Shown here: positions 1 through 64,000 of the stretch, one piece after another | Position numbering within the stretch: position 1 is the stretch's first letter | Layout: each line of letters starts with the position of its first letter | DNA from: Solirubrobacteraceae bacterium | Lineage (GTDB): Bacteria > Actinomycetota > Thermoleophilia > Solirubrobacterales > Solirubrobacteraceae | Direction of reading: 5' to 3' | Assembly: GCA_031177685.1 (NCBI GenBank) | Contig: JAPSGI010000001.1 | Span: 124,001 to 188,000, forward strand | DNA: 64,000 bases | Notes under the pieces: generated by a model | Told to the model about the DNA's origin: nothing | Seen by the model: the letters and a program-made list of their open reading frames with translations, nothing else | The model's database searches: none | Made by a program: the position numbers and the translations under genes

Positions 1-1
1 T

Positions 2-1797
<1,796 letters not shown>

Positions 1798-1818
1798 CGG
1801 ACTTGACCGTTACCGGTC

Positions 1819-2190
1819 CTACGCGGCGTGCCAGCCGCTCCCCTGCTTGCGCACCTTGCCGTCCTTCTGCAACTGAGGCATCACCCGGTACAGGTAGTTC
1901 GGCTTGATGTTCATCCGCTTGGCCAGGTCGGCGATGCTGATGCCAGGGTTCTCTCGCACCAGCTTCTCGGCCTGCAGAGCGCGCGTGCCGCTTCCGCGGG
2001 GACGGCCCCGGCGGCGCGGGCGCGCGGAAGTCGAGCGACGGCTCGCAGTGCCGCGCGGACGCCCCGGGCCGCGCCGGGCGGTTCCGCCTCCGAGGGCGGC
2101 GGCGGCGGTCTCCAGTCGCTTGATCTCGTCGCGCAGGAGCGCCAGCCGTTCCTCTATCGCCTTGCGTGCCTCGTCCAGATGCTCGGTCAC
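1819..2190 (-). CDS. AT-hook plus helix-turn-helix DNA-binding protein
   Basis: A predicted DNA-binding protein of 123 residues. It has an N-terminal coiled helix (about 1-35, HLDEARKAIEERL), two GRPRG AT-hook-like motifs set in a basic Arg/Gly/Pro linker (about 45-75), and a C-terminal HTH or winged-helix segment with GISIADLAKRMNIKPNYLYRVMPQL. The start is taken as GTG at 2190 because a GGAGG lies 5 nt upstream; the open frame extends further but without a better site. It diverges from the MDH-like gene, with an inverted repeat (2205-2228) between them that could be its operator. Its target and ligand are unknown. Chromatin-associated regulator is the best description. Confidence 0.75.
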   Translation of the reverse strand: MTEHLDEARKAIEERLALLRDEIKRLETAAAALGGGTARRGPGRPRGTASRRSTSARPRRRGRPRGSGTRALQAEKLVRENPGISIADLAKRMNIKPNYLYRVMPQLQKDGKVRKQGSGWHAA

Positions 2191-2204
2191 ATTGCCTCCG
2201 CTTT

Positions 2205-2228
2205 CGGTTAATGACAGAGCGTTAACCG
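2205..2228. promoter_or_regulatory. Inverted repeat in divergent promoter region (operator candidate)
   Basis: CGGTTAA and TTAACCG form a perfect 7-bp inverted repeat with a 10-nt spacer. It lies between the divergent HTH gene (start 2190) and the MDH-like gene (start 2245), placed to control both. The regulator is not known; the neighbouring HTH protein is the obvious candidate. Confidence 0.45.
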
Positions 2229-2244
2229 TAACGGGTGGCTGCAT

Positions 2245-3072
2245 ATGAGGCGCAAGATCGTGATCATCGGGCTCTCCACGCTCGCCGTCGAGACGGCCGA
2301 GCGGCTGTCACCCGGCCCTGTCGCGGACGTCGTCCTCCTGGATTCCGACGAGGGCGCCGCGCAGGTGGCGGCCGGCGATCTGGCCGCCGCGGCGGCGGGC
2401 ACCGGGGGCCCGGCCGCTCGGGTTCGCGCAGCGGGGTCCTGGGAGGCGGCGGCGGGCGCCGACGTGGTGGTGGTGTGCGACGGCGATCCGGTCGACGCCG
2501 CGCGCGGCGTCGCGGAGCGCTGTCCCGGCGCGGTCGTGGTGGTCGCGCTCGATCCCGTGGAGGAGGCGTGCGCCGCCGTCCTGGCCGAGGGCCGCTTCCC
2601 GCGCGGACGCGTGCTCGGAGTCGCGGGCTCGGTCGAGGCGCTGCGGCTGCGGGCGGGCGTGGCCCGCGCGCTGGACGTGTCGGTCGCCGACGTCGACGCG
2701 CTCGTCCTGGGCGGTCGCGGCGAGCGGGCCGTGCCGGTTCTGAGCGCCCTGCGCGCGGGTGGCAGCGCCGTCGCCGACAAGCTTGCCGCGGAGCGCATCG
2801 CCAGGCTGGTGGCGGCGCTGCGCACGGCGCCGCCGGCCGCGGTGCGCGCGGTGGCGGCCGCGACCGCCGGCATCGTGACCGCGGTGTGCCGCGACGCGCG
2901 CGCGCTGATCCCGGCCGCGATGCTGTGCGAAGGCGAGCTGGGCATCTCGAACGCCGTGACGGGCGTCCCGGTGGTCCTGGGCGCCTCCGGGGTCGAGCAG
3001 GTGCTCGACGTCGTCCTCACCGGCGACGAGCGCGAGGCGCTGAGCGCCGCCGCCGTCCCGTTCGCGCGCTGA
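2245..3072 (+). CDS. Degenerate malate/lactate dehydrogenase-like protein
   Basis: The 275-residue product follows the LDH/MDH fold from end to end: an N-terminal beta-alpha-beta, CDGDPVDAARG, GVAGSVEALRLR (125-136) and GGRGERAVPV (156-165). The functional residues have drifted. The glycine-rich NAD motif is GLSTLAVE. The catalytic His of GGHGxxMVP is Arg158. The Asp of LDxxR is Glu131, the Asn of TNPVD is Asp103, and the Arg-bearing mobile loop is absent. It is therefore unlikely to be a working dehydrogenase. It lies close to the intact mdh, suggesting an old duplication kept for another role. The ATG start lies just downstream of the divergent operator. Confidence 0.7.
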   Translation: MRRKIVIIGLSTLAVETAERLSPGPVADVVLLDSDEGAAQVAAGDLAAAAAGTGGPAARVRAAGSWEAAAGADVVVVCDGDPVDAARGVAERCPGAVVVVALDPVEEACAAVLAEGRFPRGRVLGVAGSVEALRLRAGVARALDVSVADVDALVLGGRGERAVPVLSALRAGGSAVADKLAAERIARLVAALRTAPPAAVRAVAAATAGIVTAVCRDARALIPAAMLCEGELGISNAVTGVPVVLGASGVEQVLDVVLTGDEREALSAAAVPFAR

Positions 3073-3087
3073 GCGCTCGCCGCGCGG

Positions 3088-3453
3088 TCACTCCTCGAGT
3101 CCCAGCTCCTCCAGGGCGTGGGCACGGCTCGGGTAGATGCGGACGCGGGAGATGCGGGCGCCCGCGAACGTCCACACGTGCGCCGGCGTGTTCTCCTCGC
3201 GGCCCTCGTAGGCGATGTGCACGAACACGACCACGTCGTCGCCGGACTCGATGAGCCGCTCGACGCGATGACGCGGGCGGTAGGACGTGTGCCAGCCGGT
3301 CAACCAGCCGGCGACCGCGTTGCGGCCCCGGATGGTGCGGGTCGGCGTGCGCCATTCGACGTCCGGCGCGAGGCGCTCCACCAGGTCGTCGAAGTCGCCC
3401 CGGTTGGCGGCGTCGTAGACGTCGTGCAACAGGCGCTCGCGCTCAGCGTCCAT
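3088..3453 (-). CDS. NTF2/SnoaL-like domain protein
   Basis: A 121-residue single-domain protein of the NTF2-like alpha+beta barrel superfamily. The N-terminal helix RERLLHDVYDAANRGDFDDL is followed by LAPDVEWRTP, IRGRNAVAGWL and the strand pairs VVVFVHIAYEGRE and THVWTF-like elements, as in SnoaL-like proteins. Such proteins are small-molecule isomerases/hydrolases or simply binding proteins, so no reaction can be assigned. Its start overlaps the end of the upstream SRPBCC gene by 11 bp, so the two are probably co-translated. Confidence 0.75.
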   Translation of the reverse strand: MDAERERLLHDVYDAANRGDFDDLVERLAPDVEWRTPTRTIRGRNAVAGWLTGWHTSYRPRHRVERLIESGDDVVVFVHIAYEGREENTPAHVWTFAGARISRVRIYPSRAHALEELGLEE

Positions 3454-3898
3454 CCCGCTCGATCAGGCGCTTGAGGTTGCTCAGCGTGGTCTTCGCCTCG
3501 CGCTCCGGCAGGCCGCCCACCAGGGCATGGCTGGCCAGCGCCCCGAGCGGTCCGAGCGGGGGCTTGAACTCGTTCTCGTACTCGAAGCGCGTGCCGCCGT
3601 TGCCGTTCGGGCGCAGGTGGTAGGCGGTATGTGCCCGCGAACGCGCCGGCCCGCGCCCGTCCCACACGGCCAGCTCGGCCTCGCGCGCCTGCGCCACCTT
3701 CCAGCGCACGTGGAAATTGACCCCGCGCAGGCACAGCTTCTGCTCGAGCGTCGAGCCGGCGCGCAGCGGCCGGTGCGACGCGTCCTCGACGTCGCGATGG
3801 ATCGAGACCCACTCGCCGAGGCGATCCGGGTCCATCACGACGCTCCACACCTCGCGCGGCGGCGCGTCGATGTCGATCACGGCCGTTACCCGGCTCAT
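3443..3898 (-). CDS. SRPBCC (START-like) ligand-binding protein
   Basis: A 151-residue helix-grip protein of the SRPBCC/polyketide cyclase-dehydrase superfamily. It opens with IDIDAPPREVWSVVMDPDRLGEWV, the usual first strand and cavity-lining helix, and ends with a long C-terminal helix (LSNLKRLIERDG). The family binds hydrophobic ligands; no substrate can be inferred. The ATG at 3898 is preferred over the longer open frame because the homologous fold starts at SRVTAVIDI and the gap to the upstream NAD(P)-binding gene is then 10 bp. It is in an apparent operon with the oxidoreductase upstream and the NTF2-like gene downstream. Confidence 0.8.
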   Translation of the reverse strand: MSRVTAVIDIDAPPREVWSVVMDPDRLGEWVSIHRDVEDASHRPLRAGSTLEQKLCLRGVNFHVRWKVAQAREAELAVWDGRGPARSRAHTAYHLRPNGNGGTRFEYENEFKPPLGPLGALASHALVGGLPEREAKTTLSNLKRLIERDGR

Positions 3899-3908
3899 GG
3901 CGCGGACG

Positions 3909-4823
3909 CTACCGCGCGGCCAGCGGCTCCCGCGCCTCCCACTCGCGCAGCGCACGCTCCACGGCGGCGTCGAAGCGGTGCAGCCGCACGCCCAGCAGCG
4001 GCGCCGCCGCGCCGTCGCGCGGCAGGAGGTCGTGCCGCAGGCCCTCCATCAGCGGACCGACCAGCTCGTGGTCCTCGCCGGACACGGCGGCGCCGAGGCG
4101 GCCGGACAGGCGGGTCAGGGTGCGGTCGAACCCCCAGGTGGGCCGCGACACCAGCATCAGGTCGCGGATGCGCTCGACCATCTCGCGGTAGGTGAGGACG
4201 TCGGGGCCGCCGATGTCCAGCGAGCGTCCCGCCGCCTCGGGGACCACGGCCGCGCGCGCCAGCAGGGCGACGACGTCGCGCCCGTCGATGGGCTGCGTGC
4301 GGTTGTCGCGCCAGGCCGGCAGCGCGAGCACCGGCAGGCGCTCGACCAGGCGCACGAGGAAGCGAAAGGAGCGCGAGCGGGCGGCGATCACGATCGAGGC
4401 GCGCAGCGCCACGCCTTCGGGCGCCGCCTCGAGCAGGATGCGCTCCACCTCCAGGCGGCTGGCGAGGTGCGGCGAGGCTTCGCCGTTCGCGGGGACGAGC
4501 CCGCCCAGGTAGACGACGCGCCGCACGCCGGCCGCGCGCGCCGCCCGCGCGAACGTCGTGGCCGCGCGGCGGTCGCGCTCGCGGAAGCTGTCCTCCCCGG
4601 CCTCCATCGAGTGCACGAGGTAGTAGGCGGCCTGGCAGCCGGCGAGCGCCTGCTCCAGTCCCGCGCCGGTGAGGACGTCGCCGGTGTGGACCTCGACTCC
4701 GGGCTGCGGCGCGAGCCGGGCCCGATCGCGCGCGAACGCGCGCACGGCGTGGCCGTCGGCACGCAGCCGCGGGATCAGCGCGGACCCGACGTAGCCGCTG
4801 GCGCCCGTGACGAGGATCTCCAT
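3909..4823 (-). CDS. NAD(P)-binding NmrA/SDR-type protein
   Basis: A 304-residue atypical short-chain dehydrogenase. It begins MEILVTGASGYVGSALIPRL with the extended-SDR TGxxGxxG motif, followed by VRAFARDRARL for NADP selectivity, then AYYLVHSM and the later FDRTLTRLSGRLG. The classical YxxxK dyad is not evident, as in NmrA/YbjT-like proteins that sense or use NAD(P)H. First gene of a three-gene minus-strand operon with the SRPBCC and NTF2-like proteins. The start is the ATG at 4823, where homology to the Rossmann fold begins. Confidence 0.8.
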   Translation of the reverse strand: MEILVTGASGYVGSALIPRLRADGHAVRAFARDRARLAPQPGVEVHTGDVLTGAGLEQALAGCQAAYYLVHSMEAGEDSFRERDRRAATTFARAARAAGVRRVVYLGGLVPANGEASPHLASRLEVERILLEAAPEGVALRASIVIAARSRSFRFLVRLVERLPVLALPAWRDNRTQPIDGRDVVALLARAAVVPEAAGRSLDIGGPDVLTYREMVERIRDLMLVSRPTWGFDRTLTRLSGRLGAAVSGEDHELVGPLMEGLRHDLLPRDGAAAPLLGVRLHRFDAAVERALREWEAREPLAAR

Positions 4824-4966
4824 CGGCCACAAACGTTCCCAAAGTGCGGCGTCTTCGCACGCGCAGGGCGTGTAATGGCTGCGTACGGGGCAATTCCGCG
4901 AAAAGCCCGCGCTTTGCGGGAACGGTGGGTGACGGCTGCGCACCGCGGTGGTCTAATCCCGCCGCA

Positions 4967-5200
4967 ATGGCCAAGCGACGCGGAACGCAGACCCCGAAGC
5001 CCCGCTGCGAGGACTGCTTCTTCCGCTCCCACGGGCTCTGCGCCCTGGAGGTCGCCGAGCCCTGCCCGACGTACCGGCCCAACGCCCCGGAGGGACTGCG
5101 CCCGCCCAGCCAGATGCGCTTCGCCTTCCGCCAGGATCGCGGCCGCGCCCCGTGGGCCTTCCCCACCGCGCAGGACCAGGCCGCGCTGCACGCCGGCTGA
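4967..5200 (+). CDS. Small four-cysteine protein, unknown function
   Basis: A 77-residue basic protein. An N-terminal Lys/Arg patch precedes a cysteine cluster C14-x2-C17-x6-C24-x7-C32, which could bind zinc or an Fe-S cluster. The rest is polar with no membrane segment. The ATG at 4967 lies 9 nt after a TCTAAT -10-like box (4952-4957), suggesting a leaderless or nearly leaderless message. No family is recognised with confidence. Confidence 0.6.
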   Translation: MAKRRGTQTPKPRCEDCFFRSHGLCALEVAEPCPTYRPNAPEGLRPPSQMRFAFRQDRGRAPWAFPTAQDQAALHAG

Positions 5201-5203
5201 CTT

Positions 5204-5219
5204 TGTGACGCTCCTCACA
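5204..5219. promoter_or_regulatory. CRP/FNR-family site (TGTGA-N6-TCACA)
   Basis: A perfect TGTGA-N6-TCACA palindrome, the consensus of CRP-type regulators including actinobacterial ones. It lies 65 nt upstream of the MBL hydrolase start and just past the stop of the four-cysteine gene, a usual activator position. The regulator is inferred from the motif only. Confidence 0.55.
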
Positions 5220-5284
5220 GATGATTGGCGTCACGGCGGGCGCGGCTTCGCGGTTAGAGTCCATGGAGAGGGAAGAGGAATCGG

Positions 5285-6079
5285 GTGCGAATCACCGTTC
5301 TGGGCAAGAGCCCGTCATGGCAGGACGCCGGTGGCGCGTGCAGCGGCTATCTGATCGAGGACGGGGCGACGTCGCTGCTGCTGGACTGCGGCAACGGGGT
5401 CTTCTCCAAGCTGCGGCGCTTCCGCGACTACGTGTCGCTGGACGCGGTCGTGATCTCGCACATGCACGCGGACCACTTCCTCGACCTCGTCCCCTTCGCC
5501 TACGCGCTCACCTACGCGCCGCGCCAGCAGCCGGTGCCGGTCGACCGCTGGCCCGGCACCGACACGCCGGCGCGTCCCGACCTGCACGTGCCGGCGGGCG
5601 GGCGCGACGTGATCCGCCGGGTCGTGGGCGCGTGGGGCAACGAGGACCTGGTGGAGAACGCCTTCCACATGCACGAGTACGCGGCGACCGACGAGCTGGA
5701 GGTCGGCTCGCTGCGGCTGCGCTTCCACGTGGTGCCGCACTTCCTGGAGACGCACGCGATCGACCTCGTCTCCACCAACGGCGGCGGGCGCTTCACCTTC
5801 GGCGCGGACTGCCGGCCTTCCGAGGACCTGCCGAAGTTCGCCGAGGGAACCGACCTGCTGATGCTCGAGGCGACGCTTCCGCGCCCGGAGCGCGCGGGAC
5901 CGCGCGGCCACCTGACTCCCGGCGAGGCCGGCGAGCACGGCCGCCGCGCCAACGCCCGGCGGCTGGTGATCACCCACATCTCCGACGAGCTGGACGAGCT
6001 GTGGGCCCGCAGCGAGGCGTCCAAGACGTTCGGCGCCCCGGTCGAGGTGGCTCGCGAGGGCGCCGTCTACCGCGTCTGA
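5285..6079 (+). CDS. MBL-fold metallohydrolase (RNase Z/YhfI-like)
   Basis: A 264-residue metallo-beta-lactamase fold protein. The signature HMHADH (59-64) and the following FLDLVPFAYAL supply the first metal ligands. TGSGxGG-type N-terminal residues are replaced by LGKSPSWQDAGGACSGYLI, typical of the YhfI/AtsA-like branch. FGADCRPSEDL and the C-terminal LVITHISDEL supply later ligands. Likely a cytosolic phosphodiesterase or hydrolase of unknown substrate. The GTG at 5285 is preceded by a purine-rich SD (GGGAAGAGGA). A CRP-like site upstream suggests cAMP or redox control. Confidence 0.8.
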   Translation: MRITVLGKSPSWQDAGGACSGYLIEDGATSLLLDCGNGVFSKLRRFRDYVSLDAVVISHMHADHFLDLVPFAYALTYAPRQQPVPVDRWPGTDTPARPDLHVPAGGRDVIRRVVGAWGNEDLVENAFHMHEYAATDELEVGSLRLRFHVVPHFLETHAIDLVSTNGGGRFTFGADCRPSEDLPKFAEGTDLLMLEATLPRPERAGPRGHLTPGEAGEHGRRANARRLVITHISDELDELWARSEASKTFGAPVEVAREGAVYRV

Positions 6080-6115
6080 CGCGCTCCAAGTGCGCCCGCG
6101 AGGCCGCGGGGTAAT

Positions 6116-6576
6116 GTGTCGAAGGTGGGTGACGAACGCGACCTCTTCGCCAACTTCGAGCGCATGCGGCGCGAGATGGACGAGCTGTTCGGGACGGTCT
6201 TCGGCGGGGCGGGCCTGACCGCTCGCGGCGAGGGCTTCTCCCCGGCGGTGGACGTCTACTACGCCGACGACCCGCCGCGCGCGGTGGTCAAGGCGGAGCT
6301 GCCCGGAATCGACACGTCGCAGCTCGGCCTGGAGATCCGCGGGCGCGAGCTCGTGATCAGCGGCCACCGCCGGGCCGCCGATCCCGAAGGCCGCGTCTAC
6401 CAGCAGATCGAGATCGCGCACGGGCCGTTCCGGCGCGTGATCGCGCTGGGCGCCGACGTGCTCGCGGACGAGGCCAAGGCGGTCTACGAGGACGGCGTCC
6501 TGCGCGTCGAGCTCCCGCTCGACCGTGCCCGCACGGGCGCGCACCGCGTGCCGATCGAGACGCCCAGCGAGGAGAC

Positions 6577-6580
<4 letters not shown>
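6116..6580 (+). CDS. Hsp20/alpha-crystallin small heat-shock protein
   Basis: A 154-residue holdase chaperone. The alpha-crystallin domain spans about 42-145: PAVDVYYADDPPRAVVKAEL, LVISGHRR, the conserved AYEDGVLRVELPL-like strand (residues VYEDGVLRVELPL) and a short tail. The N-terminal FERMRREMDELF helix is usual for the family. GTG start. It overlaps lon by 4 bp (ATGA), coupling a holdase to the quality-control protease. No HspR or CIRCE-like site was recognised upstream. Confidence 0.93.
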
Positions 6581-9024
<2,444 letters not shown>

Positions 9025-9099
9025 GGACCCTATGGTCCGGTCGCGGCAGGCCGGGTATGCTCAGCGCAACGGCAACCCCGGCTTTTCGAGGGAGAATCC

Positions 9100-9552
9100 A
9101 TGGCATCAAAGCGCACCGCGAAGGTGGGTGACGCCGCGTTGGCCGCGCGGAGCAACCCCTACGTCCAGCGCATAATCGAGGACGCCGAGCTGCGCGAGAA
9201 CCTTCGCGAGGCCTACGAGCGTTCGCGAAGCGCGTACGGCCGCCTGTCCAACGGCAAGGGTCCGACCCGCGCCCTGATGGAGGACAAGAAGCTGCAGAAG
9301 GAGCTGCGCTCCGCAGCGGCGGCGATCGGGGCGGCGTCGATCGCGCTCCGCGAGGGCCCGCGGCGCAAGAAGCGCGGTGGCATGGGGCGCAAGCTGATGC
9401 TCCTGGCCGTGGGCGCGGGCCTGGCCCTGGCGCTCAGCGAAGGTCTGCGCAAGAAGGTGCTCGACGCGATGTTCGGGGCCGAGGAGGAGTTCGACTACAC
9501 CTCCACGACCACGCCGGCCCCCGCGCCGGAGACCTCGGGCGCCGCGGCTTAG
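9100..9552 (+). CDS. Conserved-type protein with one membrane segment, unknown function
   Basis: A 150-residue protein. A cytosolic basic/helical N-terminal part has ARSNPYVQRIIEDAELRENLREAYERSRSAY. A Lys/Arg patch (GPRRKKRGG) leads into a single hydrophobic helix (MLLAVGAGLALALS, about 108-122). The C-terminal tail is acidic and Thr/Pro/Ala-rich. The arrangement suggests a bitopic membrane protein. The ATG has GGGAG upstream. It sits after lon and before a strong terminator, so it ends the transcription unit. No family name is offered. Confidence 0.65.
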   Translation: MASKRTAKVGDAALAARSNPYVQRIIEDAELRENLREAYERSRSAYGRLSNGKGPTRALMEDKKLQKELRSAAAAIGAASIALREGPRRKKRGGMGRKLMLLAVGAGLALALSEGLRKKVLDAMFGAEEEFDYTSTTTPAPAPETSGAAA

Positions 9553-9578
9553 CTTCCGGACGGTTCGGTGTTGGGAGA

Positions 9579-9609
9579 GGGCGCCCGTTCGCGGGCGCCC
9601 TTTCTCTTT
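9579..9609 (+). terminator. Rho-independent terminator
   Basis: A 9-bp perfect G/C stem (9579-9587 with 9592-9600) closed by a TTCG tetraloop and followed by TTTCTCTTT. It lies 26 nt after the stop of the membrane-segment gene and is the clearest canonical terminator in the window. Confidence 0.9.
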
Positions 9610-9621
9610 GCCTCGCCGCGC

Positions 9622-9765
9622 TTTAACGGCTGGGCCCGGACCGCTTTGCGGGCGGGTCCTGTCCGTGGTCCCTGGCCCGGATTTCGCGGCACAGCACGCG
9701 AAATCCGTCAGTAGGACCACGGCCACCCGCCCGATCGGCGTGACGGGCCGGGTACCCGCCGTAAA
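9622..9765. ncRNA. Candidate structured RNA: 144-nt multi-stem hairpin
   Basis: Nested pairing runs 9622-9630/9758-9765 (one bulge), 9633-9638/9744-9749, 9649-9657/9725-9733 (9 bp perfect), 9663-9671/9714-9722 (9 bp perfect) and 9678-9688/9697-9707 (11 bp perfect, 8-nt loop). The 6-nt internal loop between the last two is symmetric. The element sits alone in a 313-nt gap between a terminator and a convergent gene and has no coding potential. It could be a small RNA, a repeat-element remnant or a bidirectional terminator. The strand is unknown. Confidence 0.4.
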
Positions 9766-9865
9766 CGCATGCTGGGAGGCGGCGGCCTAACGAGCGCGCT
9801 TCAAGGCGGCGCCAAGCTCGCGGCCAGACTTCGGCGCCTGACCACGCCCGTGGATGTTGCCGCGC

Positions 9866-10513
9866 TTACTGGGGAGCCGCTGGCTCAATCCGCTCGAAGC
9901 GGACCGATGCGACTTCCGCGGCGTCGATGTAGATGCCTTCTGCGTGGGTGACTTCTGGTTCATCGTCCTCGCCCCAACGATACTCCGTATCGAAATAGAG
10001 CTGTCGCGGTGCAGGCGAAAGTCCAACAACCGAGTCCTGATCGAATACCGCGTAGAACGTATCTCCATTCTTCAACCGGATCTCAACGGCTGCCCACTCC
10101 GCATCTGCGGCTCGAAGCCACGCCGCGTCCCAGGCGGTCGGTGGCTCAAAGATGCCTGTCCAGGCTAGGGCACGCGCCAGATGGCCCGTTTGGTTGCTGC
10201 CGATCGCATCTACTGCGCGTCCGGCCACAAGACCGGCGAGTAACGCCACGACGAGGTTGAGCAGCACAAGGCCCAAGACCTCGATCTGATGCTCCTCTGC
10301 AGTGCCGTCTTGCAGCCACCCCAGGACCCACCGACCGCCCAAGACCCAGATCGCCGGTAGCCACGCGAGGCTGACGACCACAGCCTGCGCCAATGCAAAA
10401 AGGTCTCGACTCGGTAGCGCGTGAGCACGCGCTCGGTTGTAGCCACGGATCAGAAGCTGACCGGGCACGATTAGCACCGCGAAAGCGAGCGCTGCCTCAA
10501 GCGAAGCTGGCAT
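9866..10513 (-). CDS. DUF6338-like membrane protein
   Basis: A 215-residue protein with an N-terminal membrane region. Hydrophobic helices are at about 8-22 (AFAVLIVPGQLLI), 40-60 (AQAVVVSLAWLPAIWVLG) and 78-100 (VLGLVLLNLVVALLAGLVAG). A cytosolic C-terminal beta-rich domain follows (AAVEIRLKNGDTFYAVFDQD, FDTEYRWG, GIYIDAAEVASVRFERI). This layout matches the DUF6338 family, whose function is unknown. Base composition is visibly lower in G+C than its neighbours and a rare TTA codon is at 10241-10243, suggesting recent acquisition. The assignment to DUF6338 is from memory of the family pattern. Confidence 0.6.
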   Translation of the reverse strand: MPASLEAALAFAVLIVPGQLLIRGYNRARAHALPSRDLFALAQAVVVSLAWLPAIWVLGGRWVLGWLQDGTAEEHQIEVLGLVLLNLVVALLAGLVAGRAVDAIGSNQTGHLARALAWTGIFEPPTAWDAAWLRAADAEWAAVEIRLKNGDTFYAVFDQDSVVGLSPAPRQLYFDTEYRWGEDDEPEVTHAEGIYIDAAEVASVRFERIEPAAPQ

Positions 10514-10883
10514 CAGTCAGTCGCGGAGCGTAGCGGCACTAAGGCGCGATCTCCGCCGAACGCGTCGCCGCCGGGGTCGCGAGCACGAACTCGCCGCAGC
10601 GATGGACAAGCCCCGCCCCGTTGAGGTGGCGATGCCGTCCTCCGCCGCTACCCGGCCCCGATCTCGCGCGCGACTAGATCGACGACCACAACGCTTCTTT
10701 CCCAGGAGCATCGACAAGATGCCCTGCTCGGTCGCATCCGAGTTTGCGTGGGTAGCTTGCCGTGCATAGAGGGTCCGTCCTTTCCGTGTCAGGCCCCGAG
10801 CGCTCGCGCGTCGCCGGGGCCCACTCTGGTCATGAACGCCGCGACCCGTAGGCACTAAACGGCCCAACTGTCACACTGACCCA
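10514..10883. other. 370-nt gap of lower G+C, no convincing gene
   Basis: A minus-strand open frame (10517-10867) covers most of it. Its Arg/Ser/Ala-rich product shows no fold, although a short piece (LTRKGRTLYARQ) looks like a fragment of something real. The composition resembles the DUF6338 gene more than the surrounding operons. It may be a decayed remnant of an acquired segment. Confidence 0.4.
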
Positions 10884-12017
10884 TTACCCGGTCCGGTGCG
10901 CTGTACCGCCGACGTTGCGAAGCCTTCCCAGAAACGCGCGCAGGCGGGTGTCGTAGAGGCGGGGGTTGACGTTCCAGCTCTCCACGTGGCCGGCGCGGGG
11001 GACGCGGTGGAAGGTGACGTAGCGTGGGAGCTTGCGGGCGAGGGTTTCGCTGGTCTCGATCGGGACGACGGTGTCCTCGGTGCCGTGGAAAAGCAGGATC
11101 GGGAGGCGCAGGTCGTTCGTGTGGTCGAGGGCGTCGAGGCGGTTCCAGTCGACGTCGATGCGCAGTCCCACGACCCATTCGACCGGCTCGGCGGCGAAGG
11201 CGGGCAGACCGCGCTCGGTGGCGTTGAGCTCGAGGATCGGCTTCCAGGACAGGGCGGGGGCGTCGAGGACGAGGCCGGTGACGTGGCGGGCCAGCCTCGA
11301 GCGCTCCATGAACTGGGTGACGAGCGCGCCGCCCATCGACTCGCCGACGAGGATCAGGCGCCGGGCGCCGTGGGACAGCGCGTAGCGGGCGGCCGCCTGC
11401 AGGTCGCGCCACTCGGTGAGCCCGAGGTGGTGGAGCCCGTCCGGGGAGCGTGGCGCGCCGGGGTCGTTGCGGTACCTGATCAGCAGCGTGGTGAGACCGG
11501 CGCGGCGCAGGGTGGGGAGGATGCGCAGGCCGGCCTCGGGCGTCCCGTCGATCCCGTGGACGAAGATCGCCCAGGTCGGGCCGCCGTCGACGCGCCAGGC
11601 GGGCATCACGCCGAGCTCGTCGCGCACCGCCACGCGCCGGAAGGCAATGCCCAGCGTCAGGCGGGGGGTGCCCTCGTACACGTTCGGGTCGATCGCCACC
11701 TTGGTGTCGGCGGCGAGCCGTCCCTGCGTGAGGCGCAGGTCGCGGGTGACCTCGCCGTCGCGGATCGAGCGCACGCGTCCGAGGACCCCGTGCCCGCCCT
11801 TCCAGTCGAGTCCGTAGACCCCCGGCCGGACGGTGTCCTGGGTGCGTTCGAGCACCACGCGCCCGGGCGGGGCGGCGTGCACCCGAAGGTCGTAGTCCTC
11901 GCCGTGCTCGGGGACCAGCAGCAGCGACGAGAAGTACCAGCTGCCGGCGGCGGTGGCCGCGACGATCGCCACGGCGACGACGGCGAGCCCGATCGAGACC
12001 CAGCGCCGCCTCGACAC
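10884..12017 (-). CDS. Membrane-anchored alpha/beta hydrolase
   Basis: A 377-residue serine hydrolase. An N-terminal signal anchor (9-27) is followed by an extracytoplasmic region. The hydrolase core starts near 148: HGIDG (154-158, oxyanion side), nucleophile elbow GESMG (Ser227), HGTEDTVVP for the acid and GHVESW for the catalytic His. It resembles the bacterial DUF of anchored hydrolases with a ~130-residue N-terminal extension; the substrate is unknown (esterase or peptidase-like). The GTG start at 12017 lies 6 bp after the vapC stop, so it may be read from the vapBC promoter. Confidence 0.85.
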   Translation of the reverse strand: MSRRRWVSIGLAVVAVAIVAATAAGSWYFSSLLLVPEHGEDYDLRVHAAPPGRVVLERTQDTVRPGVYGLDWKGGHGVLGRVRSIRDGEVTRDLRLTQGRLAADTKVAIDPNVYEGTPRLTLGIAFRRVAVRDELGVMPAWRVDGGPTWAIFVHGIDGTPEAGLRILPTLRRAGLTTLLIRYRNDPGAPRSPDGLHHLGLTEWRDLQAAARYALSHGARRLILVGESMGGALVTQFMERSRLARHVTGLVLDAPALSWKPILELNATERGLPAFAAEPVEWVVGLRIDVDWNRLDALDHTNDLRLPILLFHGTEDTVVPIETSETLARKLPRYVTFHRVPRAGHVESWNVNPRLYDTRLRAFLGRLRNVGGTAHRTG

Positions 12018-12023
12018 CGTGGA

Positions 12024-12455
12024 TCAGTCCCCGGCCGGCCGGAAGTGCGGGACAGACTCGAAGCGTGCGAAGTCGCGGTCGAGCGTGACGATGTCGGCGC
12101 CGTGCTCGGCGGCGAGGGCGGCGATCGCCGCGTCGATGACCAGATCGCCGAGTGCGTCGGCTTCGTCGCACAGCTCGCGCAGGAGCTTCAGGTGTCGCGG
12201 GCCCGGGCCGACCGGCAGGTGGAGCGGGTGGGCGCACGTCGCCTCGACGAAGTCGAACGCCTCGTCCCGCGGAGTGGGGACCTCGAAGATCCGACGGCTC
12301 GTGGAGAGGCGCAGGAAGGACGTCCACACGAGGGCGGGGACGGCGAAGCGCTCGTGGCCGGAGAGCATGTCGTCGAACCATCCGCGCACCGTGGCGTGAT
12401 CGGGATGGTCGCCCCGGTGCGTGGCCAGGACGACGTTGACGTCGAGGAGCAGCAC
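12024..12455 (-). CDS. vapC: VapC-type PIN-domain toxin
   Basis: A 143-residue PIN ribonuclease. The first acidic residue is Asp5 (LLLDVN), followed by the family-typical [11 protein letters not shown] helix, then [18 protein letters not shown] and TLDRDFARF with the C-terminal acidic residues. The pattern is that of VapC toxins from mycobacteria and related actinobacteria, which cleave tRNA or rRNA. It lies 3 bp downstream of its antitoxin, the standard order. The nuclease is expected to be neutralised by VapB binding. Confidence 0.88.
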
Positions 12456-12458
12456 CGG

Positions 12459-12728
12459 TCAGCGCCGCGTGGCGGGCTCGGTTCCCTCGTCCAGTGCCTC
12501 GAGCAGTCCGCGGTTCGACCTGACGTCGACGCCGGGCCGCGGGCCGGTGCCGCCGCGGAAGACCGGGACCGCCGGTGGCTCGGCCGAGGACACCGGCTCG
12601 TTGAGCTCGCGCTGCAGCGCCGTGTCGACGAACTCGCCCAGCGTCTGACCGCGCTCGCGGGCGCGGCGCTTGGCCGCGAGGAGCAGTTCGTCGGATATCG
12701 ACAGGGTGGTGCGCATGATGACTCTCAT
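12459..12728 (-). CDS. vapB: VapB-type antitoxin
   Basis: An 89-residue antitoxin. The N-terminal ribbon-helix-helix domain reads [22 protein letters not shown]; the C-terminal part (about 50-89) is the flexible VapC-binding tail. Two starts are possible: ATG at 12728 with AGGTGA 6 nt upstream (chosen) and ATG at 12716, where the RHH begins. It is divergent from the TetR gene, with only 55 bp between them, so VapB and TetR probably bind overlapping promoter DNA. VapBC pairs normally autorepress. Confidence 0.85.
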
Positions 12729-12753
12729 CGTACATCACCTGCATCAAGCCGCA

Positions 12754-12776
12754 CTGGCTGGACGTACAGCTAGAGT
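12754..12776. promoter_or_regulatory. TetR operator candidate and -10 box
   Basis: A 20-bp near-palindrome at 12754-12773 matches its own reverse complement at 16 of 20 positions; its core is GCTG-GACGTA-CAGC. It runs into TAGAGT (12771-12776), a -10 box 7 nt before the tetR ATG. Binding here would block the tetR promoter and perhaps vapBC. Confidence 0.5.
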
Positions 12777-12783
12777 CCCGCGC

Positions 12784-13389
12784 ATGGAGGCAGCTTCCAA
12801 GCCGCGCGACCTGGCGGGCGAGAAGGCGCAGCGAATCGTCGACGCCATGCGCGACAGCGTCGCGGAGCGGGGCGCGGCGGGCTCGACGTTCGACCACGTG
12901 GCCCGGGTGGCGGGCGTCTCGCGCGGACTGCTGCACTACTACTTCGGCACGAAGGAGCGGCTGCTGGTCGAGGTGGTGCGCCGCGACACCGAGCTGCGGA
13001 TCGGGATGCTCGACGAGGCGCTCGCGGACGCCCACACCGCCGAGGACTTCATCGACGCGCTCGTGTCCTCGCTGCAGGATCTGGTGGAGCACCAGCCGGA
13101 CTTCGTCGCGCTGTGGTTCGAGCTGTTCACCGTGGCGCGGCGCAACGAGGAGATCGGCGCCGAGGTCGCGGAGCTCACGCGCCGCACGCGCGAGCACGTG
13201 GCCGCGCTGCTGGAGGCCAAGCAGCAGGAGGGCGTGATCCGGCTGCACGACGAGCCCGAGGCGGTCGCCACGATCCTGTTCGCGCTGGCCGACGGGATCG
13301 CGATGCGCATCCTCCTCGAGCCCCAGCGCGACTTCGCCGACGCCCTGCGCGCCGGCACCGCCTGCGCGCGGGCGCTGCTCACCGACTGA
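12784..13389 (+). CDS. TetR/AcrR-family transcriptional regulator
   Basis: A 201-residue one-component repressor. The N-terminal HTH domain (about 15-62) has SVAERGAAGSTFDHVARVAGVSRGLLHYYFGTKERLLVEVV, close to the canonical TetR signature. The C-terminal ligand domain is all-helical, with DALVSSLQDLVEHQPDFVALWFELF resembling BetI/AcrR-like members. ATG start 7 nt after a TAGAGT box, so the mRNA is probably leaderless. A palindrome over its own promoter suggests autoregulation. The divergent VapBC and downstream LmeA-like gene are possible targets. The ligand is unknown. Confidence 0.9.
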   Translation: MEAASKPRDLAGEKAQRIVDAMRDSVAERGAAGSTFDHVARVAGVSRGLLHYYFGTKERLLVEVVRRDTELRIGMLDEALADAHTAEDFIDALVSSLQDLVEHQPDFVALWFELFTVARRNEEIGAEVAELTRRTREHVAALLEAKQQEGVIRLHDEPEAVATILFALADGIAMRILLEPQRDFADALRAGTACARALLTD

Positions 13390-13404
13390 CGGCGCCGCGC
13401 GGCG

Positions 13405-14073
13405 GTGCTGACCCCCCGGGCCCGGATCGCCGTCGCCGCGGTGGCGGCGGTGGCGGTCCTCCTCCTCGTGTCGCAGCTCGTGCTGCCGGGCGTCGCGGAG
13501 CGACGGCTGCGCGACCGGCTGCAGCGCAACGGGACGGTGGAGCGCGTCGACGTGCGCGCGTTTCCGGCGCTGCAGCTGCTCTGGGGGCGCGCGGACCGCG
13601 TCGTCGTGCGGATGCGCGAGGGACGCGCCGGGGCCGGGCGCTTCGCCGACCTGCTCGCGGACACCCGCGACGCCGAGCGGGTCGACGCCGTCGTCCGCGG
13701 CGCCCGGATCCTCACGCTGCGCGTACGCGAGCTGCGCCTGCGCAAGCGCGGCCGGACGCTCGAAGGCTCCGCCACCGTGACGGACGCCGACCTGCGCGCC
13801 GCGCTGCCTCCGGGGTTCGACGCACGTCCGATCGCGTCGCGCGCCGGCGTGCTGGTGTTCGAGGGCAGCGCCGCGCTGCTGGGCCGGCGCCTGCGCGGTC
13901 AGGTCGTCGTGGCGGCGCGCGACGGCAACGTCGTCCTCGCGCCGAACGTGGTGTTCGGCGGCTTCCTCACGCTGACCGTGTTCCGGGACCCGCGGATCGA
14001 GGCGCTCGCCGTGGGCGCGCGTCCGCGTCGGGACGGGTTCGTGCTGACGGCGCGGGCGCGGCTGCGGGAGTAG
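13405..14073 (+). CDS. LmeA-like (DUF2993) envelope lipid-binding protein
   Basis: A 222-residue protein with an N-terminal signal anchor (RIAVAAVAAVAVLLLVSQLVLPG). The rest matches the DUF2993/LmeA pattern: AERRLRDRLQ, then repeated beta strands with VDAVVRGARILTLRVRELRLRKRG, SATVTDADLRAALP and the closing RDPRIEALAVG. LmeA in mycobacteria is a periplasmic phospholipid-binding protein supporting lipomannan elongation. A related lipid-shuttling role is inferred. GTG start 15 bp after tetR, so probably co-transcribed with it. Confidence 0.75.
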   Translation: MLTPRARIAVAAVAAVAVLLLVSQLVLPGVAERRLRDRLQRNGTVERVDVRAFPALQLLWGRADRVVVRMREGRAGAGRFADLLADTRDAERVDAVVRGARILTLRVRELRLRKRGRTLEGSATVTDADLRAALPPGFDARPIASRAGVLVFEGSAALLGRRLRGQVVVAARDGNVVLAPNVVFGGFLTLTVFRDPRIEALAVGARPRRDGFVLTARARLRE

Positions 14074-14074
14074 C

Positions 14075-15136
14075 TCAGCGCCGGCGGCGCGCCTGCGGGC
14101 GCAGCGTGAAGCGGGCGGTGCGGCTGCGGGCGGTGAGGCCGTCGGCGTCGCGCGCGCTCGCCGTCACCCGGTAGCGGCCGGGCGGGAGGCGGCGCTTCCC
14201 GAGCCGCCCGCGGAAGGCCACGGCGTTGACGCCGCTCTTGCCGGCGCCGCGGCGCACCCCGCGCCGCACGAACGCCGTGCACCGCCGCCCGGTACGCACC
14301 CGACGCGAGCGCGGGAGGCAGCGCGCGCCGCGGCGGCGCCCCGGGCGCAGCTGGTCGAACGCCAGCGTGTACGTCGCGGCCTTCGACAGATCGAAGCGGA
14401 TGCGCGCGAGCGACCCCAGCCGGAAGCGCTTGGGCGCGACACGCAGCCCGGCGATCGCGGGCGCGCTGGGCGGGGGCAGCGGCGGCGGGGTGACGCCCGG
14501 GTTGGACGTCCCGACCGCGCACGGGGGCGCCTGGAGCGCCGGATCGCCGGGGCACCCGTCCTGCGTCTCGTCCCCGAAGCCGTCGCCGTCGACGTCGCGC
14601 TCGAGGTCGGCGTTGAGCTCGAGCGCGCGCCCGTCGTTGTGACCCGAGATCGCGCGCGGCGGGGCGCCGTCCTGCAGCTTGGGCAGCCAGAAGCGCACCC
14701 CGACTCCTGCCGGCGCCACCGTGAAGAGCTTCGCCCCGTCCTCGTCGTCCACCCCCAGGAACTGCCCGGCCTGCACGGGCAGGCGCTCGCCCTCGAACAC
14801 GTTGACCCCCACGGCGGTGGTCCGCTCGATCCCGGTCCCCGTGCCGACGTACGTCGCTGTGTTGTCCACGCGCGCCAGCGCGCGCAGCGTCACGCGCGCG
14901 TTGCCGTCGCCCGACCCCAGCCGCCAGCGCACGATCACGCCCTTGCTGGGGACCGCGGGGGTGGCGGAGCCCAGGACGTGCATCGCGTACGTGCACTCCG
15001 GACCGTTGCACGCAGCGGCGTCGTGGGTGCCCACCTTCAACTGCGGATCGCCGAGCGTCTCGGCCGCGGAGGCCACCCCGCCGGTGGCGAGCAGCCACGC
15101 CAGCGCGGCGAGCCCGATGAAGTGCCGCCTTCCCAT
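14075..15136 (-). CDS. Secreted protein with thrombospondin-3-like calcium motif
   Basis: A 353-residue exported protein. A signal peptide (MGRRHFIGLAALAWLLATGG, cleaved near ASA-AE) precedes a beta-rich domain with four cysteines. The short DVDGDGFGDETQDGCPGD (a type-3 thrombospondin-like Ca-binding repeat) follows, then a Pro-rich linker (PPPLPPPSAP) and a C-terminal basic Ig-like or FixG-like domain ending RRRR. Such architectures are common among secreted proteins of Solirubrobacterales (family knowledge). The ATG at 15136 is chosen at the signal peptide; the frame is open further upstream. Function unknown, probably cell-surface. Confidence 0.7.
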   Translation of the reverse strand: MGRRHFIGLAALAWLLATGGVASAAETLGDPQLKVGTHDAAACNGPECTYAMHVLGSATPAVPSKGVIVRWRLGSGDGNARVTLRALARVDNTATYVGTGTGIERTTAVGVNVFEGERLPVQAGQFLGVDDEDGAKLFTVAPAGVGVRFWLPKLQDGAPPRAISGHNDGRALELNADLERDVDGDGFGDETQDGCPGDPALQAPPCAVGTSNPGVTPPPLPPPSAPAIAGLRVAPKRFRLGSLARIRFDLSKAATYTLAFDQLRPGRRRGARCLPRSRRVRTGRRCTAFVRRGVRRGAGKSGVNAVAFRGRLGKRRLPPGRYRVTASARDADGLTARSRTARFTLRPQARRRR

Positions 15137-15183
15137 GCCAGTGCCGAGTGTGGCGTGCGCGAGCGCGTCGCGCAACCGGTTCG

Positions 15184-16545
15184 TCAGGCGTCCAGCTTGG
15201 GCGAGCGCCACGGCTCGCGCAGCCGGCGCAGGATCTCGTCCGGCAGCTCGTCGATCGCGACGCGGGTCTGCTCCAGCGAGTCGCGGTCGCGCAGCGTCAC
15301 GGTCCGGTCCTCGGTCGTCTGGTGGTCCACCGTCACGCCCCAGGGTGTCCCGATCTCGTCCTGGCGGCGGTAGCGCCGGCCGATCGATCCGCCCTCGTCG
15401 TACTCGGCCTGGACGACAGGCTTGAGCGCCTCGTAGGCCTCGCGCGCCAGTTCGGGCAGGCCGTCCTTGCGCACGAGCGGCAGCACGGCCACCTTCACCG
15501 GGGCCAGCTGCGGGTGCAGGCGCAGCACCGTGCGGGTCTCGCCCTCGACATCCTCCTCGTCGTAGGCGTCGACCATGAATGCGAGCGTCGCGCGGTCGGC
15601 GCCCGCGGCCGGCTCGATCACGTGGGGCACGTAGCGCTCGTTCGTGGCCGAGTCGAAGTACTCCAGCTTCTTGCCCGAGTGCCGCGCGTGGGCGCGCAGG
15701 TCGAAGTCGCCGCGGTTGGCGATGCCCTCCAGCTCCGACCAGCCGATGGGGAACAGGTACTCCACGTCGCTGGTCGCGCTGGAGTAGTGCGACAGCTCAT
15801 CTTCCTCGTGCGGGCGCAGGCGCAGGTGGTCGGGCCGGATCCCCAGGTCGACGTACCAGCTCATCCGCGCGTCCAGCCAGTGCTCGAACCACCTCGGCGC
15901 GTCGGGCGGCGGGACGAAGAACTCCATCTCCATCTGCTCGAACTCCCGCGTCCGGAAGACGAAGTTCCCCGGCGTGATCTCGTTGCGGAAGGACTTGCCG
16001 ATCTGCGCGATCCCGAACGGCGGCTTCTTGCGCGCCGTCTGCATGACCTGCGGGAAGTCCACGAAGATGCCCTGCGCGGTCTCCGGGCGCAGGTAGATCT
16101 CCGCGCCGGACTCCTTCACCGGCCCGATCGTCGTCTCGAACATCAGGTTGAAGTCGCGCGCCTCGGTCAGGTCGCAGTTCGGGCCCTCACCCGGATGCTT
16201 GGAGGGCTTCTCCGGGCACTCGAGCTCGCCGAGGTGGTCGGCACGGAAGCGCTGCCCGCAGCGCCGGCAGTCCACGAGCGGGTCGGTGAATGAGGCCAGG
16301 TGCCCCGAGGCCTCCCACACCTTCGGCGACATCAGGATCGCCGCGTCCAGCGCCACGATGTCGTCGCGCTCCTGCAGCATCGCGCGCCACCACGCGTCCT
16401 TGACGTTGCGCTTGAGCAGGACGCCGTAGTGCCCGTAGTCGTACGTCGACGCGAGGCCGCCGTAGATCTCGGACGAGGGAAAGACGAACCCTCGTCGCTT
16501 GCACAGCGCCACGATCTTGTCCATGGTGACCACGTCCGTCGGCAT
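15184..16545 (-). CDS. glyS: Glycyl-tRNA synthetase (alpha2 type)
   Basis: Charges tRNA-Gly. The 453-residue product is the single-chain class II form. It starts MDKIVALCKRRGFVFPSSEIYGG, has motif 2 FRNEITP and FEQMEMEFF, a cysteine pair CRRCG plus CPEK that may hold zinc, and the C-terminal anticodon-binding domain (APVKVAVLPLVRKDG, DHQTTEDRTVTLRDRD). The length is that of the compact bacterial/eukaryal-like enzyme. An earlier ATG is used as start (MPTDVV). It is divergent from the FmdB-type gene with 57 bp between. No T-box leader was seen. Confidence 0.96.
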   Translation of the reverse strand: MPTDVVTMDKIVALCKRRGFVFPSSEIYGGLASTYDYGHYGVLLKRNVKDAWWRAMLQERDDIVALDAAILMSPKVWEASGHLASFTDPLVDCRRCGQRFRADHLGELECPEKPSKHPGEGPNCDLTEARDFNLMFETTIGPVKESGAEIYLRPETAQGIFVDFPQVMQTARKKPPFGIAQIGKSFRNEITPGNFVFRTREFEQMEMEFFVPPPDAPRWFEHWLDARMSWYVDLGIRPDHLRLRPHEEDELSHYSSATSDVEYLFPIGWSELEGIANRGDFDLRAHARHSGKKLEYFDSATNERYVPHVIEPAAGADRATLAFMVDAYDEEDVEGETRTVLRLHPQLAPVKVAVLPLVRKDGLPELAREAYEALKPVVQAEYDEGGSIGRRYRRQDEIGTPWGVTVDHQTTEDRTVTLRDRDSLEQTRVAIDELPDEILRRLREPWRSPKLDA

Positions 16546-16602
16546 CGCGCGCGGACTCTAGCGGCGGGGACCCGGCAGACGCCCTGGATATCCTCCCTCG
16601 CC

Positions 16603-16908
16603 ATGCCGATCTACGAGTACCGCTGCGAGAAGGGGCACACCTTCGAGGTGATGCAGCGCATGACCGACGATCCGCTCGTCGCGTGCACGCAGTGCGAGGC
16701 GCCCGTCCAGCGCGTCTTCCACCCCGTGGCGGTGCACTTCAAGGGGTCGGGCTTCTACAACACGGACTACGGGACCCGCAAGCGCTCGCGTGAGCTCAAG
16801 GACTCGGCGGAGTCGGGCGCCGACAAGACCGAGGCCAAGGCGGCCGACGCCAAGAAGGACAAGAAGGACAAGCCCAAGGACGGAGAGAAGGCCAAGAAGA
16901 CCGCGTGA
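16603..16908 (+). CDS. FmdB-type zinc-ribbon protein
   Basis: A 101-residue protein. The N-terminal FmdB/CxxC_CxxC_SSSS domain reads MPIYEYRCEKGHTFEV with Cys8, then CTQCEA (Cys28, Cys31) and the characteristic FKGSGFYNTDY. The last ~40 residues are a low-complexity Lys/Asp/Ala tail. The family is a putative regulatory or RNA/protein-binding zinc ribbon near C1-metabolism genes in other bacteria; no such genes are here. It overlaps the EamA transporter by 4 bp. Confidence 0.85.
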   Translation: MPIYEYRCEKGHTFEVMQRMTDDPLVACTQCEAPVQRVFHPVAVHFKGSGFYNTDYGTRKRSRELKDSAESGADKTEAKAADAKKDKKDKPKDGEKAKKTA

Positions 16909-17825
16909 CTGCGCGCCAGGCCGGCCTTCTGGGCACGCTGGCCGCCCTGTGGGGCGCGTCGTACCTGCTGATCAAGTACGCGCTGGAGGATTTCTCGCCG
17001 GGCATGGTGGTGTTCGCCCGCACGCTCCTGGGCGCCGCCGTGCTCTACGCCGTGATCCACGCGCAGGGCGGAGAGTACGTCGCGCGCCTGGACGAGCTGC
17101 GCCGGCGTCCGGGCACGGCCGTCGTCCTCGGCGCGGTGGCGATCGCCGTGCCGTTCCTGCTGATCTCCTTCGGCGAGCTGGAGGTCCCCTCCGGGCTCAC
17201 CGCGGTCTTGATCGCGTCGGCGCCGCTGTGGGTGGCGACGTTCGCGCCGCTGATCGACCCCTCCGAGAAGGTGGCGGGCCGGCAGGCCGCGGGCCTGCTC
17301 GTGGGCATCGCGGGCGTGGCGCTCCTGGTCGGCGTGGAGTCCATCGGGTCGGCCGCCGAGTTCCTGGGCGCGCTGGGAATCGTGGGCGCGGCGGCGTCCT
17401 ACAGCCTGGCCTCGTTCATGGTCAAGGGCGCCTACCGTGACGTGCCCGCGCTGACCACCAGCTTCATCTCGGTGGGCGCCGGCTGCCTGCTCACGTTGCC
17501 GCTCGCGGCGGCGACCTTGCCGAGCGACATGCCGGGCGTGCGCTCGCTGGCCGCGCTGGTCGCACTCGGAGTTCTGGGGACCGCGGCCGCCTTCGTGATC
17601 TTCTACCGCCTGATCGCCGAACTGGGCGCGGGGCGGGCGGCGCTCGTCTCCTACCTCGTGCCGCCGATCTCGCTCGCCTACGGCGCGCTGCTGCTCGACG
17701 AGGCGATCACCCCGGCCGCGGTGGCCGGGCTCGTGCTGATCCTGGGCGGGGTGGCGCTCGCCTCGCGCCCGCCGCAGGCCGCGCCTGAGGGCGCCGAGGC
17801 GATCCCGGAGCCCGAGCGCGCCTGA
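16905..17825 (+). CDS. EamA/DMT-family transporter
   Basis: A 306-residue inner-membrane permease with ten predicted helices in two EamA repeats. Repeat 1 starts AALWGASYLLIKYAL and ends at about 140. Repeat 2 starts LGALGIVGAAASYSLASFMVKGAY and ends GLVLILGGVALAS. Typical members export amino acids, nucleosides or other metabolites, so the substrate cannot be given. The GTG start overlaps the FmdB-type gene (GTGA). The C-terminal tail is short and cytosolic. Confidence 0.88.
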   Translation: MTARQAGLLGTLAALWGASYLLIKYALEDFSPGMVVFARTLLGAAVLYAVIHAQGGEYVARLDELRRRPGTAVVLGAVAIAVPFLLISFGELEVPSGLTAVLIASAPLWVATFAPLIDPSEKVAGRQAAGLLVGIAGVALLVGVESIGSAAEFLGALGIVGAAASYSLASFMVKGAYRDVPALTTSFISVGAGCLLTLPLAAATLPSDMPGVRSLAALVALGVLGTAAAFVIFYRLIAELGAGRAALVSYLVPPISLAYGALLLDEAITPAAVAGLVLILGGVALASRPPQAAPEGAEAIPEPERA

Positions 17826-17835
17826 CGGCGGCGCC

Positions 17836-18279
17836 CTACGGCCTGCGGGCGATGTAGCGCAACGTGCCGCTCGTGCACACGACCGTGCCCTGCGAGTCGA
17901 GCTGATCCTCGAAGTTGTAGGTCCGCCGGGCCGTGAACGTGCCGGTGGCCCGCTTGTTGCGGATGCCGCCCCTGTGCACATAGCGGCTGGCGCCGCTAGA
18001 GCCCGTGAACGTGGCGTTGTACCGGCCCACGCCGGCGCGGTTGCGGACGATGTTCTGGGCGGGGAAGCCCTTCAGGACGGTTTCGAACTTGTCGCCGTCG
18101 GTGCACTTGAACCTGAGGCGGATGCTCAGCTTGCTCAGCTTCGACTGGGTGGCCTTGAAGGACACCGGGCGGTTGTCGTTTGTGTTGCCCGCGTAGTTCC
18201 CGGACCGGAAGGCCGCGAACGCGGTCGCCGGAACGAGCAGCGCGAGCGACAGGAGGGAGATCGTGAGTGTGCGCTTCAT
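17836..18279 (-). CDS. Small secreted beta-rich protein
   Basis: A 147-residue exported protein. A signal peptide (MKRTLTISLLSLALLVPATAFA) is followed by a ~125-residue domain of short strands: FRSGNYAGNTNDNRPVSF, LSIRLRFKCTDGDKFETVL, GRYNATFTGSSG and TFTARRTY-type repeats, with two Cys. The start is ATG at 18279 at the signal peptide. It resembles exported small proteins common in Thermoleophilia; function unknown. It has its own promoter space (18280-18334). Confidence 0.65.
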   Translation of the reverse strand: MKRTLTISLLSLALLVPATAFAAFRSGNYAGNTNDNRPVSFKATQSKLSKLSIRLRFKCTDGDKFETVLKGFPAQNIVRNRAGVGRYNATFTGSSGASRYVHRGGIRNKRATGTFTARRTYNFEDQLDSQGTVVCTSGTLRYIARRP

Positions 18280-18334
18280 GGGTTCCAGCGTACGGTGACC
18301 ACCGGCGGGCCGCACTAGGGGGGCCACCCCAGGA

Positions 18335-19429
18335 TTAGTCCAGGAAGCGCTGCACTTCGCTGCGCTTTTCGTCCTCGGAGACCACCAGGCCCGATCCCCC
18401 GCCGGGCGTCGTCGCGACGCCCGAGGGCTTCAGGACGCGGGGCTCGGGATTGCCGCCCAGCTGCATCGCGGTGAACAGGGCGAGCAGCGTCGGGCCGCTC
18501 ATGTCGGTCCGGATCGCCTTGGGCGCGGTCCACGACACCCAGGGCAGCCGCGCGAAGGTCGAGGCCGACACGAGCCGGCCACGGATCGCGTTGAGGATGC
18601 GCTGCTGGCGCTCGGCGCGGTCGATGTCGTCCTCGCCCGGATCGCAGTCGTTCACGCGCACGCGGGCCAGGCCGAGCGCCTGGCGGCCGTTGAGGTGGTT
18701 GCGGCCCCGGCGCAGGTCGAGCGTGGTCCCGCCGGCGTCGTCGCCGCCGTCCAGCTTCGCGCGCACGCATCCCTCCAGCTGCACGTCGACGCCCCCGAGC
18801 GCGTCGACGAACTCCGGGAAGTTGTCGAAGTTGACCTCGACGAGGTGGTTGACCTCCAGGCCGAGGTAGCGCTCGACGGTCGTGATGGCGAGCGCGGGAC
18901 CGCCGATCGCGTACGCGGCGTTGATCTTGTCGGGGCCGTGCCCGGGGATGTCCACGACGGTGTCGCGCGGGATCGACAGGCGCGCGCTCTTGAATCCGCC
19001 CGTCCGGATCAGCATGAGGGTGTCCGCACGGCTGGGCTCGCCGACCACGTTGGCGCCGCCCTCGTCGGTGCCCCTGGGGCGCGCGTCGGAGCCGATGACC
19101 AGGATCGTGTTGGGCGTGAAGGGCAGCGGACCCGCGCCGTCCAGGGCGGTCTTGGCGGCGTCGGAGACCTTGCCCTGCTCGATCTGCGCGCTCACGAGGA
19201 AGAGGACCAGCGACAGCGCCAGCCAGGCGGCCAGCGCGCCGAGGGCCCACCGGACGGCCCGGCCGGCCGTCCAGCGCTTGCGCCCGGCGCGCCCGCGGCG
19301 CCGGCGGCGCTCCGCGCGCAGGCCGCCGACGTCGTGGAACTCCGGTTCGGGGCCGCGGCGCAGCCGCTCGAGCAGCCCGGGACGCGACCGGTAGCGCGTG
19401 TACTGCGGGCGCTCGCGGTCGTCTGGCAT
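18335..19429 (-). CDS. LytR-CpsA-Psr (LCP) family cell-wall glycopolymer ligase
   Basis: A 364-residue membrane-anchored transferase that attaches undecaprenyl-linked glycopolymers (arabinogalactan or teichoic-type) to peptidoglycan. A basic cytosolic N-terminus (1-60) precedes one TM helix (VRWALGALAAWLALSLVLFLV). The LCP core has TILVIGSDARP, SRADTLMLIR, SIPRDTVVDIPGHG and KINAAYAIGG, with the conserved Asp/Arg residues that bind the lipid pyrophosphate. DIDRAERQQRILNAIR closes the domain. Divergent from the glucokinase gene. Confidence 0.92.
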   Translation of the reverse strand: MPDDRERPQYTRYRSRPGLLERLRRGPEPEFHDVGGLRAERRRRRGRAGRKRWTAGRAVRWALGALAAWLALSLVLFLVSAQIEQGKVSDAAKTALDGAGPLPFTPNTILVIGSDARPRGTDEGGANVVGEPSRADTLMLIRTGGFKSARLSIPRDTVVDIPGHGPDKINAAYAIGGPALAITTVERYLGLEVNHLVEVNFDNFPEFVDALGGVDVQLEGCVRAKLDGGDDAGGTTLDLRRGRNHLNGRQALGLARVRVNDCDPGEDDIDRAERQQRILNAIRGRLVSASTFARLPWVSWTAPKAIRTDMSGPTLLALFTAMQLGGNPEPRVLKPSGVATTPGGGSGLVVSEDEKRSEVQRFLD

Positions 19430-19437
19430 GGGCGGGT

Positions 19438-20409
19438 ATGGTGACAGGGGCCATGGCCGCCCCGTGCGTCGTAGGCGTCGACATGGGGGGGACGAAGCTC
19501 CTCGCCGGCGCGGTCGACGAGAACCTCAACGTCCATCACCGCGCGCTGCGCTCGATGACCGGGCTGGACCGCGACGCGATCCTCGACGCCGCCGTGGACG
19601 CGGTGGAGGAGGTGCGCGAGTCGATGGAGGGTGCGGTGTCGGCCGCGGGCTTCGGGATCCCGTGCACGATCGACCGGCAGCGCGGAATCGCGGTGCAGGC
19701 GGTCAACCTGCCGCTGCTCGACGTGGCGTTCGGCGACGTGATGGCGGAGCGGCTCGGACTGCCCGCGTTCGTGGACAACGACGCCAACGCGGCCGCGCTG
19801 GCCGAGCACCGCTTCGGGGCGGCACGGGGCGGGCGGCACACCGTGATGCTGACCGTGGGGACGGGAATCGGCGGCGGCCTGGTGCTCGACGACCGCCTGT
19901 ACCACGGGTCCCAGGGCGCGGCCGCGGAGCTGGGGCACGTCGTCGTCGAGATGGACGGTCCGCCGTGCCAGGGCAACTGTCCTAACCGCGGCTGCCTGGA
20001 GGCGGTCGCGTCGGGCGTCGCGCTCGCGCGCGAGGGGCAGGCCGCCGCGGTGCGGTTCCCGGACTCGGCGCTGGGACGGGCCGCGGCGTCCGGGCGGGCC
20101 GTGACCGGGGCGCTGGTGACCGAGCTCGCCCACGACGGCTGCGAGGTGGCGCGGGACACGATCGCGCTGATCGGGCGGCGGCTGGGAGTGGGGATCGCGT
20201 CGTACGTGAACACGTTCGATCCCGACTTCGTGGTGCTGGGCGGAGGCGTCCTGGGCGCGGGCGAGCTCCTGCTGGCGCCCGCGCGCGAGGAGATGGTCCG
20301 CCGCGCGCTGCCGCCGGCGCGCGACACGGTGCGCGTGGTCGCGGCGCGTTTCGGGGGCGAGGCGGGGATGGTGGGCGCCGCCGTGCTGGCGCTGGACGGG
20401 GTGGCGTGA
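19438..20409 (+). CDS. ROK-family glucokinase
   Basis: Phosphorylates glucose (or a related sugar) with ATP. The 323-residue product starts its fold at VVGVDMGGTKLLAG (phosphate-1 motif). It continues with NDANAAALAEH, the ROK signature TVGTGIGGGLVLDD, GHVVVEMDGP and the zinc-binding CPNRGCLE. Two nearby starts are possible, ATG 19438 and ATG 19453; the latter lies just after AGGGG. It is followed by rsmI with a 4-bp overlap. A regulatory role like that of ROK repressors is unlikely because no HTH is present. Confidence 0.9.
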   Translation: MVTGAMAAPCVVGVDMGGTKLLAGAVDENLNVHHRALRSMTGLDRDAILDAAVDAVEEVRESMEGAVSAAGFGIPCTIDRQRGIAVQAVNLPLLDVAFGDVMAERLGLPAFVDNDANAAALAEHRFGAARGGRHTVMLTVGTGIGGGLVLDDRLYHGSQGAAAELGHVVVEMDGPPCQGNCPNRGCLEAVASGVALAREGQAAAVRFPDSALGRAAASGRAVTGALVTELAHDGCEVARDTIALIGRRLGVGIASYVNTFDPDFVVLGGGVLGAGELLLAPAREEMVRRALPPARDTVRVVAARFGGEAGMVGAAVLALDGVA

Positions 20410-21215
20410 GCGCCGGCCGGCTCGTCGTCTGCCCGACGCCGATCGGGAACCTGGAGGACGTCACGCTGCGCGTGCTCGCGGCGCTGCGCGAGGCCGACGT
20501 GGTGGCGTGCGAGGACACGCGCCGCACGCGGATCCTGCTCGACCGCTACGGCGTGACGGCCAAGCTCGTCGCCTACCACGAGCACAACGAGCGCGCCCGG
20601 GCGGCCGAGCTGGTGTCGCGGATGGGTGACGGCGCCGTGGTGGCGCTGGTCTCCGACGCGGGCATGCCCCTGGTCTCCGACCCCGGCTTCGTGCTCGTGC
20701 AGTCGTGCGTGGCGGCGGGACTGGCGGTGGAGGTCCTGCCCGGCCCGTCCGCGGCGCTGACCGCGCTGGTCGCCTCGGGGCTGCCGGCGGACCGCTGGCG
20801 CTTCGCCGGCTTCTTGCCCCGCAAGCGCGGGGCGCTGGAGGAGGCGCTGGGCGCACCGGAGACGCTCGTGGCCTTCGAGTCGCCGCGGCGGGTGCCCGCG
20901 ACCCTGCGCGTGCTGGCCGAGCTGGACCCCGACCGGCCGGTCGCGGTCTGCCGCGAGCTGACCAAGGTCCACGAGGAGGTCGTCCGCGGAACGGCGTCCG
21001 AGCTGGCCGACCGCTACGCCGGCGAGGCGCCACGCGGGGAGGTCGTCCTCGTGGTCGGCCCGGCAGCCGAGGCGCAAGGCGATCTCGACGCCGCCGTCGA
21101 CGCCCTGCGCGGCCTCGTCGACGCGGGAGCCAAGCCCCGCCCCGCAGCCGCCGCGGTCGCGCAGCTGACCGGCCTGCCGGCGAATCGCCTCTACCGGGCG
21201 CTGCAGGAGCCCTAG
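20406..21215 (+). CDS. rsmI: 16S rRNA 2'-O-methyltransferase RsmI
   Basis: Methylates the 2'-OH of C1402 in 16S rRNA. The 269-residue product has the tetrapyrrole-methylase fold: LVVCPTPIGNLEDVTLRVL, VACEDTRRTRILLDRYG, VALVSDAGMPLVSDPG, LPGPSAALTALVASGLP, FESPRRVPATL, CRELTKVHEEV and the C-terminal helical HTH-like end. The GTG start overlaps the glucokinase stop. A long hairpin follows the stop. Confidence 0.96.
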   Translation: MSAGRLVVCPTPIGNLEDVTLRVLAALREADVVACEDTRRTRILLDRYGVTAKLVAYHEHNERARAAELVSRMGDGAVVALVSDAGMPLVSDPGFVLVQSCVAAGLAVEVLPGPSAALTALVASGLPADRWRFAGFLPRKRGALEEALGAPETLVAFESPRRVPATLRVLAELDPDRPVAVCRELTKVHEEVVRGTASELADRYAGEAPRGEVVLVVGPAAEAQGDLDAAVDALRGLVDAGAKPRPAAAAVAQLTGLPANRLYRALQEP

Positions 21216-21220
21216 CCCGA

Positions 21221-21269
21221 GAGCTTCGTGGACTTAGCCGCGCTATAGGCGGCTAACTCCACAGAGCTC
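21221..21269 (+). terminator. Long imperfect hairpin after rsmI, no U-tract
   Basis: A 21-position stem (21221-21241 with 21249-21269) pairs at 19 positions, including one G-T, with a 7-nt loop. It begins 5 nt past the rsmI stop. No T-run follows, so it fits the U-tract-less hairpin terminators proposed for actinobacteria. A weaker element (21285-21290/21309-21314) follows before the M23 gene. Confidence 0.5.
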
Positions 21270-21387
21270 GGGGCGGGCCGGGGGGTTACGCGCCCCGGCG
21301 CCGCGCTTCGTAACGGAAGTGCGCAGCGGATGCGCCAACTGCGCCGCGGGCGCCCGCAGACCCGGCGTGCCGCGGTAGACACGAGAA

Positions 21388-22116
21388 GTGCGCTCACGAT
21401 GGACACCCGCCGCCGCCTGGGCCCTGGCCACGCTCACCACCCTGACCAGCCCGCCGTTCGCAGCGGCGGCGAATCTCGACTGGCGCTGGCCGATCCGCGG
21501 CGAGGTCATAGAGCGCTTCGCCCTCACGCAGAACCCCTACGCCCCCGGCCAGCACCGCGGCATCGACATAGCGGCGCCACGCGGGACGGCCGTCAGGGCG
21601 GCGTGCACGGGACGGGTCCGCTTCGCCGGACACGCCGGCTCGTTCGGCGAAGCGGTGACCGTGGCGTGCGGCGGGCTCGTCGTCTCCTACGGGCACCTCG
21701 GGAAGACGACCGTCGAGAGCGGAACCCGCGTGCGCGCAGGAGAGCGAATCGGCACGGTCGGCAGCACAGGCCGGCGAACGTCGAGCGGACCACACCTCCA
21801 CCTCGGCGTACGCCACGCAAACGAGCGGCACGGCTACGTCGACCCACTCGACCTCCTCCCATCCGCGGGACCAACCAGGGGCCCACCACCCCTCCCCCCG
21901 ACCGGCCGCCGTCCACCACGCCCAAGGCCAAATCCAGCGCCAGAAACCAGACCGCCCACCACAAGCCCACCCCTCACAGCCTGGGCCGGCATCGCCCTGC
22001 TCGCCGCCACCGTCCCCGGCCTCGCTCTGGCCGGCGGCCGGACGCGAAGGCGGCGCGCCGCCAAGGCGCCTCGCGACCTCGGCTGTAGCCTTCCGCCGCC
22101 GTGGCGTTCTACGTGA
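21388..22116 (+). CDS. M23-family peptidase, membrane-anchored at the C-terminus
   Basis: A 242-residue exported metallopeptidase expected to cut peptidoglycan cross-bridges. A signal peptide (1-27, ALATLTTLTSPPFAAAA) is followed by the LytM/M23 domain: GQHRGIDIAAPRGTAV with zinc ligands His57 and Asp61, and SSGPHLHLGV with the HxH pair. After a Pro-rich linker the C-terminus has a hydrophobic helix (AGIALLAATVPGLALAGG) and RRRRAAK, like a sortase-type anchor without an LPXTG that I can see. GTG start. Its end overlaps metG by 16 bp. Confidence 0.88.
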   Translation: MRSRWTPAAAWALATLTTLTSPPFAAAANLDWRWPIRGEVIERFALTQNPYAPGQHRGIDIAAPRGTAVRAACTGRVRFAGHAGSFGEAVTVACGGLVVSYGHLGKTTVESGTRVRAGERIGTVGSTGRRTSSGPHLHLGVRHANERHGYVDPLDLLPSAGPTRGPPPLPPTGRRPPRPRPNPAPETRPPTTSPPLTAWAGIALLAATVPGLALAGGRTRRRRAAKAPRDLGCSLPPPWRST

Positions 22117-23612
22117 CCACCCCCATCTACTACGTCAACGCGGCGCCGCACCTGGGACACGCGTACACGACGATCGCCGCGGACGTGCTGGCCCGTCACA
22201 TGCGCCAGCGCGGCGAGGACGTGTTCTTCCTCACGGGCACCGACGAGCACGGCGAGCCGGTCGCGCAGGCCGCGGAGAAGCAGGGCGTCACGCCGAAGGA
22301 GCTGGCCGACCGCAACGCCGCGCGCTTCGAGGCCCTGATGCCCCAGCTCGACGTCACCAACGACTTCTTCATCCGCACCAGCGATCCGCGGCACGTCGCG
22401 CACGTGCAGGAGATCCTCCAGCGCGTCCACGACAACGGCCACGTCTACAAGGGCAGCTACGAGGGCTGGTACTGCACGCGCTGCGCCGACTTCAAGACCG
22501 ACAACGAGATCGGTCCGGACAACACGTGCCTGATCCACGAGGGGTTCCCGCTGGAGCGCGAGAGCGAGGAGAACTGGTTCTTCGCGCTGTCGCGATTCCA
22601 GGAGCCGCTCGAGCGCCTGTACACCGAGCGCCCCGACTTCGTCCTGCCCGCCGTCCGCTTCAACGAGGCGCGCTCGTTCATCGCGCAGGGCCTGGACGAC
22701 GTCTCGCTCTCGCGCGCGCACCTGCGCTGGGGGGTCGAGGTGCCGTGGGACCCCCAGCACGTCTTCTACGTGTGGTTCGACGCGCTCCTCAATTACGTGA
22801 CGGCGCTGAAGTTCGCCCGCGACGGCGCGGACCTCACGACCACCTTCTGGCCGGCCACCTACCACCTGATCGGCAAGGACATCCTCAAGTTCCACTGCGT
22901 CTACTGGCCGGCGCTGCTGATGGCGGCCGACCTGGAGGTCCCGCGGCGGCTGTTCGTGCACGGCTACCTGCTGTCCGAGGGGCGCAAGATGAGCAAGTCG
23001 CTGGGCAACGTCCTGGACCCGTTCGACGCGATGGACAAGTTCGGGACGGACGCGCTGCGCTTCTACTGCATGCGCGACGTGTCCTTCGGCCAGGACGGAA
23101 GCGTCTCGCCCGCCGACTTCGAGACCCGCTACGAGACCGAGCTGGCCAACGAGCTGGGAAACCTGGCCTCGCGCACGCTCGCCATGCTCGTCCGCTACCG
23201 CGACGGCACGGTGCCCGAGGCCGACCCCGATCCCGCGCTGGCCGGCGATTTCGACGGGCTCGCCGAGCGCGTGGCGGCGCTGCTGGACGACGTGCAGGTG
23301 ACCGCCGCGCTGGAGGAGATCTGGCAGCGCGTGCGCCGGCTGAACCGCTACGTGGAGGAGCGCGCACCCTGGCAGCTGGCCAAGGACGAGGAGAAGGCGG
23401 GGGAGCTGGACGTCACGCTGCGCTCGCTGGCCGAGGGGCTGCGCGTGGTGGCGGTGCTCCTGCACCCCTACGTCCCCGCGACCACGACCAAGCTGCTCGG
23501 CGCGCTGGGCAGCCCTGACCTGGACCTCGAACGTGCGCGCTACGGAGCGGCCGCGGGCGGCGCGGCCGTCGCGCAGCTCGACGCCCTGTTCCCCAAGACG
23601 CCCGCCCCGTGA
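22101..23612 (+). CDS. metG: Methionyl-tRNA synthetase
   Basis: Charges initiator and elongator tRNA-Met. The 503-residue class I enzyme has the HIGH-type motif HLGHAY, the zinc knuckle YCTRCADFKTDNEIG with Cys later at NTC, KMSKS at 296-300, and a C-terminal anticodon-binding helical domain ending near WQLAKDEEKAGELDV. It lacks the C-terminal EMAP-like dimerisation domain found in longer forms; a stand-alone CsaA is encoded at 57762. GTG start with a TAGCCT box 9 nt upstream. First gene of the metG-tatD-rsmA-ispE cluster. Confidence 0.97.
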   Translation: MAFYVTTPIYYVNAAPHLGHAYTTIAADVLARHMRQRGEDVFFLTGTDEHGEPVAQAAEKQGVTPKELADRNAARFEALMPQLDVTNDFFIRTSDPRHVAHVQEILQRVHDNGHVYKGSYEGWYCTRCADFKTDNEIGPDNTCLIHEGFPLERESEENWFFALSRFQEPLERLYTERPDFVLPAVRFNEARSFIAQGLDDVSLSRAHLRWGVEVPWDPQHVFYVWFDALLNYVTALKFARDGADLTTTFWPATYHLIGKDILKFHCVYWPALLMAADLEVPRRLFVHGYLLSEGRKMSKSLGNVLDPFDAMDKFGTDALRFYCMRDVSFGQDGSVSPADFETRYETELANELGNLASRTLAMLVRYRDGTVPEADPDPALAGDFDGLAERVAALLDDVQVTAALEEIWQRVRRLNRYVEERAPWQLAKDEEKAGELDVTLRSLAEGLRVVAVLLHPYVPATTTKLLGALGSPDLDLERARYGAAAGGAAVAQLDALFPKTPAP

Positions 23613-23622
23613 CGGGCTCGCC

Positions 23623-24372
23623 GTGATCGACACCCACGCCCACCTGGACGCGTGCGCGCGGCCCGCGGCGGAGCTGATCGCCGACGCCGAGCAGGCCGGC
23701 GTCCGGCGGGTCCTGGCGATCGGGATGGACGGCACCTCTTGCCGCGCCGCGCTCGCCGCCGCCGAGGCGTTCCCCCAGGTCTTCGTCGCGATCGGCCGCC
23801 ACCCCTCGACGTCGACGGGATTCGACGACGCCGACGCCGCGGAGCTGGCCGCGCTGGCCGCCCACGAGCGCTGCCGCGCGATCGGCGAGACGGGGCTGGA
23901 CTTCAAGCGCGACTACGCGCCGCGCGCCGACATGGAGCGCGCCTTTCGCGCGCAGATGGAGCTGGCGCGCGAGACCGGCAAGCCGCTGGTGATCCACACG
24001 CGCGAGGCGGCGGACGAGACGATCGCCCTGCTCGACGCGCACGCCCCGGGGCATCCGACGGTCATGCACTGCTTCTCGCTCACCGGCCACCTCGACGCTT
24101 GCCTGGAGCGCGGCTGGTGGATCTCGTTCGCCGGCAACGTGACCTATCCCAAGTCCGACGACCTGCGCGCGGCGGCGCAGCGCGTCCCGGACGACCGGCT
24201 GCTGGTGGAGACCGACGCCCCGTACCTGGCCGCCCAGCCTGTGCGCGGGAAGGACAACGAGCCGGCCTGGGTGGTCCACACGGCACGCCACCTCGCGGAG
24301 GTCCGCGGCGTCGCCTACGAGGAGCTGGAGCGCACCGTGGAGCGCAACGCCGCGGAGCTGTTCGGGTGGTGA
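23623..24372 (+). CDS. TatD-family metal-dependent deoxyribonuclease
   Basis: A 249-residue TIM-barrel hydrolase of the TatD/YcfH type. Metal ligands are in DTHAHLD (3-9), GETGLDF, THTREAA, MHCFS and ETDAPYL; the last gives the conserved C-terminal Asp. The closest role is YcfH-like 3'-5' DNA or D-aminoacyl-tRNA-related hydrolysis; Mn2+/Mg2+ is expected. The GTG at 23623 puts DTHAHLD at the N-terminus. The open frame starts earlier, but that part is a shadow of metG. It overlaps rsmA by 4 bp. Confidence 0.9.
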   Translation: MIDTHAHLDACARPAAELIADAEQAGVRRVLAIGMDGTSCRAALAAAEAFPQVFVAIGRHPSTSTGFDDADAAELAALAAHERCRAIGETGLDFKRDYAPRADMERAFRAQMELARETGKPLVIHTREAADETIALLDAHAPGHPTVMHCFSLTGHLDACLERGWWISFAGNVTYPKSDDLRAAAQRVPDDRLLVETDAPYLAAQPVRGKDNEPAWVVHTARHLAEVRGVAYEELERTVERNAAELFGW

Positions 24373-25202
24373 CGGCGCAGCTGCCCACCCAGCCGAGCCT
24401 GCGCCGGATGAAGCAGTTCGAGATACGGCCCAACCGCGAGCTGGGACAGAACTTCCTGGTGGACTCCAACGTGCTCGGCGTGATCGAGCGCGCGGCGGAG
24501 GTGGCGGCCGACGACGTCGTGCTGGAGATCGGCGGCGGGCTCGGGGTGCTCTCCGAGCACCTGGCGGCGCGCGTGGCGCACGTGCACGTCGTGGAGGTCG
24601 ACCCCCGCCTGGAGCCCGCGCTGCGCGACGCGCTGGACCCGTTCGGGGACCGCGCGACGCTGCACGTGGCCGACGCCATGCGGCTCGACCTGGCCGCGCT
24701 GGACCCGGCGCCCGGCAAGGTGGTGGCGAACCTCCCGTACGGGATCGCGGCGGGCGCGATCCTGCGCACGGTCGAGGAGCTGCCGGGCGCGCGGCGGTGG
24801 GTGGCGATGGCGCAGCGCGAGGTCGGGGAGCGGCTCGCGGCGGCGCCCGGGACGTCCGCCTACGGCGTGCCCTCGGTCCTGGCGCAGCTGGCCTGCGACG
24901 TGCGCGTGCTGCGCGCCATCTCGCGGCGCGTCTTCCACCCGGTGCCCAACGTCGACTCTGTGCTGGTCGGACTGGAGCGCCACGGCCCCGCGGCGCCGCC
25001 CGAGCTGCGCGCGCTCGTCCAGGCGGCGTTCGCCCACCGCCGCAAGGCGCTGCCGCGCTCCCTGTCGCTGGCGGCCGGCGCGCCGGACGACGTCCGCGAG
25101 CGCGCCCGCGCGGCCCTGCGCGACATGGGGCGTCCCGAGGACGAGCGCGCCGAGCGCCTGTCGCCCGGCGACTTCCGCGCGCTGGCGGAGCGACTCGCGT
25201 GA
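24369..25202 (+). CDS. rsmA: 16S rRNA dimethyladenosine transferase RsmA/KsgA
   Basis: Dimethylates A1518/A1519 of 16S rRNA late in 30S assembly. The 277-residue product has RPNRELGQNFLVDSNVLG, the SAM-binding VLEIGGGLGVLSEHL, the catalytic NLPYGIA and the C-terminal HTH-like domain with QAAFAHRRKALPRSL. The GTG start overlaps the tatD stop and its own stop overlaps ispE, the common metG-tatD-ksgA-ispE order of Gram-positives. Confidence 0.96.
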   Translation: MTAQLPTQPSLRRMKQFEIRPNRELGQNFLVDSNVLGVIERAAEVAADDVVLEIGGGLGVLSEHLAARVAHVHVVEVDPRLEPALRDALDPFGDRATLHVADAMRLDLAALDPAPGKVVANLPYGIAAGAILRTVEELPGARRWVAMAQREVGERLAAAPGTSAYGVPSVLAQLACDVRVLRAISRRVFHPVPNVDSVLVGLERHGPAAPPELRALVQAAFAHRRKALPRSLSLAAGAPDDVRERARAALRDMGRPEDERAERLSPGDFRALAERLA

Positions 25203-26071
25203 CGGGCGCCCTGCGCACGGTGGCCCCGGCCAAGGTGAACCTGTGCCTGTACGTCGGTCCGCGGCGGGCCGACGGCCTGCACGAGCTGGTGTCGGTCTTC
25301 CAGCCCCTCGACCTGGGCGACGAGCTGACGCTCGAGCCGGCGGCGCACGACGAGGTCGTCTGCCCGGAGGTGGAAGGCGAGAACCTCGCCACGCGCGCGC
25401 TGCGCGCCCACCGCGAGGCCACGGGGACCGGCGACCGCCATCGCCTGACGATCCGGAAGCGCATCCCCATCGCCGCCGGCCTGGGCGGCGGCTCCAGCGA
25501 CGCGGCGGCCACCCTGCGCCTGGCCGCCCACGCCGCCGGCGCACCGGAGGACCCCCGCCTCCACGGCCTCGCCGCCGCCCTCGGCTCCGACGTGCCCGCC
25601 CTCCTGCACGAAACGCCCACTCTTGTTACAGGGGCCGGCGAAGAGGTGACCCCGCTCGACGGGCCGGCGCTCGCGGGCGAGTTCGGTTACGCCCTCCTCC
25701 CGTCCCCGGCGCGACTCTCCGCCGCGGACGTCTACGCCGAGGCGGACCGGCTCGGCGCCGCACGGCCGGCCGACGCGCTGATGGTGCGCCGCGCGGAGGT
25801 GGAGGCGGCGGTCGGCGCCGGGGGCCTGCCGCTGGAGTTCGTCCACAACGACCTCCAGGACGCCGCGCGCTCGCTGTGCCCGGCGATCGACGGCGCGCTG
25901 GCCGCCGCGCGCGACGCGGGCGCCGCGTCCGCGCTGGTCAGCGGCTCGGGCCCGACGGTCTTCGCCCTCTTCCGCGATCCCGCGGCCGCGGAGGCCCTGG
26001 CGCGGCGCTGGCCCGGCGGGGTCGCAGCCCGCCCCGCGCCGCGCGGCCTGACCGAGGTGCGCACCGCATGA
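25199..26071 (+). CDS. ispE: 4-diphosphocytidyl-2-C-methyl-D-erythritol kinase
   Basis: ATP-dependent kinase of the MEP isoprenoid pathway. The 290-residue GHMP-fold product has APAKVNLCLYVG, IPIAAGLGGGSSDAAATL (phosphate-binding loop), LGSDVPALL and the C-terminal SGSGPTVFALF. It supplies isoprenoid precursors for the undecaprenyl carriers used by the wall genes here. GTG start at 25199 overlaps the rsmA stop; it runs into the DedA/PAP2 gene by 4 bp. Confidence 0.96.
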   Translation: MTGALRTVAPAKVNLCLYVGPRRADGLHELVSVFQPLDLGDELTLEPAAHDEVVCPEVEGENLATRALRAHREATGTGDRHRLTIRKRIPIAAGLGGGSSDAAATLRLAAHAAGAPEDPRLHGLAAALGSDVPALLHETPTLVTGAGEEVTPLDGPALAGEFGYALLPSPARLSAADVYAEADRLGAARPADALMVRRAEVEAAVGAGGLPLEFVHNDLQDAARSLCPAIDGALAAARDAGAASALVSGSGPTVFALFRDPAAAEALARRWPGGVAARPAPRGLTEVRTA

Positions 26072-27654
26072 CGGCGCTCGCGGCGATCCGCCCCGGCGCG
26101 CTCACCGTCGCGGTCCTGCTCGGCGCCTTCGTCGTGTGGCGCTGGCGCCGGGCGTCGACCGAGAACCGCATCCTCGCCGCCGTGGCGGCGCTGGCCCTGG
26201 GCGTGTACGGCTCGGGCGCGATCGATCCGCCGTCGCTGGAGGTGGTGGTCCGCGACGCCGGCGAGGCGCTGGGCCCCTACACCTACATCCTCGTCGGCGT
26301 CATGGCGTTCCTGGAGACGGGCGCCTTCGTCGGATTGATCGCTCCGGGCGAGACGGTCGTGATCGTCGGCGGCCTGGTCGCGGGGCAGGGCGAGATCGAC
26401 ATCGTCCTGCTGATCGGCCTCGTCTGGGCGTGCGCGTTCGCCGGGGACACTGTGTCGTTCCTGCTCGGCCGGCGCCTGGGCCGCGCGTTCCTGGTCAAGC
26501 ACGGCCCGCGCGTGAAGATCACCGAGGAGCGCCTCCGGCAGGTCGAGAACTTCCTGCACCGCCACGGCGGCCCCACCATCCTGATCGGCCGGTTCCTCGG
26601 CCTGGTCCGCGCGCTGGCTCCCTTCGTCGCCGGCGCCTCGCGCATGCCGGTGCGCACCTTCCTGCCCTTCGACGTCCTCGCCGCGGGGCTGTGGGCCACG
26701 ACGTTCTGCCTGCTGGGCTACATCTTCTGGCGCTCCTTCGACCAGGTCGTGCACATCGCCAAGCAGGGCGCACTGGCCTTCGGGACGACCATCGGCGTGA
26801 TCGTGGCGGCGGTCATCGCCTACCGCTACCTGCGCGTCCCGGCCAACCGCGCCACCGCCAAGGCGTGGATCGACGAGCAGGCCGACCGGCCGCTGCTGCG
26901 CCCCCTGGCGCGGGTCGCGCGGCCGGTCTACCGCCGCGGGCTGCTGCCGGCGTGGGCGCGCGCCGCGCCGGCCGTGCGCTTTGCCTGGCAGCGCGTCACG
27001 CCCGGGCAGCTCGGCCTCGAGCTGACCACGCTGCTGGCCATCGTGGCGGTCGGCAGCTATTTGTTCTTCGGCCTCGGCTCGCTGGTCGAGCACCGCGACA
27101 TGCTGCGGACCGACACCGCCGCCTTCGACGTCTCCGCCGAGCTGGAGACGCGCTGGCTCGACGACGCGCTGAAGTTCCTCACCGACCTGGGCGCCCTGCC
27201 CGTCGCCGGCCTGGCGGTCGCGCTCGCAGTCGCCTTCCTGGCGGCGCGCAGGCGGTTCATCGAGGGGGCCGCGCTCGCCGCCGGGATGGCGCTGACCGTG
27301 CTGGCCGTCCGGATCGCCAAGGCGGCGGTCGATCGCGCCCGGCCGTCCGACGGCCTCGTCGCGACCGACGGGGCGAGCTTCCCTTCCGGCCACGCCGCCT
27401 ACGCGGTCGCGTACGTCGCGATCGCGGTCGCCGTGGCGCACGCGTTCCCGCGCACGATCCACCGCGCCGCCTTCGTCGTGGCGGCGATCGTGGTGGCCGC
27501 GGCGGCGGGCCTCACGCGCGTCTACCTGCGCGCGCACTTCCTGTCCGACGTCCTGGCCGGCTGGGGCCTGGCGGCGGGGATCTTCTCCGTGTGCGGGCTG
27601 GTCGGGCTGGTCGTCGCCTTCGTTCGGCACAATGGGCGCGAGGGCGCCGCATGA
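26068..27654 (+). CDS. DedA (VTT)-PAP2 phosphatase fusion protein
   Basis: A 528-residue membrane protein joining two lipid-handling modules. Residues ~1-250 form a DedA/SNARE-associated domain (GLIAPGETVVIVGG, GRRLGRAFL, IGRFLGLVRALAPFVAGASRMP). Residues ~320-520 form a type-2 phosphatidic acid phosphatase (KAAVDRARP, FPSGHAAYAV, TRVYLRAHFLSDVLAGW), with the three PAP2 motifs; the third has Thr where Ser is usual. DedA proteins are linked to undecaprenyl-phosphate translocation and PAP2 enzymes to UPP dephosphorylation. Co-transcription after ispE suits a lipid-carrier role. ATGA overlaps at both ends. Confidence 0.9.
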   Translation: MTALAAIRPGALTVAVLLGAFVVWRWRRASTENRILAAVAALALGVYGSGAIDPPSLEVVVRDAGEALGPYTYILVGVMAFLETGAFVGLIAPGETVVIVGGLVAGQGEIDIVLLIGLVWACAFAGDTVSFLLGRRLGRAFLVKHGPRVKITEERLRQVENFLHRHGGPTILIGRFLGLVRALAPFVAGASRMPVRTFLPFDVLAAGLWATTFCLLGYIFWRSFDQVVHIAKQGALAFGTTIGVIVAAVIAYRYLRVPANRATAKAWIDEQADRPLLRPLARVARPVYRRGLLPAWARAAPAVRFAWQRVTPGQLGLELTTLLAIVAVGSYLFFGLGSLVEHRDMLRTDTAAFDVSAELETRWLDDALKFLTDLGALPVAGLAVALAVAFLAARRRFIEGAALAAGMALTVLAVRIAKAAVDRARPSDGLVATDGASFPSGHAAYAVAYVAIAVAVAHAFPRTIHRAAFVVAAIVVAAAAGLTRVYLRAHFLSDVLAGWGLAAGIFSVCGLVGLVVAFVRHNGREGAA

Positions 27655-27869
27655 GCAACACGTCGATCACCTACCTCGTCGGGGCGTGCGCGGGCGTCTT
27701 CTCGCTCGCGGCCTTCACCGCCTGGGTGCTGGTCCCGGCCTGGACCGCGTACAGCCGCACCTGGGAGCGCCTGGCGGCGGCCTTCCTCTCGCTCTACGTG
27801 CTCGCGGCGTTCGTGGGCGTCGGAGTGGCCGCCGGCGCCGCGGTCGTGTACTTCTGGGATCGCTTCTAG
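27651..27869 (+). CDS. Small two-helix membrane protein
   Basis: A 72-residue protein with two hydrophobic helices (about 8-30, YLVGACAGVFSLAAFTAWVLVPAW, and 43-68, FLSLYVLAAFVGVGVAAGAAVVYF). Its ATG overlaps the stop of the DedA/PAP2 gene (ATGA), so it is translated together with it and may be a partner of that protein. No family is recognised. Confidence 0.7.
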   Translation: MSNTSITYLVGACAGVFSLAAFTAWVLVPAWTAYSRTWERLAAAFLSLYVLAAFVGVGVAAGAAVVYFWDRF

Positions 27870-27880
27870 CCCCCCGGGCC

Positions 27881-27886
27881 TAGACT
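27881..27886 (+). promoter_or_regulatory. -10 box TAGACT for the PucR-type gene
   Basis: TAGACT ends 10 nt before ATG 27897. This argues for the ATG over the GTG at 27888 as the start, since transcription would begin at about the ATG (leaderless). Confidence 0.5.
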
Positions 27887-27896
27887 GGTGGACGTC

Positions 27897-29156
27897 ATGT
27901 CCACGCCGGCCAGGCGCCTGCGCGCGCAGCCCGCGCCCACCGCGGACGCACCCGACCTGCACGCCCTCGAAGACGTCTCCGCCGCGGTGGAGGCGGGCGC
28001 CGGCCTGCCGGAGATCGTCCGCGCGGCCAGCCGCGCGCTCGACGCGTCGCTGTTGCTGGCGGATCCGTCCGGCGCCGTCCTCGCGGTGGCCGCGCGCTCG
28101 CCGGCCGACGAGCGCTCGCTGGCCACGGAGAAGACGGGCGTGGAGGTGCTCGACCTGCGGGTGGCCGACGAGCTCGTCGGACGCCTGCGGATGCGCGCCC
28201 GCGCTCAGGCGCCTTCGCCGCTGATCGTCTCCCTCGTGCGCACGCTGATCGCGTCGGAGGTCGACCGCGTGCGCGCCCCCACGCGCGCCTCCGAGGAGGC
28301 GGCCGCCGCCTTCGTGCACGACCTGCTGGCCCGGCGCGGCGATCGCGAGGAGCTCGCGGCGCGCGCCCACGAGCTGGGCGCGGACCTCGACGCGGGCGGC
28401 AGCGTCGTGGTGGTGCACGCCTCGCCGCTGGTGCCCACCGAGGAGGACTGGCGCGCCCGCGTCCTGGCGGTGGCGAAGCGCGGCGCGCGCGCGGCCGCGC
28501 CCGGCGCCGTCGCGGCGCTGGCCGACCGCCCGCACGCCCGTGCCGGGGAGGTCGCGATCGTCGTGCCGGGCGCGGACGAGTCGCTGGGGCGCCGCGTCGC
28601 CGACGGCGTGCTGCGCGAGCTCGAGGCCAGCCTGCACGGCTTCGCGTTCACCGTCGGGCGCAGCCGCGTGGCCACGCGGCTGGAGGACCTCGCGCGCGCC
28701 GGCGACGAGGCGCTGCTGGCCGCCAACGTGGCCGAGGCCGGCGCCGAGGAGCGCCACGTGCTGGCCTTCGAGGAGACCGGCGCCTACCGCCTGCTGCTGT
28801 CCGCCATGAGCGAGAGCCCGGACGAGCTGCAGCGCTTCTACTCCGAGACGCTGGAGCCGCTCGTGGCCTACGACGAGCAGTACGAGACCGACCTCGTGCG
28901 CACGGTCGACGCGTTCCTGGACTGCGACGGGAACGTCGCGCAGACCGCCGACCGCCTGTACGCGCACCGCCATACGGTCCGCTACCGCCTGGAGCGCGTG
29001 CGCGAGCTGAGCGGACTGGACGTGGGGTCCAGCGACGGCCGCGAGAAGCTCTCGCTGGGCCTCAAGGCCATGCGGGTGCTGGGGATCGCGGCCCCGAGCG
29101 GTCCCGCCACGGAGGCCGGGGCCGAGGGTGGCCGCGTGCCCGGTCGCGGCAAGTAG
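27897..29156 (+). CDS. PucR/CdaR-family transcriptional regulator
   Basis: A regulator of about 419 residues. A central GGDEF-like/PucR_2 domain (about 60-280) is followed by a C-terminal PucR HTH: LVRTVDAFLDCDGNVAQTADRLYAHRHTVRYRLERVREL. The family controls purine, sugar-diacid or amino-acid catabolism by sensing a small molecule. The start is ATG 27897 because the -10 box TAGACT leaves no room for the GTG at 27888. The next gene (M14 peptidase) is 124 bp downstream on the same strand and could be a target. Confidence 0.85.
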   Translation: MSTPARRLRAQPAPTADAPDLHALEDVSAAVEAGAGLPEIVRAASRALDASLLLADPSGAVLAVAARSPADERSLATEKTGVEVLDLRVADELVGRLRMRARAQAPSPLIVSLVRTLIASEVDRVRAPTRASEEAAAAFVHDLLARRGDREELAARAHELGADLDAGGSVVVVHASPLVPTEEDWRARVLAVAKRGARAAAPGAVAALADRPHARAGEVAIVVPGADESLGRRVADGVLRELEASLHGFAFTVGRSRVATRLEDLARAGDEALLAANVAEAGAEERHVLAFEETGAYRLLLSAMSESPDELQRFYSETLEPLVAYDEQYETDLVRTVDAFLDCDGNVAQTADRLYAHRHTVRYRLERVRELSGLDVGSSDGREKLSLGLKAMRVLGIAAPSGPATEAGAEGGRVPGRGK

Positions 29157-29280
29157 ACCCGCTTCGGGGATTGTCAGCACGGGTACCTGCCCGCCGGGAT
29201 GCCGGGGGTGCGAGCGCAAGTATCGGCGCCAGCGTCCGTTCGACGCCCTGACCGGGGAACGCATCAGCAGGGGGGAATCT

Positions 29281-32200
29281 GTGAGTCGCAACCTTTGGAT
29301 CGCCGTACTCGTCGCTCTGTGCTGCAGCGCCGCCGCCACGCCGGCCGCGGCGGCACCCGTCGCCACCAGCGACCCGCAGTACCAGGCGCTGGGCCGGGTC
29401 TTCCCCGACCCGCTCGGGGCGTGCCAGCACATCGGCCAGGAGCCGTGCTCGCCGCACGCGCAGGGCAACGTCAGCGCGATGTCGTTCATCCAGTGGCAGG
29501 AGTTCGTCGACGCCCTGCGCTACATGAACGGCAACAGCGAATGGCAGCGCTACCTCGAGGTCCTGCCGCTCGACGGCAAGATGGGCGACTACGCGGCCGG
29601 CGAGCCGGTCAACACCGACGGCCGCGAGGCGTTCCCCGGCAACACGCTGTCCGAGCTGGAGTTCACGCCCCGCAAGGAGAACGTGTCCGCGGGCGTGCCC
29701 ACCACCGACCTCGAGCGCAAGCGCTCGGACCTGTACGTGCTGCGCGTCACCGACGAGACCGTCCCGGACGAGGGCAAGAAGCGCATGACGCTGGCCCTGT
29801 CGATCCACGGGATCGAGCGCGCCGGGCTGGAGGGCGGCACGCGGGCGATGGAGGACCTCGTCACCGCGTTCACCACCGGCAAGCACGACGACCCGGTGGT
29901 TCCCGCCGCGGCCAAGGAGGGCGCACCGACCTTCGCGGACGTGCTGCGCAACACGATCGTCTACTTCACCTATCCCAATCCCGACGGGTGGCGCCGCGGC
30001 TCGATCACCGACGGCGGCCTGTCCTTCCAGCGCTACAACGGCAACGGCGTCGACCCCAACCGCGACTGGCCGGACATCGGCTACTCGTTCCGCGGCTACT
30101 CCGGGGCGTCCGAGCCCGAGACGCGCGCCTTCATGGGCTTCTACGACGACGTGCGCGCGGGCGGCGCGAAGTTCGACGCGGGCGACGACCTGCACGGCCA
30201 GCCGTTCGCCGACGCGCTGTCCTACACGATGCTCCCGCACGGCCGCCACGACCTGGGCAAGGACACGCGGCTGCGCGAGACGGCCAAGACGATCCACACC
30301 GCCTCCTACGAGGCGCTCAAGTGGTCGCCGATGATCCAGCCCGACGACGCCGAGCCGGGCGGCGGGCTGCCCTGCGTGGGCGGCCTGGGCGACACGTGCG
30401 CGCGGATCTACGGCCAGACGTGGGGGACCGTCTACGACACGATCAACTACACGACCACCGGCACGCTGGGCGACTGGTTCGACTCGCGCGTCGGTCTGGA
30501 CGCGGACGGGATCGACAACGAGATGTCCTTCTCGCACATCGACAAGGACACCCGCTTCGACCCGCACACCGAGCAGCTGCACGTGGACGGCAACAAGGCG
30601 CTGATCTACGCGCACCTCTCGGACATGCTCAACCCGGTGACCGCGACGCTGGACGCGCCTGGCCGCCAGGGCTACGTGCCCAGCCCGCGCCTGAAGCGCG
30701 AGGAGCAGGAGCTGCAGGCGCCCGCTCCGCCGGGCACGCGTCCGCAGGACACGCTGACGCGTACGGGAGCGCCGACCTCGGCGGACGGCACGACGCTGGA
30801 GTTCGACGTGCAGCGCAGCGAGGAGATCTACAACGGCGGCATGCGCGTGGACGTCACGACGACCAACCTCCAGGGGATCCAGCCGGCCGACCTGACGATC
30901 ACCATGCGCGTCCAGTGCCGGCGCTGCGAGCCGCACGACCCGGAGAGCGACAAGTGGATCACGGTCGCCGAGGACTGGAACCAGGCCCAGCTCTACGCGC
31001 GAGCCGGTCTCACGGCGGCGGTCAACCATCCCGATCCGGCGGCCGACTGGCGGGTGGTCGTCGATCCCCAGGCCGGCGCCGTGAGTGCGCGGGTGGAGTT
31101 CTCCTCGGCCACCGCCACGTCGGACGGCGGCTACACGACGAAGGGCGCAAGCGGGTCGCCGCCGCGGCTGCGCGCCTACGACGTCGCGAACACCGACGTG
31201 TTCGGCGATCTGAACCAGTTCATCGAGAGCCGTCGCGAGCGCTTCGCGCCCGTCGACCCGCGTGAGGTGATCGCCGGTCGCGCGAGCCTCGACAAGCTCG
31301 AGACGCTGGTGCTGGCGGACTCGCTGCTGCCCGGCTACACCGGGCTGTACGCGGGCGAGCCCGCACGGGCCAGCGGCCCGCCGACCGAGGGATTCGAATT
31401 CGCCTCGAGCGGTCCGAGCGCGCCGGGCCAGGGCCCGACCTCGTGCGCGCGGACGCCGGCCAACAGCCAGTGGTCGCCGGAGTTCACGATCGAGCCCGAC
31501 GACGGCAACGCGGCGATGAATGCGGAGATCAACTGGGAGCTCCCGGGCGACTACGACATCTTCGCCCAGCGGCGTGAGGCCGACGGCACGTGGAAGGACG
31601 TCAAGGGCGGCACGAGCTTCGCCCTGAACAGCGAGCGCGTCGAGGTGCCGTTCCCGGATGCCGGGACGTGGCGGATCGAGGTGGTCAACTGCAGCGCGGT
31701 CGACTCGCAGTGGAAGGGGCGCGTCTCGTTCACCGCGCTGCCCGCGCCCCCGTCCAGCGCGTACACCGTGGCCGAGAAGGACGCGTGGGCGGCCGAGCTG
31801 CGGCGCTGGGTCGCCGCGGGCGGCCGGCTGGTCCTGACCGACGGCGCGCTGCGCGGCCTGTCCGAGGTCACGCCTGTCCCCGCCACGGCGGTCAATCGCC
31901 AGACGGTGTACGCGGGCCAGGTGGCGTTCGACAAGGACGGCGAGTCCGACGGCGACACGCTGGACCATCCGCTGGCCGACGACGTCGACCAGCCGGGGGC
32001 GCGGTTCAACGAGGGGATGCGCCGGCAGACGTTCGAGCCGACGCCGCTGGGGTTCGCGATCCAGGACCGTCTGGGCGACGATTCCGCCAGCGCGCGCCAG
32101 TACGACGTGGACATCGCGGAGTTCGAGAAGGCCAAGGGCACGGTCGCCGCGACGTCGGCGGACGCCGGCACGCGCCGCGCCGAGGCGGTGCTCGACCGCG

Positions 32201-32412
32201 TGACCGTGGGCGAGATCCCGGTCGGCGAGGGCTTCGTCCGAGTCGCGGGGGCGCTGCTGCCCCAGCCCGAGACGGCGCACGACCACCCGCTGGGGCTGGA
32301 GCCCTACGCGCTGACGTACACCGGCTCGATCCTGCTGTGCAACCTGCTGGACGCCGAGTGCGGCGTGAAGCCGCAGTCGTCCGACGAGAAGCACGAGGGT
32401 CGCAAGCGCTGA
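29281..32412 (+). CDS. Large secreted M14 zinc carboxypeptidase
   Basis: A 1043-residue exported peptidase. A signal peptide (1-25, LWIAVLVALCCSAAATPAAAA) is followed by the carboxypeptidase A fold: HGIE with zinc ligands His176 and Glu179, DPNRDW (Asn260/Arg261, substrate carboxylate), YSFRGYSGASEPETRAF and the third ligand His305 (GDDLHGQP). Spacings fit M14. The remaining ~650 residues are extra beta-rich domains, with a CRRCEP cysteine pair near 545 and a C-terminal part from about 700. GTG start at 29281 with GGGGGGAA upstream; the longer open frame lacks the signal peptide. It probably digests peptides outside the cell. Confidence 0.85.
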   Translation: MSRNLWIAVLVALCCSAAATPAAAAPVATSDPQYQALGRVFPDPLGACQHIGQEPCSPHAQGNVSAMSFIQWQEFVDALRYMNGNSEWQRYLEVLPLDGKMGDYAAGEPVNTDGREAFPGNTLSELEFTPRKENVSAGVPTTDLERKRSDLYVLRVTDETVPDEGKKRMTLALSIHGIERAGLEGGTRAMEDLVTAFTTGKHDDPVVPAAAKEGAPTFADVLRNTIVYFTYPNPDGWRRGSITDGGLSFQRYNGNGVDPNRDWPDIGYSFRGYSGASEPETRAFMGFYDDVRAGGAKFDAGDDLHGQPFADALSYTMLPHGRHDLGKDTRLRETAKTIHTASYEALKWSPMIQPDDAEPGGGLPCVGGLGDTCARIYGQTWGTVYDTINYTTTGTLGDWFDSRVGLDADGIDNEMSFSHIDKDTRFDPHTEQLHVDGNKALIYAHLSDMLNPVTATLDAPGRQGYVPSPRLKREEQELQAPAPPGTRPQDTLTRTGAPTSADGTTLEFDVQRSEEIYNGGMRVDVTTTNLQGIQPADLTITMRVQCRRCEPHDPESDKWITVAEDWNQAQLYARAGLTAAVNHPDPAADWRVVVDPQAGAVSARVEFSSATATSDGGYTTKGASGSPPRLRAYDVANTDVFGDLNQFIESRRERFAPVDPREVIAGRASLDKLETLVLADSLLPGYTGLYAGEPARASGPPTEGFEFASSGPSAPGQGPTSCARTPANSQWSPEFTIEPDDGNAAMNAEINWELPGDYDIFAQRREADGTWKDVKGGTSFALNSERVEVPFPDAGTWRIEVVNCSAVDSQWKGRVSFTALPAPPSSAYTVAEKDAWAAELRRWVAAGGRLVLTDGALRGLSEVTPVPATAVNRQTVYAGQVAFDKDGESDGDTLDHPLADDVDQPGARFNEGMRRQTFEPTPLGFAIQDRLGDDSASARQYDVDIAEFEKAKGTVAATSADAGTRRAEAVLDRVTVGEIPVGEGFVRVAGALLPQPETAHDHPLGLEPYALTYTGSILLCNLLDAECGVKPQSSDEKHEGRKR

Positions 32413-32417
32413 GCGCT

Positions 32418-32423
32418 TAGGAT
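32418..32423 (+). promoter_or_regulatory. -10 box TAGGAT upstream of the cyclase gene
   Basis: TAGGAT lies 8 nt before ATG 32432 and just past the M14 peptidase stop; it supports a near-leaderless message. Confidence 0.45.
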
Positions 32424-32431
32424 CGGGGCCG

Positions 32432-33190
32432 ATGAGGTTCGTAGACCTCTCGGCCCCGATCCGGCCCAGCCCGCCGGAGACCCCCGAGCCGCTGCGCACC
32501 GACGTGGCGTTCGCGACCCACGCCGAGGGCGCGGCGCAGATCGAGGCGCTGTTCGGCGTGCCGGCCCGCCTGCTGCGCGACGGGGAAGGGTGGGCGACCG
32601 AGGAGTTCACGCGCTTCGGGACGCACAACTCCACGCACGTGGACGCGCCGTGGCATTACAACTCGACGGTCGGCGGCGCGCCGGCCCAGACGATCGACGA
32701 GCTGCCGCTGGAGTGGTTCCACGGTCCGGGCGTGGTGCTCGACATGACCGCGAAGGACGACGGCGACGCGATGACCGCGGCCGAGGCGAAGGCCGCGCTG
32801 GAGGCGGCCGGGCACTCGCTGGCGGCGGGCGACATCGTGCTGGTGCGGACCGGCCGCGATGCCTTCTACGCCGAGCCCGACTACATCGCCCGGGGCCCGG
32901 GGGTGACCGCCGAGGCGACACGCTGGCTGTGGGAGCGAGGCGTACGCGTGATGGGCATCGACGCCTGGGGCTGGGACGCGCCGCTGCACCTGCAGGCGCA
33001 GGAGGCGCGCGAGCGCGACGAACCCGGCGTCTTCTGGGCCGCGCACCAGTGCGACCTGCCGTACTCGCAGATCGAGCGTCTGGTGAACCTCGGCGAGCTG
33101 CCGCCGACGGGGTTCACGGTCTCGTGCTTCCCGCTGCGCCTGGTGGGCGGGTCGGCCGCGCCGGCGCGCGTGGTCGCGATGGTCCCGTGA
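32432..33190 (+). CDS. Cyclase/kynurenine formamidase-like hydrolase
   Basis: A 252-residue metal-dependent hydrolase of the putative cyclase family (PF04199). The defining metal motif HxGTHxDxPxH appears as FGTHNSTHVDAPWHY, followed by DIVLVRTG, GVRVMGIDAWGWDAPLH and FWAAHQCDLPYSQIERLVNL. Relatives hydrolyse N-formylkynurenine, isatin or similar amides, but no tryptophan-catabolism genes are beside it. It overlaps the nucleoside phosphorylase by 4 bp. The pairing suggests a shared metabolite, but none can be named. Confidence 0.85.
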   Translation: MRFVDLSAPIRPSPPETPEPLRTDVAFATHAEGAAQIEALFGVPARLLRDGEGWATEEFTRFGTHNSTHVDAPWHYNSTVGGAPAQTIDELPLEWFHGPGVVLDMTAKDDGDAMTAAEAKAALEAAGHSLAAGDIVLVRTGRDAFYAEPDYIARGPGVTAEATRWLWERGVRVMGIDAWGWDAPLHLQAQEARERDEPGVFWAAHQCDLPYSQIERLVNLGELPPTGFTVSCFPLRLVGGSAAPARVVAMVP

Positions 33191-33984
33191 CGATCGGGAT
33201 CGTCACCGGCTCGGGCACCTACGCGCTGCCCGGCTTCGAGGACGACGGCCCGGAGACCGTGGAGACCCCGTGGGGGCCGGCGGCCGTCACGCGTGGGTCG
33301 CTGGCCGGCGTGGACGCGGTGCACGTCTCGCGCCACGGGGCCGGCCACGTGCGCCTCTCCAACCACGTCAACCACCGCGCGAACGCCTGGGCGCTACGCC
33401 AGCTGGGCTGCCGCGCCGTGGTGGGCTGCACGGCCTGTGGCGCCGTCGATCCCGCGATCGCACTCGGCTCGATCGTCGTCTTCGACGACCTGCACTTCCC
33501 GGTCAACCGGCTGCCGGACGGCTCGATCTGCTCCTTCCACGTCGAGGAGGGCGACCCCGCCCGCGGCCATTGGATCTACGAGCGCCCCTTCTCCGACGAC
33601 GTCCGTGGGGCGCTGCTCGCCGCCGCGGCGGAAACGGGAGTCGAGCACCGCGACGGCGGCTGCTACGGCCACGTCGACGGCCCGCGCTTCAACACCCGCA
33701 CGGAGATCGCGCAGCTCGCCGCCGCCGGCGTCGCGGCCGTCTCGCAGACCGCCGGCCCCGAGACCGTCCTGTGCGGCGAGCTCGCGCTGCCGTACGCACT
33801 GATGGGCTTCGCGACCGACTACGCGAACGGGGTCCATCCCGCGGCGACCCCGGTCGACGAGCTCGTCCGGCTGATGCAGCGCAGCCCAACCCTCTTCGCC
33901 CGCATCCTCACCGCCGCGCTGCCCCGCCTAAGCGCCGCCGAAATCTCCCCCGCCGGCACGGTCCTGCGCTTTGACAGCCCCTGA
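33187..33984 (+). CDS. Purine nucleoside/methylthioadenosine phosphorylase
   Basis: A 265-residue phosphorylase of the PNP/MTAP superfamily. It has IGIVTGSGTYALPGF (phosphate-binding glycines), VSRHGAGHVRLSNHVNHRAN, the CTACGAVDPAI and YGHVDGPRFNTRTEI segments and SQTAGPETVLCGELALPYA, where Met-x-Glu is the ribose site. It most resembles the methylthioadenosine/methylthioinosine branch, which salvages sulfur nucleosides from polyamine synthesis. GTG start overlaps the cyclase gene. The substrate (MTA, MTI or a purine nucleoside) is not certain. Confidence 0.85.
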   Translation: MTIGIVTGSGTYALPGFEDDGPETVETPWGPAAVTRGSLAGVDAVHVSRHGAGHVRLSNHVNHRANAWALRQLGCRAVVGCTACGAVDPAIALGSIVVFDDLHFPVNRLPDGSICSFHVEEGDPARGHWIYERPFSDDVRGALLAAAAETGVEHRDGGCYGHVDGPRFNTRTEIAQLAAAGVAAVSQTAGPETVLCGELALPYALMGFATDYANGVHPAATPVDELVRLMQRSPTLFARILTAALPRLSAAEISPAGTVLRFDSP

Positions 33985-33996
33985 GCGCACTACGCT
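33971..33996 (+). promoter_or_regulatory. Promoter candidate for tRNA-Gln
   Basis: A perfect -35 TTGACA (33971-33976) inside the 3' end of the phosphorylase gene and TACGCT (33991-33996), 10 nt before the tRNA. The 14-nt spacer is short, so the -10 assignment is uncertain. Confidence 0.35.
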
Positions 33997-34006
33997 TCGG
34001 GTGCCC

Positions 34007-34077
34007 TGGGGAGTGGTGTAGCGGCAGCACGGCGGGTTTTGGTCCCGCAAGCCCAGGTTCAAATCCTGGCTCCCCAG
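34007..34077 (+). tRNA. tRNA-Gln (anticodon TTG)
   Basis: A complete cloverleaf. Acceptor TGGGGAG (34007-34013) pairs with CTCCCCA (34070-34076), discriminator G. The anticodon arm GCGGG-TTTTGGT-CCCGC places TTG at the anticodon, reading CAA. The T-arm is CCAGG-TTCAAAT-CCTGG. No CCA is encoded. A perfect 14-bp inverted repeat starts 14 nt downstream. Confidence 0.95.
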
Positions 34078-34090
34078 CTCGCGCCGGCAC

Positions 34091-34137
34091 ACGTGCCGTA
34101 AGTTCCGACGATAGGTTGGACGCAACTTACGGCACGT
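34091..34137. repeat. 14-bp perfect inverted repeat between tRNA-Gln and glmU
   Basis: Arms 34091-34104 and 34124-34137 are exact reverse complements; the 19-nt loop can itself pair CCGAC with GTTGG. It begins 13 nt after the tRNA and ends 34 nt before the glmU GTG. It could be a terminator for the tRNA, a leader element of glmU or a small repeat. No T-run follows. Confidence 0.6.
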
Positions 34138-34158
34138 CCGGGGGGAGCCGGCCGGGAG

Positions 34159-34164
34159 TAGCAT
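34159..34164 (+). promoter_or_regulatory. -10 box TAGCAT for glmU
   Basis: TAGCAT lies 6 nt before the glmU GTG, so transcription should start at or next to the start codon. Confidence 0.45.
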
Positions 34165-34170
34165 CCCGGC

Positions 34171-35547
34171 GTGGCTGTTGTGGTGATACTGGCCGCCGGC
34201 CAGGGCACTCGCATGCGCTCGGCGGTGCCGAAGGTGCTGCACGAGATCTGCGGGCGCCCGATGATCGCGTGGCCGCTCCAGGCGGCGCGGGACGCCGGTG
34301 CCGGCAAGGTCGTCGTGGTCGCCTCCCCCGGTGGCGCGCTGGACGGCGTGCTGCCGGACGACGTGACGGTCGCGGTGCAGCAGGAGCCGCGCGGGACGGG
34401 CGACGCGGTTCGCGCGGCTGCCGCGCATCTCAAGGACGGCGGCGACGCGCCGGTGGTCGTCCTCTCCGCCGACGTTCCGCTCATCACCGCGCAGGCGATC
34501 CGCGACCTCGTCGACGCTCACACGGCCAGCGGCGCCGCCGCGACCATGGCCACGATGGAGCTCGACGACCCCGGCAGCTACGGCCGCGTGGTCCGGGGCC
34601 CCGACGGCGGCGTCGAGCACGTCGCGGAGGCCAAGGCGGCCGGTGACGCCACCGCCTCCGAGCTGGAGATCCGCGAGGTCAACGCCGGCATCTACGCCTT
34701 CGACGGCGCCCGCCTGGCCGACGCGCTGGAGCGCATCCGGCCCGACAACGCGCAGGGCGAGTACTACCTCCCCGACGTGCTCAAGGTCCTGCGCGGCGAC
34801 GACCACGGCGTGGCGGCGCAGCGGATCGACGACCCGCGGCTCGTACTGGGGATCAACGACCGCGTGGACCTCGCGCAGGTCCGGGCAATCGCCCAGCGGC
34901 GCATCCTGGAGGAGCACATGCGCGCCGGCGTGACGATCGTCGACCCGCTCACCACGCTGGTGGACGCCGACGTGACCATCGGCCAGGACACCGAGATCGA
35001 GCCGGGCACCCACCTGCGCGGCGCCACCGCCATCGGCGCGCGCTGCCGCGTGGGCCCCGCCACGACCTTCGTCGACATGACGCTGGGCGACGAGGTGACC
35101 GTGCGCCACTCCTACTGCGTGGAGTCCGAGGTCCGCGACGGCGCGAGTGTCGGCCCGTTCGCCTACCTGCGCCCCGGCACCGTCGTGCGCGAGCGCGCGA
35201 AGATCGGGACGTTCGTGGAGGTCAAGAACTCCGACGTGGGCGAGGGCGCCAAGGTGCCGCACCTCTCGTACCTGGGCGACGCCGACGTGGGGGAGGCCAC
35301 CAACCTCGGCGCCGGCACGATCACCGCCAACTACGACGGCTTCCGCAAGCACCGGACCACCATCGGCCGCAACGTCCACGGGGGCGTGGACACCAGCTTC
35401 GTCGCCCCGGTCGAGGTGGGCGACGACGCCTGGACGGCGGCGGGATCGGTGATCGTCAACGACGTCCCGCCGGGCGCGCTGGGCGTGGCGCGCGAGCGTC
35501 AGCGCAACCTCGAGGGATACGACGAGCGGCGTAAGCGCGAGAACTGA
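34171..35547 (+). CDS. glmU: Bifunctional GlcNAc-1-P uridyltransferase/GlcN-1-P acetyltransferase
   Basis: Makes UDP-GlcNAc for peptidoglycan. The 458-residue product has an N-terminal nucleotidyltransferase (LAAGQGTRMRSAVPKVLHEI, QQEPRGTGDAV, LSADVPLI) and a C-terminal left-handed beta-helix acetyltransferase (RPGTVVRERAKIGTFVEVKN, HLSYLGDADVG, TANYDGFRKHRTTIG). GTG start at 34171, the first codon of the fold. It is followed 35 nt later by prs, the usual glmU-prs operon. A strong hairpin lies upstream. Confidence 0.98.
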   Translation: MAVVVILAAGQGTRMRSAVPKVLHEICGRPMIAWPLQAARDAGAGKVVVVASPGGALDGVLPDDVTVAVQQEPRGTGDAVRAAAAHLKDGGDAPVVVLSADVPLITAQAIRDLVDAHTASGAAATMATMELDDPGSYGRVVRGPDGGVEHVAEAKAAGDATASELEIREVNAGIYAFDGARLADALERIRPDNAQGEYYLPDVLKVLRGDDHGVAAQRIDDPRLVLGINDRVDLAQVRAIAQRRILEEHMRAGVTIVDPLTTLVDADVTIGQDTEIEPGTHLRGATAIGARCRVGPATTFVDMTLGDEVTVRHSYCVESEVRDGASVGPFAYLRPGTVVRERAKIGTFVEVKNSDVGEGAKVPHLSYLGDADVGEATNLGAGTITANYDGFRKHRTTIGRNVHGGVDTSFVAPVEVGDDAWTAAGSVIVNDVPPGALGVARERQRNLEGYDERRKREN

Positions 35548-35566
35548 GTTCGTCGGCGAGGGGGCG

Positions 35567-35572
35567 TAGACT
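35567..35572 (+). promoter_or_regulatory. -10 box TAGACT upstream of prs
   Basis: TAGACT lies 10 nt before the prs ATG, within the glmU-prs gap, allowing prs its own nearly leaderless transcript in addition to read-through. Confidence 0.45.
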
Positions 35573-35582
35573 CGATTGGGCC

Positions 35583-36608
35583 ATGAGCTTGGTCGAGCCA
35601 CAGACGGCGACCCGGCGTTCCAGCCTGGACATCGGATACGACAAGCGCCTGATGCTGTTCTCCGGGCGCGCCAACCCGGAGCTGGCCGCGAAGATCGCAC
35701 GCAAGCTGAACGTCGACCTCGGCCCGGTCACGCTCAGGACGTTCTCCAACGGCGAGGTCTACTGCCGCTACGACGACTCGATCCGCGGCGCCGACGTGTT
35801 CATCGTGCAGCCGACGTGCGGCAACCCGATGACCGGGGTGACCGCCAACGACGCGCTGATGGAGCTGCTGGTGATGATCGACGCCGCGGTGGGGGCCAGC
35901 GCGCACCGCGTGATTGCCGTCACTCCCTGGTACGGCTACTCGCGCCAGGACAAGAAGTCGCTGCCCCGCGAGCCGATCACCGCGCGTCTCGTGGCGCGGA
36001 TGCTCGAGGGCTCCGGCGCCGACCGCGTCCTCACGATGGACCTGCACTCCGGGCAGATCCAGGGCTTCTTCCAGAAGCCCGTGGACCACATGACCGCGCT
36101 GCCCATGCTCACCCAGTACTTCTCCGACCAGGGCCTGGACGACATCGTGGTCGTCTCGCCCGACGCGGGCCGCGTGAAGCTCAACAAGAACTTCGCCGCG
36201 AAGATCGGGGCCGAGCTGGCGATCCTCAACAAGGAGCGCCCGGCCCAGCAGGTCGCGGAGATCGGCTACGTGATCGGCGACGTGCGCGACAAGACGGCCG
36301 TGCTCGTGGACGACATGATCGACACGGCCGGGACGCTGAAGGCGGCCGCCCAGACGGTGCTCGACGAGGGAGCCGCACGCGTGTACGCCGCGGCGACCCA
36401 CCCGGTCCTCTCGGGCGACGCCTTCGAGAACCTCGCCTCCTCGCGCTTCGAGGAGATCGTGGTCACCGACACGATCCCGCTGCGGCCGGGAGCGCCGGAC
36501 AACATCCGCGTCCTGTCCTGCGCCGAGCTGCTGACCGACTCGATCCGCCGCATCTTCACCGACGAGTCGGTGAGCGACGTGTTCGGCGGCGAGAACCAGC
36601 TGTTCTAG
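35583..36608 (+). CDS. prs: Ribose-phosphate pyrophosphokinase
   Basis: Makes PRPP for nucleotides, His and Trp. The 341-residue product has the ATP site FSNGEVYCRYDDSIRG, TPWYGYSRQDKK, the divalent-cation/ribose-5-P loop DLHSGQIQGFF, VVSPDAGRVKLNKNFA and the PRPP loop VLVDDMIDTAGTL. The first ~20 residues are a short extension over the usual enzyme. ATG start. It converges on the MarR gene; the stops are 4 bp apart or overlapping. Confidence 0.97.
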   Translation: MSLVEPQTATRRSSLDIGYDKRLMLFSGRANPELAAKIARKLNVDLGPVTLRTFSNGEVYCRYDDSIRGADVFIVQPTCGNPMTGVTANDALMELLVMIDAAVGASAHRVIAVTPWYGYSRQDKKSLPREPITARLVARMLEGSGADRVLTMDLHSGQIQGFFQKPVDHMTALPMLTQYFSDQGLDDIVVVSPDAGRVKLNKNFAAKIGAELAILNKERPAQQVAEIGYVIGDVRDKTAVLVDDMIDTAGTLKAAAQTVLDEGAARVYAAATHPVLSGDAFENLASSRFEEIVVTDTIPLRPGAPDNIRVLSCAELLTDSIRRIFTDESVSDVFGGENQLF

Positions 36609-37033
36609 TCCAGCACCGCGTGCAGCTGCTCGAGCGAGCGCCGCAGCGCCTGGGCGCGCCGCGGGCCGAGGCGCGCGTGCCAGTCGCGCTCGATGCCGGC
36701 GATGATCCGCGCGCCCTGCGCCGCGGCGGCGGCGCCGCGGGGAGTGAGGCGGACCAGCTTCGCGCGCCCGTCCTGCGGGTCGGGCAGGCGCTCCGCGTAG
36801 CCGAGCCGCTCGAGGTCGTCGACCGCCGCGAGCACGGTGGGCTTGGTGAGGCCCGCACGCTGGGCGAGGTCGGTCAGGCGGGAGCCGTCGGGCTCGGCGT
36901 ACTGGAGCACACAGCCGTGCGAGGGCCGGATGTCGGGGTAGCCCGCGGAGGCCAGCTCGTCGTGCAGGCGGACGAGCAGCGCCTCGAACGGGTGCTTGAG
37001 CAGCTGGGCGAGGTTGAGGTCGGGGCTTGACAG
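36605..37033 (-). CDS. MarR-family transcriptional regulator, probable CTG start
   Basis: A winged-helix regulator of about 142 residues: LNLAQLLKHPFEALLVRLHDEL (dimer helix), then the wHTH LTDLAQRAGLTKPTVLAAVDDLERLGYAERLPDPQDGRAKLVRLTPRG and a C-terminal dimer helix. No ATG/GTG/TTG exists upstream of the core: the frame closes at 37055-37057 and the first GTG (36910) would delete the dimer helix. CTG at 37033, which follows GGGAG by 9 nt and gives SSPDLNLAQ, is therefore preferred. It is divergent from a flavin oxidoreductase across a TTAGT/ACTAA repeat. Confidence 0.8.
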   Translation of the reverse strand: MSSPDLNLAQLLKHPFEALLVRLHDELASAGYPDIRPSHGCVLQYAEPDGSRLTDLAQRAGLTKPTVLAAVDDLERLGYAERLPDPQDGRAKLVRLTPRGAAAAAQGARIIAGIERDWHARLGPRRAQALRRSLEQLHAVLD

Positions 37034-37054
37034 CGGGCGGCGCTCCCAAATAGA

Positions 37055-37071
37055 TTAGTCTGGCGAACTAA
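37055..37071. promoter_or_regulatory. MarR-type operator candidate (TTAGT-N7-ACTAA)
   Basis: An inverted repeat of 5+5 bp with 7-nt spacer lies between the divergent marR and flavin oxidoreductase genes, over both probable promoters. MarR proteins bind such 17-bp repeats and control divergent neighbours. Confidence 0.6.
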
Positions 37072-37100
37072 CCAAGTGTACCGAAGGGAGGGGCGGGCAG

Positions 37101-37973
37101 ATGATCTCGACGAAGTTCACCGAGCTGGTCGGCTGCGCGGCGCCGATCCAGCAGGCGCCCAACGGGGAGCTGGCGACCATGGCGGCGCTGCCGATCGCGG
37201 TCGCGCGGGCCGGCGGGCACGGCATGCTGGCCGCGCTCACCACGCCCGCGTCCGAGCTGGAGCCCGTGCTCGACGAGCTGGCGGCCGGCGCGGGGGCGGC
37301 CTGGGGCGTGAACGTGATCGTCCCGATGACCCCGCCCGAGACCGTCGAGCTGGCCGCGCAGCGCGCGCCGCTGGTGGACTTCCACCAGGGCGATCCCGAC
37401 CCCGAGCGCGTGGAGCTCGTGCACCGGGGCGGCGGGCTCGCCAGCTGGCAGGTCGGCACCGCGCGCGAGGCGCGCGCGGCGCAGGACGCCGGCTGCGACC
37501 TCGTCGTGGCGCAGGGCACCGACGCCGCCGGCTACTCCCGCGGACGCGCCGGGACGATGGCGCTCCTCCAGGAGGTGCTCGACGCGGTCGACGTGCCCGT
37601 GCTCGCCGCCGGCGGGATCGGAACCGCGCGCGGCGTCGCGGCGGCGCTGGCCGCAGGCGCCGCGGGCGTGCGGGTCGGGACGCGCTTCCTGGCCGCCGCC
37701 GAGGCGGGCGCGGACCCCCGCTACGTGGAGGCGCTGGTCGCCGCCCACGCGGAGGACACCGTGATGACCGGCCGTTTCGCCCCGCCCGACGTCCCCCTGC
37801 AGGCGCGCGTCCTGCGCAGCGGCCTGGAGAGCGACCGGGCGTTCCTGGCGGGGGAGTCCACCGGCGCCGTGCGCGGCGTCCAGCCGGCCGCGGAGATCGT
37901 GCGCGAGCTCACGGAGGGAGCGGAGGAGCTGCTGGCCCGGGCCGCGCGCCTGGCGGCGCCGGCCGTGGCGTGA
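37101..37973 (+). CDS. FMN-dependent NAD(P)H oxidoreductase, nitronate monooxygenase-like
   Basis: A 290-residue TIM-barrel flavoprotein of the NMO/FabK superfamily. It has PIQQAPNGELATMAALP, WGVNVIVP, the phosphate-binding QGTDAAGYSRG (the family consensus has GHRG or similar here) and VLAAGGIGTARGVAAALAAGAAGVRVGTRF. It may be a nitronate monooxygenase or an enoyl reductase-like quinone reductase; no fatty-acid genes are adjacent. Control by the divergent MarR is likely from the shared operator. Followed directly by the MbcA/ParS-like gene. Confidence 0.8.
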   Translation: MISTKFTELVGCAAPIQQAPNGELATMAALPIAVARAGGHGMLAALTTPASELEPVLDELAAGAGAAWGVNVIVPMTPPETVELAAQRAPLVDFHQGDPDPERVELVHRGGGLASWQVGTAREARAAQDAGCDLVVAQGTDAAGYSRGRAGTMALLQEVLDAVDVPVLAAGGIGTARGVAAALAAGAAGVRVGTRFLAAAEAGADPRYVEALVAAHAEDTVMTGRFAPPDVPLQARVLRSGLESDRAFLAGESTGAVRGVQPAAEIVRELTEGAEELLARAARLAAPAVA

Positions 37974-38287
37974 TGACCGCGGGCGGGGCGGCGACGCTGA
38001 TGGAGCTGCTCGGCCTGACCGAGGACGAGCTGTGCCGGACGCTCGACGTGGACCCGCTGACGCTCCTTTCCGGCCAGCTCGACCACCGTCCCGAGCTGGG
38101 AATCCTGCTCGACCTGCTCGACGAGGCGGGCGAGCGCGCCGGACCAGCGGTCCTGCGCCGCTGGCTCCGCGCCCAGGGCCCGAACGGACGCCCCGTCGAC
38201 CAGCTGCTGGCCCGCGACTTCGCGGCCTTCGAGAACTCGCTGGCCGAGCTGGAGCGGCGGGGGTTCGTGTTGCGCGGCGGCGGCTAG
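37973..38287 (+). CDS. MbcA/ParS/Xre (DUF2384)-like small protein
   Basis: A 104-residue helical protein. LLGLTEDELCRTLDVDPLTLLSG resembles the Xre-like head and LDLLDEAGERAGPAVLRRWLRAQGPNGRPVDQLLARDFAAFENSL resembles the toxin-binding DUF2384 tail (LRxWLRxPNxxLGGxxPxxLL pattern). Such proteins neutralise RES-domain toxins, but no RES gene is adjacent. Its ATG overlaps the flavoprotein stop (TGATGA), indicating coupling. It could alternatively be an unrelated HTH protein. Confidence 0.5.
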   Translation: MTAGGAATLMELLGLTEDELCRTLDVDPLTLLSGQLDHRPELGILLDLLDEAGERAGPAVLRRWLRAQGPNGRPVDQLLARDFAAFENSLAELERRGFVLRGGG

Positions 38288-38290
38288 GCC

Positions 38291-38566
38291 CTACTCGCGT
38301 TCCGGCTCCTTCTCGCCCGGCCAGGCGCCGGTGAGTCCCGCGAACGCCTTGGCGCCGGCGCGCTCGACGGTCGCGCGCGTCACCTGGAACGTGATGCCCT
38401 GGACGGCCGCCGCTCCGAGTACCTTGGGCCAGGTGGCCCGCTCGGTGTTGGGCTTGGGCGGCTCGTCCTCGTCGATCATCCCCCACACCTGGTTGAACAG
38501 CTTCTTCGACAGAAAGCCGGCGATGAAGCCCAGCACGACCGCAAACGGCTTGTAGATCAGGGTCAT
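38291..38566 (-). CDS. DUF4235-family membrane protein
   Basis: A 91-residue protein with one or two hydrophobic segments: LIYKPFAVVLGFIAGFLSKKLFNQVW at the N-terminus and a weaker one at KVLGAAAVQGITFQVTRATVERAG. PPKPN links the two. This is the DUF4235 pattern common in actinobacteria; function unknown. It is divergent from the next gene over 27 bp. Confidence 0.75.
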   Translation of the reverse strand: MTLIYKPFAVVLGFIAGFLSKKLFNQVWGMIDEDEPPKPNTERATWPKVLGAAAVQGITFQVTRATVERAGAKAFAGLTGAWPGEKEPERE

Positions 38567-38593
38567 GGTTCATCATCATGCCCCACGTCCGAC

Positions 38594-39304
38594 ATGGACG
38601 ACACACCCCACCCAGACGACCTCCTCAAACAGGCGCTGACGGACGAGGACGAGACCGCCGCCGTCGCGCTGAAGGTGCGCGGGCTGCCGGTGTCGGATTC
38701 GGTCACGGTGATATTCCACGGGCGCCGCGACCTCGCGACGCTGCAGACCTACGTCACGCCGGGCGTGAAGCGGGCGGGCACGGCCGTCCGGGCGAGCGAG
38801 CTGATGCGCGTGCCCTGCGACCTCGACCTCGCCGACGCCGAGGACCGCGAGGAGGCCGAGCGGCTCTACGCCGAGCAGGCGCGCGCGCTGCGCGACGCGC
38901 TCGTCGGCGCCGACACGGTGCTCAGCGTGTGGCTCGACCCGCTGGAGGAGCTGGCGTCGGGCCGCGTGCAGGTGGCCCGTTCGGTGGAGCTGGACGTCGA
39001 GCTGCCCGCGCCGCGGCTGCTGCCGGTCGCGCTGGTGGCGCCGGAGCGCAGCATGGTGGTGGCGCCGGTGTGCGGGCCACGCACGCTGGCCGAGGGCCGC
39101 CCGCCGATGGGGATCGCCTGCGCGCAGCAGGGCGTGGCGCGCGTCTACCCGCTGCCCGACGATCCCGAGCGCTGCCTGGAGGACTTCCTGGCCGCCGCCG
39201 CGGAGCACGCGCACGAGCTGGCGGAGCGGCTCGACCACCAGGAGGCCTCGGTCGAGCGCTTCTTGGAGCTCAACGCGGACGAACCGCTCGAGCCCCCGGA
39301 GTGA
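38594..39304 (+). CDS. Uncharacterised cytosolic protein
   Basis: A 236-residue acidic protein with no membrane segment. It starts DDTPHPDDLLKQAL, has a beta-rich middle (SDSVTVIFHGRRDLATLQTYVTPGV, VARSVELDVELPAPRLLPVALVAPERSMVVAPVCGP) and ends in a helical LAAAAEHAHELAERLDHQEASVERFLELNAD. The ATG lies near the window of a divergent promoter. It overlaps the next small gene by 4 bp. No family is recognised. Confidence 0.6.
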   Translation: MDDTPHPDDLLKQALTDEDETAAVALKVRGLPVSDSVTVIFHGRRDLATLQTYVTPGVKRAGTAVRASELMRVPCDLDLADAEDREEAERLYAEQARALRDALVGADTVLSVWLDPLEELASGRVQVARSVELDVELPAPRLLPVALVAPERSMVVAPVCGPRTLAEGRPPMGIACAQQGVARVYPLPDDPERCLEDFLAAAAEHAHELAERLDHQEASVERFLELNADEPLEPPE

Positions 39305-39642
39305 GGGCCCTGGCCATCGGCGCGGCCGTGGTCGCGTTCCTGGCGGCCAGTGCCGCCGTCGCACGCGTCATCGGCGCGGCCACCGCGGCGCGCAGCGTGG
39401 TGACCGACACGATCAAGGGGCAAGCCGGCGGCGAGGTGGACATCCTGCGGGTGGACGGGATCTCCGGCTTCGCGCCGGGCAGCCGCACCGAGACCGCGCG
39501 CGTGGCCTGGAAGGCCGCGGGCCGGCTTCCCGTCGTGCAGTGCGTGCGGGTCCGGCGCAGCGGCGACCCGCTCGCCGGCTACGACACCGCCGTCCTGAGC
39601 GTCTCGCGACCCATCGGGCGCGAGGCGAGCTGCCCGGATTAG
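39301..39642 (+). CDS. Small exported or membrane-anchored protein
   Basis: A 113-residue protein with an N-terminal hydrophobic helix (LAIGAAVVAFLAASAAVARVIGAAT) followed by a short extracytoplasmic domain with two Cys (VVQCVRVRRSG, REASCPD) that could pair. GTG start overlapping the stop of the upstream gene, hence translated with it. Function unknown. Confidence 0.6.
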   Translation: MRALAIGAAVVAFLAASAAVARVIGAATAARSVVTDTIKGQAGGEVDILRVDGISGFAPGSRTETARVAWKAAGRLPVVQCVRVRRSGDPLAGYDTAVLSVSRPIGREASCPD

Positions 39643-39864
39643 CGCGCCGGCCGGGAGCGGAAGGCCGCCGTCCACCGGGCCGCGCGGCGTGCCGTCCGGT
39701 GTCCGGTCGCTGCCGCCGCCGTCCCCGCCTTCCGCGTCGTCGCGCGGGGCCCACGGGCGCACGGTCTCCGAGCGCAGGAACATCACGAGCAGGGCCGTCA
39801 CGATCCCCATGCCGATGACGTGCAGGGCGACGAACAGGGCGACCAGCTGGGCGTCGCGCGCCAT
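39643..39864 (-). CDS. Small membrane protein, 3' end unclear
   Basis: From ATG 39864 the product begins ARDAQLVALFVALHVIGMGIVTALLVMFLRSETVRPWAPRDDAEGG, a convincing TM segment with a polar tail. The frame then runs on, antisense, through two sense genes to a stop at 39145 with no recognisable product. Either the gene ends near 39643 by a frameshift or sequencing error, or the tail is real. The stated left end is arbitrary, not a stop codon. Confidence 0.35.
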
Positions 39865-39913
39865 GACCGCAGGGTAGCGCGCACGGGGGGTTCCGCTACC
39901 ATGCGCGCCGCCC

Positions 39914-40603
39914 ATGGCCCGTTCCGACACCACCGCTCTCGCCGGCTCGCGCCGCGATCCCGGCAGCTCGCGCGCCACCCGGCGCCTGCGCCGCGAGGGC
40001 AGCGTCCCCGGCGTCGTCTACGGCGGCGGCGACGACCCGGTCCCCTTCCAGGTGGACGCGCGCGAGCTGCGCAACGCGCTGGCGCACCGCGGCGCGGTCA
40101 TCGACCTCGCGCTGGACGGCGGTAAGGCCCAGCCCGTGGTGGTCAAGGAGGAGCAGCGCCATCCGGTCAGCGGCGCGCTCGTGCACGTGGACCTGCTGCG
40201 CGTGCGCCTCGACCGCCCGATCCAGGCGACGACGATCATCGACCTGATCGGCGCCGACGACGCCCCGGGCGTCAAGGAGGGCGGCGTGCTCGAGCAGATC
40301 ACGCGCGAGATCAACATCGAGGCGCTGCCGACCAACATCCCCGACGCCATCCAGCACGACGTCTCGGAGATGCAGATCAACGACACGCTGACGCTCTCCG
40401 CGCTCGTGGCGCCGGAAGGCGTGACGCTGCTCGACGACCTCGAGGAGACCGTGATGGTCACGCTGTCCCCGCCCCGCGTGGAGGAGGAGCCCGAGATCGA
40501 GGCCGAGACCGAGCTCGTCGGCGAGGAGGGCGAGGTGCCCGAGGGCGCCGCGGCCCCCGCCGAGGAGGCGGCCGAGGCCGGCGGGGACGAGGGCGGCGAG
40601 TAG
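39914..40603 (+). CDS. rplY: 50S ribosomal protein L25 (Ctc/TL5 type)
   Basis: Binds 5S rRNA in the large subunit. The 229-residue product is the long Ctc/TL5 form. The N-terminal L25 domain reads GSSRATRRLRREGSVPGVVYGGG and the second domain starts near HPVSGALVHVDLLRV and continues as TREINIEALPTNIPDAIQHDVSEMQINDTL. The acidic Ala/Glu-rich C-terminal tail is typical of actinobacteria. Lies directly before pth, the standard rplY-pth pair. Confidence 0.95.
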   Translation: MARSDTTALAGSRRDPGSSRATRRLRREGSVPGVVYGGGDDPVPFQVDARELRNALAHRGAVIDLALDGGKAQPVVVKEEQRHPVSGALVHVDLLRVRLDRPIQATTIIDLIGADDAPGVKEGGVLEQITREINIEALPTNIPDAIQHDVSEMQINDTLTLSALVAPEGVTLLDDLEETVMVTLSPPRVEEEPEIEAETELVGEEGEVPEGAAAPAEEAAEAGGDEGGE

Positions 40604-40615
40604 CGCGCCCGCGCC

Positions 40616-41194
40616 GTGCGCCTGTTCCGCTCAGGCGGCGGTCCCGTGGACTGGCTGGTGGTCGGCCTGGGCAATCCGGGGCCTCGCTACGCCGGCACCC
40701 GGCACAACGTCGGCTTCGCGGTGGCCGAGGAGCTGGTCCGCCGCTGGGACCTGCCGCGCGCGAAGGAGCGCTTCAACGGGCGAGTGACGCAGGGGCGGGC
40801 CGGCCCCGGCGGCCCGCGCGTGGCGGTGCTGACGCCGCAGACCTTCATGAACGAGGCCGGGCGCTCCGCCGGGCCCGCGCGCGGCGCGCTGAAGGTCCCG
40901 CTGGAGCGGGTGCTGGTCGTCCACGACGAGATCGACCTCCCCTTCGGTCGCGTCGAGACGCGCGTGGGCGGCGGGCTGGCGGGCCACAACGGCCTGAAGT
41001 CGCTGCGCCGCGAGCTGGGCAGCCCCGGCTTCGCACGGGTGCGCGTGGGTGTGGGCCGCCCGGACAGCACGGACCCCGAGATCGTCTCCGCCCACGTCCT
41101 CGGGCGCTTCGCCGAGGGCGACGGCGAGGTCCGCGAGCTCGTCGAGCGCGCGGCCGACGCGGCACAGCGCGCGATCGCCGACCCGGCGGCGTAG
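40616..41194 (+). CDS. pth: Peptidyl-tRNA hydrolase
   Basis: Releases peptides from peptidyl-tRNA. The 192-residue product has the GLGNPGPRYAGTRHNVGF motif with the catalytic His, TFMNEAGRS, VLVVHDEIDLPFG (catalytic Asp) and GGLAGHNGLKS (Asn). GTG start; the first ~10 residues are an extension before the conserved fold. Co-transcribed with rplY (12-bp gap). Its stop is overlapped by a -10 box for the next gene. Confidence 0.96.
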   Translation: MRLFRSGGGPVDWLVVGLGNPGPRYAGTRHNVGFAVAEELVRRWDLPRAKERFNGRVTQGRAGPGGPRVAVLTPQTFMNEAGRSAGPARGALKVPLERVLVVHDEIDLPFGRVETRVGGGLAGHNGLKSLRRELGSPGFARVRVGVGRPDSTDPEIVSAHVLGRFAEGDGEVRELVERAADAAQRAIADPAA

Positions 41195-41197
41195 GAT
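41192..41197 (+). promoter_or_regulatory. -10 box TAGGAT for the PPOX-family gene
   Basis: TAGGAT lies 6 nt before ATG 41204, overlapping the pth stop; a clear leaderless arrangement. Confidence 0.5.
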
Positions 41198-41203
41198 CGG
41201 CCC

Positions 41204-41797
41204 ATGTACCACGACGGTTCGCGCCGTCTGCAGGATCGCTTCGACACGCGCCGGATGGCGGACGTGCTCGAACGGCGCAAGGTCGTCGACCGCATCGACG
41301 ACGGCGATCGCGCGTTCATCGAGGCGCGCGACATGTTCTTCCTCGCCACGGCCGACGCGCAGGGCCGGCCGAGCTGCTCCTACAAGGGCGGCGACCCGGG
41401 CTTCGTCCGCGTGCTGGACGAGCGCACGATCGCCTTCCCCAACTACGACGGCAACGGGATGTACCTGAGCATGGGAAACGTCCTGGTCAACCCGCACGTC
41501 GGGCTGCTGTTCGTGGACTGGTGCAACCAGCGCCGGCTGCGGCTGGAGGGGGAGGCCAGCCTGCACGAGGACGATCCGCTGCTGCCCTCCTATCCCGAGG
41601 CGCAGTTCGTGGTGCGGGTCGCCGTGCGGCAGGTCTATCCCAACTGCCCGCGCTACATCCACCGCATGGAGCTGGTCGAGCGCTCGCGCTTCGTCCCGCG
41701 GCCCGCGGAGGAGACGCCGGTCCCGGGCTGGAAGCGGGCCGACTGGATGCCGCGCGAGGCGCTTCCGGCGGAGGACCCCGCCCGCGACGTAGACTGA
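41204..41797 (+). CDS. PPOX/FMN-binding split-barrel protein
   Basis: A 197-residue flavin-binding split barrel of the pyridoxamine-phosphate-oxidase superfamily. It has FIEARDMFFLATADAQGRPSCSYKGGDPGFV, TIAFPNYDGNGMYLSMGNVLVNPHVGLLFVDW and LRLEGEASL, a common layout for F420- or FMN-dependent reductases and heme-related proteins. The catalytic role of pyridoxine oxidase cannot be claimed. The ATG follows a TAGGAT box. Confidence 0.85.
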   Translation: MYHDGSRRLQDRFDTRRMADVLERRKVVDRIDDGDRAFIEARDMFFLATADAQGRPSCSYKGGDPGFVRVLDERTIAFPNYDGNGMYLSMGNVLVNPHVGLLFVDWCNQRRLRLEGEASLHEDDPLLPSYPEAQFVVRVAVRQVYPNCPRYIHRMELVERSRFVPRPAEETPVPGWKRADWMPREALPAEDPARDVD

Positions 41798-41845
41798 GGC
41801 GGCGAGACCCGGCCGCGCATCCGCGCGGTCGTTCGCGCTGCCCAC

Positions 41846-44800
41846 ATGAGCCTGCGGCCCCTTCTCACCTACGCCCACGACGACCCGCACGTCGCCGCGC
41901 TCGCCCGCGAGGGCGGGACGGCCTTCGCGTCGCCGGCCCTGCGCGGCTACCTCGCCGCGGCGCTGGCCGAGGCCGAGCCCAACGCCGGCCGGCCGGTGCT
42001 CGTGGTGGCCGGCGACGACCGCTCGGCGCGCGACCTGGCCGCCGACCTGCGGGCGTGGCTGCGCCCGCGCCCCGTGCGCTTCTACCCGTCGCGCGGCGTC
42101 GCCTACGAGTCCCACCTGGCGCCGCCGCCCCACCTGGTCGGCCTGCGCATCGCCGCGCTGGACGCGCTGCTGGAGGGGCAGGCCGGCGAGCCGCCGGTGA
42201 TCGTCGTCAGCGCGGTGGCGCTGGCCGAGAAGGTCCCGGACCCCGCCCTGCGCCCGCACGGGCTGCGGATCGCCAAAGGGGATCTGCTCGACCTCGAGGA
42301 GCTGGCGCTGGAGCTGGTGGCCGCCGGCTACGAGCGCGTCGAGCAGGTCGAGGACCGCGGCCAGTTCGCGATCCGCGGCGGGCTGCTGGACCTCTACCCG
42401 GCGACGGAGGAGCGCGCGGTGCGCGTCGACCTGTTCGGCGACGAGGTCGAGTCGCTGCGCTGGTTCTCCACCTTCACCCAGCGCTCCCTGGGCGAGGCCG
42501 ACGCGGTCGAGGTAGCCCCCGCCGCGGAGCTGGCGCCCGAGCACCGCGAGCTGGCGGAGATCGCGGCGCTGGAAGAAGGCGAGGACCGACCGGACATCGC
42601 CGAGCTGCTGCCGGTGGACGACTTCCGCGCCTTCCTCGACCTCGCGCCGGCGGGCGCGGGCCTGGTCGTCGCGGCGGCCGACGACGTCGAGCCGGCGCTG
42701 GGCGACCTGTGGCAGGACGTCACCGCGGCGTTCCACGACGCCGACGCGCATCACCTCTACGTCCGCCCCGACGACGTGGCGCAGGCCCTGCGCGACCGCG
42801 CGGGCGCGCGCCTGGAGGCGGTCCCGCGCGACCAGCCCGTCGCCTTCCACGCCCAGTCCGCCGACACCACCGCGCGCTCGCTGACCGAGGCCGAGCCCGA
42901 GCTCGAGCGCCTCGTGCGCTCCGGGTACCGCACCGTGGTGGCCTGGCCGCGCCGCGGCGAGGGCGAGCGCGCCGCCTTCAACCTCGCGCGGCTGTCCGCG
43001 CAGTGGGGCAGCGAGCACGCGGCGCCCGATCCCGGCCTGCGCTTCGAGCACGCCAACCTGCGCGAGGGGTTCGTCGCCGCGCCCTTCAAGCTCGCGGTCC
43101 TGCCCGAGCACCGGCTGCTGCGCCGCCGCCGCGAGCGGCCCGCCGCGCCGCGCCCGGGCGTCCTGCGCTCCTTCGCCGACCTGCGCACCGGCGACGTCGT
43201 GGTGCACGAGGACCACGGCGTCGCGCGCTTCGCCGGGTTCGACACCAAGACCGTCGCGGGCGTCACGCGCGACTACCTGGACCTGGAGTTCGAGGGCTCC
43301 GACCGCGTGTTCATGCCGGTGGACCAGCTGGCCAAGATCTCGCGCTACGTCGGCGCGGGCGGCGACGAGCCGCGGCTGTCCAAGCTCGGCGGCAAGCGCT
43401 GGGACCAGCTCAAGGCGCGCGCGCGCCGCGCCGCGCAGGAGCTGGCCGGCGAGCTGCTCAACCTCTACGCCGAGCGCAAGCGGCGCCCCGGCCACGCCTT
43501 CGCGCCCGACACCGAGTGGCAGCGCGACTTCGAGGAGCGCTTCCCCTACACCGAGACGCCCGACCAGATGGACGCGATCGAGGCGGTCAAGGCCGACATG
43601 GAGGCGCCGCGCCCGATGGACCGCCTGATCTGCGGCGACGTGGGCTACGGCAAGACGGAGGTCGCGCTGCGCGCCGCGTTCAAGGCGGTGCAGGACGGCA
43701 AGCAGGTGCTGATGCTCGTCCCGACGACGATCCTGGCCCAGCAGCACTTCGGGACGTTCACCGAGCGTCTGCGCGACTGGCCCGTGACGATCGAGCACGT
43801 CAGCCGCTTCCGCCCCGCGGCCGAGCAGCGCGCCGCCGTGGCGGCCTTCGCCGCGGGCAAGGTCGACGTGCTCATCGGCACCCACCGCCTGCTCTCGCGC
43901 GACGTGCGTCCCAAGGATCTCGGCCTGCTGATCGTGGACGAGGAGCAGCGCTTCGGCGTCAAGCAGAAGGAGCTGCTGCGCCAGCTCAAGCTCCGCGTCG
44001 ACGTGCTCTCGATGTCGGCCACGCCGATCCCGCGCACGCTGCAGATGTCGCTGGCCGGCCTGCGCGACATCTCGGTGATCGAGACGCCGCCCGAGGGCCG
44101 GCGCCCCGTGCGCACCTACGTGGGCGAGTACGACGAGGAGCTCGTTCGCACGGCGCTGGAGCGCGAGCACGGCCGCAGCGGCCAGGCCTTCTTCCTGCAC
44201 AACCGCGTGGAGACGATCGACGAGACGGCCGCGCGGCTGCGTGGCGTGTGCCCCGGCGTGCGCTTCCTCGTGGCGCACGGGCAGCTGGACGACGGCGAGC
44301 TGGAGAAGCGGATGATCTCGTTCCTGCGCGGGGACGCCGACGTCCTGGTGTGCACCAGCATCATCGAGTCGGGCCTGGACATCCCCCAGGCCAACACGCT
44401 GGTGGTCGAGCGCTCCGACGCCTTCGGGCTGGCCCAGCTCTACCAGATCCGCGGGCGTGTCGGACGGTCGCGCGAGCGGGCCTACGCCTACCTCCTGTAC
44501 TCCAGCGCGGCCGCGCTCACGCCGGAGGCCGCGCAGCGCTTGACCGCGCTGTCGGACTACACCGAGCTGGGCGCCGGCGTGAAGATCGCGCTGCGCGACC
44601 TGGAGATCCGCGGCGCGGGCAACCTGCTCGGAGACGAGCAGTCCGGGCACGTGGCGGCGCTGGGCTTCGAGCTCTACATGCAGATGCTCGACGACGCCGT
44701 GCGGACCCTGGAGGCGGACGGCGCGGCGCCCGAGGAGGCGCCGGAGCCCGTGCGCCTCGACGTCAACGTCGACGCCTACGTCCCGGCCGACTACATCCCC

Positions 44801-45187
44801 TACGAGCAGGCCAAGATCGACGTGCACCGGCGCGTCGCGGGCGCTCGCGAGCCCGCGGACCTGGCGGCGCTGCGCGAGGAGCTGGAGGACCGGTTCGGCC
44901 CGCCGCCCGAGCCGCTGGTCAATTTGCTCTCGCTCCAGCAGGCGCGAATCAACCTGGGCCAGGCGGGCGCCCGCGCGGTGACCTTCCGCAACGGCCGGCT
45001 GGCGGTGACGCCCGTGGAGCTGGACTCGGTGCGCGCCAAGCGCCTGCGCGAGCGCATCCCCGAGGCGCTGTACGAGTCGGGCAAGTCGCAGTTCTCCGTC
45101 CGGATTCCGGAAGATCCGGCGGAGCGCTTCCCGGCGGTGGTGCGCGCGGCGGACGAGCTGCTCGCCGTGACCCGCGAAGCCGCTTAA
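41846..45187 (+). CDS. mfd: Transcription-repair coupling factor
   Basis: Displaces RNA polymerase stalled at DNA lesions and recruits UvrA. The 1113-residue product has a UvrB-homology region, the RNAP-interacting domain (LRTGDVVVHEDHGVARFAGF, LDLEFEGSDRVFMPVDQL) and a RecG-like helicase with Walker A GDVGYGKTE (about 597-605), VDEEQRFG and SATPIPRTLQM. The C-terminal domain ends AVTREAA after ALYESGKSQFSV. Length and motif order are normal. It follows the PPOX gene at 48 bp. Confidence 0.98.
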   Translation: MSLRPLLTYAHDDPHVAALAREGGTAFASPALRGYLAAALAEAEPNAGRPVLVVAGDDRSARDLAADLRAWLRPRPVRFYPSRGVAYESHLAPPPHLVGLRIAALDALLEGQAGEPPVIVVSAVALAEKVPDPALRPHGLRIAKGDLLDLEELALELVAAGYERVEQVEDRGQFAIRGGLLDLYPATEERAVRVDLFGDEVESLRWFSTFTQRSLGEADAVEVAPAAELAPEHRELAEIAALEEGEDRPDIAELLPVDDFRAFLDLAPAGAGLVVAAADDVEPALGDLWQDVTAAFHDADAHHLYVRPDDVAQALRDRAGARLEAVPRDQPVAFHAQSADTTARSLTEAEPELERLVRSGYRTVVAWPRRGEGERAAFNLARLSAQWGSEHAAPDPGLRFEHANLREGFVAAPFKLAVLPEHRLLRRRRERPAAPRPGVLRSFADLRTGDVVVHEDHGVARFAGFDTKTVAGVTRDYLDLEFEGSDRVFMPVDQLAKISRYVGAGGDEPRLSKLGGKRWDQLKARARRAAQELAGELLNLYAERKRRPGHAFAPDTEWQRDFEERFPYTETPDQMDAIEAVKADMEAPRPMDRLICGDVGYGKTEVALRAAFKAVQDGKQVLMLVPTTILAQQHFGTFTERLRDWPVTIEHVSRFRPAAEQRAAVAAFAAGKVDVLIGTHRLLSRDVRPKDLGLLIVDEEQRFGVKQKELLRQLKLRVDVLSMSATPIPRTLQMSLAGLRDISVIETPPEGRRPVRTYVGEYDEELVRTALEREHGRSGQAFFLHNRVETIDETAARLRGVCPGVRFLVAHGQLDDGELEKRMISFLRGDADVLVCTSIIESGLDIPQANTLVVERSDAFGLAQLYQIRGRVGRSRERAYAYLLYSSAAALTPEAAQRLTALSDYTELGAGVKIALRDLEIRGAGNLLGDEQSGHVAALGFELYMQMLDDAVRTLEADGAAPEEAPEPVRLDVNVDAYVPADYIPYEQAKIDVHRRVAGAREPADLAALREELEDRFGPPPEPLVNLLSLQQARINLGQAGARAVTFRNGRLAVTPVELDSVRAKRLRERIPEALYESGKSQFSVRIPEDPAERFPAVVRAADELLAVTREAA

Positions 45188-45200
45188 GCGTGTTTACGCA

Positions 45201-46469
45201 ATGTTGAGGGTGGGTCCGCTACCCTTCCCGACTCGCGTGGCAGGCTTCCTTCGTCTTCTCCCGGCGCTCTGCGCCTTTTTCGTGCTCGCGCTCGCCGTCT
45301 CGGCGTGCGGCGACAACGTGCCCGGCAACGCCGTGGTGCGCGTCGACGACGACACGATCAAGCGCTCGACGTTCAACCACTGGATTCGGATCGCCGCGTC
45401 CTCGTCGCGGGCGCCGGGCGCGACCGGCGAGGTGGCGGTTCCCGATCCGCCGAAGTACGCGAAGTGCATCGCGGAGAAGCGGCGGAGCGCCCCCAAGCCC
45501 GCCAAGGGCCAGCCCAAGCCCTCGTCCGCGCAGTTCAAGTCGCAGTGCAAGCAGGAGTGGGAGGGCCTGCGCGACCAGGTCCTCCAGTTCCTGATTCAGG
45601 CGCAGTGGATCCAGGGCGAGGCGGCCGACCTCGACGTCAAGGTCTCCGACAAGGAGATCGCCAAGTCCTTTGCGCAGCAGAAGAAGCAGTCCTTCCCGAC
45701 CGAGAAGGAGTACCGCAACTTCCTGCGCACCTCCGGCATGACGCAGGAGGACATCAACCTGCGCGTCAAGCTCGACCTGCTCTCGAACAAGATCCGCGAG
45801 AAGGTCACCAAGAGCGATCGCAAGCCCACCCAGCGCGAGATCAGCCAGTACTACGAGAAGAACAAGTCGCGCTTCGCCCAGCCCGAGCGGCGCGACCTCA
45901 ACGTGGTGCTGACCAAGACGCAGGCCCGCGCGCGGGACGCGTTGGGCGCCCTGCGCGAGGGCGACTCCTGGCGCACCGTGGCCCGGCGCTACTCGATCGA
46001 CCAGGCCTCCAAGAGCTCCGGCGGCAAGCTCCCCGGCGTCACGCCGGGCCAGCAGGAGAAGGCCTTCGACCAGGCGGTGTTCAAGGCGCGCAAGGGCCGC
46101 CTGGAAGGACCGATCAAGACGCAGTTCGGCTACTACGTCTTCGAGGTCACGAAGGTCACGCCGAAGTCGCAGCAGACGCTCCAGCAGGCGACGCCGACGA
46201 TCCGCCAGCTGCTCCAGCAGCAGGGCGAGCAGAAGCGCCTCAACGACTTCGTCAAGGACTTCGAGAAGAAGTGGAAGGAGCGCACGAACTGCCGCGACGG
46301 GTTCGTGATCCAGATGTGCAAGAACGCTCCGAAGCCCAAGCGCAACCAGCAGACGACGCCTCCGGGCGCCGTCCCCCAGCAGCCGCAGGCCCCGCCGGGC
46401 GCGGGCGGCCAGCCGCCGCAGCCGCAGCAGGCTCCGCCGCCCCAGCAGGCCCCGCCGCCCCAGCCGTAG
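45201..46469 (+). CDS. SurA/PrsA-type PPIC foldase lipoprotein
   Basis: A 422-residue extracytoplasmic foldase. A signal peptide ends in the lipobox LAVSACG, so the Cys is probably lipidated. A SurA N-terminal-like helical region follows (about 60-210), then the PPIC/parvulin domain (ERRDLNVVLTKTQARARDALG, GDSWRTVARRYSIDQASKSSGGKLPGVTPGQQEKAFDQAV, GPIKTQFGYYVFEV). The C-terminus is a Pro/Gln/Ala-rich tail. ATG 45201 is used; a GTG at 45237 would shorten the leader. Downstream of mfd, before mazG and eno. Confidence 0.88.
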   Translation: MLRVGPLPFPTRVAGFLRLLPALCAFFVLALAVSACGDNVPGNAVVRVDDDTIKRSTFNHWIRIAASSSRAPGATGEVAVPDPPKYAKCIAEKRRSAPKPAKGQPKPSSAQFKSQCKQEWEGLRDQVLQFLIQAQWIQGEAADLDVKVSDKEIAKSFAQQKKQSFPTEKEYRNFLRTSGMTQEDINLRVKLDLLSNKIREKVTKSDRKPTQREISQYYEKNKSRFAQPERRDLNVVLTKTQARARDALGALREGDSWRTVARRYSIDQASKSSGGKLPGVTPGQQEKAFDQAVFKARKGRLEGPIKTQFGYYVFEVTKVTPKSQQTLQQATPTIRQLLQQQGEQKRLNDFVKDFEKKWKERTNCRDGFVIQMCKNAPKPKRNQQTTPPGAVPQQPQAPPGAGGQPPQPQQAPPPQQAPPPQP

Positions 46470-48431
<1,962 letters not shown>

Positions 48432-48465
48432 AGGAACGGCGCGCCGCGCGCCGAAGGACGCGGCG

Positions 48466-48750
48466 ATGGCTTACTCCGTGCGCTGGGACCGCCTGGGGCG
48501 GATCGCCCTGCTCGTCGTGCTGGCGGGCGTCCTGGCGCTCTACGTCGGCCCCGCGTGGTCGTACTGGGAGACGTGGCGCGAGTCGCGCACGCGCAACGCG
48601 GAGCTGGCGCGGCTGGAGGCCGAGCACGACCGGCTGCTGGCGCGGCGCAAGGCGCTGCGCGAGCCGGCCTCGCTGATGCGCGAGGCGCGGCGGCTGGGCA
48701 TGGTCCGCCGCGGCGAGCGCGCCTTCGTGGTCCAGGACCTTCCGCGCTAG
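48466..48750 (+). CDS. FtsB/DivIC-family septum formation protein
   Basis: A 94-residue bitopic division protein. A short cytosolic tail (YSVRWDRLGR) precedes a TM helix (IALLVVLAGVLALYVGPAW) and a coiled coil (ESRTRNAELARLEAEHDRLLARRKALREPAS). It ends ARRLGMVRRGERAFVVQDLP, the typical C-terminal FtsB/DivIC segment that contacts FtsL and FtsQ/DivIB. Position after eno matches the family. Confidence 0.92.
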   Translation: MAYSVRWDRLGRIALLVVLAGVLALYVGPAWSYWETWRESRTRNAELARLEAEHDRLLARRKALREPASLMREARRLGMVRRGERAFVVQDLPR

Positions 48751-48768
48751 CGCGCTACCCTGCCGCGC

Positions 48769-49089
48769 GTGGAGACGGCGCTGTTCCAGTGGCAGGAGGG
48801 CCTGCGGCGCCTGCGCGACGCCGATCCCGGGGACCGGGCGGCGCTCGAGCGGGTCGTGTCGCGGATCGTCGAGGAGCTGCGCCGCCGCCTGGGCAGCTCG
48901 TTCACGACGGCCGAGCTGGCGAGCCTGTACGACCAGGGCACCGACTGGTGCCTGCAGGTCGCGGTGTCCGCCGCGCCCGATCACCCGCAGGCGTGGGACG
49001 CCTCCGTGGTGGGCGACGCGGCCTTCGGCCGCTACGTCCGCGCCGCCTCGGACTACGCCGGCGGCCAGACGGTCTCGCGCCAGGCCTAG
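48769..49089 (+). CDS. Small soluble protein of unknown function
   Basis: A 106-residue alpha-helical protein (LFQWQEGLRRLRDADPGDRAALERVVSRIVEELRRRLGSSFTTAELASLYDQGTDWCLQVA). No membrane segment. GTG start with TACCCT (48756-48761) 7 nt upstream, suggesting a leaderless message. It meets the basic HTH gene stop-to-stop. No family recognised; location beside ftsB-type genes in this window may be chance. Confidence 0.55.
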   Translation: METALFQWQEGLRRLRDADPGDRAALERVVSRIVEELRRRLGSSFTTAELASLYDQGTDWCLQVAVSAAPDHPQAWDASVVGDAAFGRYVRAASDYAGGQTVSRQA

Positions 49090-49622
49090 GCCTCTTCTTC
49101 TTCTACCCGGCGGATCACGATCTGCTCCTCCTCGACCGTGACCGTGACGGGGCGGTGGCCGGCCCAGTGCTCCGCATAGACCGGGTCGTCCTGTACGGCG
49201 GGGTCGAGCCACAGGCCGTAGCCCTCCTCGCCGTGGTCGAACGTGCCCTCCAGGGGACCGCCCTTGCGGCGCGCGCGACCACCGCGGCGTCCGCGCCGGC
49301 GTGCGCGCTTGGCCGGCTTGTCGCCGTCCTCGTCCTCCTCGTCCTCGTCCTCCACCGCCTCCTCGACGGCCTCCTCGGCCTCGGCGGCGGCCTCCAGCTC
49401 GGCCGCGATCAGCGCGTCGTCCTCCGCGCGCAGGTCGATCTCCTCCACGAATCCCTCCCCGCCGGCCTCCGCGTCCTCCGGGGCCAGCTCGTTCTCGCGC
49501 TTGAAGGCCTCGATCTGCTGGACCGTGACCTCGAGCTGGTGGGCGATCCAGGCGTCGGTGCGTCCCTGCCGCACCCACGCGCGGATCTGGTTCAGGTGCG
49601 GCTTGAGAGAGCGGCGGGCCAT
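49086..49622 (-). CDS. HTH protein with acidic and RGG-like disordered region
   Basis: A 178-residue protein. The N-terminal ~45 residues form a helix-turn-helix-like part (HLNQIRAWVRQGRTDAWIAHQLEVTVQQIEAFKREN). The middle is strongly acidic (EEAVEDEDEEDEDGD), then a basic Arg/Gly run ([17 protein letters not shown]). The C-terminal ~50 residues are a compact domain (FDHGEEGYGLWLDPAVQDDPVYAEHWAGHRP, ending EEEEA). It may bind DNA or RNA; no function is known. It ends at its neighbour's stop codon. Confidence 0.6.
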   Translation of the reverse strand: MARRSLKPHLNQIRAWVRQGRTDAWIAHQLEVTVQQIEAFKRENELAPEDAEAGGEGFVEEIDLRAEDDALIAAELEAAAEAEEAVEEAVEDEDEEDEDGDKPAKRARRRGRRGGRARRKGGPLEGTFDHGEEGYGLWLDPAVQDDPVYAEHWAGHRPVTVTVEEEQIVIRRVEEEEA

Positions 49623-49708
49623 GAAGCGGGCGGGAGCCTAGCGAAGTCGTAGGTTTCCTGACCTTGCACCCGAATTGGCCGTGACTTTGCACGGTGGGCG
49701 TGCGTTAC

Positions 49709-49737
49709 TTGCGCGTGGGGGTCTTCGTCGGCTTAAT
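49709..49737 (+). promoter_or_regulatory. csrA promoter candidate
   Basis: TTGCGC (49709-49714), 17-nt spacer, CTTAAT (49732-49737). Transcription would start near 49744, giving a leader of about 28 nt. A direct repeat TGACYTTGCAC (49659-49669 and 49682-49692, 23 bp apart) lies just upstream and may bind a regulator. Confidence 0.4.
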
Positions 49738-49755
49738 GTCCAGGACCTAAGCAGC

Positions 49756-49762
49756 AGGGAGG
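49756..49762 (+). promoter_or_regulatory. AGGGAGG: SD overlapping a CsrA-type GGA site
   Basis: AGGGAGG (49756-49762), 9 nt before ATG 49772, is both a strong SD and a CsrA-like AGGGA motif. A second AGGA (49742-49745) sits in the loop of a 5-bp stem (49731-49735/49748-49752) if the transcript starts upstream of it. CsrA could therefore repress its own translation. Confidence 0.45.
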
Positions 49763-49771
49763 CGTAAGCGA

Positions 49772-49978
49772 ATGTTGGTTCTCACACGCAAGTCCAATCA
49801 GAGCATCATGATCGGCGACGACATCGAGGTCTCCGTCCTGTCGGTCATGGGCGAGAAGGTCAGGATCGGAATCCAGGCCCCCCGGGACATCCCCGTGTTC
49901 CGCAAGGAGGTGTATCTCGAGATCCAGCAGGAGCGCCTGGACGGGACCGCGGCGCCCGGGGCTCAGCCCATCACGTAG
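49772..49978 (+). CDS. csrA: Carbon storage regulator CsrA
   Basis: A 68-residue RNA-binding regulator that blocks or stabilises mRNAs at GGA motifs. It starts [48 protein letters not shown], with the conserved Leu4/Arg6 and the Val/Arg-rich strand of the CsrA family. The C-terminal tail is short and Pro/Ala-rich. No fliW, flagellar or other CsrA-associated gene is nearby in the window. It overlaps the 3' end of a convergent gene by 16 bp. Confidence 0.96.
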
Positions 49979-50202
49979 TAGAGCGTCTGGAACATCGCCA
50001 CGGTCACGAGGACGGCGGTGGCGATGAGCGAAACGACCAGCAGGAAGAACCGCAGGGAGCTGCGCTGCTGCTTGCGCTGCACCCGCCGGGAACGGGCGCG
50101 TTGCGCAGCTGTGTGTCGGAGATGCTCGCGGCGCGCGCGGTCGAGTTCGATCTCCTCGACGAAGGCGCGCTCGAGCTGGGCGATGCTCTGGCGCATCCGC
50201 AT
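49963..50202 (-). CDS. Small bitopic membrane protein
   Basis: A 79-residue protein. A basic, Gln/Arg-rich cytosolic N-terminus ([45 protein letters not shown]) precedes one TM helix ([28 protein letters not shown]). The ATG at 50202 is chosen for the conserved-looking start. Its 3' end overlaps csrA antisense. Function unknown. Confidence 0.6.
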
Positions 50203-50219
50203 AACGCCGGGGCAGCGTA

Positions 50220-50687
50220 TCAGCAGGCCCCCCACAGGCCCCGCCCGGCGCGCCGCGCCACACGCTGCAGCCGCGCCAGCTCGCCCGCCCGGGCGACGTT
50301 CGGCGCAACGGTGAGCACGGTCGCGTAGCCGCGCCGCACCAGCTCGCCGTTGACGAACAGCCGGTCGGGAAGGCGGTGGACGTAGGCCAGCAGGCGCCCG
50401 TAGCGGTCGCGGCGCTCCACGCCGGCGGTCAGGCGCACGCGGCGCCCGGCCACGAGCCGGGCATTGAACGCGCTGGCCGCGTGCGCGAAGCACCGCGCGC
50501 CCCCGCGCGGCTCGGGCGTGTCGACGCCGATGTAGCGGACCTTCTCGCGCCGGCCGTCGACGGAGACGTGGATGGTGTCGCCGTCCACGACGCGCGTGAC
50601 CGTGCCCTCCATGCGGGGGCCGGGCGCGTCGCCGCCGCCGCAGCCGGCCAGCGCCGCGGCGGCCAGGAGGAGCGGTCGGCGGATCAG
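50220..50687 (-). CDS. SNase-like (thermonuclease) lipoprotein, probable CTG start
   Basis: A 155-residue exported nuclease-fold protein. A lipoprotein signal (LIRRPLLLAAAALAGC) is followed by the staphylococcal nuclease-like core: VVDGDTIHVSVDGRREKVRYIGVDTPEP (Asp/Arg active site), AASAFNARLVAGRRVRL, RDRYGRLLAYV and a C-terminal helix. No ATG/GTG/TTG precedes the signal. The start is read as CTG at 50687 in CTGA overlapping the stop of the upstream DUF2090 gene. Probably a periplasmic or surface nuclease. Confidence 0.75.
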   Translation of the reverse strand: MIRRPLLLAAAALAGCGGGDAPGPRMEGTVTRVVDGDTIHVSVDGRREKVRYIGVDTPEPRGGARCFAHAASAFNARLVAGRRVRLTAGVERRDRYGRLLAYVHRLPDRLFVNGELVRRGYATVLTVAPNVARAGELARLQRVARRAGRGLWGAC

Positions 50688-51619
50688 CCGACCGGGGCCT
50701 TGCCCTCGGCCTCCCGGTAGACGCGCACGAAGCGCAGGTAGTTCTCGGCGATCTGGTCCGCCGCGTCCTCGCGCTCGACGCTGCCGTCGAGGAAGCCGCG
50801 CAGCGCGTCGCCCCAGATGGAGCGTCCGATCGCGAAGCCGACGTAGGCGTCCACCGGCGCGCCGGCGCGCAGCCACTCGTCGACCTTGTCGTCGTCCGCG
50901 CCGCGGCCCAGCACGACGCACACGACGCCCTCGCGGCCCTGGCCCGAGCGGCACTGCGCGGCGATGCGCTCGCAGTCGGCCGTCTCGTCGACGCCCTCGA
51001 TCTTCCAGATGTCGGCCTCCACGCCGGCGTCCTGCAGATCCGCGATCGCGCGGCGCATCAGCTCGGGGCGCAGCTCGGCGTCGTAGCGGTCGGAGTCGCC
51101 GCCCACCGTCTCCAGCTGGTGGTCCTCCGCGGGCACGAGCAGCTCGAAGAGGAACTTGCGGTCGTGCTCGTGCAGCCAGTCCGACAGGCGGCGCAGGCGC
51201 TCGGACTGCCGGCGGTTCATCTCCGCGTCGCCGTCCGGGTTGTAGCGGACGAGGACCTTGGAGAAGTCGGGGTCGAAGCGCTCGATGTGCGCGCCGAAGT
51301 CCTCGCCGTACTCGAAGTCGAACTCGTTCTGGCCGCTCTTCTCGACGGGCATGGCGAGCTTGAGGCCGTGCTCGCGGGCGGCCTGCGGGATCCCGGTGGG
51401 CTCGCCGAACTGCTCGTCGACCAGGGCGCCGGTCACGCTCGGATCGGCGCCGCGCTGCAGCGCCTTCTCGAGTCCCTCGTAGACCAGGTGCTTGCCGTCG
51501 GAGATCCGCTGCGTGTCCTCCGCGGAGGGGGCGCCTTCGATTCCGAACCACTTCTTCTGGAACGAACCGCGGTGGTCGAACGCCAGGATGTACAGCTTTC
51601 CGTCGTAGCCCAAACCCAT
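50684..51619 (-). CDS. DUF2090/IolC-C-terminal-like aldolase-fold protein
   Basis: A 311-residue TIM-barrel protein. It starts KLYILAFDHRGSFQKKWFG, the DHRG element of the family, and continues with LVDEQFG, KLAMPVEKSGQNEFDFEYGEDF, VLVRYNPDGD, KFLFELLVPAED and YVGFAIGRSIWGDAL. The DUF2090 family contains the C-terminal half of IolC-type enzymes and is thought to be aldolase-like; the substrate is unknown. ATG 51619 is used; the frame is open further but lacks homology. It overlaps the SNase-like gene. Divergent from ybdK. Confidence 0.75.
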   Translation of the reverse strand: MGLGYDGKLYILAFDHRGSFQKKWFGIEGAPSAEDTQRISDGKHLVYEGLEKALQRGADPSVTGALVDEQFGEPTGIPQAAREHGLKLAMPVEKSGQNEFDFEYGEDFGAHIERFDPDFSKVLVRYNPDGDAEMNRRQSERLRRLSDWLHEHDRKFLFELLVPAEDHQLETVGGDSDRYDAELRPELMRRAIADLQDAGVEADIWKIEGVDETADCERIAAQCRSGQGREGVVCVVLGRGADDDKVDEWLRAGAPVDAYVGFAIGRSIWGDALRGFLDGSVEREDAADQIAENYLRFVRVYREAEGKAPVG

Positions 51620-51698
51620 CGTTTCGGTGCCCTCCGTCGCTTGCCGGATCTGCCGGTCAAGGCTATCGCGGTGGGGGCACGGGTACGCTTCCGCCGCG

Positions 51699-52808
51699 AT
51701 GGACCACCGGTTCACGGGGCCCAACTACACGCTCGGCATCGAGGAGGAGTTGATGATCCTCGACGAAGAGACTCTCGACCTCGCGAACATGATCGAGGCG
51801 ATGCTCGAGTCCACGGCGGCCGAGACGGGCGGCGAGGTCAAGCCGGAGCTCATGGAGTCGGTGCTGGAGATCGCCACCGACCCGTGTCCCAGCACCGTCG
51901 AGGCGGGCAAGCAGCTGCGCGAGCTGCGGCGCAGCGTGCGGGAGACCGCGGCCGGCAAGGGACTGTCGATCGGATCGGCGGGCACGCATCCCTTCGCCAT
52001 GTGGGAGGACCAGCGGATCGTCGCGCGCCCCCGCTACCGCGACCTGATCAGCGCGCTGCGCTTCGTGGCGCGCCAGGAGATCATCTTCGGCATCCACGTG
52101 CACGTCGGGCTCGACGATCCCGACAAGGCGATCCACGTGGCCAACGGGATGCGCGTGCACGTCCCCGCGCTGCTGGCGCTGTCGGCCAACTCGCCGTTCT
52201 GGCGCGGTGACGCCACGGGGCTGGCGTCGACGCGGACGCCGATCTTCCGCGCCTTCCCGCGCGTGGGGATCCCGCCCACCTACAAGGACTGGGACGACTA
52301 CGCGCGGCGCATCCAGTTCATGACCGACTGCGAGGTCGTCGACGACTACACGTACCTCTGGTACGACGTGCGGCCCCACCCCAACCTGGGCACCGTGGAG
52401 ATCCGCGTGATGGACGCGCAGACGCGCGTGGAGCACACGCTGGGGCTGGCCGCACTGGTGCAGGCGCTGGTGCGCGAGCTCGCGGAGCACTTCGAGGCCG
52501 GCAAGCAGCTGTCGCGCTACCCGTACGAGATGCTCGACGAGAACAAGTGGCTCGCCGCCCGCCACGGCCTGGAGGGAGAGATGGTGGACCTGCCCTCGAC
52601 CGAGCGCGTGATGACCAAGCGGCTGGCCAAGCGGCTGATCGACCGCGCGCGCGAGCACGCGCAGGACCTGGGGTCCGACGGCGAGCTGGAGGCGCTCGAC
52701 GACCTGCTGACCCACGGCAACGGCGCCGCCCGCCAGGTCGTGGTCTACGAGGCCAACCACGACCTGCGCGAGGTCGTGGCGGAGATCGTGGGCGCCACCG
52801 CCGGCTAG
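51699..52808 (+). CDS. Carboxylate-amine ligase / glutamate-cysteine ligase type 2 (YbdK-like)
   Basis: A 369-residue ATP-grasp-like ligase of the GCS2 family. It has YTLGIEEELMILDEETLDL, GSAGTHPFAMWEDQ, GIHVHVGLDDPDKAIHVANGMR, SANSPFWRG and VEIRVMDAQTRVEHTLGL. YbdK and EgtA-type enzymes make gamma-glutamylcysteine or related gamma-glutamyl amides, precursors of low-molecular-weight thiols. No other thiol-synthesis gene is beside it. ATG start 9 nt after TACGCT (51684-51689). Confidence 0.88.
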   Translation: MDHRFTGPNYTLGIEEELMILDEETLDLANMIEAMLESTAAETGGEVKPELMESVLEIATDPCPSTVEAGKQLRELRRSVRETAAGKGLSIGSAGTHPFAMWEDQRIVARPRYRDLISALRFVARQEIIFGIHVHVGLDDPDKAIHVANGMRVHVPALLALSANSPFWRGDATGLASTRTPIFRAFPRVGIPPTYKDWDDYARRIQFMTDCEVVDDYTYLWYDVRPHPNLGTVEIRVMDAQTRVEHTLGLAALVQALVRELAEHFEAGKQLSRYPYEMLDENKWLAARHGLEGEMVDLPSTERVMTKRLAKRLIDRAREHAQDLGSDGELEALDDLLTHGNGAARQVVVYEANHDLREVVAEIVGATAG

Positions 52809-52826
52809 GCGTTTCAGAGGCCGCTC

Positions 52827-52832
52827 TACAAT
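52827..52832 (+). promoter_or_regulatory. -10 box TACAAT for the rhomboid-like gene
   Basis: TACAAT lies 9 nt before ATG 52842; a good match to the -10 consensus with a probable near-leaderless mRNA. Confidence 0.5.
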
Positions 52833-52841
52833 CGCTCGGGA

Positions 52842-53603
52842 ATGTCGTCCGGCGCGGACCTCTTCGTGGTGTGCAAGTCGTGTGGCTCCGAGGTGAGCCC
52901 TTACATCACCGAGTGTCCGTACTGCGGGAGCCGCCTGCGCAAGCGCGCGCCCAAGCTCGACAAGGGCGGCCAGCCCCGCGAGCGGCGCGGCCTGCGGCGG
53001 GCGCCGCGGCCCTCTCTGAGCCCGCTCAAGCCCGGCGAGATGCCGGGGATCCGGCTGGAGCAGCGCCCGTGGGCGACCCTGGGCTTGGTCCTGGCGAGCG
53101 TGCTCGCGTCCGTGGTCCTGCAGAGCAACTGGTCGCGGGCGGGCGATCTGCTGCTCGTGGGCCCGCTGGACGGGGACTGGTGGCGTCTGGCGACCACCTC
53201 GTTCGTCTACGACAACACGGGCTACGCGCTGGTCGCGCTGCTGACGATCGCGCTGTTCGGGTGGCTCCTGGAGCGCCGGCACGGACACGTGGTGCCGGTG
53301 CTCGTGTTCCTGCTCTGCGGCGCGGCGGGAATGGGGCTGGAGGTCGCGATCGAGAGCTTCCCGGTCGCCGCGGGCGGGAACGCGGCCGGGCTGGGGCTGC
53401 TGTGCGCCTGGGCCGTGCCGGACCTGCTGGCGCGCCGCCGGGGCTCGGAGACCGACTCGGACCTGCTGGGCGCTCTGGTGATCGCACTCGTTCTGCTCGC
53501 GATCCCCCTCGCCGCTGCGGAGGCGAGCTGGGTCGCGGCGGCGGGCGGCGCCGCGGCCGGGCTCTTGCTCGGGCTCTTTTTGAACGCCGCGCGCCGCCAC
53601 TGA
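52842..53603 (+). CDS. Zinc-ribbon rhomboid-like pseudoprotease
   Basis: A 253-residue membrane protein. An N-terminal zinc ribbon (Cys11, Cys14, Cys25, Cys28) is followed by a basic linker and six hydrophobic segments. The rhomboid landmark GDWWRLATTSF (111-121) is present. The catalytic GxSG is GGNAAGLGL (178-186), so Ser is replaced near Asn180. The second catalytic His is AAAGGAAAG (Ala at about 233). It is therefore unlikely to be a protease and may resemble iRhom-type regulators. ATG start behind TACAAT. Confidence 0.8.
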   Translation: MSSGADLFVVCKSCGSEVSPYITECPYCGSRLRKRAPKLDKGGQPRERRGLRRAPRPSLSPLKPGEMPGIRLEQRPWATLGLVLASVLASVVLQSNWSRAGDLLLVGPLDGDWWRLATTSFVYDNTGYALVALLTIALFGWLLERRHGHVVPVLVFLLCGAAGMGLEVAIESFPVAAGGNAAGLGLLCAWAVPDLLARRRGSETDSDLLGALVIALVLLAIPLAAAEASWVAAAGGAAAGLLLGLFLNAARRH

Positions 53604-53655
53604 ACGGCGGCCGGTCAGGGGGTTGGGTCGGGGCCGAGCGGCGCTCCTTCAGGGT

Positions 53656-53698
53656 GTGGGTAACGAAAGTCGCCTGTGAGGACCCTTTCGTTACCCAC
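53656..53698. terminator. 14-bp perfect inverted repeat, bidirectional terminator candidate
   Basis: Arms 53656-53669 and 53685-53698 are exact reverse complements with a 15-nt loop. It lies between the convergent rhomboid-like gene (ends 53603) and selD (ends 53702), where a shared terminator is expected. There is no T-run on either side. It could also be a protein-binding site. Confidence 0.5.
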
Positions 53699-53701
53699 CC
53701 T

Positions 53702-54718
53702 CTACGCGCGGACCTCGATTCGTCCCGGAACTCCCTCGGTTAAGTGCCCGATCACGCTCCCCGGGACCTGACCGGCCCGGTCCGGGTCCAGCGCGACCAG
53801 GAGCCCGCCGGACGTCATGGGGTCACAGAGCAAGCGCGTGCGAGCAGGAGAAACGCCCGAATCGAACGCGGCGAACCCCGACGCGTCCGAAAAATTGCGC
53901 CGCAACCCCCCACTCACCGCCTCCTGACCAGCCAGCAGTTCACACGCGCCCGAAATAGCCGGAACCGCCCCCGCACTGAGCTCCGCCGACACCCCACTCG
54001 CCAAGCAAAGCTCGTGCAGGTGGCCGAGGAGACCAAACCCGGTCACGTCCGTCACCGCGGAGGCGCCAGCGGATCGAGCGGCGGCGGAGGCCGAAGCGTT
54101 GAGCTCGGTCATGACCGCCACGGCGGCGGCCACATGCTCAGGGCCGGCGACGCCGTGCTTGGTCGCGGTCGCGATCGCGCCCGTCCCCAGCGGCTTGGTC
54201 AGGACCAAAGCGTCCCCGGCCCGCGCGCCCGCGTTGGTCAGCAGCTCATCCGGGTGCACCACGCCCGTCACGGCCAGCCCGTACTTCGGCTCGCGATCCT
54301 CGATCGAGTGCCCGCCCACGATCACCGCCCCGGCCGAGGAGACGACCTCGGAGCCCCCGCGCAGGATCTCCCGCAGCACCTCGACGCCCAGAGACTCCAC
54401 CGAGAAGGCCACCAGGCTCAGCGCCGTCAAAGGCCGGCCCCCCATCGCGTACACGTCCGACAGGGCATTGGCCGCCGCGATCCGCCCGAAGTCGTACGGG
54501 TCGTCCACGATCGGCGTGAAGAAGTCCACGGTCTGGACCAGGGCCAGGTCGTCGCGCAGCCGGTACACCCCCGCGTCGTCGGCCGTCCCGGGCCCGACCA
54601 GGACCTCGGGGGGCAGGGCCCCGTCGAGCCCGGACAGGACCTGCCGCAGATCCGACGCGCCGAGCTTGCAGCCGCAGCCCGCGCCGGGGGAGAGCTCCGT
54701 GAGGCGGACCGCGGGCAC
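53702..54718 (-). CDS. selD: Selenide, water dikinase
   Basis: Makes selenophosphate for selenocysteine and selenouridine. The 338-residue product has the N-terminal GCGCKLG loop (Cys15 catalytic, Cys17, Lys18), GTADDAGVYRLRDDLALVQTVDFFTPIVDDPYDFGRIAAANALSDVYAMGG, VGGHSIEDREPKYGLAVTGVV and TDVTGFGLLGHLHEL. The catalytic position is Cys, not Sec. GTG 54718 is chosen because the family begins there; upstream frame is a shadow. Base composition is lower than neighbours and a TTA codon is at 53741-53743. No selA/selB nearby. Confidence 0.95.
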   Translation of the reverse strand: MPAVRLTELSPGAGCGCKLGASDLRQVLSGLDGALPPEVLVGPGTADDAGVYRLRDDLALVQTVDFFTPIVDDPYDFGRIAAANALSDVYAMGGRPLTALSLVAFSVESLGVEVLREILRGGSEVVSSAGAVIVGGHSIEDREPKYGLAVTGVVHPDELLTNAGARAGDALVLTKPLGTGAIATATKHGVAGPEHVAAAVAVMTELNASASAAARSAGASAVTDVTGFGLLGHLHELCLASGVSAELSAGAVPAISGACELLAGQEAVSGGLRRNFSDASGFAAFDSGVSPARTRLLCDPMTSGGLLVALDPDRAGQVPGSVIGHLTEGVPGRIEVRA

Positions 54719-54723
54719 GAACG

Positions 54724-54729
54724 TATGAT
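54724..54729 (+). promoter_or_regulatory. -10 box TATGAT for the 54736 gene
   Basis: TATGAT is 6 nt before the GTG at 54736, the closest match to consensus TATAAT in this window. The 17-bp gap to divergent selD means both promoters overlap. Confidence 0.55.
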
Positions 54730-54735
54730 GACGCC

Positions 54736-55074
54736 GTGCTCGAGGGGCCCTACAGCGACGCGGAGATCGACGCGGCGGTGGAGGCGCTGAGCGACCCCGA
54801 GCGGCTCGCCGGCGCACGCGACACGGTCGCGCGGCTGGCGCCCCAGCTCCAGACGATCCTGGACCGAGCGCTCGCCGAGGGCGGGTGGTTCGCCGCCGCC
54901 CACGACGACCAGCTCAACCGCGTCGCCGCCGAAACCGACCCGCAGGCCCGGCGCCACGCGGTCGGCGCGCTGGTCGCCGAGGAGACGCGGCTGGGCATGC
55001 TCGTGGGGGTCGCAGTGGGGATCGAGCTGGCCCGCGAGCTGGCCAGGCATCCGAACACCAGTGAGGAGAACTGA
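54736..55074 (+). CDS. Small helical protein of unknown function
   Basis: A 112-residue, mainly helical acidic protein (YSDAEIDAAVEALSDPERLAGARDTVARLAPQLQTILDRALAEGG, then FAAAHDDQLNRVAAETDPQARRHAVGALVAEETRLGMLVGVAVGIELAREL). No membrane segment is convincing. GTG start directly behind TATGAT. It is followed immediately by the UPF0173 gene (1 bp after the stop), so the two are probably co-transcribed. Confidence 0.6.
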   Translation: MLEGPYSDAEIDAAVEALSDPERLAGARDTVARLAPQLQTILDRALAEGGWFAAAHDDQLNRVAAETDPQARRHAVGALVAEETRLGMLVGVAVGIELARELARHPNTSEEN

Positions 55075-55767
55075 ATGCACATCCGCTTTCTCGGCCACGC
55101 CTGCTTCGAGCTGTCCGACGGCGACACGACGGTGCTGGTCGATCCCTTCCTGACCGGCAACCCCAAGGCGTCCGTCGCCCCCGGCGACCTGAACCCGACG
55201 ACGGTCCTGCTCACCCACGGCCACGCGGACCACATCGGCGACACGGTGGACATCGCCAAGCGCGCCGGCGCCCCGGTGGTCGCGATCGTCGAGCTGGCCA
55301 ACGAGATCGGCGGCGAGGGCGTCGACGTGTTCGACCCCAACATCGGCGGCACGGTCGAGTTCGACTGGGGCTGGGTCCGGCTCGTGCCGGCGTGGCACAC
55401 CGCGGTCTCCCCGAGCGGCACGCCGCACATGCCGGCCGGCCTGGTCATCAACTTCGGCGGGCGGACCGTCTACCACCTGGGCGACACGGCGCTCTTCAGC
55501 GACCTGCAGCTGGTCCGCCGGCGCGACGAGATCGACGTGGCCCTGATGTGCATCGGCGGCCACTACACGATGGACCGCCACGACGCGGTGCACGCCGCCG
55601 AGCTGATCGGCGCGCACACGATCATCCCCTGCCACTACGGCACGTTCCCGCCGATCGAGACCGACGCGCAGGCCTTCAAGGCCGACGTGGAGGGGAGCAC
55701 CTCCTACGAGTCCCGCGCGCCCGAGAAGGTCGTGATCCTCGAGCCGGGGGAGACGCACGCCGCGTGA
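55075..55767 (+). CDS. UPF0173-family metallo-beta-lactamase hydrolase
   Basis: A 230-residue MBL-fold hydrolase close to YtkL and UlaG. It begins HIRFLGHACFELSDGDTTVLVDPF, then LLTHGHADHIGDT with HxHxDH zinc ligands, AWHTAVSPSGTPHM, YHLGDTALFSDLQL and PCHYGTFPPIETD. UlaG-like relatives are lactonases, but the substrate here is unknown. The ATG follows an SD (GAGGAG) in the upstream stop region. It overlaps the next gene by 4 bp. Confidence 0.9.
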   Translation: MHIRFLGHACFELSDGDTTVLVDPFLTGNPKASVAPGDLNPTTVLLTHGHADHIGDTVDIAKRAGAPVVAIVELANEIGGEGVDVFDPNIGGTVEFDWGWVRLVPAWHTAVSPSGTPHMPAGLVINFGGRTVYHLGDTALFSDLQLVRRRDEIDVALMCIGGHYTMDRHDAVHAAELIGAHTIIPCHYGTFPPIETDAQAFKADVEGSTSYESRAPEKVVILEPGETHAA

Positions 55768-56039
55768 CCCACGCCATCGTCCTCATCGAGGCCGAGCGCA
55801 CGGCGCTGCCGACGCTCGGCGGCATCCTCGCCGACGTGGACGGTGTCGCCGAGGCGTATTCCGTCACCGGCGAGTGGGACTTCGTCGCGATCGTGCGTGT
55901 CCCGCGGCACGAGAAGCTCGCCGAGACGGTCACCGGCCAGATCGGCCAGCTGGAGGGCGTCACGCGCACCCAGACGATGGTCGCCTTCGAGGTCTTCTCG
56001 CGGCACGACCTCGAGGCGATGTTCGACATCGGCGCCTGA
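55764..56039 (+). CDS. Stand-alone Lrp/AsnC ligand-binding (RAM) domain
   Basis: A 91-residue protein consisting only of the RAM domain: HAIVLIEAERTALPTLGGILADVDGVAEAYSVTGEWDFVAIVRVPRHEKLAETVTGQIGQLEGVTRTQTMVAFEVF. The DNA-binding HTH of Lrp/AsnC regulators is absent. Such proteins bind amino acids or oligomerise with full regulators. GTG start overlaps the UPF0173 stop. Confidence 0.85.
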   Translation: MTHAIVLIEAERTALPTLGGILADVDGVAEAYSVTGEWDFVAIVRVPRHEKLAETVTGQIGQLEGVTRTQTMVAFEVFSRHDLEAMFDIGA

Positions 56040-56044
56040 TTCGG

Positions 56045-56074
56045 TTGGCCAGCCAGCCAAGGCTGCGGTACGCT
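56045..56074 (+). promoter_or_regulatory. Promoter and TTGGC-N6-GCCAA repeat for the R2lox-like gene
   Basis: A perfect TTGGC-N6-GCCAA inverted repeat (56045-56060) contains TTGGCC as -35. An 18-nt spacer leads to TACGCT (56069-56074), 7 nt before ATG 56082. A regulator bound here would compete with RNA polymerase. Confidence 0.45.
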
Positions 56075-56081
56075 GCGGCGC

Positions 56082-57008
56082 ATGTCCGAGACCACGACGC
56101 CGCACGCCACCGAGCGCGACGACTTCCAAGCCACATCCGACCCCGCGCTGCTGGAATCGGCGGACCGCGGAGAGTCCCAGCTCCTCTCCTACCGTCAGCT
56201 CTACCAGCTGTGGGAGCGCCAGCAGTGGCGCACCCAGGACCTGGACTTCTCGCAGGACCGCGTCGACTGGCACGAGCGCATCCCCCCGGACGAGCGCGAG
56301 GCGCGGATGTACGGGCTGTCGTCCTTCTTCGTCGGCGAGCAGCGGGTGGCCGAGGAGCTGGGCCCGATGATGCGCGCCGCCCCCACGGAGGACATGCGGA
56401 TCTTCCTGTGCACGCAGATCGCCGACGAGGCCCGGCACGTCGCGTTCTTCGACCGCTTCTACTCCGAGGTCGGCGTGCTGGAGGCGGACGACCTCAGCGG
56501 CCGGCTGGCCGAGACCTCCGAGCACCTGAACCCGGAGTTCGGGGAGATGTTCGACGAGGCGCTCAAGCGCCGGGTCGACCGGCTCGCCGCCAGGCCCGAG
56601 GACCTCGAGACGCTCGTCGAGGCGGTCACGATCTACCACATGGTCATCGAGGGCATGCTCGCCCTCACCGGCCAGCACTTCATCATCGACTACAACCAGT
56701 CGGTGGGGACGCTCCCGGCCTTCGTCGAGGGCTTCCTGAACGTCGCGCGCGACGAGCACCGCCACGTCGCCTTCGGGGCGCGCTTCCTGCGCGACATGGC
56801 GCGCGCCGACACCCGCTACGCGGACGCGATCCAGCGCTCGATGGCCGAGGTGCTGCCGCTGGCCGAGGGCGTGCTGCGGCCCAAGTGGGCCGACGATTTG
56901 CCCGAGGACGAGGAGATCTTCGGCGCCACGCTGCAGGAGACGCGCGAGTTCGCCGCCAAGGCGCTCGGGCGGCGCCTGAAGGTCATCGGGCTGGCGCCGG
57001 CCGCGTAG
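56082..57008 (+). CDS. R2-like ligand-binding oxidase (R2lox-like)
   Basis: A 308-residue ferritin-like diiron or Mn/Fe protein. Metal ligands fit Glu86 (VGEQR), Glu116/His119 (DEARH), Glu190 (VIEG) and Glu225/His228 (DEHRH). Val89 (ligand Glu +3) and Tyr185 (ligand Glu -5) match the positions of the Val-Tyr ether cross-link of R2lox. No partner RNR alpha subunit is nearby, consistent with R2lox rather than a reductase subunit. Physiological substrate unknown. ATG with an overlapping operator/promoter. Confidence 0.85.
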   Translation: MSETTTPHATERDDFQATSDPALLESADRGESQLLSYRQLYQLWERQQWRTQDLDFSQDRVDWHERIPPDEREARMYGLSSFFVGEQRVAEELGPMMRAAPTEDMRIFLCTQIADEARHVAFFDRFYSEVGVLEADDLSGRLAETSEHLNPEFGEMFDEALKRRVDRLAARPEDLETLVEAVTIYHMVIEGMLALTGQHFIIDYNQSVGTLPAFVEGFLNVARDEHRHVAFGARFLRDMARADTRYADAIQRSMAEVLPLAEGVLRPKWADDLPEDEEIFGATLQETREFAAKALGRRLKVIGLAPAA

Positions 57009-57018
57009 TCTCCGGCGC

Positions 57019-57765
57019 CTGCTGCTGCACGTCCACAGCTTCGGCGACCCGACCGGCGAGCCGCTCGTGTGCCTGCACGGGCTGACCGGGACCGGCGCGC
57101 GCTACCGCAAGCTCGCACAGGAGCGCCTGGCGCACCGCCGCGTCCTCGCCCCGGACCTGCGGGGACACGGCCACTCGCCGGCCGAGCCGCCGTGGGACGT
57201 GCCGACGCTCGTCCACGACGTGCTGGAGACGCTGCAGGCGCGCGGCGTGGAGCGCGCCGACTGGGTCGGCTACTCCTACGGCGGGCTCACGGCGGCCACG
57301 CTGACCGCCGCGGCGCCCGAGCGCGTGGCGCGACTCGCGCTCCTGGAGCCCGCCCTCCAGCTGCGCCCCTCGACCTGCCTGGACTACGCGCGCAAGGAGC
57401 TCGAGGACCAGTCCTTCGCCTCCGAGGAGGAAGCGCTCACCGCGCTGCTGCAGGACGAGTGGATCCTGCACGCCCCGCGCGACGTGCTGGAGGAGGAGGT
57501 GCGGACCAACATGGTCCGCGGGCCGGACGGGCGGCTGCGCTACCGCTACTCGCGCCTGGCCGCGATCGCCGCCTGGAGCGAGATGGCGCGCGCGGCGCCG
57601 GCCGTCGCCGACGTGCCCACGCTGATCGTGGTCGGGGAGCGCTCGCCGCTGACCGTCGACGTCGCGCGCTACCCGAGCGCCGAGGTGGTCACGGTGCCGG
57701 GCGGGCACTCCGTCCTGTGGGACGCCTTCGACGAGACCGCGGCCGCCCTGGAGCGCTTCCTGTGA
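57019..57765 (+). CDS. Alpha/beta hydrolase, probable CTG start
   Basis: A 248-residue hydrolase: PLVCLHGLTGTGARYRKL (oxyanion side), VLAPDLRGHGHS, WVGYSYGGLTAATL (nucleophile Ser) and the C-terminal PGGHSVLWDAF with the catalytic His. The only conventional start, GTG at 57067, removes the first strand of the core. No ATG/GTG/TTG precedes it in the frame. CTG 57019 (or one of the next two CTG codons) gives LLLHVHSFGDPTG, a typical N-terminus. It overlaps csaA by 4 bp. Confidence 0.8.
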   Translation: MLLHVHSFGDPTGEPLVCLHGLTGTGARYRKLAQERLAHRRVLAPDLRGHGHSPAEPPWDVPTLVHDVLETLQARGVERADWVGYSYGGLTAATLTAAAPERVARLALLEPALQLRPSTCLDYARKELEDQSFASEEEALTALLQDEWILHAPRDVLEEEVRTNMVRGPDGRLRYRYSRLAAIAAWSEMARAAPAVADVPTLIVVGERSPLTVDVARYPSAEVVTVPGGHSVLWDAFDETAAALERFL

Positions 57766-58094
57766 CGATCGAGTGGGCCGACTTCGAGAGGGTCGACATG
57801 CGCGTCGGGCGCGTGGTCGAGGTCGCGGACTTCCCCGAGGCGCGCCGCCCGGCGTGGAAGCTGACGATCGACTTCGGCGCGCAGATCGGCGTCAGGCGCG
57901 CCTCCGCGCAGATCACCCATTACGCGCGCGAGGACCTGGAGGGGACGCTCGTCGTCGCCGTCGTCAATTTCCCGCCCAAGCAGATCGGTCCGTTTCGCTC
58001 CGAGTGCCTGGTCCTCGGCGCGCTGGACGACGAGAAGGGCGTGGTGCTGCTGCGCCCGGACGCCGAGGTGGCGCCGGGCGACCGGATCGGCTGA
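57762..58094 (+). CDS. csaA: CsaA-type tRNA-binding chaperone
   Basis: A 110-residue EMAP/OB-fold protein (VTIEWADFERVDMRVGRVVEVADFPEARRPAWKLTIDFG, then QITHYAREDLEGTLVVAVVNFPPKQIGPFRSECLVLGA). CsaA binds tRNA and is considered a secretion-related chaperone. It is also the domain missing from the short MetG of this window. GTG start overlaps the hydrolase stop. Confidence 0.9.
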   Translation: MTIEWADFERVDMRVGRVVEVADFPEARRPAWKLTIDFGAQIGVRRASAQITHYAREDLEGTLVVAVVNFPPKQIGPFRSECLVLGALDDEKGVVLLRPDAEVAPGDRIG

Positions 58095-58101
58095 GCGGCG
58101 G

Positions 58102-59529
58102 CTACTGCTGCGGCGGGGGCGGGGGCGGCTCGCCCTCGGCGGGCGCCGGCTCGGCGCGCTCCTCGCCGGACGCCGGGGGCGGCGAGCTTCCCTGCGGCTG
58201 CGCCTTGCCGTTCTCCTCGGGCGCCGGCATCGCCGCCGGCGCGGGCTGCGCGGGCGTCGTGGTCGGCGGGGGCTGGCTGGGCAGCACGGTGGTGTCGGTG
58301 ACCGTCTCGGTCTCGGGCGCCGGCGCCGGCGCCGGCGTCGTCGCGGCGGGCTCCGCAGGGGCGGGCGCCGGAGTCGTGGCGGCGGGCGCCACCGCGAGCG
58401 CCTTGACGGCGGGCTTGGGCGCGGGCTTGCGCGCCGGAGCCACGGGCCGTGGGCGGTCGGGGGCGGGCGTGCCGCCGGTCGCGGGGACGTGGGCGAGCTC
58501 GCGCGCGACGGGCTTGACCGCCGCCGGCTCGTGCGTCACCTGGCGAACCTCGACGGCGCCCACGCCGACGATCGCCGCCGCGGCCAGTCCGGCCGCGGCC
58601 TTGGAGCCCACGGCGCCGGCTCCGGCGGACAGCAGGCCGCTCGCCGCGCCGCCGGCGGCGGCGGTGCCGGCCGCCGTCCCCACGGCCGTGCTCGCGGCAC
58701 CCGCGCCGCCCCCGGCGGTCGAGCCGCCCAGGTGGACGGCGATGAGGTGCTTGAGAGCGATGATCGGGCCGACGGGGAAGATCGCCGCCAGGGCCTTGTT
58801 GGTGTCGCGCAGCTGGCGCTTGAACGACGCGCAGCGATCGCACTGCTTGAGGTGGCGGCGCACCGGCGGGCTGAGCTTGACGAGGCCCTCGGCGACCTCG
58901 CCGAGCTCCAGGCGGACCTCGTCGCAGGAGAGCTGGCGGGCCTCGGCGGCCTCGGCCAGCGCCACGCGCGCGCGCACGAGCAACGACTTCACGCTGGGAA
59001 CCGTCGTGTCCATCGCCTCGGCGATCTGCTCGTAGGACAGCGCGTCGATCTCGCGCAGCAGCAGGGCGGTGCGCTGCGTCTCGGGTAACCCCTGCACGTC
59101 GGACAGCAGCAGGCGGAAGTCCTCGCGGCCGTGCACCTTGTCCGCCGTCGTGAGGCCGTTCTCGGAGAAGTGGACGTCCATCGAGTCCACCCCGATCGGC
59201 TGGACGCGGCGCAGGTGGTTGAGCGAGCGGTTGCGCGCGATGCGGTACAGCCACGGCCGCACGTTGAGCGGGCGCTCGTCGGCCTGCATCGCGTTGAAGG
59301 CGGCGGCGAAGACCTCCTGCAGCACGTCCTCCGCGTCCTCGCGCGAGCCCAGCATGTGGCGGCAGAACGCGAGCAGGCGCGACTGGTAGCGCCCCATGAG
59401 CGCCTCGAAGGCGTGCTCGCTGCCACGCCGCACCAGCGCTACGAGACGTTCGTCGGACTGGAGGCGGAGTAGGGGCGAGCGCCCGTGTATGCCGGCGACG
59501 CCGGCGTGGTTCAGTGCCGAAGCTTCCAC
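58102..59529 (-). CDS. ECF sigma factor fused to anti-sigma zinc finger, TM and Pro/Ala-rich domain
   Basis: A 475-residue protein. Sigma-2 (about 27-110, FEALMGRYQSRLLAFCRHML, RPWLYRIARNRSLNHLRR) and sigma-4 (about 142-195, GLPETQRTALLLREIDALSYEQIAEAM) are followed by a ZAS-type zinc motif Cys202, His226-x3-Cys230-x2-Cys233. A hydrophobic helix (about 308-327) leads into a Pro/Ala/Thr-rich exported tail (330-475). Sigma and anti-sigma parts normally lie on two proteins. A TTA codon is Leu148 (59086-59088). GTG start at 59529. The sigma part is probably released by proteolysis or conformational change (inference). Confidence 0.85.
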   Translation of the reverse strand: MEASALNHAGVAGIHGRSPLLRLQSDERLVALVRRGSEHAFEALMGRYQSRLLAFCRHMLGSREDAEDVLQEVFAAAFNAMQADERPLNVRPWLYRIARNRSLNHLRRVQPIGVDSMDVHFSENGLTTADKVHGREDFRLLLSDVQGLPETQRTALLLREIDALSYEQIAEAMDTTVPSVKSLLVRARVALAEAAEARQLSCDEVRLELGEVAEGLVKLSPPVRRHLKQCDRCASFKRQLRDTNKALAAIFPVGPIIALKHLIAVHLGGSTAGGGAGAASTAVGTAAGTAAAGGAASGLLSAGAGAVGSKAAAGLAAAAIVGVGAVEVRQVTHEPAAVKPVARELAHVPATGGTPAPDRPRPVAPARKPAPKPAVKALAVAPAATTPAPAPAEPAATTPAPAPAPETETVTDTTVLPSQPPPTTTPAQPAPAAMPAPEENGKAQPQGSSPPPASGEERAEPAPAEGEPPPPPPQQ

Positions 59530-59572
59530 GCGTGTTCGGAGTCCCTTCCCTCGAAGGACACCGTAGCAACGT

Positions 59573-60844
59573 TCAAGTTGCGCCCTTTACAGTGTCGGCA
59601 TCGCGCCCGGGTGGCGTAATGGCAGACGCACGCCGGCTTAAACCCGGCTGTCCTGCGGGACGTGTGGGTTCGAATCCCACCCCGGGCATTCCGGCCCTCC
59701 GCGCCAGCGCGCGGGCGGCCAGCGCCGCCGCTCCCGCGGCGAAGCCGATCGCCAGGTTGCCGGAGGCCAGCGTCACGAGGCCGACGCCCGCGGCCAGCAC
59801 CCGGTCGCCCGCAAGCTCCAGCGTGCCGGCCAGCAGCGCGTGCTGGAGCGCCACGTAGAGCAGCATCCCGGCCAGCACGCCCGGGACGAGCAGGGCGAGC
59901 AGGGCGGGCAGCGACGCGCCGAAGGCGAGCGCGAGCCCCAGGTACAGCCCGCCCACCGACAGCGTCGCGCCCGCGGTCCGGGCGCCGAGCTTGACGTGCG
60001 CGGTGACGCCGCCGGCGCCGTGGCACACCGGCATCGCGCCGGTCGCGCCCGTCAGGAGGTTGGCCAGGCCGATGGAGCGCGCGAGCCGCGCGGGGGTCAC
60101 CCGCCCCGCGCGCGCGCCGAAGTAGGTGCGCTCCGCGTCCGCGGTCGCCACCACGGAGTTGCCGAACGTCAACGGGAGCTGAGCCAGCACGAGCGACGTG
60201 AGCGCGGTGGCGAAGGCGCCGCCGTCGGGGACGGCCAGCGCCGGCGCCTGCGGCCCCAGCGCCACGTCCGGCGCCCCGCCCACCGCCAGCCCGACCACCA
60301 CGCCCGCCCCCAGCAGGGCCAGCGTTCCCGGGACCGCGCGCCGCCGCCCGCCAACCGACAGCGCCGCGAGCGCGGCGCACGAGACCGCCGCCAGGCCCAT
60401 TCCGACGGCCGGGTCGATCGCCGGCAGCCCCGCCCAGTTCCCCTTCTCCGCCAGCTCCACCGCCGCCTTGGCCAGCAGCAGCGCCACGCTGGCCTGGATG
60501 CCCCGCACGAGCACGAGCGGGAAGCGCGCCGCCAGCCACGTGGCCAGCCCGCCCGCGCCGAGCGCGAGCATGAGCGCCGCCATGGTGAGGGCACCGGCCG
60601 CGATCACGTCGGCCTCCAGCCGCAGCGCGATGGCCGCCGCCGCGAACGCCTTCAGGGGCTGGACCGGGACGGGGACGCGGAAGTAGAGCGCCGTGGCGAC
60701 GTAGACGATCCCGGCGGCGGCGAAGACGGCGGTCGCGTCGAGCCCGTTGACCGCGACGAGCGCCACCGCCAGCGGCACGAACAGCCCCACGTCCCCCAGC
60801 CCGCCCGCGAGCTCGTGGCGGTCGAAGCGAATCCAGCGCGGCAC
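59573..60844 (-). CDS. MOT1-family molybdate/sulfate-type permease
   Basis: A 423-residue permease with ~11 hydrophobic helices. The family motif GGLGDVGLFVPLAVAL lies near the N-terminus and a repeated HGAGGVTAHVKLGARTAG region follows later; this is the MOT1 molybdate-transporter pattern. GTG 60844 is chosen. Its last ~39 codons read antisense through tRNA-Leu and give GVGFEPTRP-type residues, a known artefact of frames crossing tRNA genes. The true gene may therefore end earlier, or overlap a tRNA. Confidence 0.7.
   Translation of the reverse strand: MPRWIRFDRHELAGGLGDVGLFVPLAVALVAVNGLDATAVFAAAGIVYVATALYFRVPVPVQPLKAFAAAAIALRLEADVIAAGALTMAALMLALGAGGLATWLAARFPLVLVRGIQASVALLLAKAAVELAEKGNWAGLPAIDPAVGMGLAAVSCAALAALSVGGRRRAVPGTLALLGAGVVVGLAVGGAPDVALGPQAPALAVPDGGAFATALTSLVLAQLPLTFGNSVVATADAERTYFGARAGRVTPARLARSIGLANLLTGATGAMPVCHGAGGVTAHVKLGARTAGATLSVGGLYLGLALAFGASLPALLALLVPGVLAGMLLYVALQHALLAGTLELAGDRVLAAGVGLVTLASGNLAIGFAAGAAALAARALARRAGMPGVGFEPTRPAGQPGLSRRASAITPPGRDADTVKGAT
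59588..59593 (+). promoter_or_regulatory. -10 box TACAGT for tRNA-Leu
   Basis: TACAGT lies 11 nt before the tRNA. The gap to the divergent sigma gene also holds GCAAC-N6-GTTGC (59566-59581). Confidence 0.4.
59605..59688 (+). tRNA. tRNA-Leu (anticodon TAA)
   Basis: An 84-nt class II tRNA. Acceptor GCCCGGG (59605-59611) pairs with CCCGGGC (59681-59687); discriminator A suits Leu. Anticodon arm GCCGG-CTTAAAC-CCGGC puts TAA in the loop, reading UUA. A variable arm GTCC-TGC-GGAC is present. The T-arm is GTGGG-TTCGAAT-CCCAC. No CCA is encoded. UUA is very rare in this G+C range, and the neighbouring sigma gene has one TTA codon. Confidence 0.95.
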
Positions 60845-60873
60845 GTTGCGAGGGTACGCCACGCGCCCACCCG

Positions 60874-61500
60874 CTACACGGCGGCGGCGTACCAGAGACC
60901 GAACACGACCCCGAAGGCGCCCATGGCATACGTCGCGTAGGGATAGGCGCGGCCACGCGCGAGCAGCGTGGCGCTCAGGCCGACGGTCAGCGCCGTCATC
61001 GACACCGCGGTGGACAGCGCCAGCACGAACAGCGCCACGACGGCGACGGCATGGGACGGGAGCGCCGCGAGCAGCAGCACGCCGAGGCCCGCGCTGCCGG
61101 CCGCGCCGTGGACGAGGCCGATCGCGACGGCGGAGAAGGGAGAGCGGGGCGACCGAGCGGCCGCGGGGCTCCGGCGCCGGACGACCAGGCGCACGGCGAG
61201 AAAGACGATCGTCGCGGCGATGGCGATCTCGGCGGCGCGCTCGACCGTGGCGGGCAGGTAGGTGTCGTAGAGCACGATCGGCAACCCGCACAGGACGAGC
61301 GCGATCCCGTGGCCGACGCCCCAAAACGCCCCGAGCCGCGCGGCTGATCGTCGCTCCCCGGCGGCCACGAGCGTAGCGACGGCAACCATATGGTCGGGGT
61401 CGGTGGCGTGCCGGAGACCGAGCAGCGTCGCGACGATCAAGACGGTGACGACCGAGCCGTGCTGCGCCCACTCGGCGATCAGCTCGTCGAGGCCTGCCAT
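60874..61500 (-). CDS. NiCoT/UreH-type nickel or cobalt permease
   Basis: A 208-residue transporter with six or so helices. The signature HATDPDH (31-37) in LLGLRHATDPDHMVAVATLVAAGE is the HX4DH metal motif of nickel/cobalt transporters; GVGHGIALVLCG and HGAAGSAGLGVLLLAAL are the second and third family motifs. It starts 3 nt after the CehA-like stop and ends 29 nt before the MOT1-type gene, so the three form an operon. Confidence 0.9.
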   Translation of the reverse strand: MAGLDELIAEWAQHGSVVTVLIVATLLGLRHATDPDHMVAVATLVAAGERRSAARLGAFWGVGHGIALVLCGLPIVLYDTYLPATVERAAEIAIAATIVFLAVRLVVRRRSPAAARSPRSPFSAVAIGLVHGAAGSAGLGVLLLAALPSHAVAVVALFVLALSTAVSMTALTVGLSATLLARGRAYPYATYAMGAFGVVFGLWYAAAV

Positions 61501-61503
61501 TTA

Positions 61504-64000
61504 TCAGTGCTCGTGCGGGTGGGCGGGGTCGTGGAGCGGGTGGTGGTGATAGATCCCAGCGGCGTGCATGCGCCGGTGCAGGCGGTCATAGGCGCTGGCG
61601 AGCGTCGCGCGCAGCTGCTCGAAGCGGCGTGCCTCGGTGCGCGGGGCGACCGTATCGACGTAGGCGATGGCACCCTGGATCTGGTCGAGGACCGCCATCG
61701 AGTCGACCTCCGAGAACAGCTCGGAACCGGCGACCAGGACCTGTACGGCGCTGGTATGGGCGGCGATCTCGTCGGCCTGCCCGGCATGGCTGCCCCGTAC
61801 GCGCAGCGCGATCCACGTCGAATCCGTGACCCGAACGGCGGCGCGGCCCCTCGCGGTGAGCGCGCCACCGCCGTCCGCCTCGTCCACCACGAGACCGCCG
61901 GCGATCACCTCGACCCGGGCGATCGGGACGCGAACGGACTCCACTTCGTACTCGACCTCGAGGGTGCCACCGCCGGGCGGAAGGTCGATCCGCCCGCCCG
62001 GCACTGCCCCCTCGACGCGCAGGGAAGCGAGCGGGCCCACGGTCGCAAACGTGTTCCCCGCACGGATCGCGTCCATCCAGTTCTCGTACGTGAGCTCGCG
62101 GTCGCCGAGATACGCGTAGGTGCGCAGGCCGCCGAGCAGCATCTCGGCGCTCATCTTGTCCGAGCCGCCGACGAGCGGCAGGTGGTAGCCCAGGTTGAGG
62201 TATCGGTACCAGTCCGCGATGCCGTACGCGACCGTGTGAGGTCCGTCGGCGTGCAGCGGGTTGAAACGCATGAGCTCGAGGGCGTGCACCAGCCCGAGCA
62301 CGATGTCGGCGGCGCGCTCGAGCTGCGGGGTGGGCGCGTGGGGCATCACTACGAGGCCGCGCTGATCGATGCAGCGCTGCGCCCAGTCAGCCATCGTCAC
62401 CTCGACTGGGTCGCCGAACGCCGACTCGCTCGGGCCGCCGGTGCACAGCGGGTGGATGAGCTCGCCCGAGTAGCCGAGAAGCGAGATGTGGCCGAGCGTC
62501 GACATCCGGTTCTCGGAGCCCACGCGCACGAGGAACTCTCCCCGCCCGCCGAGGTCCTCCGCGCCGAACGTCGTGCGACCGTCGAAATCGCCGACGTTCG
62601 TGAACAGCTCGCCCCACTGCGTCGCGAGCACGTTGACGACGTTCACGCCCTCCGCGCGTCCCTCCAGCAGGGCGGTCTGCGGGCTGAGGAAGTGCACGTG
62701 CGTGTCGGCGGTGACCCAGCCTCGCTCGCGCCACCGCAGGACCCGCTCGAGCGCGAAGGTCACCTCGTCGGTTTCCGGCGTCACCTCGATCGACGTCCGC
62801 ACGGGTGCGATCTCGCAGCCGCGGGTGATCTCGACGTACACGGTCCCGAGCGGCAGGTCGGCGACGCACACGCCGTCCACGTATGCGTATTGGCTGTCGC
62901 CGTTGACGAACTCGCCGGCCCGGTCGTCGGACCACCCGGTCGGTACCTTGCGGTGATGGCCACGCGGCGGCAGGTACTCGCCGGCCTCCCCGTGCAGGTG
63001 CAGACGGACGGCCACGGGCTCGCCCGAACCGCCCTCCGAAAAGCACAGGCGGACAGGACGATGCGCGGGCGCCACCGTCGCGACTGCGTCGTCGCGCACC
63101 TCGTCGGCCAGTTCGATGACCCGGTCGCCGACGTACAGCCGGGCCTGCGAATGAGCCGCGTACTCGACGATCGCCTCCCGCTCGGAGCGCGACGGCTCGG
63201 TGACCAGGGCGTCGGTGCTCCATCGTGCGTGGTCGTAGTCGAGCGCGGCGCGCGCCGAGATCACGGTGCCGAGGTCGATGTCGACCCCGTCGAGCTCGCC
63301 GATCGCGTTGAGCACCATGCCGTCGGGGATGCGCAGCTTCAGCTTGCGCCGGAGGCCCGGCCGCAGCGGATGCTCGGCGACCGTCGTCGTCGTCACCGCG
63401 TAGATCGCCGAACGCGACTCGCGCGGACGGCACGTCACGCGGCGCAGCGGGCGATCGGGGACGGGATTCGCGAGCGCGTAGATCCAGAGCAGCTCGGAGA
63501 GCGCGCTTCGCGGGTCGCGCACGGCGTCCGTGGCGGCCTGCGCGCGCATCTCCCGGCCCGCGGCGGCACCGGCCGCAACCCGCCCAACCAGGATGTCCTC
63601 GTCGACGGGCAACAGCACGCGATCCTCCGACGCCGGGACGCAAGCGAAGGGCGCGGATCCCCAGCCGCCGCTCCGCTGCTGGATTGCGAAGCGGCGGTGA
63701 ATCGGCCTGCGCTCTGTCGTGCCGTCTTCGTACTCCAGCTCGTACTCCGATACCAGTTCGCCGAGCTCGTACCCGTGGAAAGAGCGGCCGAGGTGCTCGA
63801 CGGACGCGTCCTCGGCGACGTGGACGAACAGGACGTAGGTGGCGCGCGCGCCGTTCAGGTCGATCCGGACGGTCTCGGTGTCGAGCAGCACGACGTCGTC
63901 CTCGCCCGGCGTGCCGAACGCGAACGGGATCCCGCGGATCGTCTCGTCCTTCCAGCACTCGAAAGTCGCCGGTGTCGCGAGCGGCTCGGGTAGGTCGCTG
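61504..64000 (-). CDS. CehA/McbA-family metallohydrolase, 5' end outside window
   Basis: At least 831 residues; the frame stays open to the window edge, so the N-terminus is missing. A long N-terminal beta-rich region (IRGIPFAFGTPGEDDVVLLDTETV, then 7-strand-like repeats) leads to a PHP-like domain with ADTHVHFLSP and GHISLLGYSG, VVMPHAPTP and GGSDKMSAE metal ligands, as in CehA/McbA hydrolases. The C-terminus is His-rich (AGIYHHHPLHDPAHPHEH), a likely metal-binding tail. Operon with the nickel permease. Substrate unknown. Confidence 0.75.
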   Translation of the reverse strand, partial: SDLPEPLATPATFECWKDETIRGIPFAFGTPGEDDVVLLDTETVRIDLNGARATYVLFVHVAEDASVEHLGRSFHGYELGELVSEYELEYEDGTTERRPIHRRFAIQQRSGGWGSAPFACVPASEDRVLLPVDEDILVGRVAAGAAAGREMRAQAATDAVRDPRSALSELLWIYALANPVPDRPLRRVTCRPRESRSAIYAVTTTTVAEHPLRPGLRRKLKLRIPDGMVLNAIGELDGVDIDLGTVISARAALDYDHARWSTDALVTEPSRSEREAIVEYAAHSQARLYVGDRVIELADEVRDDAVATVAPAHRPVRLCFSEGGSGEPVAVRLHLHGEAGEYLPPRGHHRKVPTGWSDDRAGEFVNGDSQYAYVDGVCVADLPLGTVYVEITRGCEIAPVRTSIEVTPETDEVTFALERVLRWRERGWVTADTHVHFLSPQTALLEGRAEGVNVVNVLATQWGELFTNVGDFDGRTTFGAEDLGGRGEFLVRVGSENRMSTLGHISLLGYSGELIHPLCTGGPSESAFGDPVEVTMADWAQRCIDQRGLVVMPHAPTPQLERAADIVLGLVHALELMRFNPLHADGPHTVAYGIADWYRYLNLGYHLPLVGGSDKMSAEMLLGGLRTYAYLGDRELTYENWMDAIRAGNTFATVGPLASLRVEGAVPGGRIDLPPGGGTLEVEYEVESVRVPIARVEVIAGGLVVDEADGGGALTARGRAAVRVTDSTWIALRVRGSHAGQADEIAAHTSAVQVLVAGSELFSEVDSMAVLDQIQGAIAYVDTVAPRTEARRFEQLRATLASAYDRLHRRMHAAGIYHHHPLHDPAHPHEH

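What the first reader, a model, noticed from the sequence alone, without database searches (positions are those of the whole stretch)
52842..53603. Zinc-ribbon rhomboid with catalytic Ser and His replaced
The GxSG nucleophile is GGNAAGL (Asn near 180) and the expected helix-6 His is Ala near 233, yet GDWWR and the six-helix layout are intact. A zinc ribbon (Cys11/14/25/28) is fused at the N-terminus. Inactive rhomboids (iRhoms) are mostly known from eukaryotes, so a bacterial pseudo-rhomboid with a zinc ribbon is unusual.
Basis: seen in the sequence. Interest (0 to 1): 0.55.

Follow-up and report, generated by a model that had tools for sequence, protein, structure and literature searches.

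The report
Dead rhomboid with invariant zinc ribbon
A whole order of soil bacteria carries a membrane protein built like a rhomboid protease but without its cutting residues, fused to an almost unchanging zinc-binding tip, which suggests a bacterial counterpart of the 'dead' rhomboids that handle membrane proteins in our own cells.

Summary
Window 52842-53603 encodes 253 aa: an N-terminal zinc ribbon (Cys11/14/25/28) and a six-helix rhomboid domain (Pfam 5.5e-13; model pLDDT 88.8; GlpG Z 20.5). Asn180 replaces the catalytic Ser and Ala233 the His; the helix-2 His/Asn are gone too. This is the rule for a family found only in Solirubrobacterales (ribbon in 141 of 151 genomes of the order). In 79 aligned members His at 233 is 0 and Ser at 180 is 3, whereas 55 of 55 other rhomboids fetched keep the dyad. 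Both parts are under purifying selection. The ribbon and its basic tail are far more conserved than the rhomboid fold, and new invariant residues (R146, W190, D207) lie at or near predicted cytosolic helix ends. Best reading: a dedicated bacterial rhomboid pseudoprotease that binds membrane clients and docks a cytosolic partner through the ribbon, like the non-proteolytic FtsH-adaptor side of B. subtilis YqgP, and like Derlins. Family and loss of the active site are well supported; client and partner are inferred. A 112-aa order-restricted helical protein encoded downstream is a candidate partner. New variant of a known kind.

The parts
52842..53603 (+). Zinc-ribbon pseudo-rhomboid gene, 253 aa
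   Evidence: ORF; Pfam Rhomboid 5.5e-13, over the curated cut-off; relatives in 59 of 61 genomes searched, own genome included
52860..52958 (+). Residues 7-39: zinc ribbon (Cys11, 14, 25, 28) and basic tail RLRKRAPKL, predicted cytosolic
   Evidence: Mean column entropy 0.41 bits against 1.29-1.84 for the membrane part; mean pN 0.021 at mean pS 0.40 over 49 close pairs; profile A2 matches strongly only in the order
53067..53597 (+). Residues 76-252: six-helix rhomboid fold
   Evidence: Model pLDDT mostly above 90 here; GlpG Z 20.5, iRhom1 Z 17.4, Derlin-1 Z 11.6
53223..53237 (+). Residues 128-132: helix-2 His and Asn of canonical rhomboids replaced by Tyr128 and Ala132
   Evidence: Canonical His 53/55 and Asn 52/55; family Tyr 63/79 and Asn 0/79
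53379..53381 (+). Asn180 codon in place of the catalytic Ser
   Evidence: Asn 67/79, Ser 3/79 in A3
53538..53540 (+). Ala233 codon in place of the catalytic His
   Evidence: His 0/79 in A3 and 0/55 in A1
51699..52808 (+). YbdK/GCS2-type carboxylate-amine ligase, 33 bp upstream; likely the same operon (start inferred; the ORF listing begins it at 51627)
   Evidence: Pfam GCS2 4.8e-60, NCBIfam PRK13515; 19-126 bp upstream of the pseudo-rhomboid in 48 of 74 loci with more than 1300 bp upstream
53702..54817 (-). selD (selenide, water dikinase), opposite strand, between the pseudo-rhomboid and the 112-aa gene in this genome
   Evidence: NCBIfam TIGR00476 8.6e-119; 18 of 80 loci have a match in the neighbourhood
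54736..55074 (+). 112-aa helical protein of unknown family; candidate partner
   Evidence: Within 130 bp downstream of the pseudo-rhomboid in 46 of 80 loci, further away in 21, not found in 13; 131 of 151 order genomes; 21 of 118 class genomes, all in the order; no Pfam or NCBIfam match

Best explanation
It is a dedicated bacterial rhomboid pseudoprotease. The rhomboid fold sits in the cytoplasmic membrane with both ends in the cytosol, cannot cleave because the whole active site is gone, and serves as a membrane-thinning scaffold that binds transmembrane segments. The N-terminal zinc ribbon with its basic tail is the effector end: it docks one conserved cytosolic partner, helped by the family's own residues R146, W190 and D207 on that side. 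In effect the protein hands membrane clients to a cytosolic machine. By analogy with B. subtilis YqgP an FtsH-type AAA protease is the leading candidate; the product of the downstream 112-aa gene is another candidate component. Shown by computation: fold, active-site loss in the whole family, purifying selection, order-wide conservation, conservation concentrated in the ribbon. Inferred: topology (from GlpG), zinc binding (from the four Cys), lack of activity, client binding, identity of the partner.
For: Fold. Dyad loss; 55 of 55 control rhomboids keep it. The family is one clade apart from 52 canonical sequences, support 0.957, long stem. The rhomboid domain is not decaying: median dN/dS 0.285 over 49 pairs. 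Ribbon near-invariant. Single copy: each of the 141 genomes with a ribbon match has exactly one. New invariants R146 (77/79), W190 (79/79), D207 (79/79), not conserved in canonical rhomboids. Precedent: YqgP acts as FtsH adaptor independently of its protease activity and needs its metal-binding N-terminal domain for this (PMC7231995, abstract and passages seen). FtsH-type M41 peptidases exist in the genome (3 matches).
Against: No partner or client was identified, and none of the neighbouring genes that I identified is ftsH. M41 peptidases occur in 10 of 14 control genomes, so their presence says little. The ribbon of the window protein matches generic zinc-ribbon models below their cut-offs, so its ligand is unknown. 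The neighbourhood (GCS2, selD, metal-dependent hydrolase, enolase) shows no link to proteostasis and is widely syntenic, so adjacency is weak evidence. An invariant ribbon would also fit nucleic-acid or ribosome binding.
Confidence: 0.45

Rival explanations
1. An iRhom-like regulator: the dead rhomboid binds the substrates of the active rhomboids in the same cell, or those rhomboids themselves, and holds them back.
For: The genome has two other rhomboids, both with the dyad. All 23 order genomes in the class sample have at least one further match to A1 besides the family member; those fetched carry the dyad. iRhom1 is the best pseudoprotease match by fold, Z 17.4.
Against: The strongest conservation is in the ribbon, predicted cytosolic, not on the substrate-facing side. 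The large domain that iRhoms have between helices 1 and 2 (recalled) is absent.
Confidence: 0.15
2. A membrane-anchored ribosome- or RNA-binding factor: ribbon and basic tail bind rRNA or the ribosome, and the rhomboid fold anchors it or helps membrane-protein insertion.
For: A near-invariant basic stretch (RLRKRAPK) follows a C4 ribbon; weak profile similarity to bacterial ribosomal protein L32 and archaeal Zn-ribbon RNA-binding proteins, E 0.25-2.7.
Against: Those matches are not significant. The rhomboid domain is under purifying selection and has its own invariant residues, more than a plain anchor needs.
Confidence: 0.2
3. A metal sensor: zinc occupancy of the ribbon changes the rhomboid part and tunes a transporter, as the metal-binding N-terminal domain of YqgP does for MgtE.
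For: Four invariant Cys (79/79); the YqgP precedent.
Against: C4 ribbons usually bind zinc tightly and structurally (general knowledge); conservation goes far beyond the Cys (S19, T23, E24, Y27, R31, R35, A36), which points to a docking surface.
Confidence: 0.12
4. Still a protease, with an unrecognised catalytic arrangement.
For: Scaffold glycines and the WR motif are kept; 3 of 79 members carry Ser at 180.
Against: No aligned member has His at 233 and none has His in columns 126-135 (0 of 79 and 0 of 55); the nucleophile column varies (N, S, Q, P, H, T, V in A3).
Confidence: 0.03

Closest known systems
GlpG-type rhomboid intramembrane proteases (Pfam PF01694)
   Same: Same fold (Z 20.5, rmsd 2.7 over 170 residues); WR motif, E144, G148, G178, G236, G240 shared with canonical rhomboids
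   Different: All catalytic residues replaced; different N-terminal domain
Bacillus subtilis YqgP (GluP)
   Same: Bacterial rhomboid with a metal-binding cytosolic N-terminal domain; works as an FtsH adaptor independently of its protease activity (PMC7231995, passages)
   Different: YqgP is an active protease that cleaves MgtE; its sequence was not compared here
Derlins (yeast Der1, human Derlin-1)
   Same: Natural rhomboid pseudoproteases with the same fold (Z 10.2-11.6); WR and helix-6 GxxxG present (that these are Derlin motifs is recalled)
   Different: Eukaryotic; only 2 of 79 members match the Pfam DER1 model, best E 0.00096
iRhom1 and iRhom2
   Same: Rhomboid pseudoproteases with a cytosolic N-terminus; fold Z 14.0-17.4
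   Different: No large domain between helices 1 and 2, different N-terminus, no ADAM17-type partner known in these bacteria (recalled)
Actinobacterial rhomboids with another Cys-rich N-terminus (B-box-like, recalled name)
   Same: Same class and same genomes; Cys-rich N-terminus plus rhomboid
   Different: Dyad intact in all fetched; different Cys pattern such as CPDCMTPTPVGMRCPEC

Membership tests
Rhomboid superfamily (fold) | Six-helix rhomboid fold; Pfam Rhomboid over the cut-off | tested here: met
   Pfam 49.8 bits, cut-off 22.6; 79 of 79 members of A3 match at E 0.01 or better; GlpG Z 20.5
Active rhomboid protease | Ser in GxSG and His in helix 6 | tested here: not met
   Asn180 and Ala233 in the window; the pair in 0 of 79 members; 55 of 55 controls have it
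Active rhomboid protease | Helix-2 His and Asn of the active site | tested here: not met
   Tyr128 and Ala132; canonical His 53/55 and Asn 52/55
Rhomboid pseudoprotease (functional class) | Rhomboid fold, catalytic residues lost, kept under selection | tested here: met
Rhomboid pseudoprotease (functional class) | No proteolytic activity when measured | not testable with these tools
   Needs biochemistry
iRhom | Large extracytosolic domain between helices 1 and 2 (recalled) | tested here: not met
   Only residues 95-125 lie between those helices in the model
Derlin | Match to the Pfam DER1 family | tested here: not met
   No DER1 match listed for the window protein up to E 10; 2 of 79 members match at E 0.01 or better
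Derlin | Client receptor and dislocation aid for an AAA machine | not testable with these tools
   Inference only, by analogy with YqgP (PMC7231995)
C4 zinc ribbon | Two CxxC knuckles | tested here: met
   Cys11/14/25/28 in 79 of 79; best model Zn_Ribbon_1 at 22.8 bits, just under its cut-off of 25

The most novel reading that the evidence does not exclude
A bacterial order has its own dedicated rhomboid pseudoprotease, single-copy and vertically inherited. It lost the active site at the base of the order and moved its conserved surface to the cytosol, where a near-invariant zinc ribbon recruits a dislocase or protease: a bacterial system working like Derlin-based ERAD, evolved separately.
Probability: 0.3. 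Interest if true: 0.78.

Novelty: new variant of a known kind. Interest (0 to 1): 0.6.

Why it matters
Dedicated rhomboid pseudoproteases are known mainly from eukaryotes (iRhoms, Derlins); in bacteria the adaptor role was shown with an enzyme that is still active, YqgP. A bacterial family that has given up the active site throughout an order is a natural test of what the rhomboid fold does without cutting, and of whether ERAD-like use of dead rhomboids arose more than once. The ribbon offers a bait for finding the partner. Naming such genes 'rhomboid intramembrane serine protease' from the Pfam match alone would be misleading.

Tried and rejected
Rejected: a shifted alignment restoring the dyad. 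No member of A1 (55) or A3 (79) has His at column 233; the His residues that do occur in columns 228-252 (3 members of A1, 12 of A3) lie at the helix ends, mostly near the C-terminus. A pattern search for a dyad hit 1 of 55 in A1 (L014), a false match of a Ser before helix 4 with a His in the loop after it. Rejected: a decaying pseudogene (dN/dS 0.285; most relatives open throughout). Rejected: a general actinobacterial feature (ribbon profile in 396 phylum genomes: 13 of 13 order genomes at 3.3e-24 or better, best outside the order 5.7e-7; that search scored at most 19 first-look candidates per genome). Rejected: a selenocysteine TGA in the 112-aa gene, suggested by selD nearby and by TGA counts; in the three genomes looked at, the stop is the natural C-terminus.

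Led nowhere: identity of the ribbon by solved structures (best E 0.0073, a split match to LysW); fold of the 112-aa protein (helical model of pLDDT 88, no PDB match at E 0.001); gene neighbourhood as a functional clue (broad synteny); a weak match to rhombosortase far under its cut-off. The 112-aa protein is not strictly tied to the pseudo-rhomboid: seven g15 genomes and some others have the ribbon but no match for it, and G021, G530 and G597 have it without a ribbon match. Distances to the 112-aa gene use stop-to-stop frames and some pick a wrong frame; one search replaces them. In one search the alignment of L096 and L063 failed; one search covers them.

Rows dropped: A1 holds 55 of 59 relatives (L008 and L018 missed by my motif filter, L042 a near copy, L065 cut by the contig). 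A3 holds the window and 78 of 80 named loci (L107, taken as a copy of L106; L150, cut). A4 holds the window and 65 of 67 loci (L107, L176 out). The tree used 52 of 55 canonical sequences (3 gappy ones out). A1 and A3 share genomes and must not be added. The 55 canonical controls are hits of this family's sequence or profile in related genomes plus the two own-genome rhomboids, not a random draw of rhomboids.

Literature: eight searches listed nothing that by title and abstract describes a clade-wide bacterial rhomboid pseudoprotease or this ribbon fusion; the library is open-access only. Papers seen as passages: PMC2989971, PMC12615303, PMC4467639, PMC7231995; all others only as listings.

Full report
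What is there. Window 52842-53603 (+) encodes 253 aa starting at ATG. The protein has a zinc ribbon (Cys11, 14, 25, 28), a basic tail (RLRKRAPKL), a variable linker and a six-helix rhomboid domain. Pfam finds Rhomboid at 5.5e-13, above the curated cut-off. The AlphaFold2 model from 79 sequences has mean pLDDT 88.8, with the membrane part mostly above 90 and the linker at about 59-70. The nearest solved folds are GlpG (Z 20.5, rmsd 2.7 over 170 residues), then iRhom1 (17.4), iRhom2 (15.4) and Derlin-1 (11.6). By homology to GlpG both ends are cytosolic, so the ribbon should face the cytosol (inference).

Is the active site really lost? Yes. Profile alignment with solved H. influenzae GlpG places its GxSG Ser on the Asn180 column and its helix-6 His on the 233 column. 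In A3 (window + 78 named relatives) position 180 is Asn 67, Ser 3, Gln 3, Pro 2, His 2, Thr 1, Val 1; position 233 is Gly 47, Ala 18, Asp 8, Glu 2, Val 2, Leu 1, Thr 1, never His. In A1 (55 relatives, overlapping A3 in part) position 233 is never His either, and position 180 is Asn 36, Ser 2, others 17. Further canonical positions are replaced too: 123, 128 and 132 are His 54/55, His 53/55 and Asn 52/55 in canonical rhomboids, and mostly Tyr, Tyr and Ala or Thr here. As a control, 55 of 55 other rhomboids fetched from the class, including both paralogs in the window's own genome, carry the dyad.

How widespread? Relatives are in 59 of 61 genomes searched; some of these genomes also show weaker matches, and the six of those that I fetched (L059-L064) are ordinary rhomboids. 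In the order, 141 of 151 genomes have the ribbon, one match each. In the class sample all 23 order genomes match the full profile at 4e-60 or better, while the best match outside the order is 1.5e-18; the seven outside hits brought in as loci (L201-L207) are ordinary dyad-bearing rhomboids. The ribbon profile finds nothing comparable outside the order among 396 genomes of the phylum. A scan of the 84,980-species collection gave 191 confirmed relatives; the 80 kept are titled Solirubrobacterales or members such as Solirubrobacter, Conexibacter and Thermoleophilaceae, or loosely named actinobacteria, plus two records titled Bifidobacterium breve that I take for mislabelled. The family is one clade apart from 52 canonical sequences, support 0.957, with a long stem. 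The active site was thus most likely lost once, at the base of the order (inference).

What is under selection? Over 49 pairs of close relatives the rhomboid part has median dN/dS 0.285; the ribbon part has mean pN 0.021 at mean pS 0.40. Mean column entropy is 0.41 bits for residues 7-39, against 1.29-1.84 for blocks of the membrane part and 1.86 for the linker. Invariant ribbon residues beyond the Cys include S19, T23, E24, P26, Y27, G29, R31 and A36. In the rhomboid part, residues shared with canonical rhomboids stay (G140, E144, G148, G163, G178, G236, G240), while R146, W190, D207 and P222 are new. By the model's helix limits and GlpG topology E144, R146, G148 and D207 lie at cytosolic helix ends and W190 in the cytosolic half of helix 4. 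The conserved surface seems to have moved from the catalytic cavity to the cytosolic face (inference).

Surroundings. A YbdK-type carboxylate-amine ligase gene ends 33 bp upstream; the same arrangement, with a gap of 19-126 bp, recurs in 48 of 74 loci with room. A 112-aa helical protein is encoded within 130 bp downstream in 46 of 80 loci, further away in 21 and is not found in 13; in this window selD lies in between on the other strand and the gap is 1132 bp. The 112-aa protein is restricted to the order (21 of 118 class genomes, all in the order; 131 of 151 order genomes), has no Pfam or NCBIfam match, a helical model of pLDDT 88 and no PDB fold match. Since the region is broadly syntenic and some genomes have one gene without the other, I treat it as a candidate partner only.

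How it most likely works. A rhomboid fold without catalysis can still recognise membrane proteins and thin the bilayer, as reviewed in PMC12615303 (passages). In B. subtilis the rhomboid YqgP presents MgtE to FtsH independently of its protease activity and needs its metal-binding N-terminal domain to do so (PMC7231995, passages). The family here looks like that adaptor function made permanent: client binding by the membrane part, partner docking by ribbon and basic tail. The partner is not identified; FtsH-type peptidases are present, but so they are in most bacteria. My estimates: 0.95 that the protein is catalytically dead, 0.45 for the adaptor reading, and about half of that for FtsH as the partner.

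Rivals are an iRhom-like regulator of the active paralogs, a membrane-anchored RNA or ribosome binder, a metal sensor, and a protease with an unknown mechanism; each is set out with its test in its own section.

Novelty. The fold and the pseudoprotease idea are known; a dedicated, order-wide bacterial rhomboid pseudoprotease with this ribbon did not show up in eight literature searches. I call it a new variant of a known kind.

Noticed in passing
54736-55074 (+): A 112-aa helical protein, conserved and within the class restricted to this order, with an EETRxGMLVGVAVGxELxxEL helix and no known family or PDB fold.
   Followed up: partly
L165, L167: Two public MAG records titled Bifidobacterium breve carry Solirubrobacterales-type genes; the titles look wrong.
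   Followed up: no
53702-54817 (-): selD sits between the pseudo-rhomboid and the 112-aa gene here and in some relatives but not in most: a variable selenium-related gene in an otherwise syntenic block.
   Followed up: no
G049, G055, G012 (loci L009, L041, L015): TGA codons counted inside matches of the 112-aa protein, next to selD in some genomes, raised the idea of selenocysteine; in these three they are natural C-terminal stops.
   Followed up: yes

What the first reader, a model, noticed from the sequence alone, without database searches (positions are those of the whole stretch)
58102..59529. Sigma factor and anti-sigma factor in one polypeptide
The ECF sigma-2/sigma-4 pair is followed in frame by a ZAS-type zinc motif (Cys202, His226-x3-Cys230-x2-Cys233), a membrane helix (~308-327) and a Pro/Ala-rich exported tail. 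Sigma and anti-sigma domains are normally encoded by separate genes. A fused, membrane-tethered sigma factor would need release by proteolysis, zinc redox change or tail sensing. The sensing domain has no recognisable fold, so the signal is unknown.
Basis: partly seen in the sequence, partly recalled or inferred. Interest (0 to 1): 0.75.

Follow-up and report, generated by a model that had tools for sequence, protein, structure and literature searches.

The report
Membrane-tethered sigma factor with built-in inhibitor
One gene encodes a bacterial transcription switch joined to what looks like its own off-switch, a probable membrane anchor and a floppy tail; such fused proteins are already known in related bacteria, and this one is a conserved but undescribed member of that kind.

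Summary
A 475-aa gene (58102-59529, minus strand) joins an ECF sigma factor to a complete ZAS anti-sigma domain, a probable membrane helix and a disordered Pro/Ala/Thr-rich tail. It is not an artefact: the fusion and zinc ligands (C202, H226, C230, C233) are conserved in all 54 orthologs found, nearly all Solirubrobacterales/Thermoleophilia. The zinc region modelled alone matches RsiW, RslA and ChrR, and its profile recovers a separate RskA-like anti-sigma in another class. The same genome holds at least five more fused proteins.

The architecture is not new: ECF48, ECF52 (SCO4117), ECF53 and IutY are described sigma/anti-sigma fusions; proteolytic release is shown for IutY. Differences here: no carbohydrate-binding domain, and a weakly constrained tail (pN/pS 0.46-0.99 against 0.03-0.17 for sigma), so a ligand-binding tail is unlikely. 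New here: a conserved ECF-type promoter motif just upstream, with no other exact copy in the genome, suggesting self-activation. Best model: a membrane-anchored latent sigma factor, inhibited in cis and released by tail trimming plus intramembrane cleavage; how the attached ZAS then lets go is open. Verdict: new member of a known kind, moderate interest.

The parts
58102..59529 (-). Whole gene, 475 aa, GTG start: fused ECF sigma factor / ZAS / membrane helix / low-complexity tail
   Evidence: GC at codon position 3 is 0.93-0.97 along the whole frame
59206..59397 (-). Sigma region 2 (residues 45-108)
   Evidence: PF04542 E 1.3e-16; VIA-align Z 14 to E. coli sigmaE region 2
58957..59094 (-). Sigma region 4 (residues 146-191)
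   Evidence: PF08281 E 3.5e-14; Z 11.9 to SigL region 4 in 3hug
58729..58926 (-). ZAS anti-sigma domain, four helices (residues 202-267); predicted zinc ligands C202, H226, C230, C233
   Evidence: invariant in 54/54; pLDDT mostly above 90 over 202-250; RsiW Z 6.1, RslA Z 4.4; hhalign 91% to a separate ZAS protein of the same genome
58603..58722 (-). Gly/Ala-rich linker (residues 270-309)
   Evidence: low model confidence, variable length in orthologs
58546..58602 (-). Probable transmembrane helix (residues 310-328), ortholog consensus ATKAAAGLAAAAIVTAGAVEV
   Evidence: pN/pS of linker plus helix 0.10-0.39
58105..58545 (-). Pro/Ala/Thr-rich disordered tail (residues 329-475), presumed outside the membrane
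   Evidence: low pLDDT; ortholog tails 80-311 aa; pN/pS 0.46-0.99
59557..59582 (-). ECF-type promoter-like motif CGCAACT-N13-GGTGTC, about 28-53 bases upstream of the start codon
   Evidence: CGCAACT in 35 of 51 ortholog upstream regions against at most 13 for any 7-mer in shuffles; fixed 14-base spacing in most; only exact copy in the genome

Best explanation
The gene encodes a latent, membrane-tethered ECF sigma factor that carries its own ZAS-type anti-sigma domain in the same chain. In the resting state the ZAS domain, joined to sigma4 by about ten residues, clamps the sigma domains in cis (or in trans within a dimer), and the helix at 310-328 holds the protein at the membrane with the Pro/Ala/Thr-rich tail outside. 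An envelope signal leads to trimming of the tail and then cleavage within the membrane helix by a site-2 protease. The released cytosolic sigma-ZAS fragment is then freed from inhibition by further proteolysis or by loss of zinc or oxidation. The active sigma probably recognises CGCAACT-N13-GGTGTC in front of its own gene, giving positive feedback. Shown by computation: domain make-up, conservation, homology of the ZAS to separate anti-sigma factors, selection profile, the promoter-like motif, and presence of site-2 protease homologs. Inferred: zinc binding, inhibition, membrane topology, proteolysis, autoregulation and the signal.
For: Domains. Zinc ligands 54/54 and helix residues nearly invariant. 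ZAS fold matches RsiW, RslA and ChrR among the chains looked at, and hhalign to separate ZAS proteins of the same genome gives 91% and 63%. The A2 profile recovers a separate RskA-like anti-sigma in another class at E 1.4e-8. No separate anti-sigma gene was recognised among the recurrent neighbours (not every neighbour was annotated). pN/pS: sigma 0.03-0.17, ZAS 0.23-0.48, linker plus helix 0.10-0.39, tail 0.46-0.99. Two Peptidase_M50 (site-2 protease family) genes in the genome. Conserved upstream ECF-type motif. IutY: shown to be cut by Prc then RseP, with Prc needed only when the outer part exceeds 50 aa (PMC5411451). SCO4117 truncation data fit release of the sigma part (PMC5826349).
Against: The membrane helix is Ala-rich and only moderately hydrophobic, and AlphaFold gives it low confidence. 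The ZAS stays covalently bound to sigma after membrane release, so cleavage alone need not activate it. The relative placing of sigma2, sigma4 and ZAS in the model is not reliable (pTM 0.39). Peptidase_M50 genes are found in all 14 control genomes, so their presence is weak support. The motif may be read by another sigma factor; no further regulon sites were found above the reversed-pattern control.
Confidence: 0.6

Rival explanations
1. The ZAS is a cytosolic redox or zinc switch: oxidation of the C202/H226/C230/C233 site (as in RsrA-type ZAS proteins) loosens the clamp and activates sigma while it stays attached. The Ala-rich segment only localises the protein.
For: Full Cys-His-Cys-Cys ligand set invariant in 54/54, and the ZAS resembles ChrR and RsiW. 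This would remove the problem that ZAS stays attached to sigma after cleavage. C56 in sigma2 is also conserved (49 of 53).
Against: The same zinc ligands occur in ZAS domains without redox function (background knowledge). The conserved helix and outer tail would then have no clear role.
Confidence: 0.2
2. The Ala-rich segment is not a membrane helix; the protein is a soluble sigma factor with a cis-acting ZAS and a long disordered tail that binds a cytosolic partner.
For: Hydrophobicity is borderline (1.13 to 1.79 across orthologs), and AlphaFold does not give a confident helix there.
Against: The segment is among the most conserved outside sigma and is as hydrophobic as the membrane segment of the genome's RskA-like anti-sigma. 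Paralogs keep a hydrophobic segment at the same place, up to 2.05.
Confidence: 0.15
3. The ZAS is vestigial or structural and the protein is constitutively active, controlled mainly by transcription of its gene.
For: pN/pS of the ZAS (0.23-0.48) is higher than that of sigma; the gene has its own conserved ECF-type motif.
Against: All four ligands and many surrounding positions are invariant over an order-wide sample.
Confidence: 0.05

Closest known systems
ECF52 sigma factors (SCO4117 of Streptomyces coelicolor)
   Same: Sigma2-sigma4, zinc finger (ZAS), membrane helix and Pro-rich outer extension in one chain, in Actinomycetota; release by proteolysis proposed (PMC5826349, PMC8999054).
   Different: ECF52 ends in a carbohydrate-binding module; no Pfam domain was found in the tail here. 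Sequence relationship to SCO4117 itself was not tested.
ECF48 and ECF53 groups
   Same: Described as actinobacterial ECFs with a C-terminal zinc finger and one or two membrane helices acting as a fused anti-sigma factor (PMC8999054).
   Different: Group models were not available, so group membership is untested; some ECF52 and ECF53 proteins carry glycosyl hydrolase or carbohydrate-binding domains (PMC10766802), not found here.
IutY of Pseudomonas putida (ECF243)
   Same: Sigma and anti-sigma in one membrane protein, activated by proteolysis (PMC5411451).
   Different: Its anti-sigma part is the periplasmic domain of an iron cell-surface-signalling system with an outer membrane receptor; the tail here is disordered and no receptor gene was seen nearby.
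Separate RskA/RsiW/RslA-type anti-sigma factors
   Same: ZAS fold and, in membrane-bound forms, one membrane helix; profile and structural matches.
   Different: Encoded by their own gene, with a longer outer domain in the RskA type.

Membership tests
ECF sigma factors | Sigma2 and sigma4 without sigma3 | tested here: met
   PF04542 and PF08281 above cut-off; TIGR02937 sigma70-ECF 76.7 bits against a cut-off of 42.9
ZAS / class I anti-sigma domain | H-x3-C-x2-C with an upstream Cys/His ligand | tested here: met
   C202, H226, C230, C233 in 54/54
ZAS / class I anti-sigma domain | Helical anti-sigma fold | tested here: met
   Modelled segment: RsiW Z 6.1 (68 residues, rmsd 3.0), RslA Z 4.4, ChrR Z 2.7; hhalign 91% to a separate ZAS protein. 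Caveat: no Foldseek hit at E<=0.001
ZAS / class I anti-sigma domain | Binds zinc and inhibits its sigma factor | not testable with these tools
   needs biochemistry
Fused sigma/anti-sigma ECFs (ECF48/52/53 type) | Sigma, zinc finger and membrane helix in one chain | tested here: met
   helix probable, not proven
ECF52 | C-terminal carbohydrate-binding module after a Pro-rich region | tested here: not met
   Pro-rich region present, but no domain in the tail by Pfam in the window protein or as a shared hit among 39 members
ECF48, ECF53 | Match to the group profile of the ECF classification | not testable with these tools
   ECF group models not available
IutY / ECF243 | Folded iron-signalling anti-sigma outer domain with a partner receptor | tested here: not met
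   tail disordered, no recognisable domain

The most novel reading that the evidence does not exclude
A Solirubrobacterales family of one-protein envelope-stress systems: a membrane-anchored sigma factor whose inhibitor stays attached after cleavage, so activation must be a conformational or zinc switch in cis, with a disordered, wall-spanning tail as sensor rather than a ligand-binding domain. The family expanded within the genome and possibly runs a circuit that activates mainly its own gene.
Probability: 0.2. Interest if true: 0.65.

Novelty: new member of a known kind. Interest (0 to 1): 0.4.

Why it matters
Fused sigma/anti-sigma proteins are poorly studied; IutY and SCO4117 are the only experimentally examined cases that I found. 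This family offers a minimal version: no ligand domain, an order-wide ortholog set, at least six copies in one genome and a candidate promoter to use as a reporter. It makes a specific open question testable: how a sigma factor becomes active when its inhibitor is covalently attached by about ten residues.

Tried and rejected
Frameshift or mis-joined genes: rejected, since the fused ORF is intact in all complete orthologs and GC at codon position 3 is high throughout. The exception is the same-genus genome (L079), whose frame has one TGA; that genome is 72% complete in 290 contigs, so I read it as an assembly error or local loss.

Ligand-binding tail: disfavoured.

Zinc domain by sequence in PDB chains: no hit at E<=1 with profile A2; Foldseek alone gave no significant hit; only the re-alignment by VIA-align ranked RsiW, RslA and ChrR.

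Regulon search with the promoter motif: one-mismatch sites (4) did not exceed the reversed-pattern control (11), and no GCAAC copy was seen in the 200 bases upstream of four paralogs.

Wider genome surveys (relatives, order, family) failed on the server; a 21-genome phylum sample gave two hits outside the window genome, one of them a separate anti-sigma gene.

Viruses: no relative in viral contigs. Plasmids: mostly sigma-domain matches. No paper on ECF sigma factors in Thermoleophilia or Solirubrobacter was found in the held library.

Full report
The gene. The frame 58102-59529 on the minus strand codes for 475 residues from GTG. Pfam places sigma region 2 at 45-108 and region 4 at 146-191, with no sigma3, and NCBIfam's ECF superfamily model passes its cut-off. 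The second half carries C202, H226-x3-C230-x2-C233, a Gly/Ala-rich linker, a hydrophobic Ala-rich stretch and a Pro/Ala/Thr-rich tail.

It is real and conserved. One scan of species genomes returned 54 orthologous loci, nearly all from Solirubrobacterales or other Thermoleophilia by record title (one is titled Bifidobacterium breve and is most likely a mislabelled bin). In the alignment the four zinc ligands are invariant in 54 of 54, and P252, K310, A313, A317 and G324 are invariant or nearly so. The 42 complete orthologs listed start with ATG, GTG or TTG at or near the same place. No ortholog with a complete ORF splits the halves. The same-genus genome has one TGA in the frame; it is a fragmentary assembly.

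The zinc region is an anti-sigma domain. Modelled alone from 48 sequences, residues 196-333 give four helices over 202-267. VIA-align ranks RsiW first (Z 6.1, 68 residues), RslA second (Z 4.4), and ChrR also appears. Z under 8 is modest for small helical domains, but three anti-sigma factors among the 12 entries listed is unlikely to be chance. Independent sequence support: hhalign to a separate ZAS protein of the same genome, 91% probability, and to an RskA-like anti-sigma of the same genome, 63%. The A2 profile also finds a separate RskA-like anti-sigma gene in another class at E 1.4e-8. Pfam zf-HC2 misses the window protein but passes its cut-off in a paralog.

Membrane helix and tail. Residues 310-328 score 1.63 on Kyte-Doolittle; the ortholog median is 1.52 against 1.55 for the membrane segment of the RskA-like anti-sigma. 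Pairwise pN/pS in six pairs is 0.03-0.17 for sigma, 0.23-0.48 for ZAS, 0.10-0.39 for linker plus helix and 0.46-0.99 for the tail. Tails run from 80 to 311 residues and are 57% Ala, Pro and Thr. The composition is kept while the sequence drifts, which fits a spacer or wall-spanning stalk better than a binding domain.

Relatives in the same genome. Among the loci fetched, at least six proteins have sigma, H-x3-C-x2-C and a C-terminal low-complexity extension in one chain: the window protein, L072, L073, L075, L076 and L083. One more (L074) has sigma, a weak hydrophobic stretch and a tail without the zinc motif. Only two separate ZAS genes were found by zf-HC2. In a sigma-domain tree most of the fused proteins group together with moderate support, so the family probably expanded by duplication. 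L083 and a fused protein of Thermomicrobium roseum (WP_012642865.1) fall elsewhere, so fusion may have happened more than once, although both placements are weak.

Promoter. The 200 bases upstream of 51 sequences (the window and orthologs) share CGCAACT in 35 cases, against at most 13 for any 7-mer in shuffles. In most it is followed at a fixed 14-base distance from GCAAC by GGTGT(C) or a variant. The spacing and the GCAACT element resemble ECF -35/-10 pairs (background knowledge). Related sequences inflate such counts, but the neighbouring bases have diverged. In the window the motif lies at 59557-59582, and it is the only exact copy in the genome. Positive autoregulation is the simplest reading; a wider regulon with a looser motif is not excluded.

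Surroundings. tRNA-Leu(TAA) lies at 59605-59688 on the plus strand. A short conserved gene converges from the other side, and several neighbours recur in orthologous loci. No separate anti-sigma gene was recognised there, although not every neighbour was annotated. Two Peptidase_M50 genes exist in the genome, as this family does in every control genome.

What is known. ECF48, ECF52 and ECF53 are described as actinobacterial ECFs with C-terminal zinc finger and membrane helices, expected to be activated by proteolysis (PMC8999054). SCO4117 (ECF52) has the same order of parts plus a carbohydrate-binding module, and its truncation data support release of sigma (PMC5826349). IutY is the one case with proteolysis shown, by Prc and RseP, and Prc is dispensable when the outer part is under about 50 residues (PMC5411451). 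The window protein is therefore a new member of a known kind; its ECF group was not testable here.

Mechanism and its gap. The most likely cycle is cis inhibition, tail trimming, intramembrane cleavage and release. The gap is that ZAS stays attached about ten residues after sigma4, so either partial proteolysis removes it or a conformational or zinc change opens it. That is the point worth an experiment.

Noticed in passing
L094, L097, L100, L103, L104, L106, L108 (own genome): Seven other ECF-like sigma paralogs form one clade (96/96) and share an Arg-rich C-terminal extension of about 40 residues, often ending like RRxALRP.
   Followed up: partly
L074 / L091 (own genome C2:68527-69114): A sigma paralog with a weak hydrophobic stretch and a long Arg-rich low-complexity tail but no zinc motif; perhaps a fused protein that lost its ZAS.
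   Followed up: partly
L128:1480-2790: Thermomicrobium roseum plasmid gene (WP_012642865.1) is also a sigma / ZAS-like / membrane-helix fusion with a different outer part, outside Actinomycetota.
   Followed up: partly
59605-59688: tRNA-Leu (TAA) on the plus strand, divergent from the sigma gene; the promoter-like motif lies between them.
   Followed up: no
L049: A contig titled Bifidobacterium breve carries an ortholog otherwise found in Solirubrobacterales; most likely a mislabelled metagenome bin.
   Followed up: no
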